Source: Pedosphaera parvula Ellin514
GTDB taxonomy: Bacteria > Verrucomicrobiota > Verrucomicrobiia > Limisphaerales > Pedosphaeraceae
Direction: 5' to 3'
DNA length: 64,000 bases
NCBI RefSeq assembly: GCF_000172555.1
Contig: NZ_ABOX02000012.1
Location: 62,001-126,000 of the forward strand
Of this stretch, positions 1-64,000 are shown piece by piece (position 1 is the stretch's first letter; every line of letters starts with the position of its first letter). A program made the translations under genes and the position numbers. The notes beneath the pieces were generated by a model, which was not told the origin of the DNA, did not search any database, and saw nothing but the letters and a program-made list of their open reading frames with translations.

Positions 1-2467
1 CTGTAAGCGCACCTACAACACCACCAGTCTTGTCATTCGTTTTCATGGTGATGATGCCCTTTCCGCCACGCGATTGAACCCGGTATTCTCCAAAATCCGT
101 GCGTTTGCCAATCCCGTTTTCCCCAGCCACCAGCAATGTGGCATCAGGAACCAGCACGGCCAGAGCCACAACGGCATCGGTCTTTTCAAGGTTTATTCCG
201 CGCACTCCGGTGGCGTTACGCCCCATCGAACGGACATTCGATTCGGCAAACCGAATACTCATTCCTTCGCGCGTGATAAGAACAACGTCCTCCCCCGGAT
301 CACTAACCGTGCCGTCAGCCTCAACCTTGCTTCCCCGGGTCAGCTTCACATCAATCAGTGTATCGCCAGGTTCTATACTGATCGCAATGATTCCACCTTT
401 GCGCACGTTAGCAAAATCGGCCAGAGACGTCTTCTTGACCGTGCCTTGCTGGGTGGCAAAGAACAGTTCTCCCGATTGAGTCCACGTCTGATCTTCCTTG
501 TTCGGACCATTTTTGGAAACAATGCGAATCAGAGCCGCAATTTTCTCCTCAGCTTTCAATTCCAGCAAATTTGCTATGCTACGACCTTTGGAAGCGCGAG
601 CCATGTCTGGAATCTCATGCACTCGCTCAACAAAGACGCGCCCACTGTTCGTGAAGAACATTAAATAATCGTGCGTGCCTGCTGAAAAGAGATGCTCAAT
701 AAAATCGTCCTTGTCACCATCGGCAGCGGAACCCTCGCGGGTGGCCATTCCGATAACGCCCTTGCCGCCCCGCCGTTGGGCGCGATAAGAACTCACGTTC
801 GTTCTCTTAATCAAACCGCCGTGAGTGATGGTGATGATTACGCCTTCATTGGTGATCAGGTCCTCAAGAGCCATCTCGCCCTCGTCAGGAACCAAGTCCG
901 TCATGCGCGGAGTGGCATACTTTTCTTTAATCTCGCGCAACTCAGCCTTGATGATCTCGAGGACGCGTGATTCTTTTGCCAAAATGTCCAAAAGATCCTT
1001 GATCCTCTCGATTAATGCTGTGTATTCGGCTCTCACCTTGTCAATTTCCAAACCGGTGAGTTGATACAGGCGCAGATCCAGAATGGCATTTGCCTGTGCC
1101 TCACTAAAGGCATACCGACCATTGGTCAAACGCGCTTCGTCCCGAATTAGTATGCCAATTTGTTCGACCTGCTGTCGGTTGAAGTCAAAAGCGAGCAATT
1201 TAATTCTGGCTTCCTCGCGATTTGCCGAACTACGGATGATTCGAATGAATTCATCCATATTCGACAACGCGATCAAATAACCTTCCAAAGTCTCGGCCCG
1301 CTCCTCTGCCTTGCGCAGTTCGAAGCGGGTGCGGCGCATGATCACTTCACGCCGATGTTCGATGTACGCATTGATGAGGTCTTTAAGTCCGAGTGTCTTG
1401 GGCCGGCCGTGATCAATCGCGAGAGCGTTAACTGCAAAGCTGGATTCCAGCGAGGTGTGGTTATAGAGGTTGTTGATAACCACCTTCGGCGAAGCATCGC
1501 GCTTCAGCTCGATTACAATGCGCGTGTTTTCATCAGACTCATTGCGCAATGCGGAAATGTCACCAATGATCTTTTCGTTCACCAACTCGGCGATGCGTTC
1601 TTCCAGTTGCGCCGGGTTGACGTTGAATGGCACGGTACTGATGACAATCTGCTCACGTCCATTCTTGAGCTGTTCCACGTCCACCTTGCCGCGCATTTTG
1701 ATCTGTCCGCGGCCGGTTGCAAAATACTTTTTAATTCCTTCCAAACCGCAAACCATGCAGCCCGTCGGAAAATCGGGGCCTTTGATGTACTTCATCAATT
1801 GCGGAACTGTGATGGTGGGATCATCAATTTGAGCACAAATACCATCGATCACCTCACCAAGATTGTGAGGGGCCATGTTGGTTGCCATGCCGACGGCAAT
1901 GCCGGTGCCACCATTAACCAATAAATTCGGGAAGGCTGCTGGAAAGACAGTGGGCTCCTTGCTGGTCTCATCGTAGTTAGGGACAAAATCAACCGTGTCC
2001 TTCTCCATGTCAGCCATCAATGCCGCCCCCAAATGCGTCATGCGGGCTTCTGTATAACGCATGGCGGCCGGCGGGTCGCCTTCGATGGAACCGAAGTTCC
2101 CTTGCCCATCGATCAAACGCTCGCGCATCGCCCAGGGTTGGGCCATATGAACCAACGTGGGATATATCACTGCTTCGCCGTGTGGATGATAATTTCCGCT
2201 CGTATCACCGCAGATCTTCGCGCATTTACGATGCTGCCGGTTCGGATAGAGCGAAAGATCATGCATGGCGAAAAGAATCCGCCGCTGAGAAGGTTTTAAC
2301 CCGTCACGCACATCAGGCAGCGCGCGGGAAATGATCACCGACATCGAATAATCCAGAAATGAGTTCTTGATCTCGTCAGCAACATTAATCTTTGCGACTT
2401 TTTCGTTGGCGGCGAACAGCGGGGTATTGCTTATCGGTAAACTGTTCTCGTCTTTGGTATCAGGCAT
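1..2467 (-). CDS. gyrA: DNA gyrase subunit A (3' end outside window)
   Basis: GyrA is the breakage-reunion subunit of the A2B2 gyrase that negatively supercoils DNA. Reading the minus strand from the ATG at 2467 gives about 822 codons with no stop before the window edge, so only the extreme C-terminus is missing. Seen: the N-terminal segment [20 protein letters not shown], the quinolone-pocket region, and the active-site tyrosine in [10 protein letters not shown] (Tyr138 by my count). A GyrA-box (QRRGGKG) near residue 565 opens the C-terminal wrapping domain and distinguishes GyrA from ParC. The gene lies 74 bases downstream of gyrB on the same strand, so co-transcription is likely. Very sure. 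Confidence 0.97.
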
Positions 2468-2541
2468 AACAAATTAACAATCTTATAAATTAAATTCAGC
2501 GTGGAATGTCAGGAACACACCTCGAGGGAGTGTCCAACTGG

Positions 2542-5516
<2,975 letters not shown>

Positions 5517-6356
5517 CTACGATTTGATGTCTCTGAGTTGAAAAACAGAGCATCCAACCACCAGAAATGTGAGATTGAGGCCCATCAAAATGCTTAAAGC
5601 ACTCCCGATTTTCCACCACGGAATCGGCGAGCTAAGAATGGGAAACCAAACATTGCTGAGCTGAACGGTTAAGAGCCAGTGTTCATATTCCTTCATGAAA
5701 GGCACCATTTGCGCCGCGAAGCTGGCGAAAAGGACTGACAGCGCGAGAATGGTCGCGGCAGCCGGTTTAATATTGAAGCAGGAGAACATCAACGCCAGCC
5801 CCATAAGGGTGAACGCTTTTATAGCAAGAAAAAGGTGAGCCAGCGCATAGCGTTGAAGTCCCAAGCCAGGATCAAATACGCTGAATGCTTGATCAGGCAC
5901 ATAGACAAAAAGTCCTCCCCACGGAAACCAGGGGGCGGCAAACAAAAGAGCCATCACCCCCAAGGTAAAAACTAGGATAAGCGAAAATATACCGCCGGCC
6001 ATCCATTTCACGAGCAGAAGACGCATTCTGGAAATGGGCCGTGACAAAATCATCCGCAAGGTTCCATCTTCGGATTCCTTGGCAACCAGATCGCCTCCAA
6101 TCAATGTGACGTAAAGTGGCAGGAGTAGAATTGCTAGTGGATAAAGCATGACGATTCCAACGGTTAAGCAGGAAATAAAATCTTTGGCGAGAAAGCCGTT
6201 GCCCTCCAGCATTCGGGTGATGTGCCTGGAAAAATTTGAAAATCTAAAGAAAAGCAGCATTCCATTCTGGGCAAGTAAAAGAATAACAAAACCAATATAG
6301 GTCCGTTTTTTTCCAAACAGCTTCCACAGTTCATTGCGCAGTTGCAGGAGCAGCAT
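5517..6356 (-). CDS. ABC-2 type transporter permease
   Basis: A 279-residue integral membrane protein, apparently the permease partner of the ATPase encoded 5 bases upstream. It opens with a cytoplasmic amphipathic stretch (LRNELWKLFGKKRTYIG) typical of ABC-2 permeases. About six hydrophobic segments follow, with the loop LVAKESEDGTLRMILSRPISRMRLLLVKW after the second. That E-x-x-x-G-T-L-R-x-x-L-x-x-P loop is a hallmark of the NatB/COG1277 ABC-2 family. Last gene of the four-gene operon starting at 8501. The substrate cannot be told from sequence. Confidence 0.85.
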   Translation of the reverse strand: MLLLQLRNELWKLFGKKRTYIGFVILLLAQNGMLLFFRFSNFSRHITRMLEGNGFLAKDFISCLTVGIVMLYPLAILLLPLYVTLIGGDLVAKESEDGTLRMILSRPISRMRLLLVKWMAGGIFSLILVFTLGVMALLFAAPWFPWGGLFVYVPDQAFSVFDPGLGLQRYALAHLFLAIKAFTLMGLALMFSCFNIKPAAATILALSVLFASFAAQMVPFMKEYEHWLLTVQLSNVWFPILSSPIPWWKIGSALSILMGLNLTFLVVGCSVFQLRDIKS

Positions 6357-6361
6357 AAGAT

Positions 6362-7312
6362 TTATTGCCGATCAATTGAAGCAGGCGTGATTGCCACTTT
6401 CTCCGTGCCTGGATTTCCCGATGCACCTGATTTCATGAGTGATAAATAAAAATCCTCAAGCGTCTGTTCCTGGGGACTAATTTCAAATACCGAGATATTG
6501 TTCTGCACCAGACAACGAACAATGCGGTCAGTCTGAGTCCGCTCCGAAAGGGTGATCAAGCCGTCATCCCTGTGGTTCACAATCAGCTTTTCAGCGCGCA
6601 ATAGTGTTACGGCGGCACCAAAATCGTTCACCCGCAGTCTTACCCAAGTCTCCGTTTGGCTGATTGAGGACAAAGCTCCTTCAAAAACTTTCTTCCCCTT
6701 GTTCATCACTGCTATGCGGGAACACAGCTGTTCGACTTCATTGAGCAGGTGAGACGAAAGTAAGATCGTCAATCCCATCTCTTTGTGAAGCCGTTGAATG
6801 GTTAGGCGCATCTCATGAATGCCCTCCGGGTCAAGCCCATCGCTTGGCTCATCCAAAATGAGCAATTCCGGTTTGGGAAGTAGCGCCTGCGCCAGCGCTA
6901 ATCGAGTCCGCATGCCATGGGAATACGTTTTGACCTTCGATTTCTCGCGTCCGCTCAGCCCTACCCATTCTATTACCTCACGGATGCGCTTCGGGGAGGT
7001 GGGCGCTGTGTAATGCGTCAGGATTTCCAGGTTTCGCCAGCCGCTCAGGTAATCGTAGAAAACAGGTGTTTCAAAAATCGCACCCACCTTTTGAAGTGCG
7101 AGTTGGCGATGTTTGGTCACATCATGTCCGCAAACCCGGACTTCCCCTTCAGTCGGCCAAACCTGGCCCAACATCATTCCAATGGCGGTGCTCTTCCCAG
7201 CCCCATTATGTCCGAGCAGTCCGAAGATTTCGCCTGCGGGAACCTCGAGGTCGAGGTTTTTCACCGCCTCATGCCGGCCAAATACTTTTCGGATGCCAGT
7301 AAGTCGAATCAT
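6362..7312 (-). CDS. ABC transporter ATP-binding protein
   Basis: A 316-residue single-domain ABC ATPase of the CcmA/NatA/DrrA type. Seen: Walker [10 protein letters not shown] (residues 34-42), a divergent signature YSHGM (130-134) in place of LSGGQ, as is usual in this subfamily, Walker [14 protein letters not shown] (from ~150) and the H-loop His188 (LLSSHLL). The ~80 residues after the nucleotide-binding domain form a C-terminal extension. The start codon overlaps the stop of the upstream pseudopilin gene by four bases, and the permease gene follows 5 bases downstream. Export or membrane remodelling is likely; the cargo is unknown. Confidence 0.9.
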
Positions 7313-7884
7313 TTCGTTCCCTGAACTTCGAGGAGGTTCTTGATGTGGCCATCAGCATACAGGTAATTTACCGCCTTGCTCTGGCCTCGAATAATGTGAA
7401 ATTTATCTTTGTCAAAAAACACCGGTATTTGATGAGGATTGTAGGCATTGGTAAAAACCTCCAAATGTTCAGCTTCCTCGCCATTTAGGAGAAAGTTCCA
7501 GGAATAACTGGAGCCGGTTATTTCAAATAGCTTTTGATTGTCTGAAGGGCATCGGAAAACATTCGCCGAGCTGGCGTAATTAGAGAGCACCTGCACCATG
7601 GAAGGCCCGATGGTGTTTAACAGCAAATTAGTGGACCAATCATACATCTTGGGAAGGTGATTTTCATTGTCTTGCACGTACAGCTGCAAGGCGATTCCCA
7701 GTTGATGCAGGTTGCTGAGGCAACCCGCCGAACGCCCGCTCTCCTTCGTGCGCGCTATTGCGGGAAATAGCAAGGACGCCAAAATTGCAATGATGGCTAA
7801 TACAACCAACAATTCAACCAGGGTGAAGGCCAAACGACCCGACCCGAGGGAGCTTGGTTTGCGTGGGTTGGAAAGCGGCTTCAT
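7309..7884 (-). CDS. Type II secretion-style pseudopilin (prepilin-like protein)
   Basis: A 191-residue protein with a type III/prepilin signal: a basic leader, then [25 protein letters not shown] with Phe20 at +1 and Glu24 at +5. The residue before the cleavage site is Ala19 rather than the usual Gly. The C-terminal part has the [19 protein letters not shown] and [11 protein letters not shown] patterns typical of the large verrucomicrobial/planctomycete pseudopilin families. It lies between an unknown membrane protein and an ABC transporter, with 4-base overlaps on both sides, so it is probably translated with them. No secretion ATPase or secretin genes are nearby. Confidence 0.85.
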
Positions 7885-8501
7885 CGGAAAGCGCGGCCAT
7901 TCTTCATTTGATTCTGCAATTCCTCCAGGACGGGTGCGAGTTCAGCCTTGGTTTGCGCGGAACTTTCGCCATAAAAAGTTTTCAGTCCTATCGCTCGAAC
8001 CTTCTGCTCCAACTCAGGACTCAAAACAGGTGCCCCGTTCGTGCCATAGTTACTCCCATTCTGACCACCTTGGCCGGCAGGCATCTGGCCCTCTTCTTTA
8101 AGCTTCTTCAACACATTATCGATGGTCTTTCTACGGTTGGCTTCGGGGAGCTGTTCGAAAGAGGTAAGCATCTGTTTGAAACCCGAAGGCAGCGTGGCCT
8201 CGATAAACTGCGCTTTCTCATCCTCGGTCATATCTTGGAACCAGTCTTTCCAATCCTGATCCAGTCGCCAGTGGCGTCGTTCCTCTGCCGAGAGCGCATT
8301 GATTTTGTTTGCGAGTTCCCGTAAGGCCTTCGCCCGATCGGCGGCAGAAAGTTTGGCAAAATCAACGGAATTGACATATTTCCTCAGCTTTTCCGCCGTC
8401 ATCTTGGAATTCTGAGCGATGGTATATCCTCCCCACGCCAGTAGCCATGCCGTAACAATGGCAATTCCCGCCAGTAAAATGGGGCGTGTTTTGCGATTCA
8501 T
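7881..8501 (-). CDS. Uncharacterised membrane-anchored protein
   Basis: 206 residues, not recognised. An N-terminal hydrophobic segment (about residues 8-29, [20 protein letters not shown]) suggests a single membrane anchor or uncleaved signal. The rest is highly charged and predicted helical ([29 protein letters not shown], then a [11 protein letters not shown] block), ending in a Gly/Asn-rich linker ([14 protein letters not shown]) and a short helical tail. First gene of the operon running to 5517; its stop overlaps the pseudopilin start by four bases. Conserved aromatic/acidic helices of this kind suggest a periplasmic interaction domain, which is inference only. Confidence 0.75.
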
Positions 8502-8694
8502 ATTGGCATTTTAGCGGTTCGGGCGCTTCCTCGCCATGAAAAAGTCGGCAATCCCCCCCCAAGTGCATACTACATAAGCTTGACCGGTTTCATTTTGTAC
8601 TAATGATAAGGGAAAATTTTGGAATTAGAATCTGAAGCCAACTCTAAATTATACGGCGGCTCAAGGTGTTAATCGCATTACAGATGGGCGTCCG
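8502..8694. promoter_or_regulatory. Divergent promoter region
   Basis: 193 bases between two divergent operons, the minus-strand ABC/pseudopilin operon and the plus-strand LpxB-like operon. It must contain both promoters, but I cannot define clear boxes. A run of eight C bases lies at about 8553-8560. No gene or strong hairpin is visible. Confidence 0.4.
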
Positions 8695-9879
8695 TTGCGA
8701 ATACTGATGTGCTCTGGAGAAGTCTCCGGAGACCGGCAGGCTGCGCATCTTGCGCGTACATTGCTTCTCCTCAACAGCAGCATCAGGCTTTATGGGTGCG
8801 GCGGCACACAGATGGAAAGTGCCGGTGTTGATATAAAGATAAAGACGGCACATCTTGGTTACGTTGGTTTCCAGGAATCCTTCCGCTTCACCAGACCTCT
8901 GAAAAATGCCCTCGATCAAATAGCCAAAATGATCCAGGAGGAACGGCCGGATATGGCGGTTCTAATCGATAGCGAACATTTTAACCGTTCTGTTGCCAAA
9001 CTGCTAACCCGGCATCAGATCCCTTTCATCTACTATTTCCCACCGCAAGTCTGGCTTTGGGGTAAATGGCGAGCTCGATCGGTGGCTAAACAGTCGAGGA
9101 TGATCATCCCGGCGTTTTCAGAAGAGGTGGACATTTACCGTGCCAAAGGTGGTCGCGTTCAATGGTGCGGACATCCGCTGCTTGATTTGGTCAAGCCCGA
9201 GAAGGATCACGCCAGAATTTTTGTAGAATCGGGTTTGAATCCGACCTTACAAACGATCGGTATCCTGCCGGGCAGCCGATATCAGGAACTGGAAGAACTG
9301 GGACCGTCGATGCTGGCCGCTGCCCGTCAGATCAAGGAAAGGCATCCCAAAGTTCAATTTATTCTGCCGCTCGCCGCGCCTCATCTTCTACCGGCACTAC
9401 AGAGGCAGATCGGTGAAGCATTAATGACGGAGCACGTCAAAATTATCACCTCCCACGTATATACCTGTCTGAGTCGCTGCGATGTAGTCATGCTCTCATC
9501 CGGCACCGCCACCTTGGAAGCGGCCTTGCTCGGAGTGCCAATGGTGGTTGGTTATCGCGTCACTCCGTTAACCTATTTGGTTGCAAGGCAGATTGTGAGC
9601 ACGAAATATGTCGCCATGCCGAATATCCTTCTGAGTGAAAGAGTCATTCCTGAACTTATTCAGAAGGATTTTAGCGTTAAACGCCTGGTTGCCGAGACTC
9701 TGGATATTTTCGAGAATAAGTCTCGTGCCCAGATGATTCGAAACAGGCTTCGCCAGATTCCTTCCATGCTGGGGACCGAAGGCGCCATCGCCCGGGCGGC
9801 CACCCTGATTTTAAACGAGGCATCTTCGACCGTGGCGCTGACCTGCGCACATCAAGGAGCCCAACATGCCTCGCCCTGA
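8695..9879 (+). CDS. lpxB: LpxB-like lipid-A-disaccharide synthase family protein
   Basis: Family role: joins UDP-2,3-diacylglucosamine and lipid X to give the lipid A disaccharide at the inner membrane. 394 residues from a TTG start at 8695. No in-frame ATG lies upstream; the first internal ATG (residue 5) would clip the conserved first strand. Family motifs: SGEVSGDRQAA, YYFPPQVWLWGKWRARSVAK, GHPLLDLV, ILPGSRYQELEEL, and SSGTATLEAALLGVPMVVGYR near the C-terminus. Oddity: the usual I-D-x-P-D-F-N block reads I-D-S-E-H-F-N (Asp92 to Asn97), so the second Asp, which I recall as catalytic, is His95. First gene of an operon with two acyltransferase-like genes and a P450. It may be true LpxB or a paralogue making another glycolipid. 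Confidence 0.85.
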   Translation: MRILMCSGEVSGDRQAAHLARTLLLLNSSIRLYGCGGTQMESAGVDIKIKTAHLGYVGFQESFRFTRPLKNALDQIAKMIQEERPDMAVLIDSEHFNRSVAKLLTRHQIPFIYYFPPQVWLWGKWRARSVAKQSRMIIPAFSEEVDIYRAKGGRVQWCGHPLLDLVKPEKDHARIFVESGLNPTLQTIGILPGSRYQELEELGPSMLAAARQIKERHPKVQFILPLAAPHLLPALQRQIGEALMTEHVKIITSHVYTCLSRCDVVMLSSGTATLEAALLGVPMVVGYRVTPLTYLVARQIVSTKYVAMPNILLSERVIPELIQKDFSVKRLVAETLDIFENKSRAQMIRNRLRQIPSMLGTEGAIARAATLILNEASSTVALTCAHQGAQHASP

Positions 9880-10912
9880 AAGCCAACCAGGATTAATTCA
9901 TCGCTGGCATCTGGAGCGCCTGGGGCATCCGTCCACTAAAACGAAGCCCCCACTCCCCAGGAGGTTGCTGCGATCCTGTATGGATGGATTGGCCACGGCA
10001 TTGGACGCCAGTTTTTTTAACGGTCTGAACTGTCTGCCACATAAACATGCCTTTTCGCTTTCCATGGCGGCAGGCGTTGCTCAACGTCTGGGTGCTGCCA
10101 GTCGGAGCATGACCAATATGCGCTTTGTTTTAGGGATGGAGGGGCGTTCCACGCATGACTGGAAAAGGTTGTGGGCAGAGCACCAAAGACATGTTGGAAC
10201 CACCGCCATTGAATCGATTCATTTCGGAAGCATGGACCGCGAGGAGCTTCTCGACCGCGTTCGGCTGGAAGGCGAAGACCATTTGCGTGCCGCTTTGAAT
10301 CAAGGTCGGGGAGTGATGCTCTTCCTCAATCATGTTGGCAACGTCGGTTGCATACCTGCGGCGCTCGGGCCAAGAGGTTATGATCTGTCCATCACAGGAA
10401 ACGCCATGCCCCGTCCTTACCTCGAAAAGAAAGTGACCAAACTCTACGAGCACGGAGGCGTGAAGAGAATACTGGTTGGGGAACAATTGCCCTTCAAAGC
10501 TGCTCGGATCTTTAAGCGAAACGGGATTTTCGCCACCTTCATGGATTACACAGTGGTTGAGAAGTTGAATTACTGGCTGCCTTTCGGAAACGCCGAACTC
10601 AACACCAACATTGGTCCGGCGATTTTAGCTTTGCGGAATAATGCAACGATCCTCTATGCGACCTGTCGCCGGTTGCCTCATCGGGGCCACTGTCTAACGA
10701 TCCACCGACCAGACGCATTTGCTCCAACAGGAGATACAATCCCTGATGCCTTGACGGTGACAACCAGTACCATCGATTTCATTGCACGTGAACTGCAGCT
10801 TCGCCCGGAGCAATGGTGGCCATGGGATTGCGCTCAGCTTCGCCCTAAACCGAATGTGCAGGCAGCCCAGGATATTTTTGTCAATGCATCGGTGGTTAGC
10901 CAAACTCATTGA
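9866..10912 (+). CDS. LpxL/HtrB-like lysophospholipid acyltransferase family protein 1
   Basis: 348 residues of the bacterial lauroyl/myristoyl acyltransferase family (lipid A late acyltransferases, also the PatA type). The conserved first block is MLFLNHVGNVGCI, with the expected catalytic His156. Five residues on, where the family has Asp or Glu (HX4D/E), this protein has Gly161. Later blocks (FKRNGIFATFMDYT, YWLPFGNAELNTNIGPAILALR, ILYATCRR, PEQWWPWDC) match the family fold. The gene starts 14 bases inside the end of the lpxB-like gene and overlaps the next gene at TGATG, so translation is probably coupled. No N-terminal membrane anchor is obvious. The substrate is unknown, and loss of the acidic residue leaves activity uncertain. 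Confidence 0.82.
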   Translation: MPRPESQPGLIHRWHLERLGHPSTKTKPPLPRRLLRSCMDGLATALDASFFNGLNCLPHKHAFSLSMAAGVAQRLGAASRSMTNMRFVLGMEGRSTHDWKRLWAEHQRHVGTTAIESIHFGSMDREELLDRVRLEGEDHLRAALNQGRGVMLFLNHVGNVGCIPAALGPRGYDLSITGNAMPRPYLEKKVTKLYEHGGVKRILVGEQLPFKAARIFKRNGIFATFMDYTVVEKLNYWLPFGNAELNTNIGPAILALRNNATILYATCRRLPHRGHCLTIHRPDAFAPTGDTIPDALTVTTSTIDFIARELQLRPEQWWPWDCAQLRPKPNVQAAQDIFVNASVVSQTH

Positions 10913-11919
10913 TGAAAACGGGAAGTCAGGCAGACCAGCGCGCCAAGAGTACAGATGACGCAACTGCGCAAGCTGTGGCGTCAGTTTTTTTCAGACTCTA
11001 TCTGCTGATACTTCGGCTCTTAAGCAAACTCGCAATGCCACGAGCCTTTGCTGTGTCTCTGCTCGTGAATCCCCTGCTCACTTTTCCCATTCGCCATCAA
11101 AGAAGAAGAAACTTCGCGCTGCTTTTTCCTGACCCTGCACACACTCCACAGAAGCGTCGTCAGCTCGAAAAAGATCACTTAAAATATCTCGCGTTTGTGA
11201 GGGCGGAGATGGCTCACATTTTCCTAAGCATGAAGCCCGAGGATGTTCGGCAACGATCCTCGCTTTCGGGCGGACAGCATTTGGAAGCGGCTTTATCGAA
11301 AGGTAGAGGCGTCTTGATTATAGAAGGACATTCAGGTCATTGGAACTGCACTCCGGCATTGCTGTGCGCACTCGGCTACCCGGTCACCGCTGTGATCAAT
11401 CCCAATCCTCTTCGTGGCGCCAACTTCCGAATGCTTCACGAAGGAGCCGGTAAGGCGTTGGGGATTAAGCTCGCTTTTGTTGGACAGGATGCTTATTCAT
11501 CAGCAAAGGAATCATTTCGAAACAACCAGATCTTTTATCTCAATTTTGACATCGCCGTCCGAACCAGGCACACGAAATGGTTTCCTTTTGGTAATGCTGC
11601 CATCCTTGCAGATCTTGGCCCTGCTGTTATGGCTCTGCGGCATCGGGTTCCTGTTCTCTACGCACAAAACACACTTACGGAACGCGGCGCTGAGATCACT
11701 CTGACTCCCGCAGCCGATGCCTTGTCCAGCTCCATGGAAAAGCCATCGGCAGAAAAACTCATGCATTCCTGGCTGGCCCAGTTTCAGAAAACGGTTTCAG
11801 CACAGCCTGAACAGTGGTGGGCTTTGAATTACATCGCACTGGCAGATAAAACTGTTCTGAACAATCCTGAGTTGCGCGAAGTTGATGAAACCTGCAATGC
11901 TGGCCCGAATTCGAAATGA
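10912..11919 (+). CDS. LpxL/HtrB-like lysophospholipid acyltransferase family protein 2
   Basis: 335 residues from the ATG at 10912, which overlaps the upstream stop (TGATG). A TTG one codon earlier would extend the frame but is unlikely. A paralogue of the preceding gene: the block LIIEGHSGHWNCTPA holds the expected catalytic His140, but the acidic residue of HX4(D/E) is Asn145. Further family blocks are FRNNQIFYLNFDIAVR, TKWFPFGNAAILADLGPAVMALR, VLYAQNTL and PEQWWALNY. The basic/hydrophobic N-terminus (FRLYLLILRLLSKL) may associate with the membrane. It overlaps the P450 gene by four bases. Two adjacent acyltransferases with different substitutions at the same position suggest a specialised pair. 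Confidence 0.82.
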   Translation: MKTGSQADQRAKSTDDATAQAVASVFFRLYLLILRLLSKLAMPRAFAVSLLVNPLLTFPIRHQRRRNFALLFPDPAHTPQKRRQLEKDHLKYLAFVRAEMAHIFLSMKPEDVRQRSSLSGGQHLEAALSKGRGVLIIEGHSGHWNCTPALLCALGYPVTAVINPNPLRGANFRMLHEGAGKALGIKLAFVGQDAYSSAKESFRNNQIFYLNFDIAVRTRHTKWFPFGNAAILADLGPAVMALRHRVPVLYAQNTLTERGAEITLTPAADALSSSMEKPSAEKLMHSWLAQFQKTVSAQPEQWWALNYIALADKTVLNNPELREVDETCNAGPNSK

Positions 11920-13262
11920 AGAATGCTGCTAAAGTTCCCGGACCTTCCCGACTCCAGTTGCTTCGGGACTATCCCAAAGTACGTCGCGATCTTACACGAT
12001 ACCTGGTTGAGTTGTACCAGCAACATGGCGAGACAGTATTGCTGCCCCTGATTTATCCCACATACATGGTCAGCAATCCGGCTGACATCAAATACATCCT
12101 GGTTTCCAATCCAACAAACTACCACAAGACAGGCGGACTTAGAATCGGCAAGGAACTTTTTGGAGAAGGTCTCGTGACGAGCGAAGTGCCTTTGCATACG
12201 CGCCAGCGTCGGTTGATGCAACCGATGTTTCACCGGCAGAGCATTGCCAACTTTGCCGACATCATGACCAACACCACGCACGGGTGGATCAAGAACTGGA
12301 AGGAAGATGCTACAATTAACATTGGCATGGAATTGATGCAGCTCACCTTGTCCATCGTGGGCAAGGCCCTTTTTAGCATCGATCTCGTCGCCGAAGCACA
12401 GGAGATAGGAAATGCCTTCATCACGGCACAGGTGGAGATTACCCGCATTCAAAGAGGACTGCCCCTGCCTAAATTCATTCGCACGCCTAGTCATCGTCGG
12501 TACGAGCAGGCCAGGAAGACCATCGATGGTTTTATTCACGATCTAATCAATAAGCGACGACGGGACACCAACCCGCCGGATGATTTGCTGACTCTCCTGC
12601 TGGCATCTCGCTATGAAGATGGATCGCCCATGAGCGAACAGCAAATCAGGGACGAAGCCGTAACTATCCTGATGGCCGGTCATGAAACTGTCACCAATGG
12701 CCTGTCATGGACCTTTTATTTGCTCGCCAGGCATCCAGAGATACAGGCACGTGTTTTAAAAGAAATTGAGACTGTATTGGGCCGTAGATTGCCGACAATG
12801 GCCGATCTCCCATCTTTTAAATATACGGAAATGGTGCTCGCAGAAGCGTTCCGCATTTTTCCGCCAGCGTGGATTCTGGCAAGAAGGGTTTTAAAGGAAG
12901 ATAACCTGCCAAGCGGCCTGACACTTCCAGAGGGAAGCGAAGTTATTTTGGTGCAGTTTGTCTGCCATCGAAATGAAAGGTATTTCCCGGACCCGGAGCA
13001 GTTCAACCCGGAGCGATTTAATCCCGAGGTCAAAAAGGAATGGCCACAATTCGCCTATTTCCCGTTCGGGGCCGGTCCCCGTTTTTGTATTGGTGAATCC
13101 TTTGCCAGGATGGAAGCAATCTTGTTAATTACCACCATTCTTCAGCAGTTCAATTTGGAATTGGTTCCTGGACAGGACATTGTGCCTGAGCCGCTGATTA
13201 CGCTTCGTCCACGAAATGGCATTTTGCTGAAGTTAACGAGGCATGAACGCCAAAATCTTTAA
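11916..13262 (+). CDS. Cytochrome P450
   Basis: 448-residue soluble bacterial P450. Seen: the I-helix motif AGHETVT, the K-helix E-x-x-R (EAFR), the PERF meander (FNPERFNPE), and the haem-binding loop FPFGAGPRFCIGESFARMEA with Cys391 as the axial thiolate ligand. The N-terminus (VPGPSRLQLLRDYPKVRRDLTRYLVELYQQHGETV) resembles the fatty-acid-hydroxylase-like CYP102/CYP4 clan. It overlaps the second acyltransferase by four bases and is the last gene of the operon. No ferredoxin or reductase gene adjoins it, so electrons must come from elsewhere. The context suggests hydroxylation of an acyl chain or lipid; this is inference. Confidence 0.93.
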   Translation: MKNAAKVPGPSRLQLLRDYPKVRRDLTRYLVELYQQHGETVLLPLIYPTYMVSNPADIKYILVSNPTNYHKTGGLRIGKELFGEGLVTSEVPLHTRQRRLMQPMFHRQSIANFADIMTNTTHGWIKNWKEDATINIGMELMQLTLSIVGKALFSIDLVAEAQEIGNAFITAQVEITRIQRGLPLPKFIRTPSHRRYEQARKTIDGFIHDLINKRRRDTNPPDDLLTLLLASRYEDGSPMSEQQIRDEAVTILMAGHETVTNGLSWTFYLLARHPEIQARVLKEIETVLGRRLPTMADLPSFKYTEMVLAEAFRIFPPAWILARRVLKEDNLPSGLTLPEGSEVILVQFVCHRNERYFPDPEQFNPERFNPEVKKEWPQFAYFPFGAGPRFCIGESFARMEAILLITTILQQFNLELVPGQDIVPEPLITLRPRNGILLKLTRHERQNL

Positions 13263-13335
13263 ATCAGGATTTCTTCTCTGTTAAATTAAGAGAAATGCCT
13301 CTTGATTTGTTATCGGCGAACCTTATTTTGCTCCC

Positions 13336-16275
13336 ATGTTCGTCACCGAAACACCTGCTAAACATGATCATCAAAGCCGATCCAGCAACGAGCAATCCTC
13401 GAAGGCTGTGCTCTCCAACACTCATTCGCTGTTGGAGCCTGATTCATTTGTTCCGCGGCATATCGGGCCAAGCTCCAATGAAACACGTGAAATGTTGGCC
13501 GCGCTTGGCTTTAAGGAACTCGACGAACTGATCAATACAGTTGTTCCCCAACAGATTCAGCTTAAGCGATCACTCCATTTGCCGGCCTCCCGCGGGGAGC
13601 ATCACGTGCTCACGGAATTAAAAGCGATTGCTTCGCAAAATCAGGTCTTCCGTTCCTTCATTGGAATGGGATACCACGACTGCATTACTCCACCAGTCAT
13701 CCAGCGGAACGTCCTGGAGAACCCTGGTTGGTACACTCAATATACGCCCTACCAAGCTGAGATTGCGCAGGGACGGCTCGAAGCCTTGCTCAATTTTCAG
13801 ACCATGATCGTGGATCTTACCGGCCTGGATATTGCCAATGCCTCGCTACTGGACGAAGGCACTGCGGCAGCCGAGGCGATGCACATGTGTAATGCAATCA
13901 AGGCTGACGGGAACGTTTTCTTCGTCTCCTCCGAGTGTCATCCCCAAACCATTGATATTGTAAAAACCCGCGCGCTGCCGCTGGGTGTGGAGGTGGTGAT
14001 TGGAGATCATCGAACCTTCCCGGTGGATGAGAAGGTGTTCGGCGTTCTCGTGCAGTATCCGGGAACATTTGGGGACATCCATAACTATTCCGAATTCTTC
14101 AAGCAGGCGCACGCGGCAGGGGCTCTGACGGTTGTTGCTGCCGACCTTCTGAGCTTGACCTTGCTTCGGCCTCCTGGTGAATTTGGGGCGGATATTGCCA
14201 TTGGCAGCGCGCAACGATTCGGTGTTCCCCTCGGTTATGGCGGACCTCATGCTGCCTATTTCGCCACTCGTGACGCATACAAGCGACAAATGCCCGGACG
14301 AATTGTAGGTGTGTCCAAGGATTCACGGGGACGGCCCGCCCTGCGCCTCTCCCTGCAAACGCGTGAGCAACACATCCGCCGTGAAAAAGCCACAAGCAAT
14401 ATTTGCACGGCGCAGGCCTTGCTCGCGAACATGGCATCTCTTTATGCAGTTTACCACGGCCCGGAGGGTTTGAAACGAATTGCCCAACGTCTCCGGTTCC
14501 TAACGCAGATTCTGGCCAAGGGGTTGGAACGCCTTGGATACACGGTGCGCACCTCCTCCTTTTTTGATACCATCCAAATTGATCTTGGCAAAAAGACTGC
14601 GGCCGAAATTACCAAGGTTGCTGAAACGCATCGGATGAATTTCCGATACATTGATGCCCATTCCATCGGCATTTCACTTGATGAAACCACGATGGAAAAA
14701 GACTTGGTTGATCTCTTCCATCTCTTTAACGGCGGCAAAGCTCCAATGTTTTCTCTCACCGAGTTGGCTGCTGAGGTGAACATCGAATATCCTGCCACGC
14801 TCACTCGGACATCGGCTTATTTGCAGCATCCGGTTTTCAACCGTTATCATAGTGAAACAGAAATGCTGCGATACTTGCGCCGACTGGAATCTCGAGACCT
14901 CTCCTTGACTACATCCATGATCCCCCTGGGTTCATGCACGATGAAGCTCAATGCGACCGTTGAGATGTTTCCGGTGTCCTGGCCGGAGTTTAATCGCATC
15001 CATCCGTTTGCCCCGGTTCGCCAGACGAAGGGATACCAGATTCTGTTCCAGCAACTGGAAGATTGGTTGGCTGAAATCACCGGCTTTGCTGGAATTTCAT
15101 TACAACCAAACGCTGGCTCGCAAGGTGAATACGCCGGATTATTGGTGATTCGTGCCTATCACCAGGATCGCGGACAGGGGCATCGTGATATTTGCCTGAT
15201 TCCGCAATCCGCTCATGGAACCAATCCCGCCAGCGCTGTCATGGCCGGAATGAAAGTTGTTGCCGTCGCCTGTGACCAGGAGGGTAATATTGATGTCGCC
15301 GACCTCAAAGCCAAAGCCGAGGCAAATAAGGAAACTTTGGCGGCATTGATGGTTACATATCCTTCCACACACGGAGTGTTTGAAGAAACCATTCTTGAAA
15401 TCTGCCAGATCGTGCATGCCAATGGCGGACAGGTTTACATGGACGGCGCGAATATGAACGCGCAGGTCGGCATTTGCCGGCCAGCCGATATGGGCGCAGA
15501 TGTATGCCATTTAAATTTGCACAAAACGTTCTGCATTCCCCACGGCGGCGGTGGTCCTGGTATGGGACCTATTGGGGTGGCTGAACATCTCGTCCCTTTT
15601 CTACCCGGGCATGCAGTGGTGAAGCTCGGCGGTGAAAATCCCATCGGAGCCGTTTCCGCAGCGCCTTGGGGCAGTGCCAGCATTCTGCCTATCTCCTGGG
15701 TTTATATCGCAGCCATGGGTCCCGCAGGTTTAACTCAGGCGACCAAGATTGCGATTCTCAACGCCAATTACATCGCAAAGTGCCTCGAGTCTTATTTCCC
15801 CGTTCTTTACAAGGGACATGGCAATCTGGTTGCGCACGAATGCATCCTGGATTTGCGTGAATTTAAGAGCGTCACGGTGGAGGATGTGGCGAAGCGGTTG
15901 ATGGATTATGGTTTTCATGCGCCCACGATTTCCTGGCCTGTGCCCGGCACCATGATGGTCGAGCCAACTGAAAGTGAGTCCAAGGAAGAGTTGGATCGAT
16001 TCTGCAAGGCAATGATCGGCATTCATGCCGAAATCCAGGCCATTGAATCCGGCATGGTAGACAAGCAGAACAACCTGCTTAAGAACGCACCCCACACTGC
16101 GGATATGCTGGCCAGCGAGAATTGGGACCATCCTTATTCCCGGGAACAGGCCTGCTATCCTGCCCAGTGGTTGCACGAATACAAGTTCTGGCCTTTCGTC
16201 GGCCGCATTGACAACGTTTACGGGGACCGAAACCTCGTTTGCTCCTGCATCGGCATGGATGCTTACACTTCCTGA
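13336..16275 (+). CDS. gcvP: Glycine dehydrogenase (decarboxylating), P-protein
   Basis: PLP enzyme of the glycine cleavage system: it decarboxylates glycine and passes the aminomethyl group to the lipoyl H-protein. 979 residues, the fused full-length form with both halves in one chain. Seen: [21 protein letters not shown] at the N-terminus, the glycine-rich loop [13 protein letters not shown], and the PLP lysine in LNLHKTF (Lys730). The start ATG at 13336 leaves ~25 extra residues before the conserved FVPRHIG. gcvT and gcvH are not in the window. The 73-base gap after the P450 gene is too short for a glycine riboswitch, and none is visible. Convergent with the following gene. Confidence 0.97.
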
Positions 16276-16290
16276 TCAGCCAACCCGCAA

Positions 16291-17064
16291 TCAGGTAGTC
16301 ATCGGATCGGTCACGGCGCGTACCGCAGCAACGAGAGCGGCAACGCGCGTGATAAGTTGGAAATCTGATGGCGCTTCAACGGTGTAAGAGTGCCTGGTCT
16401 TGCAGGTTAATAAATAGAATGACTCCGGCCATTGCGGGCGGGATCTTGGATCCATGCTGGGTCTTATGATTCCATTGGATGCGGGACGACCTTCGATCGT
16501 GGGTGACATGTCAATCGGACAAACCTCCTCCACTCTGCTGATCATGGATTTTGCGAACGAAGGCTGGTTGTCAGGATTCAACTCATAGATATAAAATCCT
16601 TCAGACTCCCAGTCTTCATGGAGGCAGAGGCAAATATCGAAGTCAGGTTGTTTTTCCAACCATGCAATATGAGCAGCTGTCTCTTCCGCTTCAGGGTTGA
16701 GATACTGCCGGTTAAGATCCAAGCCATGAATATTCTCACGGCTGTTCAGTGGAAATCCGGTGGGGTTGAGACAGGGGCAAAGCCAGATTTCGACATTATC
16801 AGGCCAACGATTTTCCTGGACCAGTTGGAGAACAGCAAGAGGACCGGCTGGTTCGTCGCCATGGATGCCTGTGGAAATATAAATTCGCTTTTGCGGGTTC
16901 GTGACTCTGCGAGTCATTGCCACAAGCCGATAGGATGCAGTTCTGAAAAACACCTCACTCTTCCAGCCGTAATCCTCACCGATGTGTTCCATCTGATCCA
17001 GCAGGCGGGAGATATCAATGCCTTCGCCAAAATACTTTCCCTTATTAATGCCTAAGCGTTGCAT
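16291..17064 (-). CDS. M14/AstE-like zinc deacylase or carboxypeptidase
   Basis: 257-residue protein of the zinc carboxypeptidase superfamily, close to the succinylglutamate desuccinylase/aspartoacylase branch. Zinc ligands appear in STGIHGDEPAGPLA (H-x-x-E) and probably the His in CLCLHEDWESEGFY. The substrate-binding N-x-x-R pattern is in HGLDLNRQYLNPEAEE. The N-terminal ~45 residues precede the catalytic domain, and no signal peptide is visible, so it is probably cytosolic. The gene converges on gcvP with a 15-base gap. The substrate cannot be assigned: amino-acid deacylation or removal of a terminal residue are both possible. Confidence 0.8.
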   Translation of the reverse strand: MQRLGINKGKYFGEGIDISRLLDQMEHIGEDYGWKSEVFFRTASYRLVAMTRRVTNPQKRIYISTGIHGDEPAGPLAVLQLVQENRWPDNVEIWLCPCLNPTGFPLNSRENIHGLDLNRQYLNPEAEETAAHIAWLEKQPDFDICLCLHEDWESEGFYIYELNPDNQPSFAKSMISRVEEVCPIDMSPTIEGRPASNGIIRPSMDPRSRPQWPESFYLLTCKTRHSYTVEAPSDFQLITRVAALVAAVRAVTDPMTT

Positions 17065-17184
17065 GGTGATTCATCTGAGGCAAAACCAGCAGGGTTTAGC
17101 CGCAGTTATGCGGTTAAGAAATAATTCAGAATGAACAAAACCGCAAGAGCAGCGAGCGGCAAGACCTGGCTCAGTGAACCGGAT

Positions 17185-18294
17185 TTAAACTGCTGCTGTT
17201 TTGGCAGTCTCCGCCTGGCTGCAACCACAGGCAGAAGTTTCATCTTCTTGATCAACGAAATCGTGCTTATCCCAGCTAGGGTCAAGACCAAGATCCTTTA
17301 ACATTTGGAGATCCTTCTCCACGGGCTGATTCAAGGTGGTCAAATAATTGCCGACCATGAGCGCGCTTGCACCCGCCATGAAAATCATGCTCTGCATATC
17401 CCGCAAGTTTACGGTACGACCACCGGCAATCATGATTTCCTTTTTCGGAAGGATAAAACGAAAACACGCAATGGTCTTTAGGATTTCCATCGGCGGAAGC
17501 TTCGGCTTATCAGCAAAGGGAGTGCCGGGAATCGGGTTAAGAATATTAATTGGAACCACGTTCGCCCCGACTTCCTTTAATGCAAAGGCAAGATCGCAAC
17601 GATCCTGCCGTGTTTCACCCATTCCGATAATGCCGCCGGAACAAATCTTGATGCCTGCCTTTTTTAAATAGCCAATGGTCTCGATACGGTCCTCATAGGT
17701 ATGAGTTGTGCACTGGCTGGGGAAAAATCGCCTGGAGGTTTCCAAATTGTGCCCGTAGCATTCAAGGCCAGCCTCTTTCAATCGATCAGCAACTTTTTGG
17801 CTTTTGATAATGCCAAGGGAGGCGTCGGGACGGGTTTTCGTGGTTTTCTTAAGATCGCGAATTCGATCACAAACCTCGTCCAGCATTGGGCCTTCATTGA
17901 GACCTTTCCAGGCTGCGACCAACCCAACCGCTGTTACTCCGTGCTTATTTGCCTCCTCAGCAGCCTCTAAAACCGGTTCTGGATCAACGAAACCGTAACG
18001 AGGCGAACCGGTTTGGTGAAACGCGGATTGTGCACAAAAGCTGCAATTCTCAGAGCATGCACCGGCTTTGGCATTCACGATGGAACAAAGGTGAATCTTG
18101 TTCCCTTTGTAATGCTCGCGGATTCTATTGGCCCAGGAAAGCAGATCGAAGATGTCAGCAGTATCTTCCAGAGCAAATAGCCAGTTCGCCTCCTCGCGCG
18201 AGATGGAACCTCCATTCACTACTCGCTCGCCGAATTCCTTCAACTTTTCGCGCGTGCTGCCGTCAACCAATTTTCCAATCATGGTTGACAGCAT
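17185..18294 (-). CDS. bioB: Biotin synthase
   Basis: Radical SAM enzyme inserting sulfur into dethiobiotin, the last step of biotin synthesis. Motifs: the cluster CSENCSFCAQS (C-x3-C-x2-C), YGFVDPE, GLVAAWKGL, YGHNLETS, CSGGIIGMGE, NILNPIPGTP, and the C-terminal MFMAGASALMVGNYLTT. Family conservation begins around residue 25. The longest frame starts with TTG at 18306; I chose the ATG at 18294 (MLSTMIGK), and the ATG at 18282 is equally possible since neither has a clear Shine-Dalgarno. The C-terminus carries ~25 residues past the usual end, including a CGCSQAETAKTAA tail. No bioD, bioA or bioW is adjacent; an AONS-family gene sits at 48800. Confidence 0.95.
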   Translation of the reverse strand: MLSTMIGKLVDGSTREKLKEFGERVVNGGSISREEANWLFALEDTADIFDLLSWANRIREHYKGNKIHLCSIVNAKAGACSENCSFCAQSAFHQTGSPRYGFVDPEPVLEAAEEANKHGVTAVGLVAAWKGLNEGPMLDEVCDRIRDLKKTTKTRPDASLGIIKSQKVADRLKEAGLECYGHNLETSRRFFPSQCTTHTYEDRIETIGYLKKAGIKICSGGIIGMGETRQDRCDLAFALKEVGANVVPINILNPIPGTPFADKPKLPPMEILKTIACFRFILPKKEIMIAGGRTVNLRDMQSMIFMAGASALMVGNYLTTLNQPVEKDLQMLKDLGLDPSWDKHDFVDQEDETSACGCSQAETAKTAAV

Positions 18295-18349
18295 ATCTGG
18301 TGGCAAAATTTAGGCAAGCTTATCCAATCTCCTGAGGAGTGAGTCATGC

Positions 18350-18985
18350 TTAGCGAGCCAACAACAATCCCCGGATGTTCGCTCTGGGAACTGGACCATA
18401 AGAACGACTGTCGATGCTTGCCAGGCGGTTGTCGCCCAGCACAAAAAATTGATTCCGGCCGCAAAGGATTAACTGCTCATGCTTTTGCGAGTATGTGTAG
18501 GTCAGAGTGCCCGGCGAAAGATACCGCTCCTGCAGTTCTTTTCCATCCACAAAAACCTTCCCGTCCTTAAAATGCACGCTCTGGCCTTCGACAGCAACAA
18601 TCCGCTCTACTGAGAGCCCTTGATCGGCGGGATCCTTTATCACAACAATATCTTGTGCTTTTGGAGTGTAATCCCGTAGTTTCCATCGTTTCACCAAATA
18701 CTGGCCATTTTCGCGCAACGTCGGGGACATGCTGTGTCCAACGATCTGGATTGAACCGAAAAAATGTTGATTGATGATCAAATAGCATCCAAATGCCAAA
18801 GGAATTCCGACTGCACAAAGAGCCATCTGCCTAAAGACGTGAACCCAGTTAATATTAGCCCCTCTCCTTCTGCGCTTCGGCAATCCTGGCGAGGGACTCT
18901 CATTTTCCTGAACTGCAACCATGCACAACGGCGTACTCATAAATATCTTAGTCGTTTTCTTTGCCGAATGAATATCGACATTCAT
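18350..18985 (-). CDS. lepB: Signal peptidase I family protein with altered catalytic dyad
   Basis: Family role: cleaves Sec/Tat signal peptides on the outer face of the inner membrane with a Ser/Lys dyad. 211 residues: a basic cytoplasmic N-terminus (PKRRRRG), one membrane segment (ALCAVGIPLAFGCYLI), box B GHSMSPTL with Ser85, box D LSVERIVAVEG, and box E LGDNRLASIDSRSYGPV. In box D the expected Lys (V-K-R in Bacillus-type enzymes, about 40 residues after Ser) is Glu127, encoded GAG. No nearby Lys substitutes. Either the protein is a non-peptidase homologue, another residue acts as base, or a single-base error exists. A start at an internal Met (MSTPL) is also possible. Confidence 0.85.
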   Translation of the reverse strand: MNVDIHSAKKTTKIFMSTPLCMVAVQENESPSPGLPKRRRRGANINWVHVFRQMALCAVGIPLAFGCYLIINQHFFGSIQIVGHSMSPTLRENGQYLVKRWKLRDYTPKAQDIVVIKDPADQGLSVERIVAVEGQSVHFKDGKVFVDGKELQERYLSPGTLTYTYSQKHEQLILCGRNQFFVLGDNRLASIDSRSYGPVPRANIRGLLLAR

Positions 18986-19138
18986 AACGACCAGGCAAAG
19001 TTGAATGAATACGGAAAGCCTTCGGGGTAATTACGGAATTGCTATCTTATTGCTATGAAGTTGCAATCCAAGTCCCTGTTCCTGTCCCGGTTTGTCTGAT
19101 CCAAGATATCCTAACGTGGCTCCATCCGGCTGGACAAA

Positions 19139-19984
19139 TCAGGCAGCCTTTTTCGTTTTATGTTTTCGGGATGGCGATTTGGTCGTTTTCCCAGTGTGAG
19201 CTGCTGCGTGAGATTGGTCCAAACTTTCCTGCAAAACCGACACCAAATCGATGACGTTGGACGGTTTCTTCTTTTTTTGAGTCGGGCCCTCTGGAGGCGT
19301 TTTTCCACCATGTTCAACCTTCTTCTGGATCAGGTTCATCAAGGCGGATCTATAATCATCCGTATACTTCTCTGGATCCCAGGCATCCGTCATTCTTTCC
19401 ACGAGGTCAGTGGCCATTTCCAACTCCCTCGTTCCAACGTCCAAACTGGCTGGAATGTTAAGATTGCCCGGCTTGATCAGTTCATCCGCAAAGTGCATGA
19501 GTTCCAATACAAGTGCATTGTTCTGGGGTTTGATGGCTGCCAGATGTTGCCGGGATTTGATGACAACCTTGGCAATGCCAACCCGGCCTGTTTTCCGCAG
19601 CGCATCTCGCAAGAGCGCGTAAGCCTTTGTGCCAGCCTTCTGCGGAACCAGAAAATACGGTTTATCAAAAAAGATCGGATTGATTTCCTCCAATTTAACG
19701 AAGTCGATGATATCGATTGTCTGCGTAGCCTCCACGTCCACGCGCCGAAAATCCTCATCTTTTAAAACTACAAATTTACCTTTTTCGTATTCGTAACCCT
19801 TTACAATTTTATCCCACGGAACCTCTTTACCATCGGTTTCCGCGACCCGCTTATAATTCACCGGACTGAGATCAGAGCTTCGCAATAGGCGAAAACTCAC
19901 CTCCTCCCGTCGCGAGGCGGGATAGAGTGCGATGGGAATGGTAATCAAGCTGAAGCTAATGCTTCCTTTCCAGATTGGTCTCAT
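19139..19984 (-). CDS. ku: Bacterial Ku protein (non-homologous end joining)
   Basis: Homodimeric ring protein binding DNA double-strand ends and recruiting LigD. 281 residues from the ATG at 19984 (MRPIWKGSISFSLITIPIALYPA), which has AAAGGAAAA ~10 bases upstream. The frame is open a further 42 residues, but these do not look like Ku. Family blocks: FRLLRSSDLSPVNYKRV, DEDFRRVDVEATQTIDI, FDKPYFLVPQKAGTKAYALLRDAL, RQHLAAIKPQNNALVLELM, DDYRSALMNLI. The C-terminal tail is Lys/Pro-rich (SPSRKHKTKKAA), as in many bacterial Ku proteins. No ligD is in the window. Confidence 0.95.
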   Translation of the reverse strand: MRPIWKGSISFSLITIPIALYPASRREEVSFRLLRSSDLSPVNYKRVAETDGKEVPWDKIVKGYEYEKGKFVVLKDEDFRRVDVEATQTIDIIDFVKLEEINPIFFDKPYFLVPQKAGTKAYALLRDALRKTGRVGIAKVVIKSRQHLAAIKPQNNALVLELMHFADELIKPGNLNIPASLDVGTRELEMATDLVERMTDAWDPEKYTDDYRSALMNLIQKKVEHGGKTPPEGPTQKKKKPSNVIDLVSVLQESLDQSHAAAHTGKTTKSPSRKHKTKKAA

Positions 19985-20321
19985 AAACAAATTTTCCTTT
20001 TGATTTAAATGAACAATGACCGGCCATCGGTTCAAGTCCAGCCACAGTCCCCCAAGGAGGAAGTGGCCTGAAACTCTGAAGAAATTGCTCTGGTGTAGCG
20101 CTTGATCCAAATCTCAAGACGTTTTCATTCCCCTCCATCCTCGACTAACTCACCCTGTCCCCCAACTCCGACCCGGAAAGTCTTTTCGGAAAGCGCTCTT
20201 CTTTCACCAGAATCGTGCTCATGTTCCCGACCAGCCGGTAACGGCTAATCGTTATAATATAGCACAAAGCGGCGTATTGCCACTAAGGTTCGCATCGTAG
20301 GTTGCAGAGGGCCAGCAGGTA

Positions 20322-21812
20322 CTATTGAATGGATGTCACGGATTTTGGTGGATGGTCTGCGTACTGATCGTGATCATTTAATTCCTTCCGAAGACGTTCC
20401 ATCTCTGCTTTGGCTCGCTGCACTTCCTTGGCGTAAGCAGGATCGGCGTAAACGTTCTTGAGCTCATGTGGATCTCTCTTCAAATCATAGAATTCCCATT
20501 CATTGATTTTGTTGAAGTAAATCAGCTTGTAACGCTCGGAGCGAACACCATAGTGGGGTTGAACCCTATGATCAGCTGGATAGTGATAGTATCGATAATA
20601 CATTGACGTGCGCCAATCCTTGGGGGCTTTGCCTTGAAGGAGCGGCAGGATGCTTCGCCCCTGAATTTCTTTGGGAACCTCCAACCCTGCGCACTGCAGA
20701 AAAGTGGGCGCGAAATCAACATTGAGAATCATGTCTTTGTTTACGGTCGCCGGTTTAATGTGGTTTGGATAGCGCACAATAAAAGGCATTCTTAACGACT
20801 CTTCATACATGAACCGTTTGTCGAACCAATTGTGATCTCCCAAAAAGAACCCTTGATCCGATGTATAGATCACGATGGTGTTTTCCGCCAAGCCTGAATC
20901 ATCCAGAAATTTCAGTAGCCTGCCAACGTTGTCATCCACTGACGCAATGCAGCGCAGATAGTCTTTAATGTAACGTTGATACTTCCATTTCTTCAGTGCC
21001 TCGCCGGCCAAACCAGGTGGCGGAGCTTGCTTCAAATCCTTCGGTGTAAGATCGCGATCAATTCTCATCGTTGCTTCGGTTGCAGCGCTGGACCTGGTTT
21101 TGTAATCATCATTGAAAGTCTCCGGTTCGGGTATGGTTACATCCTCATACATTTTCGCATGCTTTTCATCGGGTTCCCATGGACGATGCGGCGCCTTGTG
21201 ATGGCACATAAGAAAAAATGGTTTGTCCTGCGGCCGGTTCTTTAAAAAATTAATTGATAGATCGGTGATGATCTCAGTCGCATATCCTTCAATCTTTTTC
21301 CTGTTACCCATCTCGATAAAATCCGGGTCATGATATTTGCCCTGCCCTGGCAACACGTTCCAGTAATCAAACCCCGTCGGGTCGCTTTCCAAATGCCATT
21401 TGCCCACCATTCCTGTATAATAGCCGGCAGCCTGTAACATTTTTGCTACGGTCGGCTGATTTCCATCAAACCGATTAAAAACTGTCACTCCATTGATATG
21501 ACTGTATTTGCCGGTGAGAATCGCCGCCCGGCTGGGGGTGCAAATGGAGTTCACCACAAAACAATTATCGAAGCGCATGCCCGCTTTCGCGATGCTATCA
21601 ATATTTGGCGTCTGATTTATTTTGCTGCCGTAAGCGCCTATGGCATGCGCCGCATGATCATCAGCCATGATAAACAGAATGTTTGGCCGCGCGCTCTTCC
21701 CCTCAGCAGGTGCTGACGATGGGACGAGTCCGAATGCGCCGGTAAATAAAAAGCAAATCAGGTTACACCAGAACCTCCGTTTCCTCGTAGCAAAACTCCC
21801 CAGCGGCTGCAT
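20322..21812 (-). CDS. Sulfatase, type I (exported)
   Basis: 496-residue formylglycine-dependent sulfatase. The signature NSICTPSRAAILTGKY contains Cys91, the residue converted to formylglycine by a sulfatase-maturing enzyme. Metal-binding Asp residues appear in NILFIMADDHAAHAIGAYG and in the C-terminal YTSDQGFFLGDHN. The start ATG at 21812 gives an N-terminal signal (RRFWCNLICFLFTGAFGLVPSSAPAEG), which fits export. The frame continues upstream to 21935 and would overlap the neighbouring oxidoreductase. The C-terminal EFYDLKRDPHELKNVY block is common in carbohydrate sulfatases. Context with an exported oxidoreductase suggests sulfated polysaccharide breakdown. Confidence 0.92.
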   Translation of the reverse strand: MQPLGSFATRKRRFWCNLICFLFTGAFGLVPSSAPAEGKSARPNILFIMADDHAAHAIGAYGSKINQTPNIDSIAKAGMRFDNCFVVNSICTPSRAAILTGKYSHINGVTVFNRFDGNQPTVAKMLQAAGYYTGMVGKWHLESDPTGFDYWNVLPGQGKYHDPDFIEMGNRKKIEGYATEIITDLSINFLKNRPQDKPFFLMCHHKAPHRPWEPDEKHAKMYEDVTIPEPETFNDDYKTRSSAATEATMRIDRDLTPKDLKQAPPPGLAGEALKKWKYQRYIKDYLRCIASVDDNVGRLLKFLDDSGLAENTIVIYTSDQGFFLGDHNWFDKRFMYEESLRMPFIVRYPNHIKPATVNKDMILNVDFAPTFLQCAGLEVPKEIQGRSILPLLQGKAPKDWRTSMYYRYYHYPADHRVQPHYGVRSERYKLIYFNKINEWEFYDLKRDPHELKNVYADPAYAKEVQRAKAEMERLRKELNDHDQYADHPPKSVTSIQ

Positions 21813-21903
21813 GCCAACGCGGGAAGATGGCGGACAAGTCAGGACCTCAGAAATCTGCGCATGGATCATAGTTAAACACCAGACGAGACAAAGTCGCAGT
21901 TGG

Positions 21904-23223
21904 TTACACCAGTGACCAACCTTTGCGATATTCACTTTTGATATAATTTGCAGCGTCTTTACAATTCTTTGCCTTCAATGCAATTGCATCCCATTCCAGC
22001 TTGGTTCCAGTGCGATAAGCTACGTTCCCCAGCAAAATCGCTTCTGAAAGCGCTCCCGCGTAGTCGAAATTGCAAGTCGTGGGAGAGCCATGTTTGCAGG
22101 CCCGAATCCACTCATTGTAATGTCCAACTGAGTTTGGAATTCGTTGCGGTGGTGGCGTAAATCCCGCGAAATCTGGTTCTGGAAGCAATTTGTGCTGGTC
22201 GTAATCCGCAACCAGCATTCCTTTGTCCCCCACAAACAGCACTCCGTTTTTCCAGAGTGGAACCTTCCCTTCCATGACCAGGTCGGGCTTTCTGCCGCCA
22301 TCGTACCAAGTGACACGCGCTGGTGGCATTCCTTCACGCGCTTCATACTCATAACGCACAATCAACCATGCCGGTGTCGTCTCCTGTTTCACCGGTGGAC
22401 CTTCCGACTCGATCGTCAATGGATGGCGTAACTTGAGAGCCCAAAATGCCAGATCCATGTAATGACAACCCATATCCCCCAATGTCCCTCCGCCGAAATC
22501 CCACCAGCGGCGCCATGTCTTCGGCAGATAGGATGGGTGATATGGCCTCTCAACCACTGGCCCAAGCCACAAATTCCAATGCAAATTCTTCGGCACACTT
22601 GGTTTCTCCGCCGGACGCTCCCCACCAGACCAACTCTTCTCGCACCAAACGTGACATTCGCTTACTTTTCCAATCGCTCCCGATTGCACCAGTTCCACGA
22701 CCCGGCGATAATTGTTTCCTGCATGAATTTGCGTGCCCATCTGCGTTGCCAACTTCTTATTCTTCGCGGCCGCCTGCGCAACGGCGCGCGCTTCGAAAAC
22801 CGTATGCGCCAGCGGCTTCTCGCAATACACATGCTTCCCTGCATTCAACGCCGCGATTGTCGCCACTGCATGAGTGTGATCCGCCGTGCTGATCACCACC
22901 GCATCAATATCCTTTTGCTCAAGCAACTTTCTGAAATCGTTATACGACTTGGCATCCGGATACTTCTGTGAAATCGCGCTCAGGTAATTGTCGTCAATAT
23001 CGCATACCGCCACAATGTTCTGGCTCGAAACCCCCGTTATATTCGATGCTGCACGATTCGCTGTGCCGATGATTCCGATGTTCAAACGGTCACTTGGCGG
23101 CTCCTGCTTGTTTATGAGATCTTCCTGTTTGGCAGAAAGGCTGTGCGTGCCAATCCAGAAGCCTGCTGCTGCTATCGTGGATTTCCCAATGAACTCGCGC
23201 CGGGTCAGTGATTTCTTGGTCAT
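21904..23223 (-). CDS. Gfo/Idh/MocA family oxidoreductase, Tat-exported
   Basis: 439 residues from the ATG at 23223 (MTKKSLTRREFIGKS). The twin-arginine signal TRREFIGKSTIAAAGFWIG indicates folded export through Tat. Rossmann dinucleotide-binding start: RLNIGIIGTANRA; the family's catalytic EKP motif is in HVYCEKPLAH. The C-terminal domain (WRRWWDFGGGTLGDMGCHYMDLAFWAL) is typical of the expanded planctomycete/verrucomicrobial branch, whose members act on sugars or glycosides. The stop is 91 bases upstream of the sulfatase start on the same strand, so the two probably form a unit. Exact substrate unknown. Confidence 0.9.
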   Translation of the reverse strand: MTKKSLTRREFIGKSTIAAAGFWIGTHSLSAKQEDLINKQEPPSDRLNIGIIGTANRAASNITGVSSQNIVAVCDIDDNYLSAISQKYPDAKSYNDFRKLLEQKDIDAVVISTADHTHAVATIAALNAGKHVYCEKPLAHTVFEARAVAQAAAKNKKLATQMGTQIHAGNNYRRVVELVQSGAIGKVSECHVWCEKSWSGGERPAEKPSVPKNLHWNLWLGPVVERPYHPSYLPKTWRRWWDFGGGTLGDMGCHYMDLAFWALKLRHPLTIESEGPPVKQETTPAWLIVRYEYEAREGMPPARVTWYDGGRKPDLVMEGKVPLWKNGVLFVGDKGMLVADYDQHKLLPEPDFAGFTPPPQRIPNSVGHYNEWIRACKHGSPTTCNFDYAGALSEAILLGNVAYRTGTKLEWDAIALKAKNCKDAANYIKSEYRKGWSLV

Positions 23224-23390
23224 AACTAGATTCGGATTCAACGCGCAATCCTATGTGGAGGCAGTTTATGTTACAAGCACTACATTTCCCGAGCTGCTCT
23301 CCATGTTGGGTTTCACCACGTATTTCGTCCGTCTCCAGTCCAAAATGCCGGCCTCCTTGAACAAATTTCAACATAAACGGTCAACCCTCC

Positions 23391-24206
23391 GTGACCACAA
23401 AGCACCTGAGCACTCTTGGCCTCCTCCTGCTTGTGCTGGGAACCGCCATTCTCGGCATCGGCGGCTATCTGCTGACTCTTCCGGAGCAATACGAAGCCAC
23501 TACCCGATTCCGTTCTGTTACTGACAGATCTGCCCTCTCCGTCGACGATTCGCCTCACGAATCCTATGGTGGCGGCTACTTCATCCAAACAGAATTCGAA
23601 GTTATCCAATCCGAGCTTATCCTCAACTCCGCCATCGAAGCCCTTCACCTCCGCGACACGTGGGCTCAACGATTCCATCTCCCCACACCCCTTAAAACCT
23701 CCGAAGCCCGCGCCCTTCTAAAACACCAACTCCAACTCAAACCGGTTGCCAACGCTCAACTCATCGAGCTCACGTTTACCAGCCACGACCCAGGTGAAGC
23801 TGCCCAAATTGCCAACGCCATCGCCGATTCCTATGTCCACTATGAGGAAAATGTCCGAGTCGAGCTCACCAAGGCTCACCTCGCTGAGCTACAACACGAA
23901 CTCGTTGCACTTGACCGTCAACTTGCCGACGCCACCAACAACGTAGGCCATGCCGAAACAAATCCTCAGGCTTTCGCACACCTCCAAAAATTCCGGCAGA
24001 AACTCGCCAGTCAAATAGATGGACAAACCGACCACGACATGATTGGGGATAAAATGGGCTCATTCATCGACCTTGCCGAACCACCCACCAAACCTTCCGG
24101 CTTTATCCGTTCAACCGCCAAAATCCTCATTACCCTCGGCATAATTTCCCAAATCAGCGGCCTGCTCTGCTTCAAGCAAACCCGCCACCAAACGTTCTCA
24201 ACCTAA
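23391..24206 (+). CDS. Wzz-like chain-length/tyrosine-kinase-adaptor protein (short)
   Basis: 271 residues with the Wzz architecture: a first membrane segment (LGLLLLVLGTAILGIGGYLLTL), a periplasmic domain with FQ/S-type features (YEATTRFRSV, ELILNSAIEALHL, LIELTFTSHDPGEAAQIANAIADSYV), a coiled region, and a second membrane segment near the C-terminus (AKILITLGIISQISGLLCF). The P-x2-P-x4-P motif before the last membrane helix is seen as PPTKPSGF. It begins with GTG at 23391 with no clear Shine-Dalgarno. No kinase, Wzx/Wzy or glycosyltransferase genes are adjacent. A second, longer relative lies at 24571. Confidence 0.75.
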   Translation: MTTKHLSTLGLLLLVLGTAILGIGGYLLTLPEQYEATTRFRSVTDRSALSVDDSPHESYGGGYFIQTEFEVIQSELILNSAIEALHLRDTWAQRFHLPTPLKTSEARALLKHQLQLKPVANAQLIELTFTSHDPGEAAQIANAIADSYVHYEENVRVELTKAHLAELQHELVALDRQLADATNNVGHAETNPQAFAHLQKFRQKLASQIDGQTDHDMIGDKMGSFIDLAEPPTKPSGFIRSTAKILITLGIISQISGLLCFKQTRHQTFST

Positions 24207-24570
24207 AGTGCCAATTCATCTGAAATCCATTTACCGCTGGCAGGCGCTGTGACGATTTTGACCAAAGCCACCCAACCCGCAAAGGTCTCCTCATAAAACG
24301 ACACTATTCGATAAACTGGCCACTAATCGTCCCTCATGCTGATCAACTACCGAACCCTGACCGCCGCCGACGATTGCGCTCTCGATTCCTGCTCTCAAAC
24401 TGGCTTCTGTTTTCAGGTCGCTGATTGCGGATCGGTCATCTTTTATTTTGGCCATCCACTTCCAGCTTTCGCCGTTGTTGGATCAAGTCATTCCTGACTT
24501 TCTGTGCTGCTCACGCCCCTTCTTCGCTTGCCTAATTCGACCTGCCGGTAAACACTGATCCACAGTATTA
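24207..24570. other. Intergenic gap between the two Wzz-like genes
   Basis: 364 bases without a supported gene, hairpin or repeat. It separates two same-strand relatives, so the second probably has its own promoter, although I cannot identify it. Confidence 0.5.
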
Positions 24571-25878
24571 ATGAGAAACAATCCCAGAGTTGCAGTGGCT
24601 CGCTTTGGCAAATACCTCGCCCTCGGCGGACTCCTTGCCGGTATCGCCGCCTCCTTGTATCTGCTCATTACTCCCAAAACTTATCAAGCCACCACTGACC
24701 TGAAAATCGAGATCCGCTTCCAACGAACCGACTTGCTCTCCACCAATGCAGTTTACACTCCGCGCGATCCCGAAGCCGTTCCCAGGGAACTCCGTCTCAT
24801 CCGTTCTGAAACGATTCTCAATCCGGTCATGGAGAACCTCCATCTTGCGCAACGTTGGGGTGAACGCTACAAACAAGGCGCCGTCCTGACCACCAACGAA
24901 ACCCGCCTTCTCTTTCATCAAAAGACAACCATCAACCTACTGCCCGACAGCGCCATTATTCGCATTCGAGTTACCAGCGAAGACCCCGAAGAAACCGCCA
25001 CCATCGCCAACGAAATCTCTCGCGTCTATCGTGATTATCGCGCCAACGAGAGAAAAGTTACCACCGAAGCCAAAATCGAGACTTTACGAAAACAATGGGA
25101 AGCCCACAGCCAGACTTTGATTGAAGCTCAAGACCTGGCCAAAAAGCTACGCTATCAAATCCTCATGGCTCAAAGCACCAATCCAGTTACCGTCATCGAC
25201 CCCGAGGGCCTCGTCCGCCTGCAACAAAAGCGCATTGAGCTTGAAACTGATTATGTCAAAAAGCAAAACCTGCTCCAATTCCTGAAAAGTCTCGACCATG
25301 ATAAATTGCGCCAGGTCTTTCCCACCATGACCACCAATGAGATGGTATCCAAAATGATGGACCAGGTCTCCGCAGCCGAAGCCGAATTAACTTTTGCCAA
25401 AACCAACTCAGGCCCTGCCTCAAGTGAGGCCAAACACGCTGCCGATACTTTAGCAGAACTCAACAAACGAGCCGACGCCATCATCGATACCGCCCTCGAG
25501 CAGAAAGTCCTCGAACTGGCCAGCACCAAGGCCGAACTGGATAAGACCATTGACCTGCTCAAACGCGCCCGGTCCTCCAACAATAAGATCACCATCGAGG
25601 ATCCTGCGTACAATAAGGCCGTCGCAGACGTGCAAAAACTACAACTCGAACGCGACCAGTTGAAATCAAAACTCGATCGGGAACAAGTTTCAGCCGTTCT
25701 TCCGCCAATTTCCTCTGAAGTCCTGGCACCGGCGCACCCACCCTCCGAGCCCATCTCACCCAATCGCCCCGCCGCCATCAAAACCATCTGGGGCGGCCTG
25801 GCCATCACGGTTTGTGGTTTGTTCCTAATCATTCTGGGAAAGGGGCTGAAGCCGGAAACCGGATCATCAATCAGGTAA
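24571..25878 (+). CDS. Wzz-like chain-length determinant protein (long)
   Basis: 435 residues with two terminal membrane helices: LALGGLLAGIAASLYLLIT near the N-terminus and TIWGGLAITVCGLFLIILGKGL at the C-terminus. Between them are the periplasmic Wzz block (YQATTDLKIEI, ELRLIRSETILNPVMENLHLAQ, IIRIRVTSEDPEETATIANEISRVYRDYR) and a long predicted coiled coil (about residues 165-375, rich in Glu/Lys/Gln). The Pro-rich segment PAHPPSEPISPNRPAA precedes the second helix, as in Wzz proteins. No cytoplasmic kinase domain. It is followed 35 bases later by a beta-lactamase-fold gene. Probably helps set polysaccharide length or organise export; this is inference. Confidence 0.78.
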   Translation: MRNNPRVAVARFGKYLALGGLLAGIAASLYLLITPKTYQATTDLKIEIRFQRTDLLSTNAVYTPRDPEAVPRELRLIRSETILNPVMENLHLAQRWGERYKQGAVLTTNETRLLFHQKTTINLLPDSAIIRIRVTSEDPEETATIANEISRVYRDYRANERKVTTEAKIETLRKQWEAHSQTLIEAQDLAKKLRYQILMAQSTNPVTVIDPEGLVRLQQKRIELETDYVKKQNLLQFLKSLDHDKLRQVFPTMTTNEMVSKMMDQVSAAEAELTFAKTNSGPASSEAKHAADTLAELNKRADAIIDTALEQKVLELASTKAELDKTIDLLKRARSSNNKITIEDPAYNKAVADVQKLQLERDQLKSKLDREQVSAVLPPISSEVLAPAHPPSEPISPNRPAAIKTIWGGLAITVCGLFLIILGKGLKPETGSSIR

Positions 25879-25913
25879 CCACATCTTATTTCCCCGTGAC
25901 ATCTCTCGAGCAC

Positions 25914-26753
25914 ATGCAACTGATTCGCACAAAAACCGAAACCCAACTACAGGAAATCATAAGTCACACGCGTGGCGCCATGGGAATTTCAGTGTTGGAC
26001 CTCACCAGTAACGACCGCTTCGACATCAATGCTGAGATGGTTTTCCCCCAGGCCAGCGCCATCAAAATCCCCGTGCTCATGGAAGTTTACAAGCAGGCAC
26101 ACGCAGGGAAATTCAGTCTCACTGACACGCGCCGCATCGAGAAGCAGGACAAGACCTCTGGTAGCGGCATCCTTTTTGAATTGGGTGACGGCACGGTCCA
26201 AATGACCATTCATGACCTTTGCATTCTCATGATTCTCATCAGCGACAACACGGCTACCAATCTGTTGATCGACCTCGTCGGCATCACCAATGTCAATCAA
26301 ACCCTCAACTCTCTTGGCTTTGAGCAAACACGGCTACAACGTCGAATGATGGACGCCGCCGCTTCCTTGCGCGGAGATGAAAATCTCTCCACACCGGCTG
26401 AGGGCGTCCGCATCCTGGAACTCCTCCATAAAGGTGAGTTCATCAACAGGTCTATTTGCGATGATATCCTCGCGATCCTTAAGAAGCCAAAGCCGACCAA
26501 CCTTACCGCCGGACTTCCTGATGGCACGGTCGTCGCCACCAAACCTGGAAATATCTCAGGTGTAGCTACGGAGTGGGCAATTGTATATCTCAAAGACCGT
26601 CCCTACATTGTTGTGATCATGGAAAATTATGGCGTTGAGCACGATGCCCCTGATGCCATGAAGGCAATTTCGCAAACCCTTCACGAATACTTTGCACGCC
26701 TCAGCCGTGCCACGAAATACGGGGCCTACGTGGCTCCCTCAGTACAAAGATAA
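25914..26753 (+). CDS. Class A beta-lactamase-fold serine hydrolase
   Basis: 279 residues from the ATG at 25914; an in-frame GTG at 25896 is an alternative. Active-site motifs: SAIK (Ser48, Lys51; S-x-x-K) and SDN (Ser110). The third motif, usually K-T/S-G, is KPG (Lys210). In the omega loop the E-x-x-x-N of true class A beta-lactamases is absent: the equivalent stretch reads RRMMDAAASLRGDENLSTP. Without the deacylation Glu it is unlikely to be an efficient beta-lactamase. A peptidase/transesterase or a Beta-lactamase2-family protein of other function fits better. No signal peptide is visible from either start, which is odd for this fold. Confidence 0.8.
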   Translation: MQLIRTKTETQLQEIISHTRGAMGISVLDLTSNDRFDINAEMVFPQASAIKIPVLMEVYKQAHAGKFSLTDTRRIEKQDKTSGSGILFELGDGTVQMTIHDLCILMILISDNTATNLLIDLVGITNVNQTLNSLGFEQTRLQRRMMDAAASLRGDENLSTPAEGVRILELLHKGEFINRSICDDILAILKKPKPTNLTAGLPDGTVVATKPGNISGVATEWAIVYLKDRPYIVVIMENYGVEHDAPDAMKAISQTLHEYFARLSRATKYGAYVAPSVQR

Positions 26754-26758
26754 AACCG

Positions 26759-29700
26759 ATGCGCTTACTGATATATTGGTTGGCAAGCTTGGCCTTCCTT
26801 GTCTCCACGGCATTTTCTTTCTCTCAAACACTCCACCTTCCACCCCGTCCGCCCGGCGCTCCTACAGGAAGCCAATTCATTAAGATCATTTCCCCCATGG
26901 GACTTACCGAGCGTGAAAATTGGATCCTCTCACAAATCCAGATTGGCAACGTCCCCAGCTGGTTGACTAATCTCGTTCCAATCACGATCACCAAAACCAT
27001 CAGCGGCACACCACACACGCTCACCTACTACGTCACGCCTGATTATATGGCCATCGGTTCCGACCAGGATTATTTCCTTGAACCGATGACTCCCCTGCTC
27101 GCCCAGCGCGTAGCCGATCTCCTCAATTGCACTCTGCCGACTCGCATGATGGTGGATTATCACTACACCAATGCCGCGGTGCATCTGAATCCTTCACCGA
27201 TTCCCCCCAGTGGTGCCATGACCACAGTTCCTGTTTTTGCTGATCATAATACCACTGTCCGAGGCCAACGGAATGCCACCACTAATTCTTTCCCTTTGGG
27301 AGCTTTGGTCGATGGTGATAAGAAGGATGTGATTATTTCAACCCGCATCTATGGTAATCCTGCGCCTGGACGTGTTGTCATTTACGGCTGGCACTATCCC
27401 AACGGTTCCTGGATTCAGGATGTCACTGCCGTGCACGAGGAAACCTATGCTGATTACAGCCACGGCATTCGCATGGTTCAAATGGCCGTCACTCTCGATG
27501 GCTCACCAAACACAATCACAAATATCCTGACCAGTTCAATTCTGTGGCCCCTCCTCAGCGATGAAGGCGTCATCGCGACTCCGCACTACCCGCATTACGC
27601 AACAGTTCCCGTGATCACCGGCCAACCTTACAGTCAAACTGTAAACGCTGGCTCAACCATCAGCTTCAACGTAATCGCCGTCGGCGATGCACCACTTGCC
27701 TATCAATGGAAACTCAATGGTTCTTCCATTCCTGGTGCCACAACCTCAACTCTATCGCTGACCAACGTTTCGACGGCCAACTCCGGAACCTACACCGCTG
27801 TCATCACCAACATTTCCGGTTCTAATACGACCATTCCCGCCCTGCTGCGCATCAATACGAATGCCTACCCTCTTCTGTTTTCGGATAACTTCGACACCGA
27901 CACTTCCGCTAATTGGAATCTCTTCTGGGGCTCAGGCAACAACGTTCCTGATTATACAGCCGATTGGGCTTACGACTACAGAGCCATCCCTTATACATTT
28001 AATGGGACAACCTACGTAATTCCTCCAGCGCCTAATTCCATCAGCGGCACCACTCGTGGCGTTCGTTTCACCGTCAATAATAACGACACTAACGGCGTAA
28101 TCGCTGGCGTCAATATCTATCCAAAGAACCAATTTTTCACCAACAACTTCGCTCTCAAGTTCGATATGTGGATCAACTATCCTGGTGGAGCGGTCGGTAG
28201 CGGTGCCACGGGCAGCACGGAATTTGGAATTTTCGGCATCAATCACTCTGGCACTGAGGCAAACTGGGCTGCTACCTCCGCTTCCTCGACCGATGGCCTC
28301 TGGTTCGGGGTTGATGGTGAAGGCGGCACCACCGCCGATTATCGCTCCTACATTGGCAATCCCTCCGGACTCCAAGCCCAATGGAATCCGACCACCAACG
28401 GCATGGCTTCCGCAGATGCTGCCGGTGGTATCTACCCAGCTCTTTTTGCCAATTCGCGATTCGAAACCGTTGGCGCACCCGGCAAGAACTGGGTCGCAGC
28501 CGAAGTTTCCCAGATGAATGGCATCCTCACCTGGAAACTGGACGACACCCTCATTGCCCAGCGTACCAACGCCTCTGCGTTCGCTTCGGGCAACATCATG
28601 CTTGGTTTTATGGACGTCTTTCCTTCCATCGCCAGCCCTGCTTCGAATGCCTTCGTTATCTTTGATAATGTCCGTGTTGAAAATCTCAGCACCAACTCTC
28701 TGACACCTCCCTCCATCACCACGCCGCCTCAAAGTCAAAACGCCGCTACTGGCACTAACGTAACGCTCTCCGTCCTCGCGACCGGCTCCGCTCCTCTCAG
28801 TTATCAATGGCGTTTCAACGCCTCCAACCTCTCGGGCGCTACCAGCAGCACTCTCACCCTGACCAATGTTCAACCCGCCAACGCCGGCGACTACGATGTC
28901 CTCGTCACCAATCCCGCCGGCAGTCTTGCCAGTGCTCCCGCTCATCTGACTGTCACCAGCGGCAGCTTTCAATTCGCCTCGGCTAACGTACTTTCCAACG
29001 GCTGGGTGTTGTTGATTTTCAGTGGTTCGGCTGGAACTCAGTACGTAATTGAAGCCTCCACCAATCTCGTCAACTGGACTCCCATCGTCGTTCTTCCCGG
29101 CACCAACGGCCCCTTGCCCTTTGTCGATACCAACGCACCCAGCTTTTCCTCCCGCTACTACCGAGCCTATCTTGCAACCGCCAATCTCCTCACGGATTTT
29201 GAGGCTTACCCTTCCGGAGCTCTGGTCATATTTCAAAAACCTTCCTACTCCGGCTCCACTTCAAATTTCCTCGACCTCACTTTCAACTCTCTTGCTTGCG
29301 TCACCAACAACTTTCCAGTTGGTCACTCGAGTTCCAATGTCCTCGAGGTTTCCTGGGCGTTCAAATCAGGAACCACCAGCCCATGGTTGCGCCTGACTAC
29401 GTTCGCGGCAACCAATCTTCCCAATCCGACCATTGCCACCAACATGGCATTGGCATTTGATGTTTACACCGATAAGGACGTCTATGTTGCTTTTGGCTTC
29501 CGTGAAACCAGCACCACCAATCCCATTGGATTCGATGGTGGAACGAGCGGAGGCATTGAATGGGTGGGGGGCTCGACAGATAATTCACAACCTCCCCCGA
29601 AGGGCAGATGGATATCAGCCGGACAATGGACAACCGTGCAGTTCCTGATCCCTTATGAACCCGTCCGTGCATTCACCGGCAATGGGATTCTGCAAACGAG

Positions 29701-29806
29701 CAGCGGCAAAGGCGTTCTGGAACACCTCTGCCTGGTCCCTGCCGGTGGTTCAGGCATCTACAATCTTTACTTCGATAACTTCCAGACAATTGATCTCGGC
29801 CCGTAG
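26759..29806 (+). CDS. Large secreted protein with Ig-like domains
   Basis: 1015 residues, exported (signal LLIYWLASLAFLVSTAFSFSQ). The N-terminal ~250 residues form a conserved but unnamed domain with HEETYADYSHGIRMVQ and GRVVIYGWHYPNGSWIQ. An Ig-like domain follows (about 285-370, YQWKLNGSSIPGATTSTLSLTNVSTANSGTYT). Next comes a long Asn/Thr-rich beta-type region (370-650), then a second Ig-like domain (about 655-735, YQWRFNASNLSGATSSTLTLTNVQPANAGDYDV) and a C-terminal module with YVIEASTNLVNWTPI and a concanavalin-like tail. Such architecture is frequent in verrucomicrobial surface proteins. Starts 5 bases after the beta-lactamase-fold gene. No catalytic residues recognised. Confidence 0.8.
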   Translation: MRLLIYWLASLAFLVSTAFSFSQTLHLPPRPPGAPTGSQFIKIISPMGLTERENWILSQIQIGNVPSWLTNLVPITITKTISGTPHTLTYYVTPDYMAIGSDQDYFLEPMTPLLAQRVADLLNCTLPTRMMVDYHYTNAAVHLNPSPIPPSGAMTTVPVFADHNTTVRGQRNATTNSFPLGALVDGDKKDVIISTRIYGNPAPGRVVIYGWHYPNGSWIQDVTAVHEETYADYSHGIRMVQMAVTLDGSPNTITNILTSSILWPLLSDEGVIATPHYPHYATVPVITGQPYSQTVNAGSTISFNVIAVGDAPLAYQWKLNGSSIPGATTSTLSLTNVSTANSGTYTAVITNISGSNTTIPALLRINTNAYPLLFSDNFDTDTSANWNLFWGSGNNVPDYTADWAYDYRAIPYTFNGTTYVIPPAPNSISGTTRGVRFTVNNNDTNGVIAGVNIYPKNQFFTNNFALKFDMWINYPGGAVGSGATGSTEFGIFGINHSGTEANWAATSASSTDGLWFGVDGEGGTTADYRSYIGNPSGLQAQWNPTTNGMASADAAGGIYPALFANSRFETVGAPGKNWVAAEVSQMNGILTWKLDDTLIAQRTNASAFASGNIMLGFMDVFPSIASPASNAFVIFDNVRVENLSTNSLTPPSITTPPQSQNAATGTNVTLSVLATGSAPLSYQWRFNASNLSGATSSTLTLTNVQPANAGDYDVLVTNPAGSLASAPAHLTVTSGSFQFASANVLSNGWVLLIFSGSAGTQYVIEASTNLVNWTPIVVLPGTNGPLPFVDTNAPSFSSRYYRAYLATANLLTDFEAYPSGALVIFQKPSYSGSTSNFLDLTFNSLACVTNNFPVGHSSSNVLEVSWAFKSGTTSPWLRLTTFAATNLPNPTIATNMALAFDVYTDKDVYVAFGFRETSTTNPIGFDGGTSGGIEWVGGSTDNSQPPPKGRWISAGQWTTVQFLIPYEPVRAFTGNGILQTSSGKGVLEHLCLVPAGGSGIYNLYFDNFQTIDLGP

Positions 29807-29846
29807 ACTTGCCTTCACACTCAAGGCTCAGTGCCTGGTGGTGCTT

Positions 29847-31151
29847 TTACTGTGCCACAATCTTGATTGTGTGCGTCACCGGCACAAAGGCTTCCTTGAT
29901 GGCAGCAACCAATGGATCGCGTTCCTTCTCAGTCTGAGTTACTACGGCTTCCATGTCCTTTCTGGCCTCCGTGCTACGGAACGTCTGCTTTATCTGTTTG
30001 GTTTCGTAGCCCTGCTTTGCCGCCACTGCTTCATCCACCTTTTTGAAATTCTCGAGGAAGGGATTGCGCGCAAACTCCGCCGCCAGGTTGATTCCCTTTT
30101 CCAGTTGGTCGCCGCTGAAACACCTGGTCTCCGCACCCCAGGTAACCAGATAAGACTTGGCTTTGGCATGCTTCACTACCAGCATCATGCGATTCAACTC
30201 CTGATTAAAAGGAATCAGCTTGGTGCCTGAGAGCACGTTGTCATCCTTCGTGACGTCTCCTTCTCCTGTGCAGAACGGATAGCGATGGCTGGTAATCGTC
30301 ACCTCTCCATCCTTGCTGCTGACCACCTCATGTCCTTTTGAAACTTCGGCTTTGCCGGACTTAAGATCGACCTTAAAAGTTCCCAAGTTGCCATCCATGT
30401 CAAAAGCGTGCAGGAAGGCATAAGCCATCACCACATGGCCAGCCCACCCTGGGTGTACCCCATCCTTGCCCGGCACCGCATAATTGGTCCCGTAACTTTG
30501 AATGGCAAAATGTTCAGCCGTAAGCATCGGCCAAAACACGTCGGCGAAAGTTACTTTTTCCTTTTTTGCAATATCCACGTCAATATTGCGCAACCTGCAA
30601 AGATTAAGGTTCAAATCATCCTTGGTTGCATTTGGATCTCCCACCCAACTCGGACGTTTACCGACACAACCCGCGGAGCCAAGCACCACGCGCGTGCCAT
30701 GGTTCTCAAAGGCCTCAACTATCGCCGTGGTATTGGAGGCATACGCCTGCCCAATGGAATCCTCGAAGGCACGATAATGATGGTCATTCATTCCATAACA
30801 AGTCGTCGCCACGGTCGGGTGAAACCTCAAACAATCGTTCGTCATGCGCGCGAGAAATCCCGGCGTTTGTTCCCCGCTCCATCCATACTGGCGCACCGAA
30901 ACATTTAACTCAGGCTGACAAACCGTCAGGTAAGTCTCCATGATTCGCGAATACATCTTCTGCTCGGTGATGGAATCGCCGCAAATTGCCAGGCGATCAT
31001 CCTTCCTCAGGAGCTGCTTTTTTGCCGCAGGTGCTGGCGAAGGATTAAACTTCGCCAGATAAGAATCATTTCCTTTTGTATCGATTGGTTGGGCCAAAGC
31101 CGCAGAGCAAACGAACAAACCGGTAAAGCTAAATACAATTTTAGAACCCAT
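29847..31151 (-). CDS. Exported SGNH/GDSL hydrolase family protein
   Basis: 434 residues from the ATG at 31151, giving a signal peptide (MGSKIVFSFTGLFVCSAALAQ); the longer frame to 31268 would overlap the next gene's end. Block I GDSIT with the nucleophile Ser in LAICGDSITEQKMYS, block II-like GWSGEQTPG, block III YGMNDHHY (G-x-N-D), and a candidate block V D-x-x-H in GKDGVHPGWAGHVVMAYAFL. These support an SGNH esterase such as a carbohydrate deacetylase. The last ~170 residues form an extra C-terminal region ending in KEAFVPVTHTIKIVAQ. It follows the giant ThuA fusion on the same strand with a ~100-base gap. Confidence 0.87.
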   Translation of the reverse strand: MGSKIVFSFTGLFVCSAALAQPIDTKGNDSYLAKFNPSPAPAAKKQLLRKDDRLAICGDSITEQKMYSRIMETYLTVCQPELNVSVRQYGWSGEQTPGFLARMTNDCLRFHPTVATTCYGMNDHHYRAFEDSIGQAYASNTTAIVEAFENHGTRVVLGSAGCVGKRPSWVGDPNATKDDLNLNLCRLRNIDVDIAKKEKVTFADVFWPMLTAEHFAIQSYGTNYAVPGKDGVHPGWAGHVVMAYAFLHAFDMDGNLGTFKVDLKSGKAEVSKGHEVVSSKDGEVTITSHRYPFCTGEGDVTKDDNVLSGTKLIPFNQELNRMMLVVKHAKAKSYLVTWGAETRCFSGDQLEKGINLAAEFARNPFLENFKKVDEAVAAKQGYETKQIKQTFRSTEARKDMEAVVTQTEKERDPLVAAIKEAFVPVTHTIKIVAQ

Positions 31152-31249
31152 AAGTAGAATCGGAAGGATTGTTCGTGTACCACATTCATCCGTCAAGCCA
31201 GCACTCGCGGCGGATTCGATTTCGAAATCTAAAAATAATTGTTTGGGAG

Positions 31250-34200
31250 CTATTTGCTGGAAACCCAACTCGCGCTATTGCGCAGAATCGCCTTGTAGGC
31301 ATCCAAGTCATGAGCCTTGCTATCGTGGCCCAAGGTGCAGCAAACGATCCGGGCCTTCGGGTGCTTCACTATCCAAAGAACCGGATAAGTCTCACCTGTC
31401 GCCAGATTTTTTCCAGTAGCCAGAATCTCGATGGGTGTTCCCGTCGGATCAATTTTTGTGTGATACAGCTCATCCGAAATGCGAAAGGTTTTTGGCACTC
31501 CTGCCATGACGGGATGACCAGAGTCCGTGACCGTGACTTCAAATTCACCATACTTATCGTGACTGGTCGCTCCGCCACCTGCGAGCACGCGATTATATTC
31601 TGGCCAGTCCTTCCAATTGTACCAGAGCGCCGGATGCACCAGCAGCATGCCACGTCCCGAGTTGGCAAAATCAAATATGCCTTTTCGCAACCCGGGATCA
31701 GTCATCTGTTGATTCGTGCTGAGATACAAGACATCGACATCCTTGAGGTTGGACTCAACCGCATCCACCTGATCGAGATAATTGACTGCGACTTTGTCCT
31801 TTTCAGCCAGTGTTGCTGAATCAGCCTCCTTGAACCAACGGTTGAAATCGTGGGAACTGCCACCGCCCACGATCAAAAGATGCTTGCCATTATCCCAGTG
31901 CAAAGGTTCGGCCTTAACAGGTGATGCGACAGTTTCTGTTTCTGCCCCGGCTCCATTATCTGCCGTGATCGCCACAAAAACCGGCGCCACAAGATTGTCA
32001 AAACTTTCCAGCGATATGCTGCTAATGACATCATGATGCTTCAGCGATTTGGTGAACCAGCGCACCTGACCATGCTTGACTAAATCAGCCGCTGATTTTG
32101 AACCGGGAACATCATAAGCACCGATGTAGTCCGCAACTTCCTGTCCGTTTTTAAGGATGAATTCCTCCTTTTCCTTGTCCGCGTAAAACACCGTGATTTT
32201 AGCGACTGGAATATTCTCCCAATCCTTTCCTCCGATTGGATAAGCCCAGCCGCCAACTCCACCCAGGAAGTGTAGGCGATTTGCTTTAAGATCCAATTTC
32301 TCCACCACAACCTGCTGTGGCATGGTCTTCGCAAATCCGTTTCCGCCTTTTAACACGACAAGATTTCTGCCGGTTGTCGTTTTGAGCGGGTTGGCGACAT
32401 CAAAAGGAATTCCTGAAACTTTCGTAATTCCAAAGTGCTTGAATGCCAGCGTTTCATCGACTAGCTCGGGGCCGTTGAACAATCCCTTCAGGCTGTTGGC
32501 GGTGAATGCCGATTGCAAATCCACGAGTCGATAGTTGGATTCTCCAGCGCAAAGATAGCTGAGAATATCCCGGAGATTGTCCGCACCGAGTGCTTCAAAT
32601 CCGTTCGGCATCAACGAGAGCCCGGTGTTGCGACGGCTCTTGATGTTGGAAGTTTTGATTTCTGTATCCCCGGCGGCATTGCGCAAAGTGATGCTGGCGC
32701 TATTCTCACGCGCAATTATCCCGTCATAAATCTCTCCATCCCTGGTTTCAACGCTATAAGCGTAGAAGTTCGGTTCAACGACCCGATTCGGATCCAACAC
32801 ATGAACGATCAATTCCGCCGACCCGTGCGCTCCCATGCCGGTGAGGTCCGGAGCAATATCTTTCCCCTCCCCATTCAGACGATGGCAAACCGCGCAATTC
32901 TGTAAAAACAATTGATGTCCACGGGTGACATCCCCAGGCTGCGTGACCAGCGGGGTGAACTTTGCGATCAATTCATTTTTCTCCTTCGCCTCCGGACCGC
33001 GTAATTCATCTATGATTTTGTTCGCCTTCTCCGCCACCGCCGGGTCGCTGTGTGTCCGCAAACGGTTGATGTTGACCGGCCCGATGGAAGACAAGTTCAC
33101 TTTCCCTCCTTTGATCGCATCCACCAGAGTGAGTGACCAGTCGCCTCGTTTCAAAAGCTGGTTAACCAAGACATCCTGCAATTCAGTGCTGACCTTGGGA
33201 TATGCGGCTATGAAAGTGTCACCCAAACTTGCATCCGGCAAACTACCCAGGGATTCGATCACTTTTCGTTGCAAACTGGTCGAACTGGATGAACCAAGAA
33301 TGTTTGCCACCGATGGCACAATCTCTGCATTCATCTGCCTGATGGCCAATAGGCTGTTTACAATTTGCGCACGGTTTTCTTCTGGCTGGTTCGCGTCATT
33401 CAGTTCTCCAATCAGCCTGGCAACAATTGCCTTGGCCTCCCCCGCCAACGCACCATTCTTGTCCCAACGCGACATCAGCGGCAGCGCCATTGTTGTAAGT
33501 TTTGGATTGGGAGAAGCCATGAGTTGCTGAAATGCCTTTTGCAACTCGGGCGACCAGTCGGGTGCTGTTCCAGGCCTCAACTCTCTGACCAAACTATTCA
33601 ACACAATTTCCTTGAGCGGATCAGCTGCCGCAGGCTTGGAAGCTACCAATTCAAACAGTCGGGCAGCTCCGTTTGCATCCTGCTTTGACGCAAACTGATT
33701 GCTGAGCAGTGTAACCAAGGCAGCGTATTCCTGCGGAGTTCCAGCCTCGCAAGCCGCAGCGATAAAGTTCTCAGGACTCTTTGATGACACGCCGGCCACC
33801 GCTGATTCCAACCACTGATCTTTCAGCTCTGGATATGCGGAGACCAAAGTCTTCACTATCTTTTCGTCCGTTGGAAAGTCACCCAGTGCGATGATCGCCT
33901 CTAACCGCACACGTGGATCAGAATCCTTCACACGCTGCAAAACAGCCTCCTCAATTTTTGTCTGAGATTCGCCATCGCTGCCCGTTCCAAGCGCAGCAAT
34001 CTTAAGTGCGTTTTTCCTTATTCCTGAATCTTTCGAATTGAGCGAGGAAACGAGGAGGGTTGATTCCTTTGCACCGAGATTGTTCAACACCCAAAGGGCA
34101 TGAATACGGGCAGACTCCGACGCTTTTTCGGATCTGGCTAATTTCTCCAGAGCTGGCACCACATCCATCTTTCCGCGCTCATCCAACAATCTATGGGCTG

Positions 34201-36268
34201 TGGCTCTGACCCATTCGTTGGGATGTTCCAAAGCTTTGACCAGTTCGACTGGCTTCACTCCATCCAGTTTGGGAAGGTTAAACTTCTTTGGTTCCTGATA
34301 CTGCACCCTCCAAATCCGTCCGAAATAATGATCGCGATCGGGACGAATCGCGGCGTTGCTTTGGGGGTCATGCCTTGTACCGCGTGTATCGTTATGAACC
34401 ACAGCCTGATTATAAAAATCCAGTATATAAAGCGCCCCATCCGGGCCAACACGTTGGTGAATGGGACGGAACCAAAGATCCTTGCTGGCAATGAATTCCT
34501 GCTCCTCCATTTCGTGATCCTTGCTGGCCACATAAGTGACACCATGAGGCTTAAGCACGTCCTGATGGACAATGTTAAGCGTTGGTTCGGCTACGTAGTG
34601 AGTATAATTATACTTTTCCGGCCAGGCGCCGCCATCGTAGATACAACAGCCGGAAGCCGCGGTGAAATTGCCCACCCAGTCAATCTGCACGTAAGCCTGC
34701 TTTGTCCAACTCATCAACGGATAGCTCCGCTTGTGATCTTCGATGTTCAATCCGCTGACAGCGTTTCCAATCTTTCCTTTAGCCAAAATCGGTTCTGGCA
34801 TCACCACATGGTCCACGTGGTTCCCATTCGCCTGACTGAAGAAAATTTCGCCGTCAGGAGCCACATCCACGCCCCACGTGTTACCACCTTTGGAGGCCAC
34901 CTGCTCCAATGCACTGCCATCCGGCTTGAATCGAAACACTCCCTCGGTCACGGTGCCGAAATGTTGCTTCCTGTCGCCCGAATAAATATCCCCCTTGCTA
35001 TAACCAACGGTTGCGTAAACCCAACCATCGAATCCCCAGCGCATGTTGCTAAGCACGGCATGCGTGTCTCGATTCCCAAAACCCGTATAAAGCAACACCT
35101 TCGTGTCTGCCTTTCCTGTGCCTTTTGTATCCCGCAACCAATAAATATCCGGTGCCTGTGATACAATCACTCCATCCTTGTACAAAACCATGCTCGTAAC
35201 CAAATCCAGTCCTTCGTAAAACATTGTCTTCTTGTCCATGATGCCGTCTGCGTTGGTATCTTCCAGGATGGAGATGCGATCATAAGGAGCAACGGAACGA
35301 TCCTGGCGATAGGGATATTCCGGCGTTTCGGCGACCCAGAGGCGTCCTTTGGCATCCCAATCCATGGAGATGGGCTTATCGATCAAAGGCTCAGACGCCA
35401 CGAGATTTACTTTAAAATCAGGAGGAACCACAATTTTCGCAACCGCCTTTTCCGGAACCGTCGGCCCACCTTCTGGATATCGAAGGCTTGCCAGTTCCTC
35501 CTTGCTGACCAACAGGTCTGCATCCCGCTTGCCAGCCCAGGCAATACCTCTCAGCAGCAAAGCCCGAAAGTGCGGCAGTTCGAAGCTTTTGTAATTGTGG
35601 CCGGGAATCGAAACGAATGCGCGGTAGTTGTCCTTCTCATAGGTCCACATCTGCGGGACGATCTCATAAACTGATGGATAAAGCTTGCCGTCATGTGTAT
35701 TGCGCTCATCGGGCTTATACGTTGAAGCCAAAACGTGTGCCTCCGGCATCAGGTCGAGTTGATAATAAATCTCATCCTCGAAATCAAAATTGGATACACC
35801 TTTCGTAATCGGTGTGTGGTAGTCTTGAAAATAAATGGAAACGTCTCCCTCAAAATACTTGGCGTGGGCATAATCCCAGGCGCCGCCTACCACTGTCTTG
35901 AACCAAGGCGCATCCTTTCCGCAGATGGCATCATGAAGCACCACGATGCCTCCACCTTTCTTGAGGAATTTGTCGAGGTTCACCCGTTGTTCCGACGAAA
36001 TGTCCGCGCCTTCCTGGGCATATAGCACCAGCACATCCGTGGCTTCCAACTGTTCTGCTGTCGGAAAATTCAAGGCCCCATCAGCCTTGGCACCCCGCTG
36101 ATTAAGCAATTCGGTCCATTCTTTGAGGAAGCGAGGATGGTCGTGCTGTCCCGGGCCGTGCGTCTTCACGCCGGCACGGATAAAAATCCGTAATGGCTTC
36201 TCCACCTGCGCTGTTGCGGCCAGACTGCCAAAAGCCAAAATTATTATGCAAAGGATCAGATTTTTCAT
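31250..36268 (-). CDS. Giant ThuA / PVC dehydrogenase / HEAT / haem-binding / ThuA fusion protein
   Basis: 1672 residues with a signal peptide (LILCIIILAFGSLAATAQ). Order of domains: a ThuA-like domain (about 25-240, VVLHDAICGKDAPWF); a membrane-bound-dehydrogenase-type beta-propeller (about 285-650, FKVNLVASEPLIDKPISMDWD, RLWVAETPEYPY); HEAT-like helical repeats (about 670-1110); a Planctomycete/Verrucomicrobium-type haem domain with C-A-V-C-H (Cys1125, Cys1128, His1129) in NCAVCHRLNGEGKDIAPDLTG; a beta-rich module (about 1235-1440); and a second ThuA-like domain (about 1455-1672, HLLIVGGGSSHDFNRW, LLVHPALWYNWKDWPEYN). This family is thought to take part in periplasmic sugar oxidation, but substrate and electron acceptor are unknown. 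Two ThuA domains at opposite ends are unusual. Confidence 0.9.
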   Translation of the reverse strand: MKNLILCIIILAFGSLAATAQVEKPLRIFIRAGVKTHGPGQHDHPRFLKEWTELLNQRGAKADGALNFPTAEQLEATDVLVLYAQEGADISSEQRVNLDKFLKKGGGIVVLHDAICGKDAPWFKTVVGGAWDYAHAKYFEGDVSIYFQDYHTPITKGVSNFDFEDEIYYQLDLMPEAHVLASTYKPDERNTHDGKLYPSVYEIVPQMWTYEKDNYRAFVSIPGHNYKSFELPHFRALLLRGIAWAGKRDADLLVSKEELASLRYPEGGPTVPEKAVAKIVVPPDFKVNLVASEPLIDKPISMDWDAKGRLWVAETPEYPYRQDRSVAPYDRISILEDTNADGIMDKKTMFYEGLDLVTSMVLYKDGVIVSQAPDIYWLRDTKGTGKADTKVLLYTGFGNRDTHAVLSNMRWGFDGWVYATVGYSKGDIYSGDRKQHFGTVTEGVFRFKPDGSALEQVASKGGNTWGVDVAPDGEIFFSQANGNHVDHVVMPEPILAKGKIGNAVSGLNIEDHKRSYPLMSWTKQAYVQIDWVGNFTAASGCCIYDGGAWPEKYNYTHYVAEPTLNIVHQDVLKPHGVTYVASKDHEMEEQEFIASKDLWFRPIHQRVGPDGALYILDFYNQAVVHNDTRGTRHDPQSNAAIRPDRDHYFGRIWRVQYQEPKKFNLPKLDGVKPVELVKALEHPNEWVRATAHRLLDERGKMDVVPALEKLARSEKASESARIHALWVLNNLGAKESTLLVSSLNSKDSGIRKNALKIAALGTGSDGESQTKIEEAVLQRVKDSDPRVRLEAIIALGDFPTDEKIVKTLVSAYPELKDQWLESAVAGVSSKSPENFIAAACEAGTPQEYAALVTLLSNQFASKQDANGAARLFELVASKPAAADPLKEIVLNSLVRELRPGTAPDWSPELQKAFQQLMASPNPKLTTMALPLMSRWDKNGALAGEAKAIVARLIGELNDANQPEENRAQIVNSLLAIRQMNAEIVPSVANILGSSSSTSLQRKVIESLGSLPDASLGDTFIAAYPKVSTELQDVLVNQLLKRGDWSLTLVDAIKGGKVNLSSIGPVNINRLRTHSDPAVAEKANKIIDELRGPEAKEKNELIAKFTPLVTQPGDVTRGHQLFLQNCAVCHRLNGEGKDIAPDLTGMGAHGSAELIVHVLDPNRVVEPNFYAYSVETRDGEIYDGIIARENSASITLRNAAGDTEIKTSNIKSRRNTGLSLMPNGFEALGADNLRDILSYLCAGESNYRLVDLQSAFTANSLKGLFNGPELVDETLAFKHFGITKVSGIPFDVANPLKTTTGRNLVVLKGGNGFAKTMPQQVVVEKLDLKANRLHFLGGVGGWAYPIGGKDWENIPVAKITVFYADKEKEEFILKNGQEVADYIGAYDVPGSKSAADLVKHGQVRWFTKSLKHHDVISSISLESFDNLVAPVFVAITADNGAGAETETVASPVKAEPLHWDNGKHLLIVGGGSSHDFNRWFKEADSATLAEKDKVAVNYLDQVDAVESNLKDVDVLYLSTNQQMTDPGLRKGIFDFANSGRGMLLVHPALWYNWKDWPEYNRVLAGGGATSHDKYGEFEVTVTDSGHPVMAGVPKTFRISDELYHTKIDPTGTPIEILATGKNLATGETYPVLWIVKHPKARIVCCTLGHDSKAHDLDAYKAILRNSASWVSSK

Positions 36269-36489
36269 GTTCCGTAGAGCTGTGGTCAGTAATCATACCG
36301 GAAAAACACGAAGGTAAAAAGAATTTTTGTGTCGCATATTTTGGCCACGTTTGCACGAGTTCGCAATTGGAGCTTTTATCCATCGACAAAAAGGCCCGTC
36401 ACATTATTCGTTGATGAGGTGAGAGAAAGAATTGGCTTGGTTTAAAATACAACCAGTTCCATCCAGCAACCATCGAAAATTGTCTGCTG

Positions 36490-37296
36490 CTATGGGGCTC
36501 CATAAGCACTGGTGGTCACATTCCTTAACCTTACCAAATCAGAATTGGTCGGAGAGAGTTGTTTGCCAATCTGCGTGCCCGGATCTCGGAGTTTGTAAAG
36601 TTCTCCATGTCCATCCGCGAAATCAATGGTATAACCACGTTGATGCCGTGTTCCAAAGAAGCTGTCGTTAGCGTATAGCGAAGTGCTGCTGTCGAACGTG
36701 ATTTGATACCAACCGTCATCAATCGTGGCTTCGGATTCATCCATCATCACCCATAATGCGGCAGGCGCTGGTGAGGTCAGCTCACTTTCCTTAAGAAAAG
36801 TGCGGTATGCACCGTTTGCATAGGTACTATTGTTCATGTATCGACTTCCGATCCAACAATTCATCGAGTAGCTGCGTAACCGATCAAACCCGTTTGACCT
36901 AGCCTGATCAACCGGGCAATGAAAAAGTTTCGCGGATGTTGCGTAAGGAAAGAATTTGCTCTGCCGCAACAAGTTCTGATTGGTAGCCTCGGCAATTCGA
37001 GTCATGTCGCCCACCACCCAGGAGTTGCTGTAGCCCGGGTCCGTCCCGGTATAGAAGTTCGGAAGATTATCCGCAAACCTGCCATCGTTGTCTGCGTTAT
37101 ACATCTGAAAACAGAGTCCAAGCTGTTTTAGATTGCTCAGGCATGCCACTGTATTTCCCTTGGCTTTGGCAGATGAAAGCGCCGGCAGTAACAAACCTGC
37201 GAGTATGCCAATAATGGCGACCACCAGCAGGAGTTCGATCAGGGTGAAGGCTGCCAGGCGGCACGATCCGTTCCTGTTCCCGTCCGGGTATTTCAT
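36490..37296 (-). CDS. Type II secretion-style pseudopilin (second copy)
   Basis: 268 residues from the ATG at 37296 (MKYPDGNRNGSCRL); the frame extends to 37335, but 13 more residues add nothing recognisable. Prepilin motif AFTLIELLLVVAIIGILAGLLLPALSSAKAK with Phe17 at +1 and Glu21 at +5; Ala again precedes the cleavage site. The C-terminal part has CLSNLKQLGLCFQMYNADNDGRFADN and the closing HQRGYTIDFADGHGELYKL, typical of the large PVC pseudopilin family. A distant paralogue of the 7309-7884 protein. It is transcribed divergently from the sensor kinase gene. No pilus assembly genes are nearby. Confidence 0.87.
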   Translation of the reverse strand: MKYPDGNRNGSCRLAAFTLIELLLVVAIIGILAGLLLPALSSAKAKGNTVACLSNLKQLGLCFQMYNADNDGRFADNLPNFYTGTDPGYSNSWVVGDMTRIAEATNQNLLRQSKFFPYATSAKLFHCPVDQARSNGFDRLRSYSMNCWIGSRYMNNSTYANGAYRTFLKESELTSPAPAALWVMMDESEATIDDGWYQITFDSSTSLYANDSFFGTRHQRGYTIDFADGHGELYKLRDPGTQIGKQLSPTNSDLVRLRNVTTSAYGAP

Positions 37297-37419
37297 AACC
37301 CGACTTGAGGTTGCGGATTTAAGGCAGTTTTCCACAGCAATAGATTTCAGTTCTAAGGCATTGTGTTACGGTTGGGAACTGTGTGTTTCAATGCACACCT
37401 CTTGTTTTGATTGCACCGC

Positions 37420-40400
37420 ATGAATGTTGTCTGGATAATATCCATTGCAAGCGGCAAACCCTGCCCCAAGCGAATGGCTAAGCACTGGCTAGTTATAGTG
37501 GCAATCATGGCAATGGCAACTCCGGATTGGAGCCAAAGCATTCCGGTTATCCGGAAGTATGGGGTCGAGGACGGACTGGCGGCTAATTCCTGTTTATCGG
37601 TTAGTTCCGGCCCCCGCGGACGAGCATTGGTAAAACATTCCGGCTCAGAATCCATTAGTTCTCTGGATGGTTATACGGTCAGAAAGATTCCAGCACCGCC
37701 GAAGTTTGGTGGAAAACCTTGCGAGAGTCCTGGCGGCCAACTTTGGAGTCTCTGGGAAGGCGGATTGCAGGAATACGACGGAAAGGATTGGCACCAGTAT
37801 AAGGTACTCGAAATTCAAAAAGAATACGCAAGAAATCCTGCCATTCTACAGGATATGCAATTGTTGCCTACCAAACAGGGGCATGTCCTATTCCTGCTGG
37901 CGGATGCGTTGTGTGAGTTTAACAATGAACGTTCGGAAACTCCCAAAACCAGCACTATCCACCTTTCCGAACAAAGTCGCGTAGGCTCATTTACAGGAAT
38001 GGTTATCGCCGATGATGGTGGACTCTGGATATCCGGGCAAAGAGGAGTGGTCAAATTATCGGGACCAATTCGGACTATTACACGAAATAGCCGATGGCAG
38101 GATTACGTTCCCTCAACCAAAGGATTTGAGCAATTTAACTATCTGGAGGCACCTACGCTTGATGAAGAAGGCGGCCTCATTCTTCTGGGGCAAACGAAAC
38201 AAGGTTCCTTAAAAGCAGTGGTGCACTTTAATGGCAAACGTTGGTCGGTTTTATCCATCAGGCAGGACGATTATGTCCGTGCGTGGCGTGGCGTAGGGAA
38301 TATCTATTGGGCGGCAACCCGGGATTATTTGCTGGCTTTTGAAGAGAACGGGGGTGATTTTCGTCAAAATCAACAGTTACCAGTCAATAAGCTCGTTGAC
38401 CTCGCCATTGAGCCACATGGCGTGTTTTGGATCGCATCTTTAGATGGACTCTTCCGTTATGCTCCGCCCGCCTGGAGCACGCCGGCTGCATTCTCGGGAC
38501 TTGACTCCAAGTGTGAGTCCGTCACACAAGATGCACGAGGCCGGATTTGGCTGGTGCAGGACAATTCCCTTTTCTTGTTCCATGAAGATGCCTGGGAAAC
38601 CTTTGTCATTCCCCCAAAAATCTTCCCACGCTCGGAAACCGCCAAGCAATTGTTCGCTCTCAACGACGGCAGCCTGATTATCGAAACGAAAGCGGATCTG
38701 ATTCAGTTCCAACCCAGGACCTCCAAATTCAGAACGCTGTCAGCAATTACCGGGAAGCAGCTTAAGCCGCTCGGGTTTTTGCGCGATGGAACGCTCTGTT
38801 TGGAACTGCCCTCATCAGCCAACGGTGAGTCTCGAAAGCTCGTAACCTTCGATGGCGAAGCCTTGGGAAGTTTTCCCTTTGCTCAACCCGATTTGAGTTC
38901 GAATCGGCAGGTTCAGCATCTTTACGCTTCCGGTAATGGAGACCTATGGCTAACCGGTGAACGGTACCTTTCCAGGTACCATAGCAAAGAATGGCAGACG
39001 TTTTTGCCCGCCGATGGACTCGTGCCCGAAGGAGCGCTTTGTTTGACTGAAGTGAGCGACAATAAAATCTGGTTTGGTATGATGGACAGGATTTGGGAAT
39101 TCGATGGCAAATCGTGGTCATTAATTCGTTCGGGCTTCGGAAAGATCAATGAGCTCGTCAGAAGTCGTGAGGGAAGTGTCTGGGTCGCGACTGCCAAAGG
39201 CCTCTATCGATTTTACCAGGGAACCTGGGCACTAAACGGAACGGTTGAAGGATTACCGGACGAGAATATCGAACATCTCTCTGAGGACAGCCGGGGACGG
39301 GTTTGGGTTGCCACTGAACACTGCTTAAGCATTTATCATGCAGATGCAGATCTAGACCCTCCTCAGACCATCATTAACCCTTTGAGAGAGGACAATAACA
39401 GTCTTCTCGAGGGAGCTATTGTACCCGTTTCATATGCGGGACGCGATAAGTGGAAATACACTCCCGCCGAACGGCTGCTTTATTCCTACCGATTGGATGA
39501 GCGGGATTGGTCGCCTTTCTCCGAAGAGAAAACTGCCAGTTTTCAGGACCTCGCTGCCGGAAAACATTACTTTCAGGTCAGATCGATGGATCGGAATTGG
39601 AATATTGATCCTAAACCATCCATCCTTGAGTTCGCCATCACACTACGCTGGTATCAGGAAACCCGTCTGCTGCTTGTCGCTGCCTTGGCCGCTACTGCAA
39701 CTTTGGTTTTTGGTGGCTTGGCACTCAATCGGCACCGCCAGTTGCTGCGCAGTTATTCTGAAGTCGAACAGAAGGTCGCTCAACGCACCAAAGAGTTGGA
39801 ACTTGCCAATCAGGAACTGCTGCACAGTCAAAAAATGAATGCTTTGGGAACTCTGGCGGCAGGAATTGCACACGATTTTAACAACATCCTATCCATCATT
39901 AAAGGCTCCGCTCAAATTATTGAGGAGAATGTGGAAAATCAGGATAAGATTCGCGTCCGCATCGGTCGCATCAAGACGGTGGTGGAACAGGGAGCAGGCA
40001 TTGTCAGGGCCATGTTGGGGTTTAGTCGCGGTCCCGACCAGCAGGAACTCACCTCAGACGTAAATTCGGTGGTGGACGAAACAGTCCGCTTGCTTGGAGA
40101 TCGGTTTCTGCGGGAAGTCGAAGTCGAGGTGAGAAAAGCGGAATCCCTTCCGTCTGTGCGGGTATCCAAGGACTTCATTCAGCAAATATTGCTAAACTTT
40201 ATATTTAATGCAGCCGAAGCGATGCCGCATCATAAGCAAATCATTCTGAGCTCGGAATTAATTAACCAGTTACCCGGCAGCCTGGCCCTCGCACCAAAAT
40301 CGGCATTGCGGTATGTTGCTGTTTCGGTGGCGGACGTGGGAACGGGAATTCCGGCTGAGATCATGCCTCGGATATTTGAACCATTCTTTACCACCAAGGC

Positions 40401-40557
40401 GTTTTCAGCCCGGCGCGGCACAGGGCTGGGACTTTCAATGGTCTATGAACTGGCAAAGAAAATTGATGCTGGACTCGCAGTTACCTCGACGGTAGACAAA
40501 GGAAGCAGGTTTACTCTGCTTCTGCCCGTCGATACCCGAGCAGGTGAGAACTTATGA
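37420..40557 (+). CDS. Propeller-sensor histidine kinase
   Basis: Membrane sensor kinase, 1045 residues from the ATG at 37420. A later ATG at 37474 (MAKHWLVIVAIMAMATPDWSQ) would give a cleaner signal peptide. Layout: a periplasmic two-component-regulator propeller (about 30-660, repeated GLWISG, FWIASLDGLFRY, GSVWVATAKGLYRF units), a Y_Y_Y-like domain (LLYSYRLDERDWSPFSEEKTASFQDLAAGKHYFQVRSMD), one membrane helix (~748-768), a coiled linker, a HisKA-type dimerisation helix with His818 in GIAHDFNNIL, and a HATPase_c domain (NFIFNAAEAMP, DVGTGIP, GTGLGLSMVYEL). The propeller type is often linked to polysaccharide sensing in other bacteria. It overlaps its partner regulator by four bases. Confidence 0.92.
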   Translation: MNVVWIISIASGKPCPKRMAKHWLVIVAIMAMATPDWSQSIPVIRKYGVEDGLAANSCLSVSSGPRGRALVKHSGSESISSLDGYTVRKIPAPPKFGGKPCESPGGQLWSLWEGGLQEYDGKDWHQYKVLEIQKEYARNPAILQDMQLLPTKQGHVLFLLADALCEFNNERSETPKTSTIHLSEQSRVGSFTGMVIADDGGLWISGQRGVVKLSGPIRTITRNSRWQDYVPSTKGFEQFNYLEAPTLDEEGGLILLGQTKQGSLKAVVHFNGKRWSVLSIRQDDYVRAWRGVGNIYWAATRDYLLAFEENGGDFRQNQQLPVNKLVDLAIEPHGVFWIASLDGLFRYAPPAWSTPAAFSGLDSKCESVTQDARGRIWLVQDNSLFLFHEDAWETFVIPPKIFPRSETAKQLFALNDGSLIIETKADLIQFQPRTSKFRTLSAITGKQLKPLGFLRDGTLCLELPSSANGESRKLVTFDGEALGSFPFAQPDLSSNRQVQHLYASGNGDLWLTGERYLSRYHSKEWQTFLPADGLVPEGALCLTEVSDNKIWFGMMDRIWEFDGKSWSLIRSGFGKINELVRSREGSVWVATAKGLYRFYQGTWALNGTVEGLPDENIEHLSEDSRGRVWVATEHCLSIYHADADLDPPQTIINPLREDNNSLLEGAIVPVSYAGRDKWKYTPAERLLYSYRLDERDWSPFSEEKTASFQDLAAGKHYFQVRSMDRNWNIDPKPSILEFAITLRWYQETRLLLVAALAATATLVFGGLALNRHRQLLRSYSEVEQKVAQRTKELELANQELLHSQKMNALGTLAAGIAHDFNNILSIIKGSAQIIEENVENQDKIRVRIGRIKTVVEQGAGIVRAMLGFSRGPDQQELTSDVNSVVDETVRLLGDRFLREVEVEVRKAESLPSVRVSKDFIQQILLNFIFNAAEAMPHHKQIILSSELINQLPGSLALAPKSALRYVAVSVADVGTGIPAEIMPRIFEPFFTTKAFSARRGTGLGLSMVYELAKKIDAGLAVTSTVDKGSRFTLLLPVDTRAGENL

Positions 40558-41222
40558 CGACCGGATCAAAGGCTAAGGACGCTGCTAAAATTTTAATAAT
40601 CGAGGACGATGATCTCCAATACGAGATCTACGAGGACGCTCTCTCCCGATATCAGCTCACTCGTGTGATGAAAGGGACTGAGGCTATTTCCCTGATCCCT
40701 GGAATTATCCCCGATGCTGTGATCCTCGATCATGTTTTAGCTGATGGCGAACTGGGATTGGAATTCCTGCCGGAATTAAAAGAACTCCAACCGTTTGCCC
40801 CGATCATAATTGTTTCAGGGGCGTTGGAGGTGCATCAACAGTTTCAAGCATTGCAGGGGCCCCGACGGGCTCACTATTGTCTTCCCAAGCCGGTCGATGT
40901 CCATGAACTTCGTCGCACGGTCGAAACCGCTCTCAAGGAATGTGGAGCCGCTGAAGTCATTCGCCAGTTTGAAGCCTTGGAACGGTCTAAACGGATCGAC
41001 GCTCACGAGTTACTGAGCCGATCCACCGATAGGTTGAGTCGCCAGAACAAAATTCGCGACATCATAGCCAAATCTGAAGGGCGACCCAACATTTCAGCCC
41101 TGGCCAGGGAATTCAATGTCGCCCGGCGAACCATCATTCGTGATTTACAGGAGTTGATCAGACGCGGCCAGGTATCCCCGGCAAAATATCCGGAATGGGA
41201 AAACGCTGATACAGAAGAATGA
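40554..41222 (+). CDS. Response regulator with C-terminal HTH
   Basis: 222 residues. The receiver domain (1-125) has the acidic pair in ILIIEDDD, the phospho-acceptor Asp59 in VILDHVLADGE, and the conserved Lys in HYCLPKPVDVHE. After a helical linker there is a short C-terminal helix-turn-helix (NISALAREFNVARRTIIRDLQELIRRGQV), more like DeoR/HTH_11-type recognition helices than the usual OmpR, NarL or NtrC outputs. It is a plausible DNA-binding response regulator paired with the kinase it overlaps (ATGA at 40554). Targets unknown; the divergent pseudopilin gene and the upstream secreted-protein region are candidates. Confidence 0.87.
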   Translation: MTTGSKAKDAAKILIIEDDDLQYEIYEDALSRYQLTRVMKGTEAISLIPGIIPDAVILDHVLADGELGLEFLPELKELQPFAPIIIVSGALEVHQQFQALQGPRRAHYCLPKPVDVHELRRTVETALKECGAAEVIRQFEALERSKRIDAHELLSRSTDRLSRQNKIRDIIAKSEGRPNISALAREFNVARRTIIRDLQELIRRGQVSPAKYPEWENADTEE

Positions 41223-41251
41223 CCGGGAGGTTGACCCGGCACAATAAACGG

Positions 41252-41291
41252 CCATCTGGGCGCATTCCTGCTGAGGCATGCGCCCAGATGG
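41252..41291. terminator. Strong hairpin after the two-component operon (bidirectional terminator?)
   Basis: CCATCTGGGCGCAT (41252-41265) and its exact reverse complement ATGCGCCCAGATGG (41278-41291) form a perfect 14-bp stem with a 12-base loop, 30 bases after the response regulator stop. No long U-tract follows on the plus strand (GTTTATCCCC), so it may act with other factors or protect the 3' end. It lies exactly between two convergent frames (stops at 41222 and 41294). Confidence 0.6.
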
Positions 41292-41293
41292 GT

Positions 41294-41548
41294 TTATCCC
41301 CACCCCCTAAAATTGCGATCCAGGCGGCTGGCGCCACCTTTTACGGGTTTCGCAACTGCGGCAAAATTCAAAGCCCAAGGCTTTACCCGACTGTCAAACT
41401 GGTGTCCTACGCCTAATATCTTTGCATACTGGTCTCCCAGTAATGTGTAATTTGTGCTGTAACCACCCAGAACCTTGATCGGCGCGTTCGAGTTCCAGTT
41501 GGCTCGTTGCCTTCCCGTCGGATTAAATATGTATAGTTTCCTAGCCAT
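41294..41548 (-). CDS. Possible small protein of unknown function
   Basis: An 84-residue frame from the ATG at 41548 (MARKLYIFNPTGRQRANWNS) to a TAA at 41294, directly against the 14-bp hairpin at 41252-41291. It is rich in Asn, Gly, Tyr and Trp with no membrane segment (APIKVLGGYSTNYTLLGDQYAKILG). I do not recognise it and see no clear Shine-Dalgarno. Support comes from its position opposite the response regulator with a shared hairpin; it may be a remnant of a longer gene. Confidence 0.25.
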   Translation of the reverse strand: MARKLYIFNPTGRQRANWNSNAPIKVLGGYSTNYTLLGDQYAKILGVGHQFDSRVKPWALNFAAVAKPVKGGASRLDRNFRGWG

Positions 41549-41659
41549 ACTAGTCTGGTGTTATGCTTCTGCCTGCTTTCAGCAACCTCAATGCCAACTC
41601 CATAAATATCGAAAAACCTGCAATTTTTACCTTCAGACTCATAGGGAAAGCAAAATTTA

Positions 41660-41674
41660 CACGCATACTGCGTG
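41660..41674. promoter_or_regulatory. Inverted repeat upstream of the ABC exporter
   Basis: CACGCA and TGCGTG flank TAC, a perfect 6-bp dyad about 95 bases upstream of the exporter start. It has the form of an operator half-site pair but has no second copy that I found. The surrounding 220 bases (41549-41768) hold nothing else I can support. Confidence 0.2.
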
Positions 41675-41768
41675 AATCTCATCCAAATTACTCTCTCATA
41701 GCTTATTATCTTTGTGGCTCAAAAAGGCTTAAAACTGGATTCACCTGCTGGCACCCTATACAGTCGGC

Positions 41769-43577
41769 ATGCTGATGAACAACTCGTTCCGCGCCTTACG
41801 TTACTTCCGCCGCGATGCGCCGCGTATCGCGGTCATGGCCTTGTTGCTGGGGGCCAGCATCATTACCAATCTGCTTAAACCATGGCCATTGGCCATTATT
41901 GTCGATGCTGTTTTAGGAACCAAACCTCTGCCAGGCTGGTTTGGAGCGGGATTGAATGCATGGCCGAAGAGCAGGCTCTTGATTCTATTGAGCGTTGCCA
42001 CCTTGATTTTGCATCTGAGCCAGGGATTTCTTTCCGCGGCGACGAATTACCTCTCCATCAAGGTCGGACTTCAAGGCCTGCGTCGCGTTCGCAATGAGGT
42101 ATTTGGTCGCATGGAGAAGTTGTCGATGAAGTTTTACCACGGTTCCAAAACCGGCGACCTGATTTATCGCGCCACCTGGGACACCTATTCCTTCCAGACG
42201 CTTTTCCAACAAGGTCTAATTACATTCTTTACTGCCCTGCTCACCTTGATCTTGATGGTTGTGGTCATGTGTCAGATCAACGTTTCCCTTACACTTGCTT
42301 CCCTGGCCACCGCCCCTCTGCTGGTGATCTCCGTGAAATACTTTGGAAAGAAGATGCGTGAACGCGGTGCCGAAGCCCAGCAGGCTGACAGCCAGGTGAC
42401 CTCCTTCATACAACAAACCATTCATGCACTTCCACTCATCCAGAGCTACACCAGTGAACAGGATGAAGAACGAAAATTTAAATCTCAAACTGCCGAAGCC
42501 CAGCAAAAGCGACTTTCGCAACATGCTTGGGAATTGCTTTACTGGCTGGCCATTGCTGTTGCTTTCAGCATTGGCACCGCAGCAATTGTTTGGTTGGGAA
42601 GCGTGCAGGTCATAAATCATAAACTGACGGTTGGAGAATTACTCGTTTTTACCGCCTATCTGGCGCAGCTCTATGAGCCACTCAATCAACTCTCCCATGT
42701 TGGTGCGACGGTTGCCAATGCCAGTGCCGGAACCCAAAGGGTATTCGAGATATTGGATACGAAGGAGGAGATTATTGATTCGCCGAATGCCAGAGCAATT
42801 GCAGGTTCCAACTCAACCACCCGCTCCACTTCACCAGATAATTCCCTACAACTCACCGGCAGTGTGCAATTCGACCACGTATCCTTCGGTTATGAAAAAG
42901 ATCAAACGGTTCTCAGCGACATTAATTTTGCATTGGAGGCGGGTCAGTCATTGGCCATTATCGGTCCAAGCGGTGTTGGCAAGACAACCCTGCTGAACCT
43001 CCTGCCCCGTTTTTTTGATCCCATCCAGGGTGCAGTGCGGCTCGATGGAGTGGATACCCGGGATCTGAAGCTTGCTGATCTAAGATCCCATATTGCAGTC
43101 GTGCCACAGGAACCGATCCTTCTCCCGCTGACCATCGCTGAGAACATTGCCTACGGAAAGCCTGGTGCTTCATTGGAGGAAATTCGCGATGCGGCCCGGG
43201 CGGCAAATGCTGATAGCTTCATTCAAAAGCTTGCCCAAGGTTACAACACAGTTGTTGGAGAAGGAGCCGCCCCTTTAAGTGTTGGCGAAAGACAGCGGCT
43301 AAATCTTGCACGCGCCTTCCTTAAAGATGCTCAGATTCTGCTCCTGGATGAACCCACGAGTGCCTTGGATGCCGAAAGTGAAGCCTCCGTGATCGCCAGT
43401 GTCGAACAACTCATGCGGAAACGTACGACCCTGATTGTGGCTCATCGCTTAAGCACCATCCAGCGTGTGGATAAAATTCTAGTTCTTCAAGACGGGAAGG
43501 TGACACAGATCGGAACCCCCGAGGCGTTGATTGCACAGCAGGGTTATTTTGCCGACTCTTCCCGGGCCCACCGATAA
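41769..43577 (+). CDS. MsbA-like ABC exporter (fused permease-ATPase)
   Basis: 602 residues: an N-terminal six-helix transmembrane domain (about 20-320; first helix IAVMALLLGASIITNLL, coupling segments such as MKFYHGSKTGDLIYR) fused to an ABC ATPase. Walker A is GPSGVGKTTLL, the Q-loop VPQEPILLPLTIAEN, the signature LSVGERQRLNLARAFL, Walker B ILLLDEPTSALD, and the switch His VAHRLSTIQ. The architecture is that of MsbA and other lipid/drug exporters working as homodimers. The start is ATG at 41769 or the Met two codons on. A Ser/Thr-rich linker (SNSTTRSTSPDNS) precedes the nucleotide-binding domain. Lipid A flipping is possible, but the sequence does not separate it from drug export. Confidence 0.9.
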   Translation: MLMNNSFRALRYFRRDAPRIAVMALLLGASIITNLLKPWPLAIIVDAVLGTKPLPGWFGAGLNAWPKSRLLILLSVATLILHLSQGFLSAATNYLSIKVGLQGLRRVRNEVFGRMEKLSMKFYHGSKTGDLIYRATWDTYSFQTLFQQGLITFFTALLTLILMVVVMCQINVSLTLASLATAPLLVISVKYFGKKMRERGAEAQQADSQVTSFIQQTIHALPLIQSYTSEQDEERKFKSQTAEAQQKRLSQHAWELLYWLAIAVAFSIGTAAIVWLGSVQVINHKLTVGELLVFTAYLAQLYEPLNQLSHVGATVANASAGTQRVFEILDTKEEIIDSPNARAIAGSNSTTRSTSPDNSLQLTGSVQFDHVSFGYEKDQTVLSDINFALEAGQSLAIIGPSGVGKTTLLNLLPRFFDPIQGAVRLDGVDTRDLKLADLRSHIAVVPQEPILLPLTIAENIAYGKPGASLEEIRDAARAANADSFIQKLAQGYNTVVGEGAAPLSVGERQRLNLARAFLKDAQILLLDEPTSALDAESEASVIASVEQLMRKRTTLIVAHRLSTIQRVDKILVLQDGKVTQIGTPEALIAQQGYFADSSRAHR

Positions 43578-43597
43578 GGCCTTCCACAATTATCTTT

Positions 43598-44365
43598 TCA
43601 CGTGCTGGCTGGCTTGCGATTAAAGGCGACAACATCTTCATAACGCACGCCAGTGCCCCCAAAGATATCGAGTGCCGAACCGATTGTCAGATCCACCCTG
43701 CCCTTGCCCAGCCTGGTGACTTCTTCAAGATCTTGAAGGCTGCTCGCACCACCCGCATAAGTTGTGGGAATAGGGCTCCAGCGACCCAATTTCTCCACTA
43801 ATTCATGGTCGATGCCCCGGCACAAACCTTCAACATCCACCGCATGGATAAGAAATTCAGCACAGTAGTCGGCAAATCGCTGCAGCGACTCCTCGGCAAC
43901 GGTTAACTCCGTAAACTTTTGCCAACGATCGGTAACCACAAAATAGTCTGCGCCTTTGCGACGGCAACTCAGATCCAAAACAAGTTGCTTCTTCCCAATG
44001 GCCTTCACCAATCGTGTTAACCGATCCCAATCAACTCGCCCCCCTTGAAACACCCACGATGTGACAATGACATGTGAAGCGCCTTCACGCAGGAAACTCG
44101 CAGCATTATCAATGGTGATTCCACCACCAATATGAAGCCCGCCCGGGTAGGCCCGTAATGCCGCCCTCCCCGCCTCTTCGTTTCCAGGCCCGAGCATGAT
44201 CACATGGCCGCCTTTCAGTCCGTCTCGCTTATACATTTCAGCGTAATATGCGCTGGAGCGGTCGGAGACGAAATTCGTGCGCAATGCCGAGGCGCCGCTT
44301 TCCAGCGTTCCACCGACAATTTGCTTTACCTTACCTTCATGCAGATCGATGCACGGACGAAACAT
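43598..44365 (-). CDS. hisA: HisA, eukaryote-like (HIS6-type) ProFAR isomerase
   Basis: Phosphoribosylformimino-5-aminoimidazole carboxamide ribotide isomerase, the fourth step of histidine synthesis. 255 residues from the ATG at 44365 (MFRPCIDLHEGKVKQIVGGTL), which matches the fungal/plant HIS6 N-terminus better than the usual bacterial HisA (MIIPAIDLxxG). Further HIS6-type features: DGLKGGHVIMLGPGNEEAGRAALRAYPGGLHIGGGI and GGASSLQDLEEVTRLGKGRVDLTIGSALDIFGG. The frame stays open to 44566, but that stretch lies in the 44396-44660 repeat and is not protein-like. Converges on the ABC exporter gene with a 20-base gap; no other his genes are present. Confidence 0.93.
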   Translation of the reverse strand: MFRPCIDLHEGKVKQIVGGTLESGASALRTNFVSDRSSAYYAEMYKRDGLKGGHVIMLGPGNEEAGRAALRAYPGGLHIGGGITIDNAASFLREGASHVIVTSWVFQGGRVDWDRLTRLVKAIGKKQLVLDLSCRRKGADYFVVTDRWQKFTELTVAEESLQRFADYCAEFLIHAVDVEGLCRGIDHELVEKLGRWSPIPTTYAGGASSLQDLEEVTRLGKGRVDLTIGSALDIFGGTGVRYEDVVAFNRKPAST

Positions 44366-44395
44366 GTTGCCAAAGTAGATGCTTCGTTGCCATGA

Positions 44396-44660
44396 GTCTA
44401 TACCGAATGCCGAAAGAAATTTCCGAATGGCAGGAGGGATTTTGGTTTGAGGCAAGGCGGAGCCCGCAGGCGCTATCAGTAGATAGCGACCAGGGCGACA
44501 ACGCCGCCTCAAATCAAAAGCACCCTGCTCCCAATCACTAATGAATTTTCTGGTCCCTAAAACCATGACTTTTCAGTCTCCATTTTCCACAAATTTATTT
44601 CCTTCGTTCATTCTGTTTCTTTTCCCCATTTCGGAAATTAATTTGGCATTCGGTATAGAC
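44396..44660. repeat. 265-bp MITE-like element with long terminal and internal inverted repeats
   Basis: Left end 44396-44427 and right end 44630-44660 are inverted copies: the outer 16 bases (GTCTATACCGAATGCC) are identical, the inner AATTTCCGAA is identical, with two mismatches and one indel between. Inside is a nested palindrome: TTTTGGTTTGAGGC (44440-44453) pairs with GCCTCAAATCAAAA (44506-44519) with one mismatch, enclosing a perfect CGCTATC-AGTA-GATAGCG hairpin (44471-44488). No transposase and no clear target duplication. It occupies the divergent hisA/thiG intergenic space, so it may be a non-autonomous element or a dispersed structured repeat. Confidence 0.75.
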
Positions 44661-44778
44661 TTGAAAGTTTCCTGCCCTTGCTCATGGACGTTGAAGCTAA
44701 ACTACAATGCCTTAGCAGTTAATCTGATGAAACGCCTACCCTCTCGACAAATCCTTAATTTGCCTAATACTGTGTCCG
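44661..44778 (+). promoter_or_regulatory. thiG upstream region (no TPP riboswitch seen)
   Basis: 118 bases between the repeat element and thiG, presumably with the thiG promoter. I looked for the conserved THI-box elements (CTGAGA and ACCTGATC-like) and did not find them, either here or within the repeat. Confidence 0.4.
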
Positions 44779-45567
44779 ATGCGTTTGGCGACTCAATCAT
44801 TGAATATTGCCGGTCGAGAGTTTAAATCCCGGTTGATTCTGGGCACGGGCAAATTCTCTTCTCCGGAGGCGATGCGTGATGCTCTCGCCGCAAGCGGGAC
44901 AGAAATGGTCACTGTCGCGCTTCGACGCGCTGACCTCACTGGCAAAGGTGATCCATTCGCCAACATCCTCGAATTTATTGATCCCAAAAAGTACCTGCTT
45001 TTGCCCAATACCAGTGGTGCAATGAACGCGGAGGAAGCTGTTCGTTTGGCCCGCCTGGCAGTGGCTGCAGGTTTGCCTAAATGGGTAAAGCTCGAAATTC
45101 ATCCTGATCCGCGTTATCTCCTGCCGGATCCAATCGAAACTCTGAAGGCCGCTGAAATCCTCGTCAAAGAAGGTTTCACAGTGCTTCCCTATATTAACGC
45201 CGACCCCGTACTCGCCAAACGACTGCAGGAAGCGGGTACCGCCACTGTCATGCCTTTGGGTTCGCCAATCGGTTCCAACCGCGGTCTGCAAACCCGTGAT
45301 CAACTTCGCATCATTATTGAACAAGCCACAGTGCCGGTGGTTGTTGATGCCGGAATTGGCGCCCCGAGTCACGCCGCCGAGGCGCTGGAGTTGGGAGCCG
45401 ACGCAGTCCTGGTAAATACCGCCATCGCCATTGCCAGCGATCCAAACCGCATGGCCATCGCTTTCAAGAGTGCGGTCGAAGCTGGACGTGCAGCTTATGA
45501 AATTGGGCTCGGTCCACAACAAGATGCCGCCAGCCCCACCAGTCCGCTTACGGCTTTTTTAGGCTGA
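44779..45567 (+). CDS. thiG: Thiazole synthase
   Basis: ThiG builds the thiazole phosphate of thiamine from 1-deoxyxylulose 5-phosphate, dehydroglycine and ThiS-thiocarboxylate. 262 residues, usual length. Motifs: [20 protein letters not shown], the Schiff-base Lys in [60 protein letters not shown], and the phosphate loops [31 protein letters not shown]. Start ATG at 44779. It stands alone: thiS, thiF, thiH/thiO and thiE are not adjacent. The repeat element lies immediately upstream. Confidence 0.96.
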
Positions 45568-45633
45568 ACTACTTTTTTTCAAAAAATGGTTCATCGACAT
45601 TATTTCGGAAGTTGATAAACATCTGGGTTTCGT

Positions 45634-46650
45634 ATGAAGCAAAATGCTTTATCGTTGGCAAGGGTTCGCAACATACTCGCCGCCGCAAGCAGGACACGCA
45701 CGCTTGTAATCGGTGATGTCATGCTCGACCATTTTATCTGGGGTCATGTGGCGCGGATTTCACCCGAAGCTCCTGTTCCGGTGGTGGATTTTGACCGCGA
45801 AAGTTTCATTCCGGGCGGAGCTGCCAATGTGGCTCGCAACCTCACGGCTCTCCAGGTTCCCACAGATTTATTCGGAGTGGTTGGCCGCGATCAGGCAGCC
45901 TTGCAGTTGAAACAATTGCTTACTGAAACGGGAATCGGTTGTACGGGCTTGCTGCCCGATGCCACTCGCGCTACCAGCGTGAAAGCCAGAATCGTCGCCC
46001 ATCAGCAACAGGTGGTGCGGCTGGACCGGGAAACCCGGGGCAGACTCGATCATAAAATGACTCGTCGCCTTCTTGCTGCATTGGAAGCACAAATCACGAC
46101 CACTGCCGCGGTTATTATCGGCGATTATGGGAAAGGTGTGGTCACCCAGGATCTCCTCGATGGAGCCAGGCTCCTTTGTCGGCGACATGGCGTCTGGCTA
46201 AGTTTGGATCCGAAACCGGTACATCAATTGAACCTGACCGGGTTGTCGTTGATCACACCAAATCGCAAGGAAGCCTTTGAATTGGCAAATCTTCCGGATG
46301 ATACCAAGGACCCAAATCCATTGGCCGACAAAAACCTGATGTTGGTGGTAGAACGATTACTGAAGGCACTGAAACCCGTTCTTCTTCTGGTCACGCTGGG
46401 AGAACTTGGAATGCTCCTCTGCCGCGAAGGTCAGAAACCCTTTCATATCCCCACCCAGGCTCAGGAAGTTTTCGATGTATCTGGCGCTGGCGATACTGTG
46501 ATTGCCTCATTTACCCTCGCCATTGCGGGCGGGGCATCTCCGGTGGAAGCCGCCATGATTTCGAATCATGCTGCAGGCATCGTCGTCGGCAAGGTGGGCA
46601 CTGCCGTTACCTCACCTGCAGAACTGGTCAAAAGCTTTCAAAGAGCCTAA
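45634..46650 (+). CDS. hldE1: D-glycero-beta-D-manno-heptose-7-phosphate kinase (PfkB family)
   Basis: Corresponds to the kinase domain of HldE/RfaE, which phosphorylates heptose 7-phosphate on the way to ADP-heptose for the LPS inner core. 338 residues, so only the first domain; the nucleotidyltransferase domain is not fused here. Seen: VIGDVMLDHFIWGHVARISPEAPVPVV, the substrate Gly-Gly motif FIPGGAANVARNL, ITPNRKEAFEL, and the anion-hole/catalytic FDVSGAGDTVIASFTLA. It opens a plus-strand run with panB (9-base gap), moaC and moaB. Together with the LpxB-like gene, this supports an LPS-type outer membrane. Confidence 0.88.
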   Translation: MKQNALSLARVRNILAAASRTRTLVIGDVMLDHFIWGHVARISPEAPVPVVDFDRESFIPGGAANVARNLTALQVPTDLFGVVGRDQAALQLKQLLTETGIGCTGLLPDATRATSVKARIVAHQQQVVRLDRETRGRLDHKMTRRLLAALEAQITTTAAVIIGDYGKGVVTQDLLDGARLLCRRHGVWLSLDPKPVHQLNLTGLSLITPNRKEAFELANLPDDTKDPNPLADKNLMLVVERLLKALKPVLLLVTLGELGMLLCREGQKPFHIPTQAQEVFDVSGAGDTVIASFTLAIAGGASPVEAAMISNHAAGIVVGKVGTAVTSPAELVKSFQRA

Positions 46651-46659
46651 TTTCATTTG

Positions 46660-47421
46660 ATGAGTGCGGATAAGATCACGGCCAAAGATATTCGTGCGAT
46701 GAAACAGCGTGGTGAGAAAATCGCCGCGCTCACCGCTTACGATTTTCCCATGACGCGACTCCTGGATGAATCCGGGATTCCTCTGCTCCTGGTTGGCGAC
46801 TCCCTGGGTATGGTCGTCCTCGGATATTCAGACACAACTTTGGTCACCATGGAGGAGATGGAGCATCACGTCCGGGCTGCTGCACGAGCCAAACCCCGTG
46901 CTCTCCTGGTAGCCGATCTTCCATTCAAGAGTTACGAGACCGTGGAGGACGCTCTTCAGAGTGCGCGTCGCCTGATGCTGGCTGGCGCCGAAGCCGTTAA
47001 AGCTGAAGGTGGCCATAGCATCGAGAAGCAAGTGCGCGCCATTGTCGCGGACGGAATCCCCTTCCTGGGCCATCTGGGGATGCTGCCGCAGCATGTTCGC
47101 GAAGAAGGTGGTTATCATATCAAAGGCAAAATTGAAGCCGAACGGCAATCGTTGCTGGCCGACGCGCAAAGTTTGGTTGAAGCAGGCGCTTTTGGCATCG
47201 TCCTGGAATTGGTAACCAAAACCGTTGCTGGAGAGTTGACGCGCAGCGTTCCGATTCCAACCATCGGCATAGGCTCAGGCTCGGAATGTGATGGCCAGAT
47301 TCTGGTCACCCATGATCTGGTTGGAATGTTTCCCTGGTTTACGCCACGGTTCGTGACCCCGAGAATGAATGGAGCCGAGCAAATGCGTGCCGCCGTCCAG
47401 GACTGGAAAAAATCCCTCTAA
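46660..47421 (+). CDS. panB: 3-methyl-2-oxobutanoate hydroxymethyltransferase
   Basis: Adds a hydroxymethyl group from methylene-tetrahydrofolate to alpha-ketoisovalerate to give ketopantoate, the first step of pantothenate synthesis. 253 residues from the ATG at 46660; a TTG just before would add one residue. Motifs: KIAALTAYDFPMTRLLDESGI, LLVGDSLGMVVLGYSDT, VADLPFKSYE, AEAVKAEGG, and GHLGMLPQHV in the substrate loop; IGIGSGSECDGQILVTHDLVGM is near the C-terminus. Metal-binding Asp residues lie in VGDS and ADLPF. panC and panD are not adjacent. Confidence 0.97.
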   Translation: MSADKITAKDIRAMKQRGEKIAALTAYDFPMTRLLDESGIPLLLVGDSLGMVVLGYSDTTLVTMEEMEHHVRAAARAKPRALLVADLPFKSYETVEDALQSARRLMLAGAEAVKAEGGHSIEKQVRAIVADGIPFLGHLGMLPQHVREEGGYHIKGKIEAERQSLLADAQSLVEAGAFGIVLELVTKTVAGELTRSVPIPTIGIGSGSECDGQILVTHDLVGMFPWFTPRFVTPRMNGAEQMRAAVQDWKKSL

Positions 47422-47424
47422 TAT

Positions 47425-47877
47425 ATGGGCAGACTTACGCACATCAACTCCCGGGGTGAAGCCAGCATGGTGGATGTTTCCTCAAAACCGGTCCAATTGC
47501 GTGAAGCCGTCGCTTCCGGTGAAATTTGGTTGCAAACCGACACGCTCAAACTCATACAGTCAGAAAACATTGCAAAGGGAAATGTTCTCGCGGCAGCCCG
47601 GTTGGCAGGCATCATGGCGGCAAAGAAAACCGGCGAGTTGATTCCTCTTTGTCATCCTCTACCTATTTCCCACTGTGAGGTTAATTTTGAGTTCCCCGAG
47701 ACCAGGGACCGCATTATAATTAAAGCTTCTGCGAAGATTTCCGCCCAGACCGGTGTTGAAATGGAAGCGTTGACTGCGGTTAGTGTAGCCGCTTTGACCA
47801 TTTACGACATGTGTAAAGCGGTGGATAAGCAAATGCGAATTACCGATATAAAATTGATTTCGAAAACAAAAAAATAA
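47425..47877 (+). CDS. moaC: Cyclic pyranopterin monophosphate synthase
   Basis: MoaC converts the MoaA product to cyclic pyranopterin monophosphate in molybdenum cofactor synthesis. 150 residues, normal length. Motifs: [77 protein letters not shown]. The catalytic Lys/Asp pair lies in DMCKAVDK. Starts 3 bases after the panB stop and is followed 6 bases later by moaB/mog, so these are probably co-transcribed. moaA is not in the window. Confidence 0.97.
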
Positions 47878-47883
47878 TTCTTT

Positions 47884-48366
47884 ATGCAACTTCTGGTTGG
47901 AATTATCACCATTTCGGATCGTGCTTCAAAAGGCCTTTATGACGACCTTGGCGGGCCGGCGCTTAAAAAAGCTGCCTTGGATTATGGCTGGAAGGTCTTG
48001 GCGGAGTCTTTGGTTCCCGATGAAAAGCGTGACATTCAACGTGCCATTCGGGAGCAGATAGCCAAAGGTTGTCAGCTTATTCTGACGACGGGCGGCACCG
48101 GAGTAGCTTTGCGTGATGTTACCCCGGAAGCAGTCCGCGAAATCGCCATCCGCGAGTTGCCGGGATTCGGCGAAGTCATGCGCCTGGAATCCATGAAGAT
48201 CACAAAGAACGCCATCCTATCACGCAACCTTGCGGTGGTGGTGGAAAAGACTCTGGTAATCTGCCTGCCCGGCAAACCCAGTGGTGCCACCGAATGCCTA
48301 AGCTTCGTGGTCGGTGCAATTCCACATTGCGTTGAAGTGTTGCAGGAAGTTCCCACCAGTTGCTAA
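47884..48366 (+). CDS. moaB: MoaB/Mog-family molybdopterin adenylyltransferase
   Basis: 160-residue MoCF-domain protein that adenylylates molybdopterin, activating it for metal insertion. Motifs: GIITISDRASKGLYDDLGGPAL, LILTTGGTGVALRDVTPEAV, FGEVMRLESMKITKNAILSR, and LVICLPGKPSGATECL. The GGTG and DVTPEA segments bind the pterin phosphate. Mog and MoaB are not reliably separated by sequence alone. It follows moaC in the same operon. Together with moaC it implies molybdoenzymes elsewhere in the genome. Confidence 0.92.
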   Translation: MQLLVGIITISDRASKGLYDDLGGPALKKAALDYGWKVLAESLVPDEKRDIQRAIREQIAKGCQLILTTGGTGVALRDVTPEAVREIAIRELPGFGEVMRLESMKITKNAILSRNLAVVVEKTLVICLPGKPSGATECLSFVVGAIPHCVEVLQEVPTSC

Positions 48367-48379
48367 ACTAGACGTAGTT

Positions 48380-48742
48380 ATGAAATGCATGGTTTGCTTT
48401 CTAATTCTCGCCATTTCAGTGGCTGGATGCACCTCGGAGAAGGAAGCCCGCAGGAGAGAGGTAAAAGCTTATTGGACCGGCCAGCAACAAGGCACAGCTC
48501 AAGGTCAGGCACCCAAGTTCACCGTGCTGGTCCTCGGTAACGTTGCCAATCATACGATTCCCTGGACGATCGAACTCACGCTTGCCAAGGCACTGATTGA
48601 AGCTTCATACCAGGGTTTGGGCAATCCTGTGAGTATCACGGTAACGCGTAATGGTGAAGCGGTGAAGGTAGATCCCATTCGCGTGCTTCGTGGCTATGAC
48701 TTTCCTTTGGAAGCGGGAGACCGGATCGAGCTTGCTCCTTGA
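48380..48742 (+). CDS. Small lipoprotein with SLBB-like C-terminus
   Basis: 120 residues from the ATG at 48380; the frame extends upstream into the moaB gene but without protein-like sequence. A lipoprotein signal is clear: hydrophobic VCFLILAISVAGC with the lipobox Cys in V-A-G-C. The mature part has a charged start (TSEKEARRREVKAYW), a Gln-rich spacer (GQQQGTAQGQ), and a C-terminal domain (FTVLVLGNVANHTIPW, VSITVTRNGEAVKVDPIRVLRGYDFPLEAGDRIEL) resembling one SLBB/soluble-ligand-binding unit of polysaccharide export proteins. Isolated from export genes. Confidence 0.7.
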   Translation: MKCMVCFLILAISVAGCTSEKEARRREVKAYWTGQQQGTAQGQAPKFTVLVLGNVANHTIPWTIELTLAKALIEASYQGLGNPVSITVTRNGEAVKVDPIRVLRGYDFPLEAGDRIELAP

Positions 48743-48799
48743 GGCAGCAATTACTTTTGTCGTGCGCTTAAATCCCGACTCCCCTATACCAACTCAAGA

Positions 48800-49903
48800 A
48801 TGACAACTGTTCCGCCGCCATTGCAGCAGGTTGATCGTACTTACGTGCGTTTTAAGAACCGCAAGCTTTCTTATTTTGCTGGCTGCGATTATTTCAGGCT
48901 GGCCAGCCATCCTGAAGTTTTGAAAGCGGTTCAACAGGGAGTGGTTAATTACGGTCTCAACGTCTCGGCCTCAAGACTCACCACGGGCAACCATGAAGTA
49001 TATGGCCGGTTGGAAAAGGCGCTGGCGCAATTCTTTGCTGCGGAAAGCGCTCTCCTCGCCTCGAACGGATATGCCCCCACCCTGATGGTGGGACAAGCCT
49101 GCACCGGTCAATATTCCCATGCGCTGATTGATGAGCGCGCCCACGGCTGTCTGGTCGATGCCGCTAAACTGCTGGACTGCCCGGTTATCAAATTCAAACA
49201 TCGCAACCCCGAAGATCTGGGCCGCATTTTCCAACGGTTGGGAAAAATTAAACCGATCGTGATGACAGACGGAATGTTTTCGCACGATGGAAGTATTGCG
49301 CCGGTTAAGGACTACTTGCAGTTCATTCCTGCCGAAGGAGTCCTCCTGATTGATGATGCCCATGCCGCCGGAGTGCTGGGCAAAATGGGTCGTGGGACTC
49401 CTGAGTTCGCCGGAGTGAGCCGGAAGCAAATCATCCAAACAACCACTTTAAGCAAAGCTTTTGGAGTGTATGGGGGTGCCGTGCTCGGACCGGTTTCATT
49501 AAAGGAAACCATAATCGATAAGAGCAGACTCTTCGTCGGCAATACTCCGTTACCTCTACCACTGGCCCATGCTGCCACGGTGTCCGTAAAGCTGCTCAAA
49601 ACCGACAAGACGCTACGCCAGCGTTTGAACGCAAATACTGAATATCTAAAAACGAAGGTTCGCGACGCCGGTTACGATATCGTAAACACGCCCAGTCCGG
49701 TGGTTCCCATCATTCCTCAAAACGCGCTGGCGGCCGGGCGTTTAAAATCAAACCTCCTCAAGGCTGGAATTCATCCTCCGTTCATCAAATACCCGGGAGG
49801 ACCTGAAAGCGGCTACTTTCGCTTTGTTGTTTCGAGTGAACACACTGAAAGGCAGTTGAACAATCTCATCGATGTCCTTGCTTCTTCCCTTTGCCAACGG
49901 TGA
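48800..49903 (+). CDS. AONS-family (8-amino-7-oxononanoate synthase-like) alpha-oxoamine synthase
   Basis: Fold-type I PLP enzyme of 367 residues. This family condenses an amino acid with an acyl-CoA (BioF, Kbl, serine palmitoyltransferase). Seen: SASRLTTGNHEVYGRLEKALA, the PLP-stacking region, LLIDDAHAAGVLG with the cofactor Asp, and the Schiff-base Lys219 in TTLSKAFGVYGG. The sequence is slightly shorter than typical BioF (~385) and lacks some of its flanking conserved glycines. BioB at 17.2 kb makes a biotin role possible; a sphingoid or other amino-ketone product cannot be excluded. Not in an operon with bio genes. Confidence 0.85.
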   Translation: MTTVPPPLQQVDRTYVRFKNRKLSYFAGCDYFRLASHPEVLKAVQQGVVNYGLNVSASRLTTGNHEVYGRLEKALAQFFAAESALLASNGYAPTLMVGQACTGQYSHALIDERAHGCLVDAAKLLDCPVIKFKHRNPEDLGRIFQRLGKIKPIVMTDGMFSHDGSIAPVKDYLQFIPAEGVLLIDDAHAAGVLGKMGRGTPEFAGVSRKQIIQTTTLSKAFGVYGGAVLGPVSLKETIIDKSRLFVGNTPLPLPLAHAATVSVKLLKTDKTLRQRLNANTEYLKTKVRDAGYDIVNTPSPVVPIIPQNALAAGRLKSNLLKAGIHPPFIKYPGGPESGYFRFVVSSEHTERQLNNLIDVLASSLCQR

Positions 49904-49933
49904 TTGAGCGCCGATTCCTACTCAAAATTTTAT

Positions 49934-50809
49934 ATGAAATATCAGTTCATTGCCCTGCTCCAGTTAACCTTGCTTCTCTCAACCATACCCGCGCTCTCGG
50001 CCGACAATTACAAACTCGGTGAAGATTCCAGGCCCCATGAAGGCGTGCCCCAGGGAACGGTTACCAAGTATCATTGGACAAGCAAAGTTTTTCCCGGAAC
50101 GGAACGCGACTATTGGGTCTATGTCCCGGCCCAATACTCGCCTGAGAAACCTGCTTGTTACATGGTGTTTCAAGATGGTGGATCCTATGTGAACACGAAT
50201 GGTGATTACCGCGTCCCGGTAGTCTTCGATAATTTGATCCACAAAAAGGAAATGCCCGTAACAGTTGGAATTTTTATCAACCCAGGTGAAATTCCCGCTG
50301 GTGAATCGGGAAAACCGGCCAGCAAAAATCGGAGCTTTGAATATGACACACCGAGCGACCAATACGCCCGTTTTCTATTGGAAGAAATAATTCCGGAAGT
50401 CTCGAAGAAGGTCAATCTGGCTACCAATGCCGAAAGCCACGCCATCTGTGGCGCCAGTTCAGGCGGTATCTGTGCATTTACCGCTGCCTGGGAACGTCCC
50501 ACCACCTTCAGCAAAGTAATAAGTCACGTGGGCAGCTTCACCAACATCCGCGGCGGATATGTTTATCCATCCCTTATTCGCAAAACCTCTCCCAAGCCCA
50601 TTCGGGTTTTTCTTCAGGATGGCGCCAACGACCTGGACAACGCCCATGGAAACTGGCCGCTCGCCAACCAGGAAATGGCCGCGGCCTTGAAGTTCGCCAA
50701 ATATGATTACAAATTCGTTTTTGGAGATGGCGCCCACAACGGCAAGCATGGCGGTGCGATTCTGCCTGAATCACTTCGATGGCTTTGGCGTGATTATGCG
50801 GGCCAGTAG
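49934..50809 (+). CDS. Exported esterase of the CE1/Fes-like alpha/beta-hydrolase fold
   Basis: 291 residues from the ATG at 49934, giving the signal peptide [21 protein letters not shown]. An alpha/beta-hydrolase of the putative esterase type. The nucleophile Ser lies in [17 protein letters not shown] (G-x-S-x-G). The oxyanion/N-terminal block is [24 protein letters not shown], the acid is probably in [13 protein letters not shown], and the catalytic His in [12 protein letters not shown]. Relatives hydrolyse esters on polysaccharides (feruloyl or acetyl xylan) or enterobactin. It may act in extracellular glycan degradation along with the sulfatase and SGNH genes, but it is not clustered with them. 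Confidence 0.87.
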
Positions 50810-50889
50810 TTGAATAAGTTAACCCATCGCCGCCGCAAGACATTGCAATGCACTTGCCCCTCCAGCTTCTTTGAAGTAGTTTTCATGCC

Positions 50890-52062
50890 ATGGATAGTAA
50901 TTTGCCTCCGGAAAATAATCCGCCGACGCCAGGACATTCGGTTCCGCCGCCACCTCCGATCTCCAATAATCCCCCTCCCTTTGTGCGCCCATCTCCCATG
51001 CCGGGACCTGCGCGAAAGGGAACCGGCTGGATGGTCTTCGCCATTGTGTTGTTGGTGCTCCTGGGTTTGAGCGTTCTGCTGAACATTGGCCATTCTCTCA
51101 CTAGTGGATTGAAGGGCGGCGGAAAATCAGCTCGTTCATCCAGCGGCCCCCGCATGGAAGAAGTTGTGATGCGGGACAATGATGCTGAGAACAAGATCGC
51201 TGTCATTGATGTTGAAGGTGTGATTGCCGGCGGTGCCTCCGAACAAGGGAGCATCGGCATGGTTTCCTCCATCAAGGAGCAGTTGCGACGCGCCAAGGCG
51301 GATGACCTCGTAAAAGCTGTCATCTTGAGAGTAAACTCGCCCGGCGGAGAAGTCCTTGCCTCAGACGAAATTGCCAATGCCATTACCAAATTCCGCACGG
51401 AATCAAAAAAACCTGTCGTTGTATCCATGGGCAGTCTGGCCGCTTCCGGCGGTTATTATGTTTCAGCCCCATGCGATTGGATTGTTGCCAATGAATTGAC
51501 CATCACCGGCAGTATCGGGGTGATCATGCATGGCTTCAACTATCGCAGCCTATTGGACAAGGTTGGCGTGCGTCCCGAAGTTTACAAGAGCGGTAAATTT
51601 AAGGATATGTTGAGCGGCACTAAAAGTCCGGAAGAAGTCCTGCCGGAGGAACGAAAAATGGTGCAGGCCCTCATTGATGAAACCTTCAACAAATTTAAGG
51701 ATGTAGTGCGATCTGGTCGCAATGCAGCCTACAAGGCACATCAAGGAAGGAAATTAAGTTCTGACTGGGAAGACTACGCCGATGGTCGCATTCTATCTGG
51801 AAAAGAGGCGGAAAAGTTGGGCTTTGTGGATCAGGTTGGCGATCTTGAAGTCGCAGTGACCAAGGCCGAGGAATTGGGTCACGTCTCCAAGGACCAGGCC
51901 AACTTAATCCAATACCAACCCCTCTTTGACCTCTCAAATCTCTTTCGTCTTTTCGGCGAGAGCAATGCCAAATCCGCAACCATCAAGCTGGATATCGGCA
52001 TCGATGCTCCCAATATCAAAGCCGGATATCTATATTTTCTCTCATCCACCTATATTCACTAA
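50890..52062 (+). CDS. sppA: Signal peptide peptidase SppA-type serine protease (short, Bacillus-like)
   Basis: 390 residues. A Pro-rich cytoplasmic N-terminus (about 1-45, PPENNPPTPGHSVPPPPP) and a single membrane helix (MVFAIVLLVLLGLSVLLNIG) precede one S49/ClpP-fold domain. The nucleophile Ser186 is in SMGSLAASGGYYVSA, and the general-base Lys236 in YKSGKFKDMLSG. Further blocks: VKAVILRVNSPGGEVLASDEI, ITGSIGVIMHGFNYRSLLDKVG. This is the single-domain form that assembles as an octamer, cleaving leftover signal peptides in the membrane. Followed 3 bases later by upp. Confidence 0.92.
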   Translation: MDSNLPPENNPPTPGHSVPPPPPISNNPPPFVRPSPMPGPARKGTGWMVFAIVLLVLLGLSVLLNIGHSLTSGLKGGGKSARSSSGPRMEEVVMRDNDAENKIAVIDVEGVIAGGASEQGSIGMVSSIKEQLRRAKADDLVKAVILRVNSPGGEVLASDEIANAITKFRTESKKPVVVSMGSLAASGGYYVSAPCDWIVANELTITGSIGVIMHGFNYRSLLDKVGVRPEVYKSGKFKDMLSGTKSPEEVLPEERKMVQALIDETFNKFKDVVRSGRNAAYKAHQGRKLSSDWEDYADGRILSGKEAEKLGFVDQVGDLEVAVTKAEELGHVSKDQANLIQYQPLFDLSNLFRLFGESNAKSATIKLDIGIDAPNIKAGYLYFLSSTYIH

Positions 52063-52065
52063 AGC

Positions 52066-52692
52066 ATGGACAAAAGTGTTACCGTAATCTCGCACCCATT
52101 GGTGCAACATAACCTCACGCGCCTGCGGGATGAACGCACTGAACCTCAGGAGTTCCGTAGGGTTCTCAGTGAGGTTGCAGCTTTGATGATCTACGAGGCT
52201 ACCCGCACCTTCGCCGTTGAACCAACCACCGTTACGACCCCTCTTGCCAGGACGCGCGGTTCACGTCTGCGCCGTGAGGTTATTCTCGTTCCTGTCCTTC
52301 GCGCCGGTCTGGGCATGCTCGATTCCATCCTGCAATTAATCCCGCATGCGCGAGTCGGATTCATCGGTTTGAAACGCGAGGAAAAAAGTCTCCAGGCCCT
52401 TTTCTATCACCAAAGTCTGCCAAAGGATCTGAGCAAATTTGAAGTGATTTTGATCGATCCCATGCTGGCAACCGGAGGCAGCTCTGTTGCGGCCTTGAAT
52501 TTGTTATCTGAGCTCGGAGCCAAACATGTCCGCATGGTAAACCTCGTGGCCGCACCGGAAGGAATCCGCAGGGTTCGCGCCAGTTACCCTGACCTGCCGA
52601 TCTTCACTGCCTCAATCGATAAGAAGCTCAACGCCAAAGGGTATATCGTTCCTGGGCTGGGTGATGCAGGTGACCGTTTATTCGGCGTTTAA
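52066..52692 (+). CDS. upp: Uracil phosphoribosyltransferase
   Basis: Converts uracil and PRPP to UMP in pyrimidine salvage. 208 residues, normal length. Motifs: SHPLVQHNLTRLRDERTEPQEFRRVL, VPVLRAGLGMLDSILQLIPHA, the PRPP loop VILIDPMLATGGSSVAALNLL, and the uracil-binding C-terminus GYIVPGLGDAGDRLFG. Its start is only 3 bases after the sppA stop, and the following peptidase frame begins just past its end. Confidence 0.97.
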   Translation: MDKSVTVISHPLVQHNLTRLRDERTEPQEFRRVLSEVAALMIYEATRTFAVEPTTVTTPLARTRGSRLRREVILVPVLRAGLGMLDSILQLIPHARVGFIGLKREEKSLQALFYHQSLPKDLSKFEVILIDPMLATGGSSVAALNLLSELGAKHVRMVNLVAAPEGIRRVRASYPDLPIFTASIDKKLNAKGYIVPGLGDAGDRLFGV

Positions 52693-52729
52693 TCCCATCA
52701 ATTTCCAATCACTCCATTCTCGAACTGCC

Positions 52730-53872
52730 ATGGCTCCTAGCAAAGCAAAGACAAAGAATCTTTTGATGGTCGCCGATAGCGAACACGACGCCAACATGTT
52801 GTATACGGTTGGCATGTTCGTTCCGGACCCATTCATTTATCTTCGCCTCAGCGGCCGGGAATTCATTGTGATGAGCGATCTGGAGATTGACCGGGCTCGA
52901 AAGCAAGCCCCTCGTTGTCAGGTTCTTCCTCTGAGTGATTACTACCAGAATCTGCGCAGCAAAGGTAAAACACCCGATTTTGCTGGAGTCATTCAGTTGA
53001 TTTTACGCGAAAACAAAACCAGCTCGGTTTTTGTCCCTAACAATTTTCCTTTTGGTCTCGCCACCCAACTCAAAAACTTGGGTATAAGTGTAAAGCCTGA
53101 GCTTGGTAATTTTATTCCTGAGCGGGAAATTAAAACCGCTGACGAGGTTAGAAAGCTCACTGCTGCACTGCGGATGGCTGAAATCGGAATGGCAGCTGGA
53201 ATTGAGGCATTAAAAACTTCAAAGGTAGGCAAAGGTAATCGCCTCCTCCACCAAAACTCTCCTCTGACCTCGGAAAAACTCCGGTCCATCATTGACACTG
53301 CCGTATTGCAGGCAGGTGGTTTCGCGGCTAACACGATCGTCGCTGGCGGCAGGCAGGGATGTGATCCCCATGAGCGCGGGTATGGCCCTCTGCGTGCCAA
53401 TGAGTTGATCATTTTGGACATTTTCCCCCGTGCACAAAAGACCGGCTATTTTGGGGATATTACCCGGACCGTCGTGAAAGGGCGGGCCACCGAGGCAGCA
53501 AGGAAACTTTACGATACAGTGTATGCAGGCCAAAAACTCGCCTTTACTTTGATGCGAGCAAACACCCCCACCGCAACAGTGCATGAAGCTGTCTTGAGCT
53601 TGTTCAACAAGCAAGGTTACAAAACTGGGAAAATCGATGGGCGTATGCAAGGCTTCTTCCATGGCACTGGGCATGGGCTCGGCCTGGAAATTCATGAGTC
53701 ACCCCGCGTTGGAGCCACCTCGACTGGGGTTCTGAAGGCCGGCCAGGTGATCACGGTGGAACCAGGCCTATATTATTCAGAAATTGGCGGTGTGCGAATT
53801 GAGGATGTAGCGCTGATTACAACCGGCAAATCAAAAAATCTGACCCGCTTTGAAAAGGTGCTCGAAGTCTGA
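52730..53872 (+). CDS. Xaa-Pro aminopeptidase/dipeptidase-like M24 metallopeptidase
   Basis: 380 residues from the ATG at 52730. The longer frame starting inside upp is not supported. An N-terminal creatinase-like domain (~1-165) leads to the pita-bread catalytic domain. Metal ligands: Asp residues in LDIFPRAQKTGYFGDITRTV, His in GFFHGTGHGLGLEIHE, Glu in TVEPGLYY, and Glu in GVRIEDVAL. Removes N-terminal residues before proline, or cleaves Xaa-Pro dipeptides; the family cannot be split further here. Cytosolic, with no signal. Confidence 0.9.
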   Translation: MAPSKAKTKNLLMVADSEHDANMLYTVGMFVPDPFIYLRLSGREFIVMSDLEIDRARKQAPRCQVLPLSDYYQNLRSKGKTPDFAGVIQLILRENKTSSVFVPNNFPFGLATQLKNLGISVKPELGNFIPEREIKTADEVRKLTAALRMAEIGMAAGIEALKTSKVGKGNRLLHQNSPLTSEKLRSIIDTAVLQAGGFAANTIVAGGRQGCDPHERGYGPLRANELIILDIFPRAQKTGYFGDITRTVVKGRATEAARKLYDTVYAGQKLAFTLMRANTPTATVHEAVLSLFNKQGYKTGKIDGRMQGFFHGTGHGLGLEIHESPRVGATSTGVLKAGQVITVEPGLYYSEIGGVRIEDVALITTGKSKNLTRFEKVLEV

Positions 53873-53931
53873 GCCCGTCTCCCAGCCTTTGCCTTCTGTA
53901 GCTTTATAGCTGCACTTCCTGCCACCAATCC

Positions 53932-53946
53932 ATTTGGCAGCCAAAT
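53932..53946. promoter_or_regulatory. 15-base odd palindrome ATTTGGC-A-GCCAAAT
   Basis: Seven-base arms around a central A, exactly symmetric. It could be an operator site. It lies 60 bases after the M24 peptidase stop and 5 bases before the second inverted repeat. Both are within the 222-base gap before the YugP-type gene, which is otherwise empty. Confidence 0.3.
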
Positions 53947-53950
53947 TCCT

Positions 53951-53973
53951 AACTGGCTAATCCATAGCCAGTT
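53951..53973. terminator. Hairpin terminator candidate after the M24 peptidase gene
   Basis: AACTGGCTA and TAGCCAGTT form a perfect 9-bp stem with loop ATCCA. Downstream are TAGCTTATAAATTTTCC and further T-rich bases, so a weak rho-independent terminator for the sppA-upp-peptidase run is plausible. Confidence 0.45.
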
Positions 53974-54095
53974 TAGCTTATAAATTTTCCTTTTCTCCTG
54001 CTCGCGAAGTCTATCTCTGGATGGATTATTGATCCCGGGTTTCAAAAAGGTGATTTTGGATTAGATTGGAGCGTGATTGGCAATAAAGGAAACTT

Positions 54096-54776
54096 ATGAT
54101 TTTTGGTGCATATTGGTGGCTGCTTATCCCGGGATTTCTTTTGGGTATCTATGCTCAAATTAAACTAACGGCAGCGTACAATAAATATTTACAAGTCCGA
54201 ACCTATTCCGGTTTAACGGGAGCGCAGGCAGCCCGGGAAATTCTTAGTGATGCGGGGTTGGTTAACGTGCCGGTGGAGGAAATTGGCGGACGTTTAACCG
54301 ATCATTTTGACCCGGGCAAAAAAGCGCTTTTTCTATCTTCTGAGAATTTTCATGGGCAATCCATCTCTGCAGTTGGAGTTGCTGCGCACGAAGCCGGGCA
54401 TGCACTGCAACAGAAGGCTGCCTATGCCTTGTTCAATCTGCGCATGATGTTGGTTCCGGTGACACAAATCGCCAGCATGGCGTGGATGGGACTTTTCATC
54501 CTGGGCTTTATTTTGCATCTGAGCAGACTTATCCCGATCGCAATCGGCATATTTGCTGTAATGACTCTCTTTCAATTGGTCACCCTGCCCGTTGAATTCG
54601 ACGCCAGCCGCCGGGCCAAACAACAATTATTGAAACTCGGTCTCGTGCGAGCGGAGGAAGGACCTGCGGTCAGCAAGGTTTTGAGCGCTGCGGCGTTGAC
54701 CTACGTGGCCGCCCTCGTGACCTCCATGATGCAGCTCCTTCAGTTCGTGATGATAGCCCGCAATGATCGAAGATAG
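54096..54776 (+). CDS. YugP-type membrane zinc metallopeptidase
   Basis: 226-residue integral membrane protease of the Zn_peptidase_2 family. Layout: an N-terminal membrane helix (YWWLLIPGFLLGIYAQ), a cytoplasmic-type segment (YSGLTGAQAAREILSDAGL), the catalytic H-E-x-x-H (His98 to His102) in VGVAAHEAGHALQQ, two central membrane helices (VTQIASMAWMGLFILGFIL; LIPIAIGIFAVMTLFQLV), the third-ligand block VEFDASRRAKQQL, and a last helix. AAAGGAAAC upstream of the ATG is a usable ribosome-binding site. The biological substrate is not established for this family. Confidence 0.93.
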   Translation: MIFGAYWWLLIPGFLLGIYAQIKLTAAYNKYLQVRTYSGLTGAQAAREILSDAGLVNVPVEEIGGRLTDHFDPGKKALFLSSENFHGQSISAVGVAAHEAGHALQQKAAYALFNLRMMLVPVTQIASMAWMGLFILGFILHLSRLIPIAIGIFAVMTLFQLVTLPVEFDASRRAKQQLLKLGLVRAEEGPAVSKVLSAAALTYVAALVTSMMQLLQFVMIARNDRR

Positions 54777-54792
54777 GCCATTCCACGCACAG

Positions 54793-54823
54793 ATGCCCCT
54801 GTTTCCCGGGGTTCCGTGGGCAT
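54793..54823. terminator. Possible hairpin after the YugP-type gene
   Basis: ATGCCC and GGGCAT pair around an inner imperfect CCTGTTTCCCGGGG. No U-tract is seen. It lies 16 bases after the stop and before the sigma factor gene, so a terminator or leader structure are both possible. Confidence 0.25.
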
Positions 54824-54938
54824 TATTCCCCATACACACGCGCTCGGATTCTTGTTATTCACTTGGGACAGAGTAGCGAACTAAAAACGTTATCTGGACA
54901 CTTGCGAGCGGGGACTGACTCTTATTTTTAAATCTCAT

Positions 54939-55997
54939 ATGGCTGCAAAATCCAAACGCCCCATCAAGATCCACCGGGATCAATCCCGACTGAGCAGCAA
55001 ACATAAGCGGGCCCGGGCAACTACAGTATCCGTTCCTCACATGCCTGCACCACGGCATGAAATTTCTGCCAAGTCAAAACCGGTTGAATTGGAGGAATCC
55101 AGTCCCGTGATTGATGCGGTACCAGCGGTTGTGGAAGATCTGGCTCCCATACACGAACGGGAACGCACCTCCTACGACGGTGACACTGCCATCAAGCTCT
55201 ATCTCAGGGAGATCGGTCAGGTTCAACTCCTGACTCCACAGCAAGAGATTGAACTGGCAGCTCGCATCAAAAAAGGCGACAAGAAGGCCCGCGAACTCAT
55301 GATCAAGGCGAATCTGCGACTGGTTGTAAAGATTGCGCGCGACTACGAAGGGATCGGGCTTCCACTGCTGGACCTCATCAGCGAGGGCAACATTGGGTTG
55401 ATGAAGGCTGTGGAGCGGTTTGACCCTGCCAAAGGTGGTAAACTCTCCACCTACGGTTCCTGGTGGATTAAACAATCCATCAAGCGAGCCCTGGCAAATC
55501 AATCGAAAACTATTCGACTTCCAGTCCATTTGGTGGATAAGATTTCGAAGATGCGTCGAACGGCCCTGAAGCTTCAGGAGATCCTTGGCCGTGAACCTTC
55601 CGATGAGGAATTAGCCGACGAATTAAACATCTCAGCGATGCGAGTCAGCCAGATGCGCACTGCGGCCATCCGCCCGGCGTCTCTGGATGCCCCGATCGGC
55701 GATGAAGACTCGAACAATTTTGCGGAAGTCGTTCAGGATGAGAACGCCGACACGCCATACGAGCAACTGGAAGAGAAAACGGTGACCAAGATGCTGCAGG
55801 AATTGGTAAAAACCCTGGATCCAAGGGAGGCAACCATACTTCGCGCACGCTTTGGTCTGGATGGCGGAAACCAGAAAACGCTCGAGGAAGTCGGCCAAAA
55901 ATTTGGCGTCACCCGTGAGCGCGTTCGACAAATCCAAAATATTGCTCTGAAAAAATTACGCAAGATGATAGAAAAGATCGAAGCCAAAAAGGCTTGA
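54939..55997 (+). CDS. RNA polymerase sigma-70 family factor (RpoD/SigA-like)
   Basis: 352 residues. A basic, disordered N-terminus (~1-80, SKRPIKIHRDQSRLSSKHKRARATT) replaces region 1.1. Region 1.2 is IKLYLREIGQVQLLTPQQEIELAARI. Region 2 is ANLRLVVKIARDYEGIGLPLLDLISEGNIGLMKAVERFD followed by LSTYGSWWIKQSIKRALANQ. Region 3 follows, and region 4 is ILRARFGLDGGNQKTLEEVGQKFGVTRERVRQIQNIALKKLRK. It is of the group 1/group 2 type; lack of region 1.1 and the variant GGKLSTYGSWWIKQSIKRA suggest an alternative or lineage-specific primary factor. Followed 25 bases later by apt. Confidence 0.95.
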   Translation: MAAKSKRPIKIHRDQSRLSSKHKRARATTVSVPHMPAPRHEISAKSKPVELEESSPVIDAVPAVVEDLAPIHERERTSYDGDTAIKLYLREIGQVQLLTPQQEIELAARIKKGDKKARELMIKANLRLVVKIARDYEGIGLPLLDLISEGNIGLMKAVERFDPAKGGKLSTYGSWWIKQSIKRALANQSKTIRLPVHLVDKISKMRRTALKLQEILGREPSDEELADELNISAMRVSQMRTAAIRPASLDAPIGDEDSNNFAEVVQDENADTPYEQLEEKTVTKMLQELVKTLDPREATILRARFGLDGGNQKTLEEVGQKFGVTRERVRQIQNIALKKLRKMIEKIEAKKA

Positions 55998-56022
55998 GAA
56001 CCTGATTCAACCATAACCACTC

Positions 56023-56559
56023 ATGACACAAGCAAAGCCGACGCGTTCGGATATCGAAAGCGCCATACGGAATATTCCTGACTTTCCCAAGCCTGGAATC
56101 CAGTTCAAAGACATCACACCAGTGCTGGCTGATCCGCGTCTCTTCGCTGGCAGCATCGATCTCCTGATCGGAAACTTCAAACCCGGAATGGTGGATGCCA
56201 TTGTCGGCATTGATGCCCGCGGCTTCATCTTTGCCGCAGCTGCAGCTTTAAAGCTCGAAGCTGGTTTCGTTCCTGTCCGAAAAAAAGGGAAACTGCCTTA
56301 TCAGACTCACGAACAGAGTTATGATCTGGAGTACGGCGCCAACGCGATCGCCATCCATATCGACGCGGTCAAACCAGGCAGTCGAGTGCTCCTGATAGAT
56401 GATTTGCTTGCCACCGGCGGGACGGCTGCTGCGGCCGCTTCTCTCCTGCAAAAGGTGGGGGCCGAAATTCTTGAGATATCCTTTCTCATTGAACTCAAGT
56501 TCCTGGCCGGCCGTGATAAGCTGCAGAATTATCCGGTCCGCTCCATCATCTCTTATTAA
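56023..56559 (+). CDS. apt: Adenine phosphoribosyltransferase
   Basis: Purine salvage enzyme making AMP from adenine and PRPP. 178 residues. Motifs: SAIRNIPDFPKPGIQFKDITPVL, VDAIVGIDARGFIFAAAAA, FVPVRKKGKLPYQT, and the PRPP-binding loop VLLIDDLLATGGTAAAAASLL, with C-terminal FLIELKFLAGRDKL. Start ATG at 56023. The gene lies between the sigma factor and the PAP2-GT39 fusion gene; all are on the plus strand. Confidence 0.97.
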   Translation: MTQAKPTRSDIESAIRNIPDFPKPGIQFKDITPVLADPRLFAGSIDLLIGNFKPGMVDAIVGIDARGFIFAAAAALKLEAGFVPVRKKGKLPYQTHEQSYDLEYGANAIAIHIDAVKPGSRVLLIDDLLATGGTAAAAASLLQKVGAEILEISFLIELKFLAGRDKLQNYPVRSIISY

Positions 56560-56624
56560 TTCCCGCCGGCCGCTTGCATTTTATTTAGTTTGCAAGCGGT
56601 TTGCGTCGATTAGAGTCTTTCCTG

Positions 56625-58829
56625 ATGCACTGGTTGCAAGCACTGGATGCTCAGCTGTTTCATTTTGTTAATTCAACACTGAGCAACAGCTTATTTGAAG
56701 TGGTGATGCCGTTCCTTAGCGGCAATCCTTTATTTTTGCCTGCGTTGTTGTTGGTTTGTGCAATTCTGGTCATTGCTGGTGGTGCTCGCGGGCGCATCTG
56801 CGTTGCCTTTTTGCTGCTCGGTATTCTTCTGGGAGATTCCCTTCTCTCAAATTCCATTAAGCACGCCATCGCGCGTCCTCGTCCTTTCAACACCCTGGCG
56901 GCCGTCCACATTCCTCACGGCATGGGTGTTTCGAACAGTTTTAGCATGCCTTCATCGCATGCCACCAACTGGTTCACAGCTGCCATGATTACCTTCATCT
57001 TCTATCGCCGGAGTTGGCGCTTCATGCTGCCCCTTGCGTGCCTGGTCGCCTTCTCGAGGGTGTACTGCGGAATGCATTATCCCAGCGATGTATTGGTCGG
57101 CGCCATCCTCGGCGCTGGCTCGGCCGCTGCCTTGGTTTGGACCTTGAATTTTCTTTGGATCTCAGCGGGAAAAAGATGGTTTCCGCTTTGGTGGCAGAAA
57201 TTACCTTCCTTGTTGCAACCCGATGCAAAAATTTCTGAAAGTCAGATTCAACTGGCAACTCCGGGCACCCTCGACCAGCACCTAATCCGTCTGGGCTACG
57301 TCTTGATTTTTGCTCAATTGTTTGCCCGGCTTATTTACATAGCGTCTGGCAGGCTCCAAATCTCTGAAGACGAAGCCTATCAATGGCTGTGGTCCAAACA
57401 CCTTGCACTCTCTTATTATAGCAAGCCGCCGTTAATCGCCTATGTCCAATGGCTCGGCACGCACATTTGGGGAGACAATGTCTTTGGAGTCCGTTTCTTT
57501 TCGCCCATCATTTCCACCATAGTCAGTGTCGCGCTGCTTAGGTTCATGGCCCGAACGGTCGGGGCGCGCGCCGCCTTCTGGATGTCTGCTCTTCGTCTCG
57601 CCATCCCTTTCATGTTGATCGGGTCGATACTGATGACCATTGATCCATTGTCCGTGATGTTTTACACCCTGGCCATGATTGCCGGATGGAGTGCGGTTCA
57701 AGAAAATGCCACCATCCGCAATTGGAGCTGGGTTGGACTCTGGATGGGGCTGGGATTTCTGAGCAAATATACCGGCCTGTTTCAACTGGCAAGCTGGGTG
57801 TTGTTATTTGTTTTATGGCCTCCTGCACGGAAACAGCTGCGCAAGCCAGGCCCCTATGTGGCCTTGCTTATCAACCTGATTTGTGCCCTGCCCGTCTTGA
57901 TCTGGAATTATCAGCACCATTGGATCACCGTCCAACATGTGGCCAATGACGGGAGCTTGCAGCAGGATTGGAATCTTTCACCTGCTCAACTGCTCCATTC
58001 CTTTCAACAGTTTACCCTGAATTTTATTGGCGCGGAACTTGTTCTTCTCAATCCATTCTTTTTGATTCCCACGATTTTCGCGGCCTTCGTTTTCTGGAGG
58101 TATAAATCTGAGAAACCAATTCTGGTGTATTTTTTCAGCATGGGAGCGCCCATCGTGGCAGCTTATTTTCTGCTGACGTTCCATGCGCGCGTTTTGCCCA
58201 ACTGGATCGCTCCCTCCATTATTCCGATGTTCTGTCTCGCGGTCGTTTATTATGATCTCAGGTGGCAGCAAGGCTCACGAAGGATATTGTTATTGCTGGT
58301 CACTGGATTGGTGTTAGGCAGCTTGGCTACAATCTTTCTTCATGAGACAAAGCTTATAAACCGCATAGTGGGTGTGGCAGGCTATACCTTGCCGCCTAAT
58401 AAGGATCCCTTGCGAAGGCTAACGGCATGGACCGACACAGCTCAAGTTGTGGAGGACGCCCGGCAAAAGCTGAGTAAGGAAGGAAAACCTGTCTTTATCA
58501 TCGGCGGTCATTATGGGATCGCCAGCCAGATTGCTTTCAATCTACCGGAAGCGAGGAAGTGTGCGACTGCCGATGATCCGCTGGTTTACTTCATTACCAG
58601 CGAGGAACCGGTGAACCAATTTTACTTCTGGCCTGGATACGAAAGTCGAAAAGGGCAGAACGCCATCTACGTTCAGGAACTCGACTTGATAGGTCCCCCT
58701 CCTCCATCACCACCCGAGCAATTGGAAGATGAGTTCGAATCAGTAACGGATTTAGACGCAGTCTATGTGCTTTACCGGGACCAGCGAATCCGACGCATCC
58801 AAATTTGCGAATGCCGGGGCTTACGCTAA
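56625..58829 (+). CDS. PAP2 phosphatase - GT39 (ArnT/PMT-like) glycosyltransferase fusion
   Basis: 734 residues from the ATG at 56625; an upstream TTG would add 8. Two membrane enzymes in one chain. PAP2 domain (about 1-195): KHAIARPRP (K-x6-R-P), SMPSSHATNWF (P-S-x-H) and SRVYCGMHYPSD (S-R-x5-H-x3-D) are all intact. GT39-type domain (about 220-600, multiple helices): SEDEAYQWLWSKHLALSYYSKPPLIAYVQWLG, the acidic motif of dolichyl/undecaprenyl-phosphate glycosyltransferases. The soluble C-terminal ~130 residues (VVEDARQKLSKEGKPVFIIGG) may bind acceptor. It could remove a lipid phosphate and transfer a lipid-linked sugar. Acceptor unknown; a role in lipid A modification is inference. Confidence 0.87.
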   Translation: MHWLQALDAQLFHFVNSTLSNSLFEVVMPFLSGNPLFLPALLLVCAILVIAGGARGRICVAFLLLGILLGDSLLSNSIKHAIARPRPFNTLAAVHIPHGMGVSNSFSMPSSHATNWFTAAMITFIFYRRSWRFMLPLACLVAFSRVYCGMHYPSDVLVGAILGAGSAAALVWTLNFLWISAGKRWFPLWWQKLPSLLQPDAKISESQIQLATPGTLDQHLIRLGYVLIFAQLFARLIYIASGRLQISEDEAYQWLWSKHLALSYYSKPPLIAYVQWLGTHIWGDNVFGVRFFSPIISTIVSVALLRFMARTVGARAAFWMSALRLAIPFMLIGSILMTIDPLSVMFYTLAMIAGWSAVQENATIRNWSWVGLWMGLGFLSKYTGLFQLASWVLLFVLWPPARKQLRKPGPYVALLINLICALPVLIWNYQHHWITVQHVANDGSLQQDWNLSPAQLLHSFQQFTLNFIGAELVLLNPFFLIPTIFAAFVFWRYKSEKPILVYFFSMGAPIVAAYFLLTFHARVLPNWIAPSIIPMFCLAVVYYDLRWQQGSRRILLLLVTGLVLGSLATIFLHETKLINRIVGVAGYTLPPNKDPLRRLTAWTDTAQVVEDARQKLSKEGKPVFIIGGHYGIASQIAFNLPEARKCATADDPLVYFITSEEPVNQFYFWPGYESRKGQNAIYVQELDLIGPPPPSPPEQLEDEFESVTDLDAVYVLYRDQRIRRIQICECRGLR

Positions 58830-58830
58830 G

Positions 58831-59712
58831 ATGCGGATTACCGAACGTGAAATAATCATTCCAGCTACAGATTACGATCTGCCGGGCACGCTTTCCTCCG
58901 GGCAGGCTTTTCGTTGGCGTGAAGAGCACAATTCATGGATTGGCGTGATCGGAAATCATTGGGTTCGACTCCGGTCTTCTTCCAATTCAATTATCGCCGA
59001 GGTTGCTGAGCCGGTCACAGATTGGAGTTGGCTTGTCGATTTTCTGCAAACTCATCTGGAACTGAAGAGCGTGCTGGCCACCTTCCCCAAAGACGAACCG
59101 TTGGGAAATGCCATCAGAGCGTGCCATGGTTTGCGACTGTTAAGGCAGAATCCGTGGGAGTGCCTGGCCTCGTTTATTTTATCATCTACCAAGCAGATCG
59201 TGCAAATTCAGCAGATTGTGGAGTTGCTTTGCATCCGGTTCGGAGAACCGGTCCCGGTTCCGCCGGGGCACAGTCCAGCATATGCCTTCCCATCTGCCAT
59301 GCGACTGGCCGCAGCCACTGAAGCAGAACTAAGGGATTGTAAAATGGGATTCCGCGCCCCTTACCTGAGGGAAACTGCACGTATGATCCACTCGGGTGAG
59401 GTGATATTGGAGCGGTTGTACGGGATGGACGTGGACGATGCGCGTGCAGAATTGTTAAAGCTGCCCGGCGTCGGACGAAAAATAGCAGACTGCGTGCTCC
59501 TATTTGCCTACGGTTTTCAGGCAGCTTTTCCGGTCGATGTTTGGGTGATGAAGGCTTTACAGCATCTTTACTTTCCCAAACGTCGTCCAAGCCGCAAGAG
59601 GCTGGAAAAGTTCACACAGACCTACTTTGGTCCCAACGCTGGATATGCCCAACAGTACCTTTTTCATTATATGCGGACCAAACAAGTCTCCAGGAGATCG
59701 GACCGACCGTGA
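58831..59712 (+). CDS. ogg: OGG1-type 8-oxoguanine DNA glycosylase/lyase
   Basis: HhH-GPD base-excision enzyme in the eukaryotic OGG1 layout. 293 residues from the ATG at 58831, one base after the upstream stop. An N-terminal domain (SSGQAFRWREEHNSWIG) is followed by helical domains, then the helix-hairpin-helix LLKLPGVGRKIADCVLLFAYG with catalytic Lys217 and the activating Asp236 in FPVDVWVMKAL. The Lys-Asp spacing (19) equals that of human OGG1 (249/268). Mostly archaeal and eukaryotic, but bacterial members are known. It removes 8-oxoguanine and nicks the AP site. The overlapping longer frame from 58765 would share the fusion gene's end and is not preferred. Confidence 0.9.
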   Translation: MRITEREIIIPATDYDLPGTLSSGQAFRWREEHNSWIGVIGNHWVRLRSSSNSIIAEVAEPVTDWSWLVDFLQTHLELKSVLATFPKDEPLGNAIRACHGLRLLRQNPWECLASFILSSTKQIVQIQQIVELLCIRFGEPVPVPPGHSPAYAFPSAMRLAAATEAELRDCKMGFRAPYLRETARMIHSGEVILERLYGMDVDDARAELLKLPGVGRKIADCVLLFAYGFQAAFPVDVWVMKALQHLYFPKRRPSRKRLEKFTQTYFGPNAGYAQQYLFHYMRTKQVSRRSDRP

Positions 59713-59759
59713 TTTTTGTTGCTTGAAGTATTCTCGCCAGACGCAATTCTGATTTCGAC

Positions 59760-60524
59760 ATGTCAACCAACTTTGAAGTGCTCTTTGCTCCGGCTGAGTT
59801 CGACGCACTATCCAGGCGCGATCTCAGCGCAACAACGTGTGTGGTGTTTGATGTCTTTCGGGCTACCAGTACGATCGTCACTGCCCTGGCGCACGGAGCA
59901 AACGCGCTGATTCCCGTTTCTGATATTCCTGAGGCGCTATCATGGCGACAGAAGCATCCTGAAGTTCTGCTCGCGGGCGAGCGTGACGGCTTGCGGATTC
60001 AGGCCAATCTCACCGGTGGAATTGACTTTGACCTCGGTAATTCGCCGCGTGAATTTACGCCGGAGAGAATTCGAGGTCACACCATCGTGATTTCGACCAC
60101 CAATGGCTCTCGTGCCTTGCGAGCTTGTACGGGCGCGCAAACGGTTTTGGTGGGTTCACTCCTAAACCTGACTGCCACGTCCGACTATTTGCGCCGGCAT
60201 CGCCCTAAAGAACTCCTGTTGGTGTGCAGCGGAACCGGCGACCAAGCCTCCTTCGAAGATATCCTGGGTGTCGGCGCGCTGGTGGAGGAGCTGTGGCCGG
60301 ATTACGATGAAATGCTTATGGCCGACTCCGTCATCGTGGCGCACCAAATCTACCTGCAACACTCCAAGAATCTCCTAAACGCTTTGAAACACTCACGGAA
60401 TGGGCGCAGGTTGCTTGCAATGCCCGATCTGCGAGAGGATGTCCCCTGGTGTCTGCAAAAAAATGTTTACGCTTTGGTGGCAGCACTTGAAGCCGACGGT
60501 AAAATCAAAGCTACTTTCAGATGA
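59760..60524 (+). CDS. comB: ComB-family 2-phosphosulfolactate phosphatase
   Basis: 254 residues of the ComB family, which dephosphorylates 2-phosphosulfolactate to sulfolactate. Motifs: CVVFDVFRATSTIVTAL, VLLAGERDGLRIQANLTGG, DLGNSPREFTPERIRG, ISTTNGSRAL, LLVCSGTGDQASFEDILGVGAL, and MADSVIVAHQIY. These correspond to the usual metal- and phosphate-binding segments. ComB belongs to coenzyme M synthesis in archaea and to sulfolactate routes in some bacteria, but comA and comC are absent here. The substrate is therefore uncertain. Confidence 0.9.
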   Translation: MSTNFEVLFAPAEFDALSRRDLSATTCVVFDVFRATSTIVTALAHGANALIPVSDIPEALSWRQKHPEVLLAGERDGLRIQANLTGGIDFDLGNSPREFTPERIRGHTIVISTTNGSRALRACTGAQTVLVGSLLNLTATSDYLRRHRPKELLLVCSGTGDQASFEDILGVGALVEELWPDYDEMLMADSVIVAHQIYLQHSKNLLNALKHSRNGRRLLAMPDLREDVPWCLQKNVYALVAALEADGKIKATFR

Positions 60525-60564
60525 TTGAAACTGTATCCTTGCAGTCAGTGACCCGTGCAAATCC

Positions 60565-60687
60565 GTGAACCCGGAATTGCAGCTTTTCTATGACAGCGAT
60601 CATGAAGCTTTTAAGCTCAATGCCAGGAAAGTTCCAATTCAACCAGCGCATCAGTGGCATCTTGCGAACGGATTTCCAAGTCTTTAG
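60565..60687 (+). CDS. Possible 40-residue small protein
   Basis: A GTG-started frame between comB and the next gene reads MNPELQLFYDSDHEAFKLNA and continues RKVPIQPAHQWHLANGFPSL before TAG. Codon choice looks coding, and it lies 40 bases after the comB stop and 9 before the next ATG. No clear Shine-Dalgarno and no family recognised. It may be a chance frame. Confidence 0.3.
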   Translation: MNPELQLFYDSDHEAFKLNARKVPIQPAHQWHLANGFPSL

Positions 60688-60696
60688 TCTGCTGAC

Positions 60697-61476
60697 ATGA
60701 ACCGCTGGCCAAAGTTAGTTCTGACCGTCTTGATCACCTTATTTGCAGCCTGCTTCATGCTCCGCCTGCGGGGCTATGACCCGCTTTGGCCTCTTCTCCC
60801 AGCCTGGAGTCAAAGCCTTCAGTCTGGAAATCTGAAGTCCGCTATTCATTCCGGCTTGACCCATGATCGTCCTTATATCATAGAGTCAGCAACAGTCCTC
60901 ATCGACATGGAAGACCTGCCACAGGAAAAACCGGTGAGTAGAACCACGACTTTCCGATATGTTTACACTATTCGTGCGTTGCGCAAAGTAGCTGCGTCAG
61001 ACAATTCTTTCACGGAAAGCCTGCACAACCATTTCGGAAAAAAGCTGGAATATTTTCAAGGCTCCAACCCCCAACAGCCCATCAGCCTCAAAAACAATGA
61101 GATCACTTTTAATGTGGAGCTCAATGCCGAAAAAGGAGATGTTTATACCATTATCACCGGGATGCGTATTACGGAGGATTTACCCTTGCAGGATCGTACG
61201 CTCCGTGGATTTCACTTCGCTCCAAACGCATACGCAGCCGTCTACCCGAACGATGAGGACTACATTGCCCAGGTGACCCTCTTGCTATCCTCAGCCACCA
61301 CCCGGATAAAGGCCACTAATAATGCAGTCTGGCGCAAAATCAACGCTGATGCCATACCGATATTCAGCGCTCCGCAACCCACCCCCGGCGGACAGGGATC
61401 GTACGCCACCACTCTCTGCGCACGCTTTTCCAACCTCAAACCGGGTGAAATTGTCGGACTGAATTATTATTGGTAG
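60697..61476 (+). CDS. Exported or membrane-anchored protein of unknown function
   Basis: 259 residues, not recognised. The N-terminal hydrophobic segment (LVLTVLITLFAACFMLRL) is a signal or anchor. The rest appears as a beta-rich periplasmic domain with features such as RPYIIESATVLIDMEDL, TTFRYVYTIRALRKVAASDNSF, GMRITEDLPLQDRTLRGFHF and YATTLCARFSNLKPGEIVGLNYYW. No catalytic motif is evident. It follows comB with a gap that may hold a small gene. Confidence 0.7.
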   Translation: MNRWPKLVLTVLITLFAACFMLRLRGYDPLWPLLPAWSQSLQSGNLKSAIHSGLTHDRPYIIESATVLIDMEDLPQEKPVSRTTTFRYVYTIRALRKVAASDNSFTESLHNHFGKKLEYFQGSNPQQPISLKNNEITFNVELNAEKGDVYTIITGMRITEDLPLQDRTLRGFHFAPNAYAAVYPNDEDYIAQVTLLLSSATTRIKATNNAVWRKINADAIPIFSAPQPTPGGQGSYATTLCARFSNLKPGEIVGLNYYW

Positions 61477-61567
61477 GAGATTCTTAACAATCAAATTGCC
61501 TTTTCTAAAAGCTGCGGCTATTCTTGTCTTCCCTCTTTGTTGATTAAGGAGGGGTAGTAGAAAGACA

Positions 61568-61780
61568 GTGGACACATTTAAACATCGTATTGCAGTAATC
61601 CTTCGACACTTCGAGGACAATCCCGCGTTGGGCCTCTGTGTGCTTGCCATATTTATCGCCGTTGCTTTCGCCATTCTTGTAATTGTGGACGTTGTTCTTC
61701 ACAGAAGAAAGCTTCTCAAAGAGAAGGAAATGTACACCGGGAAGCGAACGTATCCCATTCGTCGAGACAAAGTTGGTTAA
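61568..61780 (+). CDS. Small single-helix membrane protein
   Basis: 70 residues starting at GTG 61568, with a strong AAGGAGGGG about 13 bases upstream supporting this start. One membrane helix (GLCVLAIFIAVAFAILVIVDVVL), a short N-terminal tail, and a positively charged C-terminus (HRRKLLKEKEMYTGKRTYPIRRDKVG), predicting the C-terminus in the cytoplasm. No family recognised. Convergent with the MCE operon's end at 61871. Confidence 0.65.
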   Translation: MDTFKHRIAVILRHFEDNPALGLCVLAIFIAVAFAILVIVDVVLHRRKLLKEKEMYTGKRTYPIRRDKVG

Positions 61781-61870
61781 TGGCGCTTAATCTTTGCTGC
61801 CAGCCAAACTAAACTCGTCTCCACCGTTTCTCGTTCCGGTTCTCGACGGCGTTGATTTTCCCGGAATGCC

Positions 61871-62471
61871 TTACTGCCCTTGAATTTCTTTGGCAATCTG
61901 CTGGCACAACTCCGACAACGCCCCGCTTAGGGCGGCAACACCCGGTCCCGCGTCGGTTTTTGAGCCCGGGAAATTCTTTCGCAACTCAACCCGTCCTTTT
62001 CTGACACCGTTGCCATGCAAAATCATCCAATCCCCGGAAACGATGGCTTGGTTTTTGTCCGTCAGTTCAAATCGTGAGATGTTGATGCGCACTTCAAAGT
62101 TATTCTCGTCTGAACTCCGCGCAACCGAATTGCGTCCAACCAAAATTCCCAACTCCTCGGAAAGGTTTTCACGCATGGTCCGCTCAATTCCAGCGTGAAT
62201 GGGTTCCGCCCAATTATAATACTGAAGGTAATCGATCTGGTTCTCGCCTTTGCGTACCGGGAATCCCAGGATTCTCCACATACGAAGCCAAATCAACGCG
62301 GCCGAGTTGCACTGATATGTTTCGACTGGACTTGAGTTCGCCTTTGCCGCGCTCGCTGGTGAGCACATAAAATTTGGTGGGATCAGCAGTCGGTTTCAAG
62401 CCCAGGCATCCCGTTCCAAATGCGCCTGTTAAAACCAACAATATTGCGAGACTATTTTTGTGGATGTTCAT
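61871..62471 (-). pseudogene. PqiC-like ABC transport auxiliary lipoprotein, apparently frameshifted
   Basis: The start (ATG at 62471) encodes a lipoprotein signal (SLAILLVLTGAFGTGC) and the beginning of an ABC-type transport auxiliary domain (PTKFYVLTS, ISVQLGRVDLASYVENPGIP). The frame then leaves the family. The continuation (VRKGENQIDYLQYYNWAEPIHAGIERTMRENL, to EIQGQ) is found in another frame ending at 61871. The shift maps to about 62257-62264, at a CCCGG run where one extra base separates the two halves. Joined, they give one typical ~200-residue protein. It may be a true pseudogene or a sequence error. Overlaps the MlaD-like gene start region by 20 bases. Confidence 0.8.
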
Positions 62472-63453
62472 TGAGTTGGGCAGAGCCTTTTTTGCCGGTA
62501 AGAATGGCTTTGGGATTCCGTGCAAGATAATCTGACAAAATACGGACCGAGCGCGAGGCATCCGAAAATTCCTGCAGGGCACCATCTATCTGACCGATGA
62601 GCGGCGAATCGCTCCCCACCAAGCCGCGTATTTGTTCCAATGTTTGCCGCAGTTCGGTGAGGCTTTTGGTCGCCTCAGCGGTTGTAGTGTTAATGCCGGT
62701 CGTAAGAGGATCAAGCTGTTGGTCCAGTCTGGTAAGCACCTTTCGCGTCTCCTCAGAGGTTTTTCCAAGCGAGATGATGGCATCCTTAAGATCACTGGAA
62801 TTGATCAGTTTGTCGGCGGAATTCAGGACTTTCACCACTCCTTCGCTCATCTGCTTCACTTGCAATTGTCCCACCAACTGGTTCAGTTGTGTGAGTGTCT
62901 CATCCAGTTTCGTCGATATTCCCACAATATCAATGCGACCAATCGATTTGATGAATTCGGACAAGCCTGTGGAAATGGAAGGGATTTCCTGATAGGGACC
63001 TTCCTTTTGCACAAACTGTGGCGGCCCTGCGTTCTTATAATAATCCAGGGCGATATAAAGTTTTCCAGTGATGAAACTTTCTGACTCCAGGCTGGCTCGC
63101 AATCCTTTGTTGATCTGGTCCTTTACATAATTTGGATTTTTGAAAATCTCTGAAGTGCCCCCGCTTGAGAGCACCTGCTTCTCATCAATTTCAATTACCA
63201 CTGGAATTCGCGAGGCTTCCCCGGTGTCGTCCACTTTGATCTGTATCCTCTTGACCGTGCCGACCGGAACCCCTTTAAATTTTACCGGCGCACCCACCAC
63301 CAAACCATTAACCGAATCCGAGAAGTATACCACCAATGGGACACGGTGTGAAAAGAATCTGCCGGATCCAAAGAGGACGATTGTCCCCACCAGCAGGACC
63401 AAACCACCTACCACGAATGCGCCGATTTTGGCTGGATTTGCTTTCATGCTCAT
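62452..63453 (-). CDS. mlaD: MCE-domain (MlaD/PqiB-like) lipid-transfer protein
   Basis: 333 residues. One N-terminal membrane helix (IGAFVVGGLVLLVGTIVLFGSG) is followed by an MCE domain (about 40-125, VYFSDSVNGLVVGAPVKFKGVPVGTVKRIQI) and a long helical C-terminus (about 165-315) with coiled-coil character that would form the needle/barrel of the hexamer. Periplasmic substrate-binding part of an Mla-type phospholipid transporter. ATGA overlap with the ATPase gene upstream, and the auxiliary lipoprotein follows. The gene name is by family; orthology to E. coli MlaD is not tested. Confidence 0.9.
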   Translation of the reverse strand: MSMKANPAKIGAFVVGGLVLLVGTIVLFGSGRFFSHRVPLVVYFSDSVNGLVVGAPVKFKGVPVGTVKRIQIKVDDTGEASRIPVVIEIDEKQVLSSGGTSEIFKNPNYVKDQINKGLRASLESESFITGKLYIALDYYKNAGPPQFVQKEGPYQEIPSISTGLSEFIKSIGRIDIVGISTKLDETLTQLNQLVGQLQVKQMSEGVVKVLNSADKLINSSDLKDAIISLGKTSEETRKVLTRLDQQLDPLTTGINTTTAEATKSLTELRQTLEQIRGLVGSDSPLIGQIDGALQEFSDASRSVRILSDYLARNPKAILTGKKGSAQLNEHPQK

Positions 63454-64000
63454 AAGACGGCCTCCTTTTTTCCCAGGTTTTCTGCACCTCTGGATAAGAA
63501 TTCTTTAACTTCCGGATCGGTCGTTTCCTCAAGCAATCGCCTGGGATTTCCCCTGGCGGTCACCGTCTTCGCCTGGGCACTCAAGTATATGGAGTTATCC
63601 CCGATTGCAAAAATGCTGGCCAATTCATGAGTCACCACAACAACCGTGGTCTGCAGGCTGTCGCGCAATTGAAGAATCAATTCGTCCAAACGTCGTGAAC
63701 TGATCGGATCGAGACCCGCCGACGGTTCATCCAGAAATAAAATGTCTGCATCCAGGGCCATGGCACGGGCAAGACCGGCCCGCTTGGCCATTCCTCCCGA
63801 TATCTGCGAAGGATAATACTCTTCAAAACCCTTCAACCCGACCAGTGCGAGCTTTAGCCGCACGATCTCCTTAATTTGCGCCGGTGCAAGCCGGGTGAAT
63901 TGTTCCAAAGGCAAAGCAACGTTCTCCTCCAACGTCATTGAACTCCACAACGCGCCGCTTTGAAACAGGACCCCGAATTGTCGAACCATTTCATTGCGCT
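63450..64000 (-). CDS. mlaF: MlaF-like ABC ATPase (5' end outside window)
   Basis: The minus-strand frame is open to the window edge, so the N-terminal part with Walker A is missing. Seen: Q-loop GVLFQSGALWSSMTLEENVALPL, the signature YYPSQISGGMAKRAGLARAMAL, Walker B ILFLDEPSAGLDPIS, and the H-loop VVVTHELASIFAIGD, followed by GNPRRLLEETTDPEVKEFLSRG at the C-terminus. This matches ATPases of Mla/Ttg2/TGD lipid transporters. Its permease (MlaE) would lie beyond the edge. Overlaps the MCE gene by four bases. Confidence 0.92.
   Translation of the reverse strand, partial: RNEMVRQFGVLFQSGALWSSMTLEENVALPLEQFTRLAPAQIKEIVRLKLALVGLKGFEEYYPSQISGGMAKRAGLARAMALDADILFLDEPSAGLDPISSRRLDELILQLRDSLQTTVVVVTHELASIFAIGDNSIYLSAQAKTVTARGNPRRLLEETTDPEVKEFLSRGAENLGKKEAVL

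Follow-up and report, generated by a model that had tools for sequence, protein, structure and literature searches.

A tight group of four same-strand open reading frames in the genome of Pedosphaera parvula Ellin514 (positions 8695-13262 of the window, i.e. of the whole 64,000-nucleotide stretch of DNA analysed here) encodes an LpxB-family glycosyltransferase (LpxB2), two PF03279 acyltransferases (AT1 and AT2) and a cytochrome P450, and probably serves to build or modify an additional, oxidised glycolipid of the membrane, so far undescribed. In its specific form our reading, to which we give an even chance of being right, is that of an accessory cassette working beside ordinary lipid A synthesis and yielding, as a second glycolipid, an acyl-glucosamine disaccharide that receives acyl chains from VexE-like enzymes and undergoes oxidation by the P450. 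In its favour speak the separate ordinary lpx genes, the placement of LpxB2 outside the LpxB clade of its host order, its polar patch, the loss of the E137/R169 pair from the acyltransferases, the VexE precedent, the behaviour of the cassette as a unit and purifying selection; against it speak the cost of the E137A substitution, the lack of a supply, transport or redox gene in the operon, and P450 relatives that do not form a single substrate class.

The genes follow one another on the plus strand in the order LpxB2 (8695..9879), AT1 (9866..10912), AT2 (10909..11919) and P450 (11916..13262). LpxB2 and AT1 overlap by 14 bases, AT1 and AT2 by 1 base (TGATG, with the AT2 ATG at 10912, on the stop codon of AT1, as its likely start), and AT2 and P450 by 4 bases (ATGA). 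The start of LpxB2 is uncertain: it may be the TTG at 8695 or a non-standard codon farther upstream, where the frame is open from 8629, and the homology with LpxB2 of a congeneric genome (G504) runs on upstream of this TTG. These junctions, together with the family matches, the order and spacing kept in two other genomes and purifying selection, bear out the tight operon with overlapping stops and starts given in the preliminary description, and confirm it as real, far above chance. Both flanking genes, a divergent one with no Pfam match on the left (7881..8501, minus strand) and a gcvP-like one on the right (13336..16275, plus strand), lie outside the cassette and serve as markers of its insertion site. 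Since the G+C content of the cassette resembles that of its neighbours, composition does not support recent foreign DNA. The four-gene operon includes no dedicated substrate-supply gene, no transporter and no redox partner gene.

A genome-wide search (7.41 Mb in 102 contigs) for a further lpxB and a canonical lpxL, as the preliminary description had proposed, identified both: a second, ordinary lpxB on contig 60, adjoining a gene for a Gfo/Idh/MocA oxidoreductase, and a canonical lpxK-lpxL-heptosyltransferase cluster on contig 52. LpxB2 is thereby ruled out as the sole lpxB of the genome, a possibility that had been held to speak against an unusual product. Another, ordinary lpxB is present in 4/4 genomes with LpxB2 (the window's genome, G504, G503 from the same family and the gammaproteobacterial G706). 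Therefore, the lipid A pathway lies elsewhere, and the four genes form an accessory cassette. The pairing of lpxB with a Gfo/Idh/MocA oxidoreductase gene is also annotated in Legionella.

LpxB2 belongs to the lipid A disaccharide synthase family (PF02684, 1.3e-77) and matches the TIGR00215 lpxB equivalog over its full length (259.4 bits; cut-off 190.25). The roles of the active-site residues of E. coli LpxB, by which we number, have been described in a structure paper (PMC5785501); E. coli LpxB also requires a hydrophobic patch for binding to the membrane or the substrate. All eight catalytic or UDP-binding residues checked (E15, S17, D98, S200, R201, T277, E281 and N316) are present in 4/4 LpxB2 proteins, with D98, D92 in LpxB2 itself, conserved in all. 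Thus, the claim that the glycosyltransferase and both acyltransferases are non-canonical at key positions has to be rejected for LpxB2, and stands for AT1 and AT2, both of which deviate from the HX4(D/E) motif. What differs in LpxB2 is the membrane patch, in which V66, V68, L69, L72, L75 and L76 are replaced by Q, S, F/A/S, T/A/S, L/I and K/H/S, respectively; the mean hydropathy of these six positions is -0.1 to -0.5, whereas it ranges from +0.5 to +3.9 in the 36 remaining LpxBs, and the patch is the least hydrophobic among the 40 LpxBs compared. With the catalytic residues kept and the patch polar, the chemistry of LpxB2 looks ordinary, while its lipid-facing surface does not. In the phylogenetic tree LpxB2 is placed outside the host order's own LpxB clade (100 SH-aLRT), so that it was not recently copied from the Verrucomicrobial lpxB; the tree connects it only weakly with gammaproteobacterial LpxB (83 SH-aLRT, with long branches). 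Compared with known LpxB, it thus shares the full-length match above the cut-off and the eight catalytic residues, and differs in being an extra copy with a polar patch and with PF03279 and P450 genes as neighbours instead of other lpx genes.

AT1 and AT2 are members of PF03279 (Lip_A_acyltrans; 7.6e-17, 61.9 bits and 7.4e-14, 52.1 bits, respectively; cut-off 22.3), and both fall far under the cut-offs of the NCBIfam LpxL/LpxM/LpxP models (at most 38 bits vs 248 for AT1, 28 bits vs 336-363 for AT2). The best structural matches of their AlphaFold models (pLDDT 75 for AT1 and 84 for AT2) are LpxM (5kn7/5knk) and PatA (5oce/5f2t), and with LpxL/LpxM and PatA they share the PF03279 domain, the fold and the equivalents of H132 and D200 of LpxL. 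In an alignment of 45 sequences anchored on E. coli LpxL this His/Asp pair is kept in 45/45 (H156/D227 in AT1, H141/D214 in AT2), while the E137/R169 equivalents that LpxL and LpxM possess are replaced by Gly/Tyr in AT1 (G161 of its HX4G motif) and by Asn/Gly in AT2 (N146 of its HX4N motif). AT1, AT2 and one protein from genome G624, which has Trp at the E137 position, form a single clade (99 SH-aLRT) apart from the other PF03279 proteins compared, and in this clade H132 and D200 are kept in 8/8 sequences and E137 and R169 are both lost in 8/8. The E137/R169 pair is complete in 30 of the 45 sequences, 13 lack both residues and 2 are mismatched, counts which do not amount to a probability, because the sequences are related and reflect about two independent losses. 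The acid is lost too (Ala or Val), mostly together with its Arg partner, in another Verrucomicrobial PF03279 group. An additional PF03279 domain, fused to an MMPL exporter, is encoded on contig 11.

The joint loss fits the description of LpxM, in which H122/D192 and E127/R159 are regarded as two separate dyads (PMC6286764). The E137A substitution costs E. coli LpxL about 3000-fold in activity (PMC6286764), and this severity means that AT1 and AT2 could be weak or inactive. However, VexE, an enzyme of Vi antigen synthesis, carries Tyr in place of the acid and is nevertheless active, requiring the His and the distal Asp (PMC9597891), so that the loss of E137 need not mean dead enzymes; judging from the conserved residues and this precedent, AT1 and AT2 are more likely active than dead. 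The likeness to VexE is one of residue pattern (an LPLAT-type protein with a non-acidic sixth position of HX4(D/E) and His and distal Asp kept), and the product of VexE is a glycolipid other than lipid A, the Vi antigen anchor (PMC9597891). VexE differs in a TPR domain preceding the acyltransferase domain, where AT1 and AT2 (about 340 residues) exhibit only PF03279 in Pfam, in having Tyr in place of Gly or Asn, and in its association with a capsule, genes for which are missing from the operon.

The main rival of the accessory glycolipid is a modification of the cell's own lipid A, in which LpxB2 would make an alternative disaccharide from the usual precursors, AT1 and AT2 would attach secondary chains of an unusual kind and the P450 would hydroxylate an acyl chain; we consider it doubtful. 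The canonical lipid A genes would be available as a source of precursors, and LpxB2 is above the equivalog cut-off and keeps all catalytic residues checked, but the modification of lipid A needs no second lpxB, and the lipid-binding patch of LpxB2 is unlike that of all ordinary LpxBs compared. Similarly, AT1 and AT2 would be odd secondary acyltransferases, being under every LpxL/LpxM cut-off and devoid of the E/R pair typical of such enzymes. Hydroxylation is a known modification of lipid A, carried out by the dioxygenase LpxO (PMC6963906); the P450 is possibly analogous to this Pseudomonas hydroxylase in oxidising the acyl chain of a glucosamine lipid, although LpxO, as a dioxygenase, is not homologous to P450s.

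The cassette P450 is a clear member of PF00067 (286 bits, 6.8e-85) with intact haem-binding (FGAGPRFCIG at 384), ExxR (EAFR at 310) and I-helix AGxxT (AGHET at 254) motifs. It reaches no NCBIfam P450 model cut-off, which would have assigned it to a subfamily of known substrate, and the nearest solved structures spread over the CYP170, CYP46, CYP97, CYP4 and CYP102 types, without indicating a single substrate class; relatives in NCBIfam and among the solved structures include enzymes of secondary metabolism. Its orthologues (77% and 65% identity) were found only within the cassette. Relatives at 30-41% identity occur at other loci in about 20/313 genomes of the order, with no LpxB or AT gene in their short flanks.

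Orthologues of LpxB2 and AT1 are confined to 3/320 genomes of the host order, namely the window's genome, G504 (72% and 69% identity, respectively) and G503 (65% and 62%). The cassette proteins of the latter two are 48-77% identical to those of the window, gene order and tight spacing are kept, and the flanks are also alike, with the G503 contig stopping just past P450. The preliminary description had proposed to look for this gene order in Verrucomicrobiota and took unconserved neighbours as evidence against its idea; order and neighbours are conserved in relatives, but over a range far narrower than Verrucomicrobiota, with a two-gene gammaproteobacterial version in addition. Five other members of the host family lack the cassette, among them G502, from the genus of G503. 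The same left neighbour is found in G504 and G503, and in G502 and G501 it lies beside gcvP, separated from it by 246 and about 418 bases, respectively; these uninterrupted junctions indicate that the cassette was gained or lost in one piece. The gammaproteobacterial version, on contig L090 of a metagenome-assembled genome, comprises LpxB2 (61% identity) and AT1 (51%), with neither AT2 nor P450 at the site, and the P450s encoded elsewhere in the same genome reach no more than 35% identity with that of the cassette. A mis-binned contig is unlikely, and L090 is very probably gammaproteobacterial, because its UvrB shares 69.5% identity with that of Pseudomonas. The LpxB2 and acyltransferase trees agree in grouping the gammaproteobacterial copy with G503, inside the cassette set, which is consistent with a transfer of LpxB2-AT1 between phyla. 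No other copy was found in a sample of 396 genomes from the order of the gammaproteobacterium, and no plasmid record matched AT1; the scan of the whole collection used two very specific peptide patterns only, so that the occurrence outside the host order is under-sampled.

The patchy, cross-phylum occurrence resembles secondary metabolism and, with the secondary-metabolite enzymes among the P450 relatives, allows for a different acylated product, in which case LpxB2 would have switched both its nucleotide sugar and its acceptor, and a small lipid or secondary metabolite would be tailored by the P450 and the acyltransferases. The same kinds of genes, for a glycosyltransferase, acyltransferases and P450s, make up the fungal clusters for cellobiose lipids (ustilagic acid), whose product is an oxidised glycolipid; the enzymes and the organism are unrelated, and the cassette shares no cluster ancestry with them. 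We find such a product unlikely: in its UDP-binding and catalytic residues LpxB2 agrees with enzymes that use UDP-diacylglucosamine, and a synthase for a different backbone is missing from the operon.

In comparisons of the window with G504 or G503, all four genes exhibit pS of 0.69-0.83 and pN of 0.15-0.37; as synonymous sites are near saturation and amino-acid changes are limited, all four are under purifying selection, and none is decaying. It is therefore very unlikely that the two acyltransferases are relics devoid of catalysis, or have a regulatory role in binding lipids, leaving LpxB2 and P450 as the functional part, as the loss of the E137 and R169 equivalents from both and the heavy loss of activity of E. 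coli LpxL with E137A (PMC6286764) might suggest, given also the invariant H132/D200 pair, the VexE precedent (PMC9597891) and the retention of AT1 as the sole partner of LpxB2 in the gammaproteobacterium.

According to the accessory-glycolipid reading, LpxB2 would use an acylated UDP-glucosamine as donor and an acyl-sugar as acceptor, in the manner of LpxB, which joins UDP-2,3-diacylglucosamine and lipid X, as its residues predict, while its altered lipid- or membrane-binding face suggests a different acceptor. AT1 and AT2 would then attach acyl chains by means of the His/Asp pair alone, like VexE and PatA, and the P450, judging from its intact motifs, would act last, oxidising either one of the acyl chains or the completed lipid. 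LpxB2-AT1 may be the older core, and AT2 and P450, seen only in the Pedosphaera family, a later addition, because they are absent from the gammaproteobacterial locus. We propose, more tentatively than for the cassette itself, that some Verrucomicrobiota possess, beside lipid A, a class of P450-oxidised acyl-glucosamine disaccharide lipids, made by His/Asp-only acyltransferases and a horizontally moved LpxB-acyltransferase core that occurs without P450 in a gammaproteobacterium as well.

In the open-access literature we found neither a P450-lpxB operon nor a description of an lpxB paralogue, in agreement with the earlier impression that a P450 beside lipid A-type enzymes is an unfamiliar arrangement; passages of a survey on how the lipid A genes evolved list lpxA, lpxD, lpxH and lpxL as duplicated, and not lpxB. 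The acyltransferases offer a natural test of the mechanism of the LpxL family, since E137 and R169 covary while H132 and D200 are invariant, which separates the two dyads proposed for LpxM. If our reading is true, the Raetz lipid A machinery would have been copied and re-aimed at a second glycolipid, with the oxygen chemistry of a P450, in bacteria about whose outer membrane lipids little is known.

The reading frame of LpxB2, the glycosyltransferase encoded by the first gene of the cassette, stays open 5' of the TTG codon (window 8629-8695), and sequence comparison revealed that the translation of this stretch in the LpxB2 frame is similar to the N-terminus from the same-genus relative G504. 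This upstream open frame contains no ATG, GTG or TTG start; translation may begin at the TTG itself or at an ATT near 8677. In the gammaproteobacterial LpxB2-AT1 version (contig L090), a short-chain dehydrogenase gene (7078-7854) lies 66 bases upstream in the same direction and is possibly its third member.

Elsewhere in the P. parvula genome, the ordinary lpxB on contig C60 directly follows a Gfo/Idh/MocA gene (locus L039, 10272-12914), the same arrangement as in Legionella (L113); the product of that gene may resemble GnnA, an oxidoreductase associated with 3-aminoglucosamine lipid A. Contig C11 encodes a 1120-residue fusion protein (L041, 7123-10485) in which an MMPL exporter carries a C-terminal PF03279 acyltransferase domain, HX4E motif intact. 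An acyl-ligase-like gene lies nearby, and the locus resembles a cluster of the aryl-polyene type or another lipid-linked kind.

A third member of the AT1/AT2 clade, from genome G624, exhibits HX4W (L055, 10133-11110); its gene adjoins MacB-like ABC transporter genes, with neither LpxB nor P450 beside it. A distinct Verrucomicrobial PF03279 group (L017, L018, L020, L026, L031, L034) has Ala or Val in place of the HX4(D/E) acid, and most of its members have lost the partner Arg as well, a second instance of the change found in the AT1/AT2 clade.
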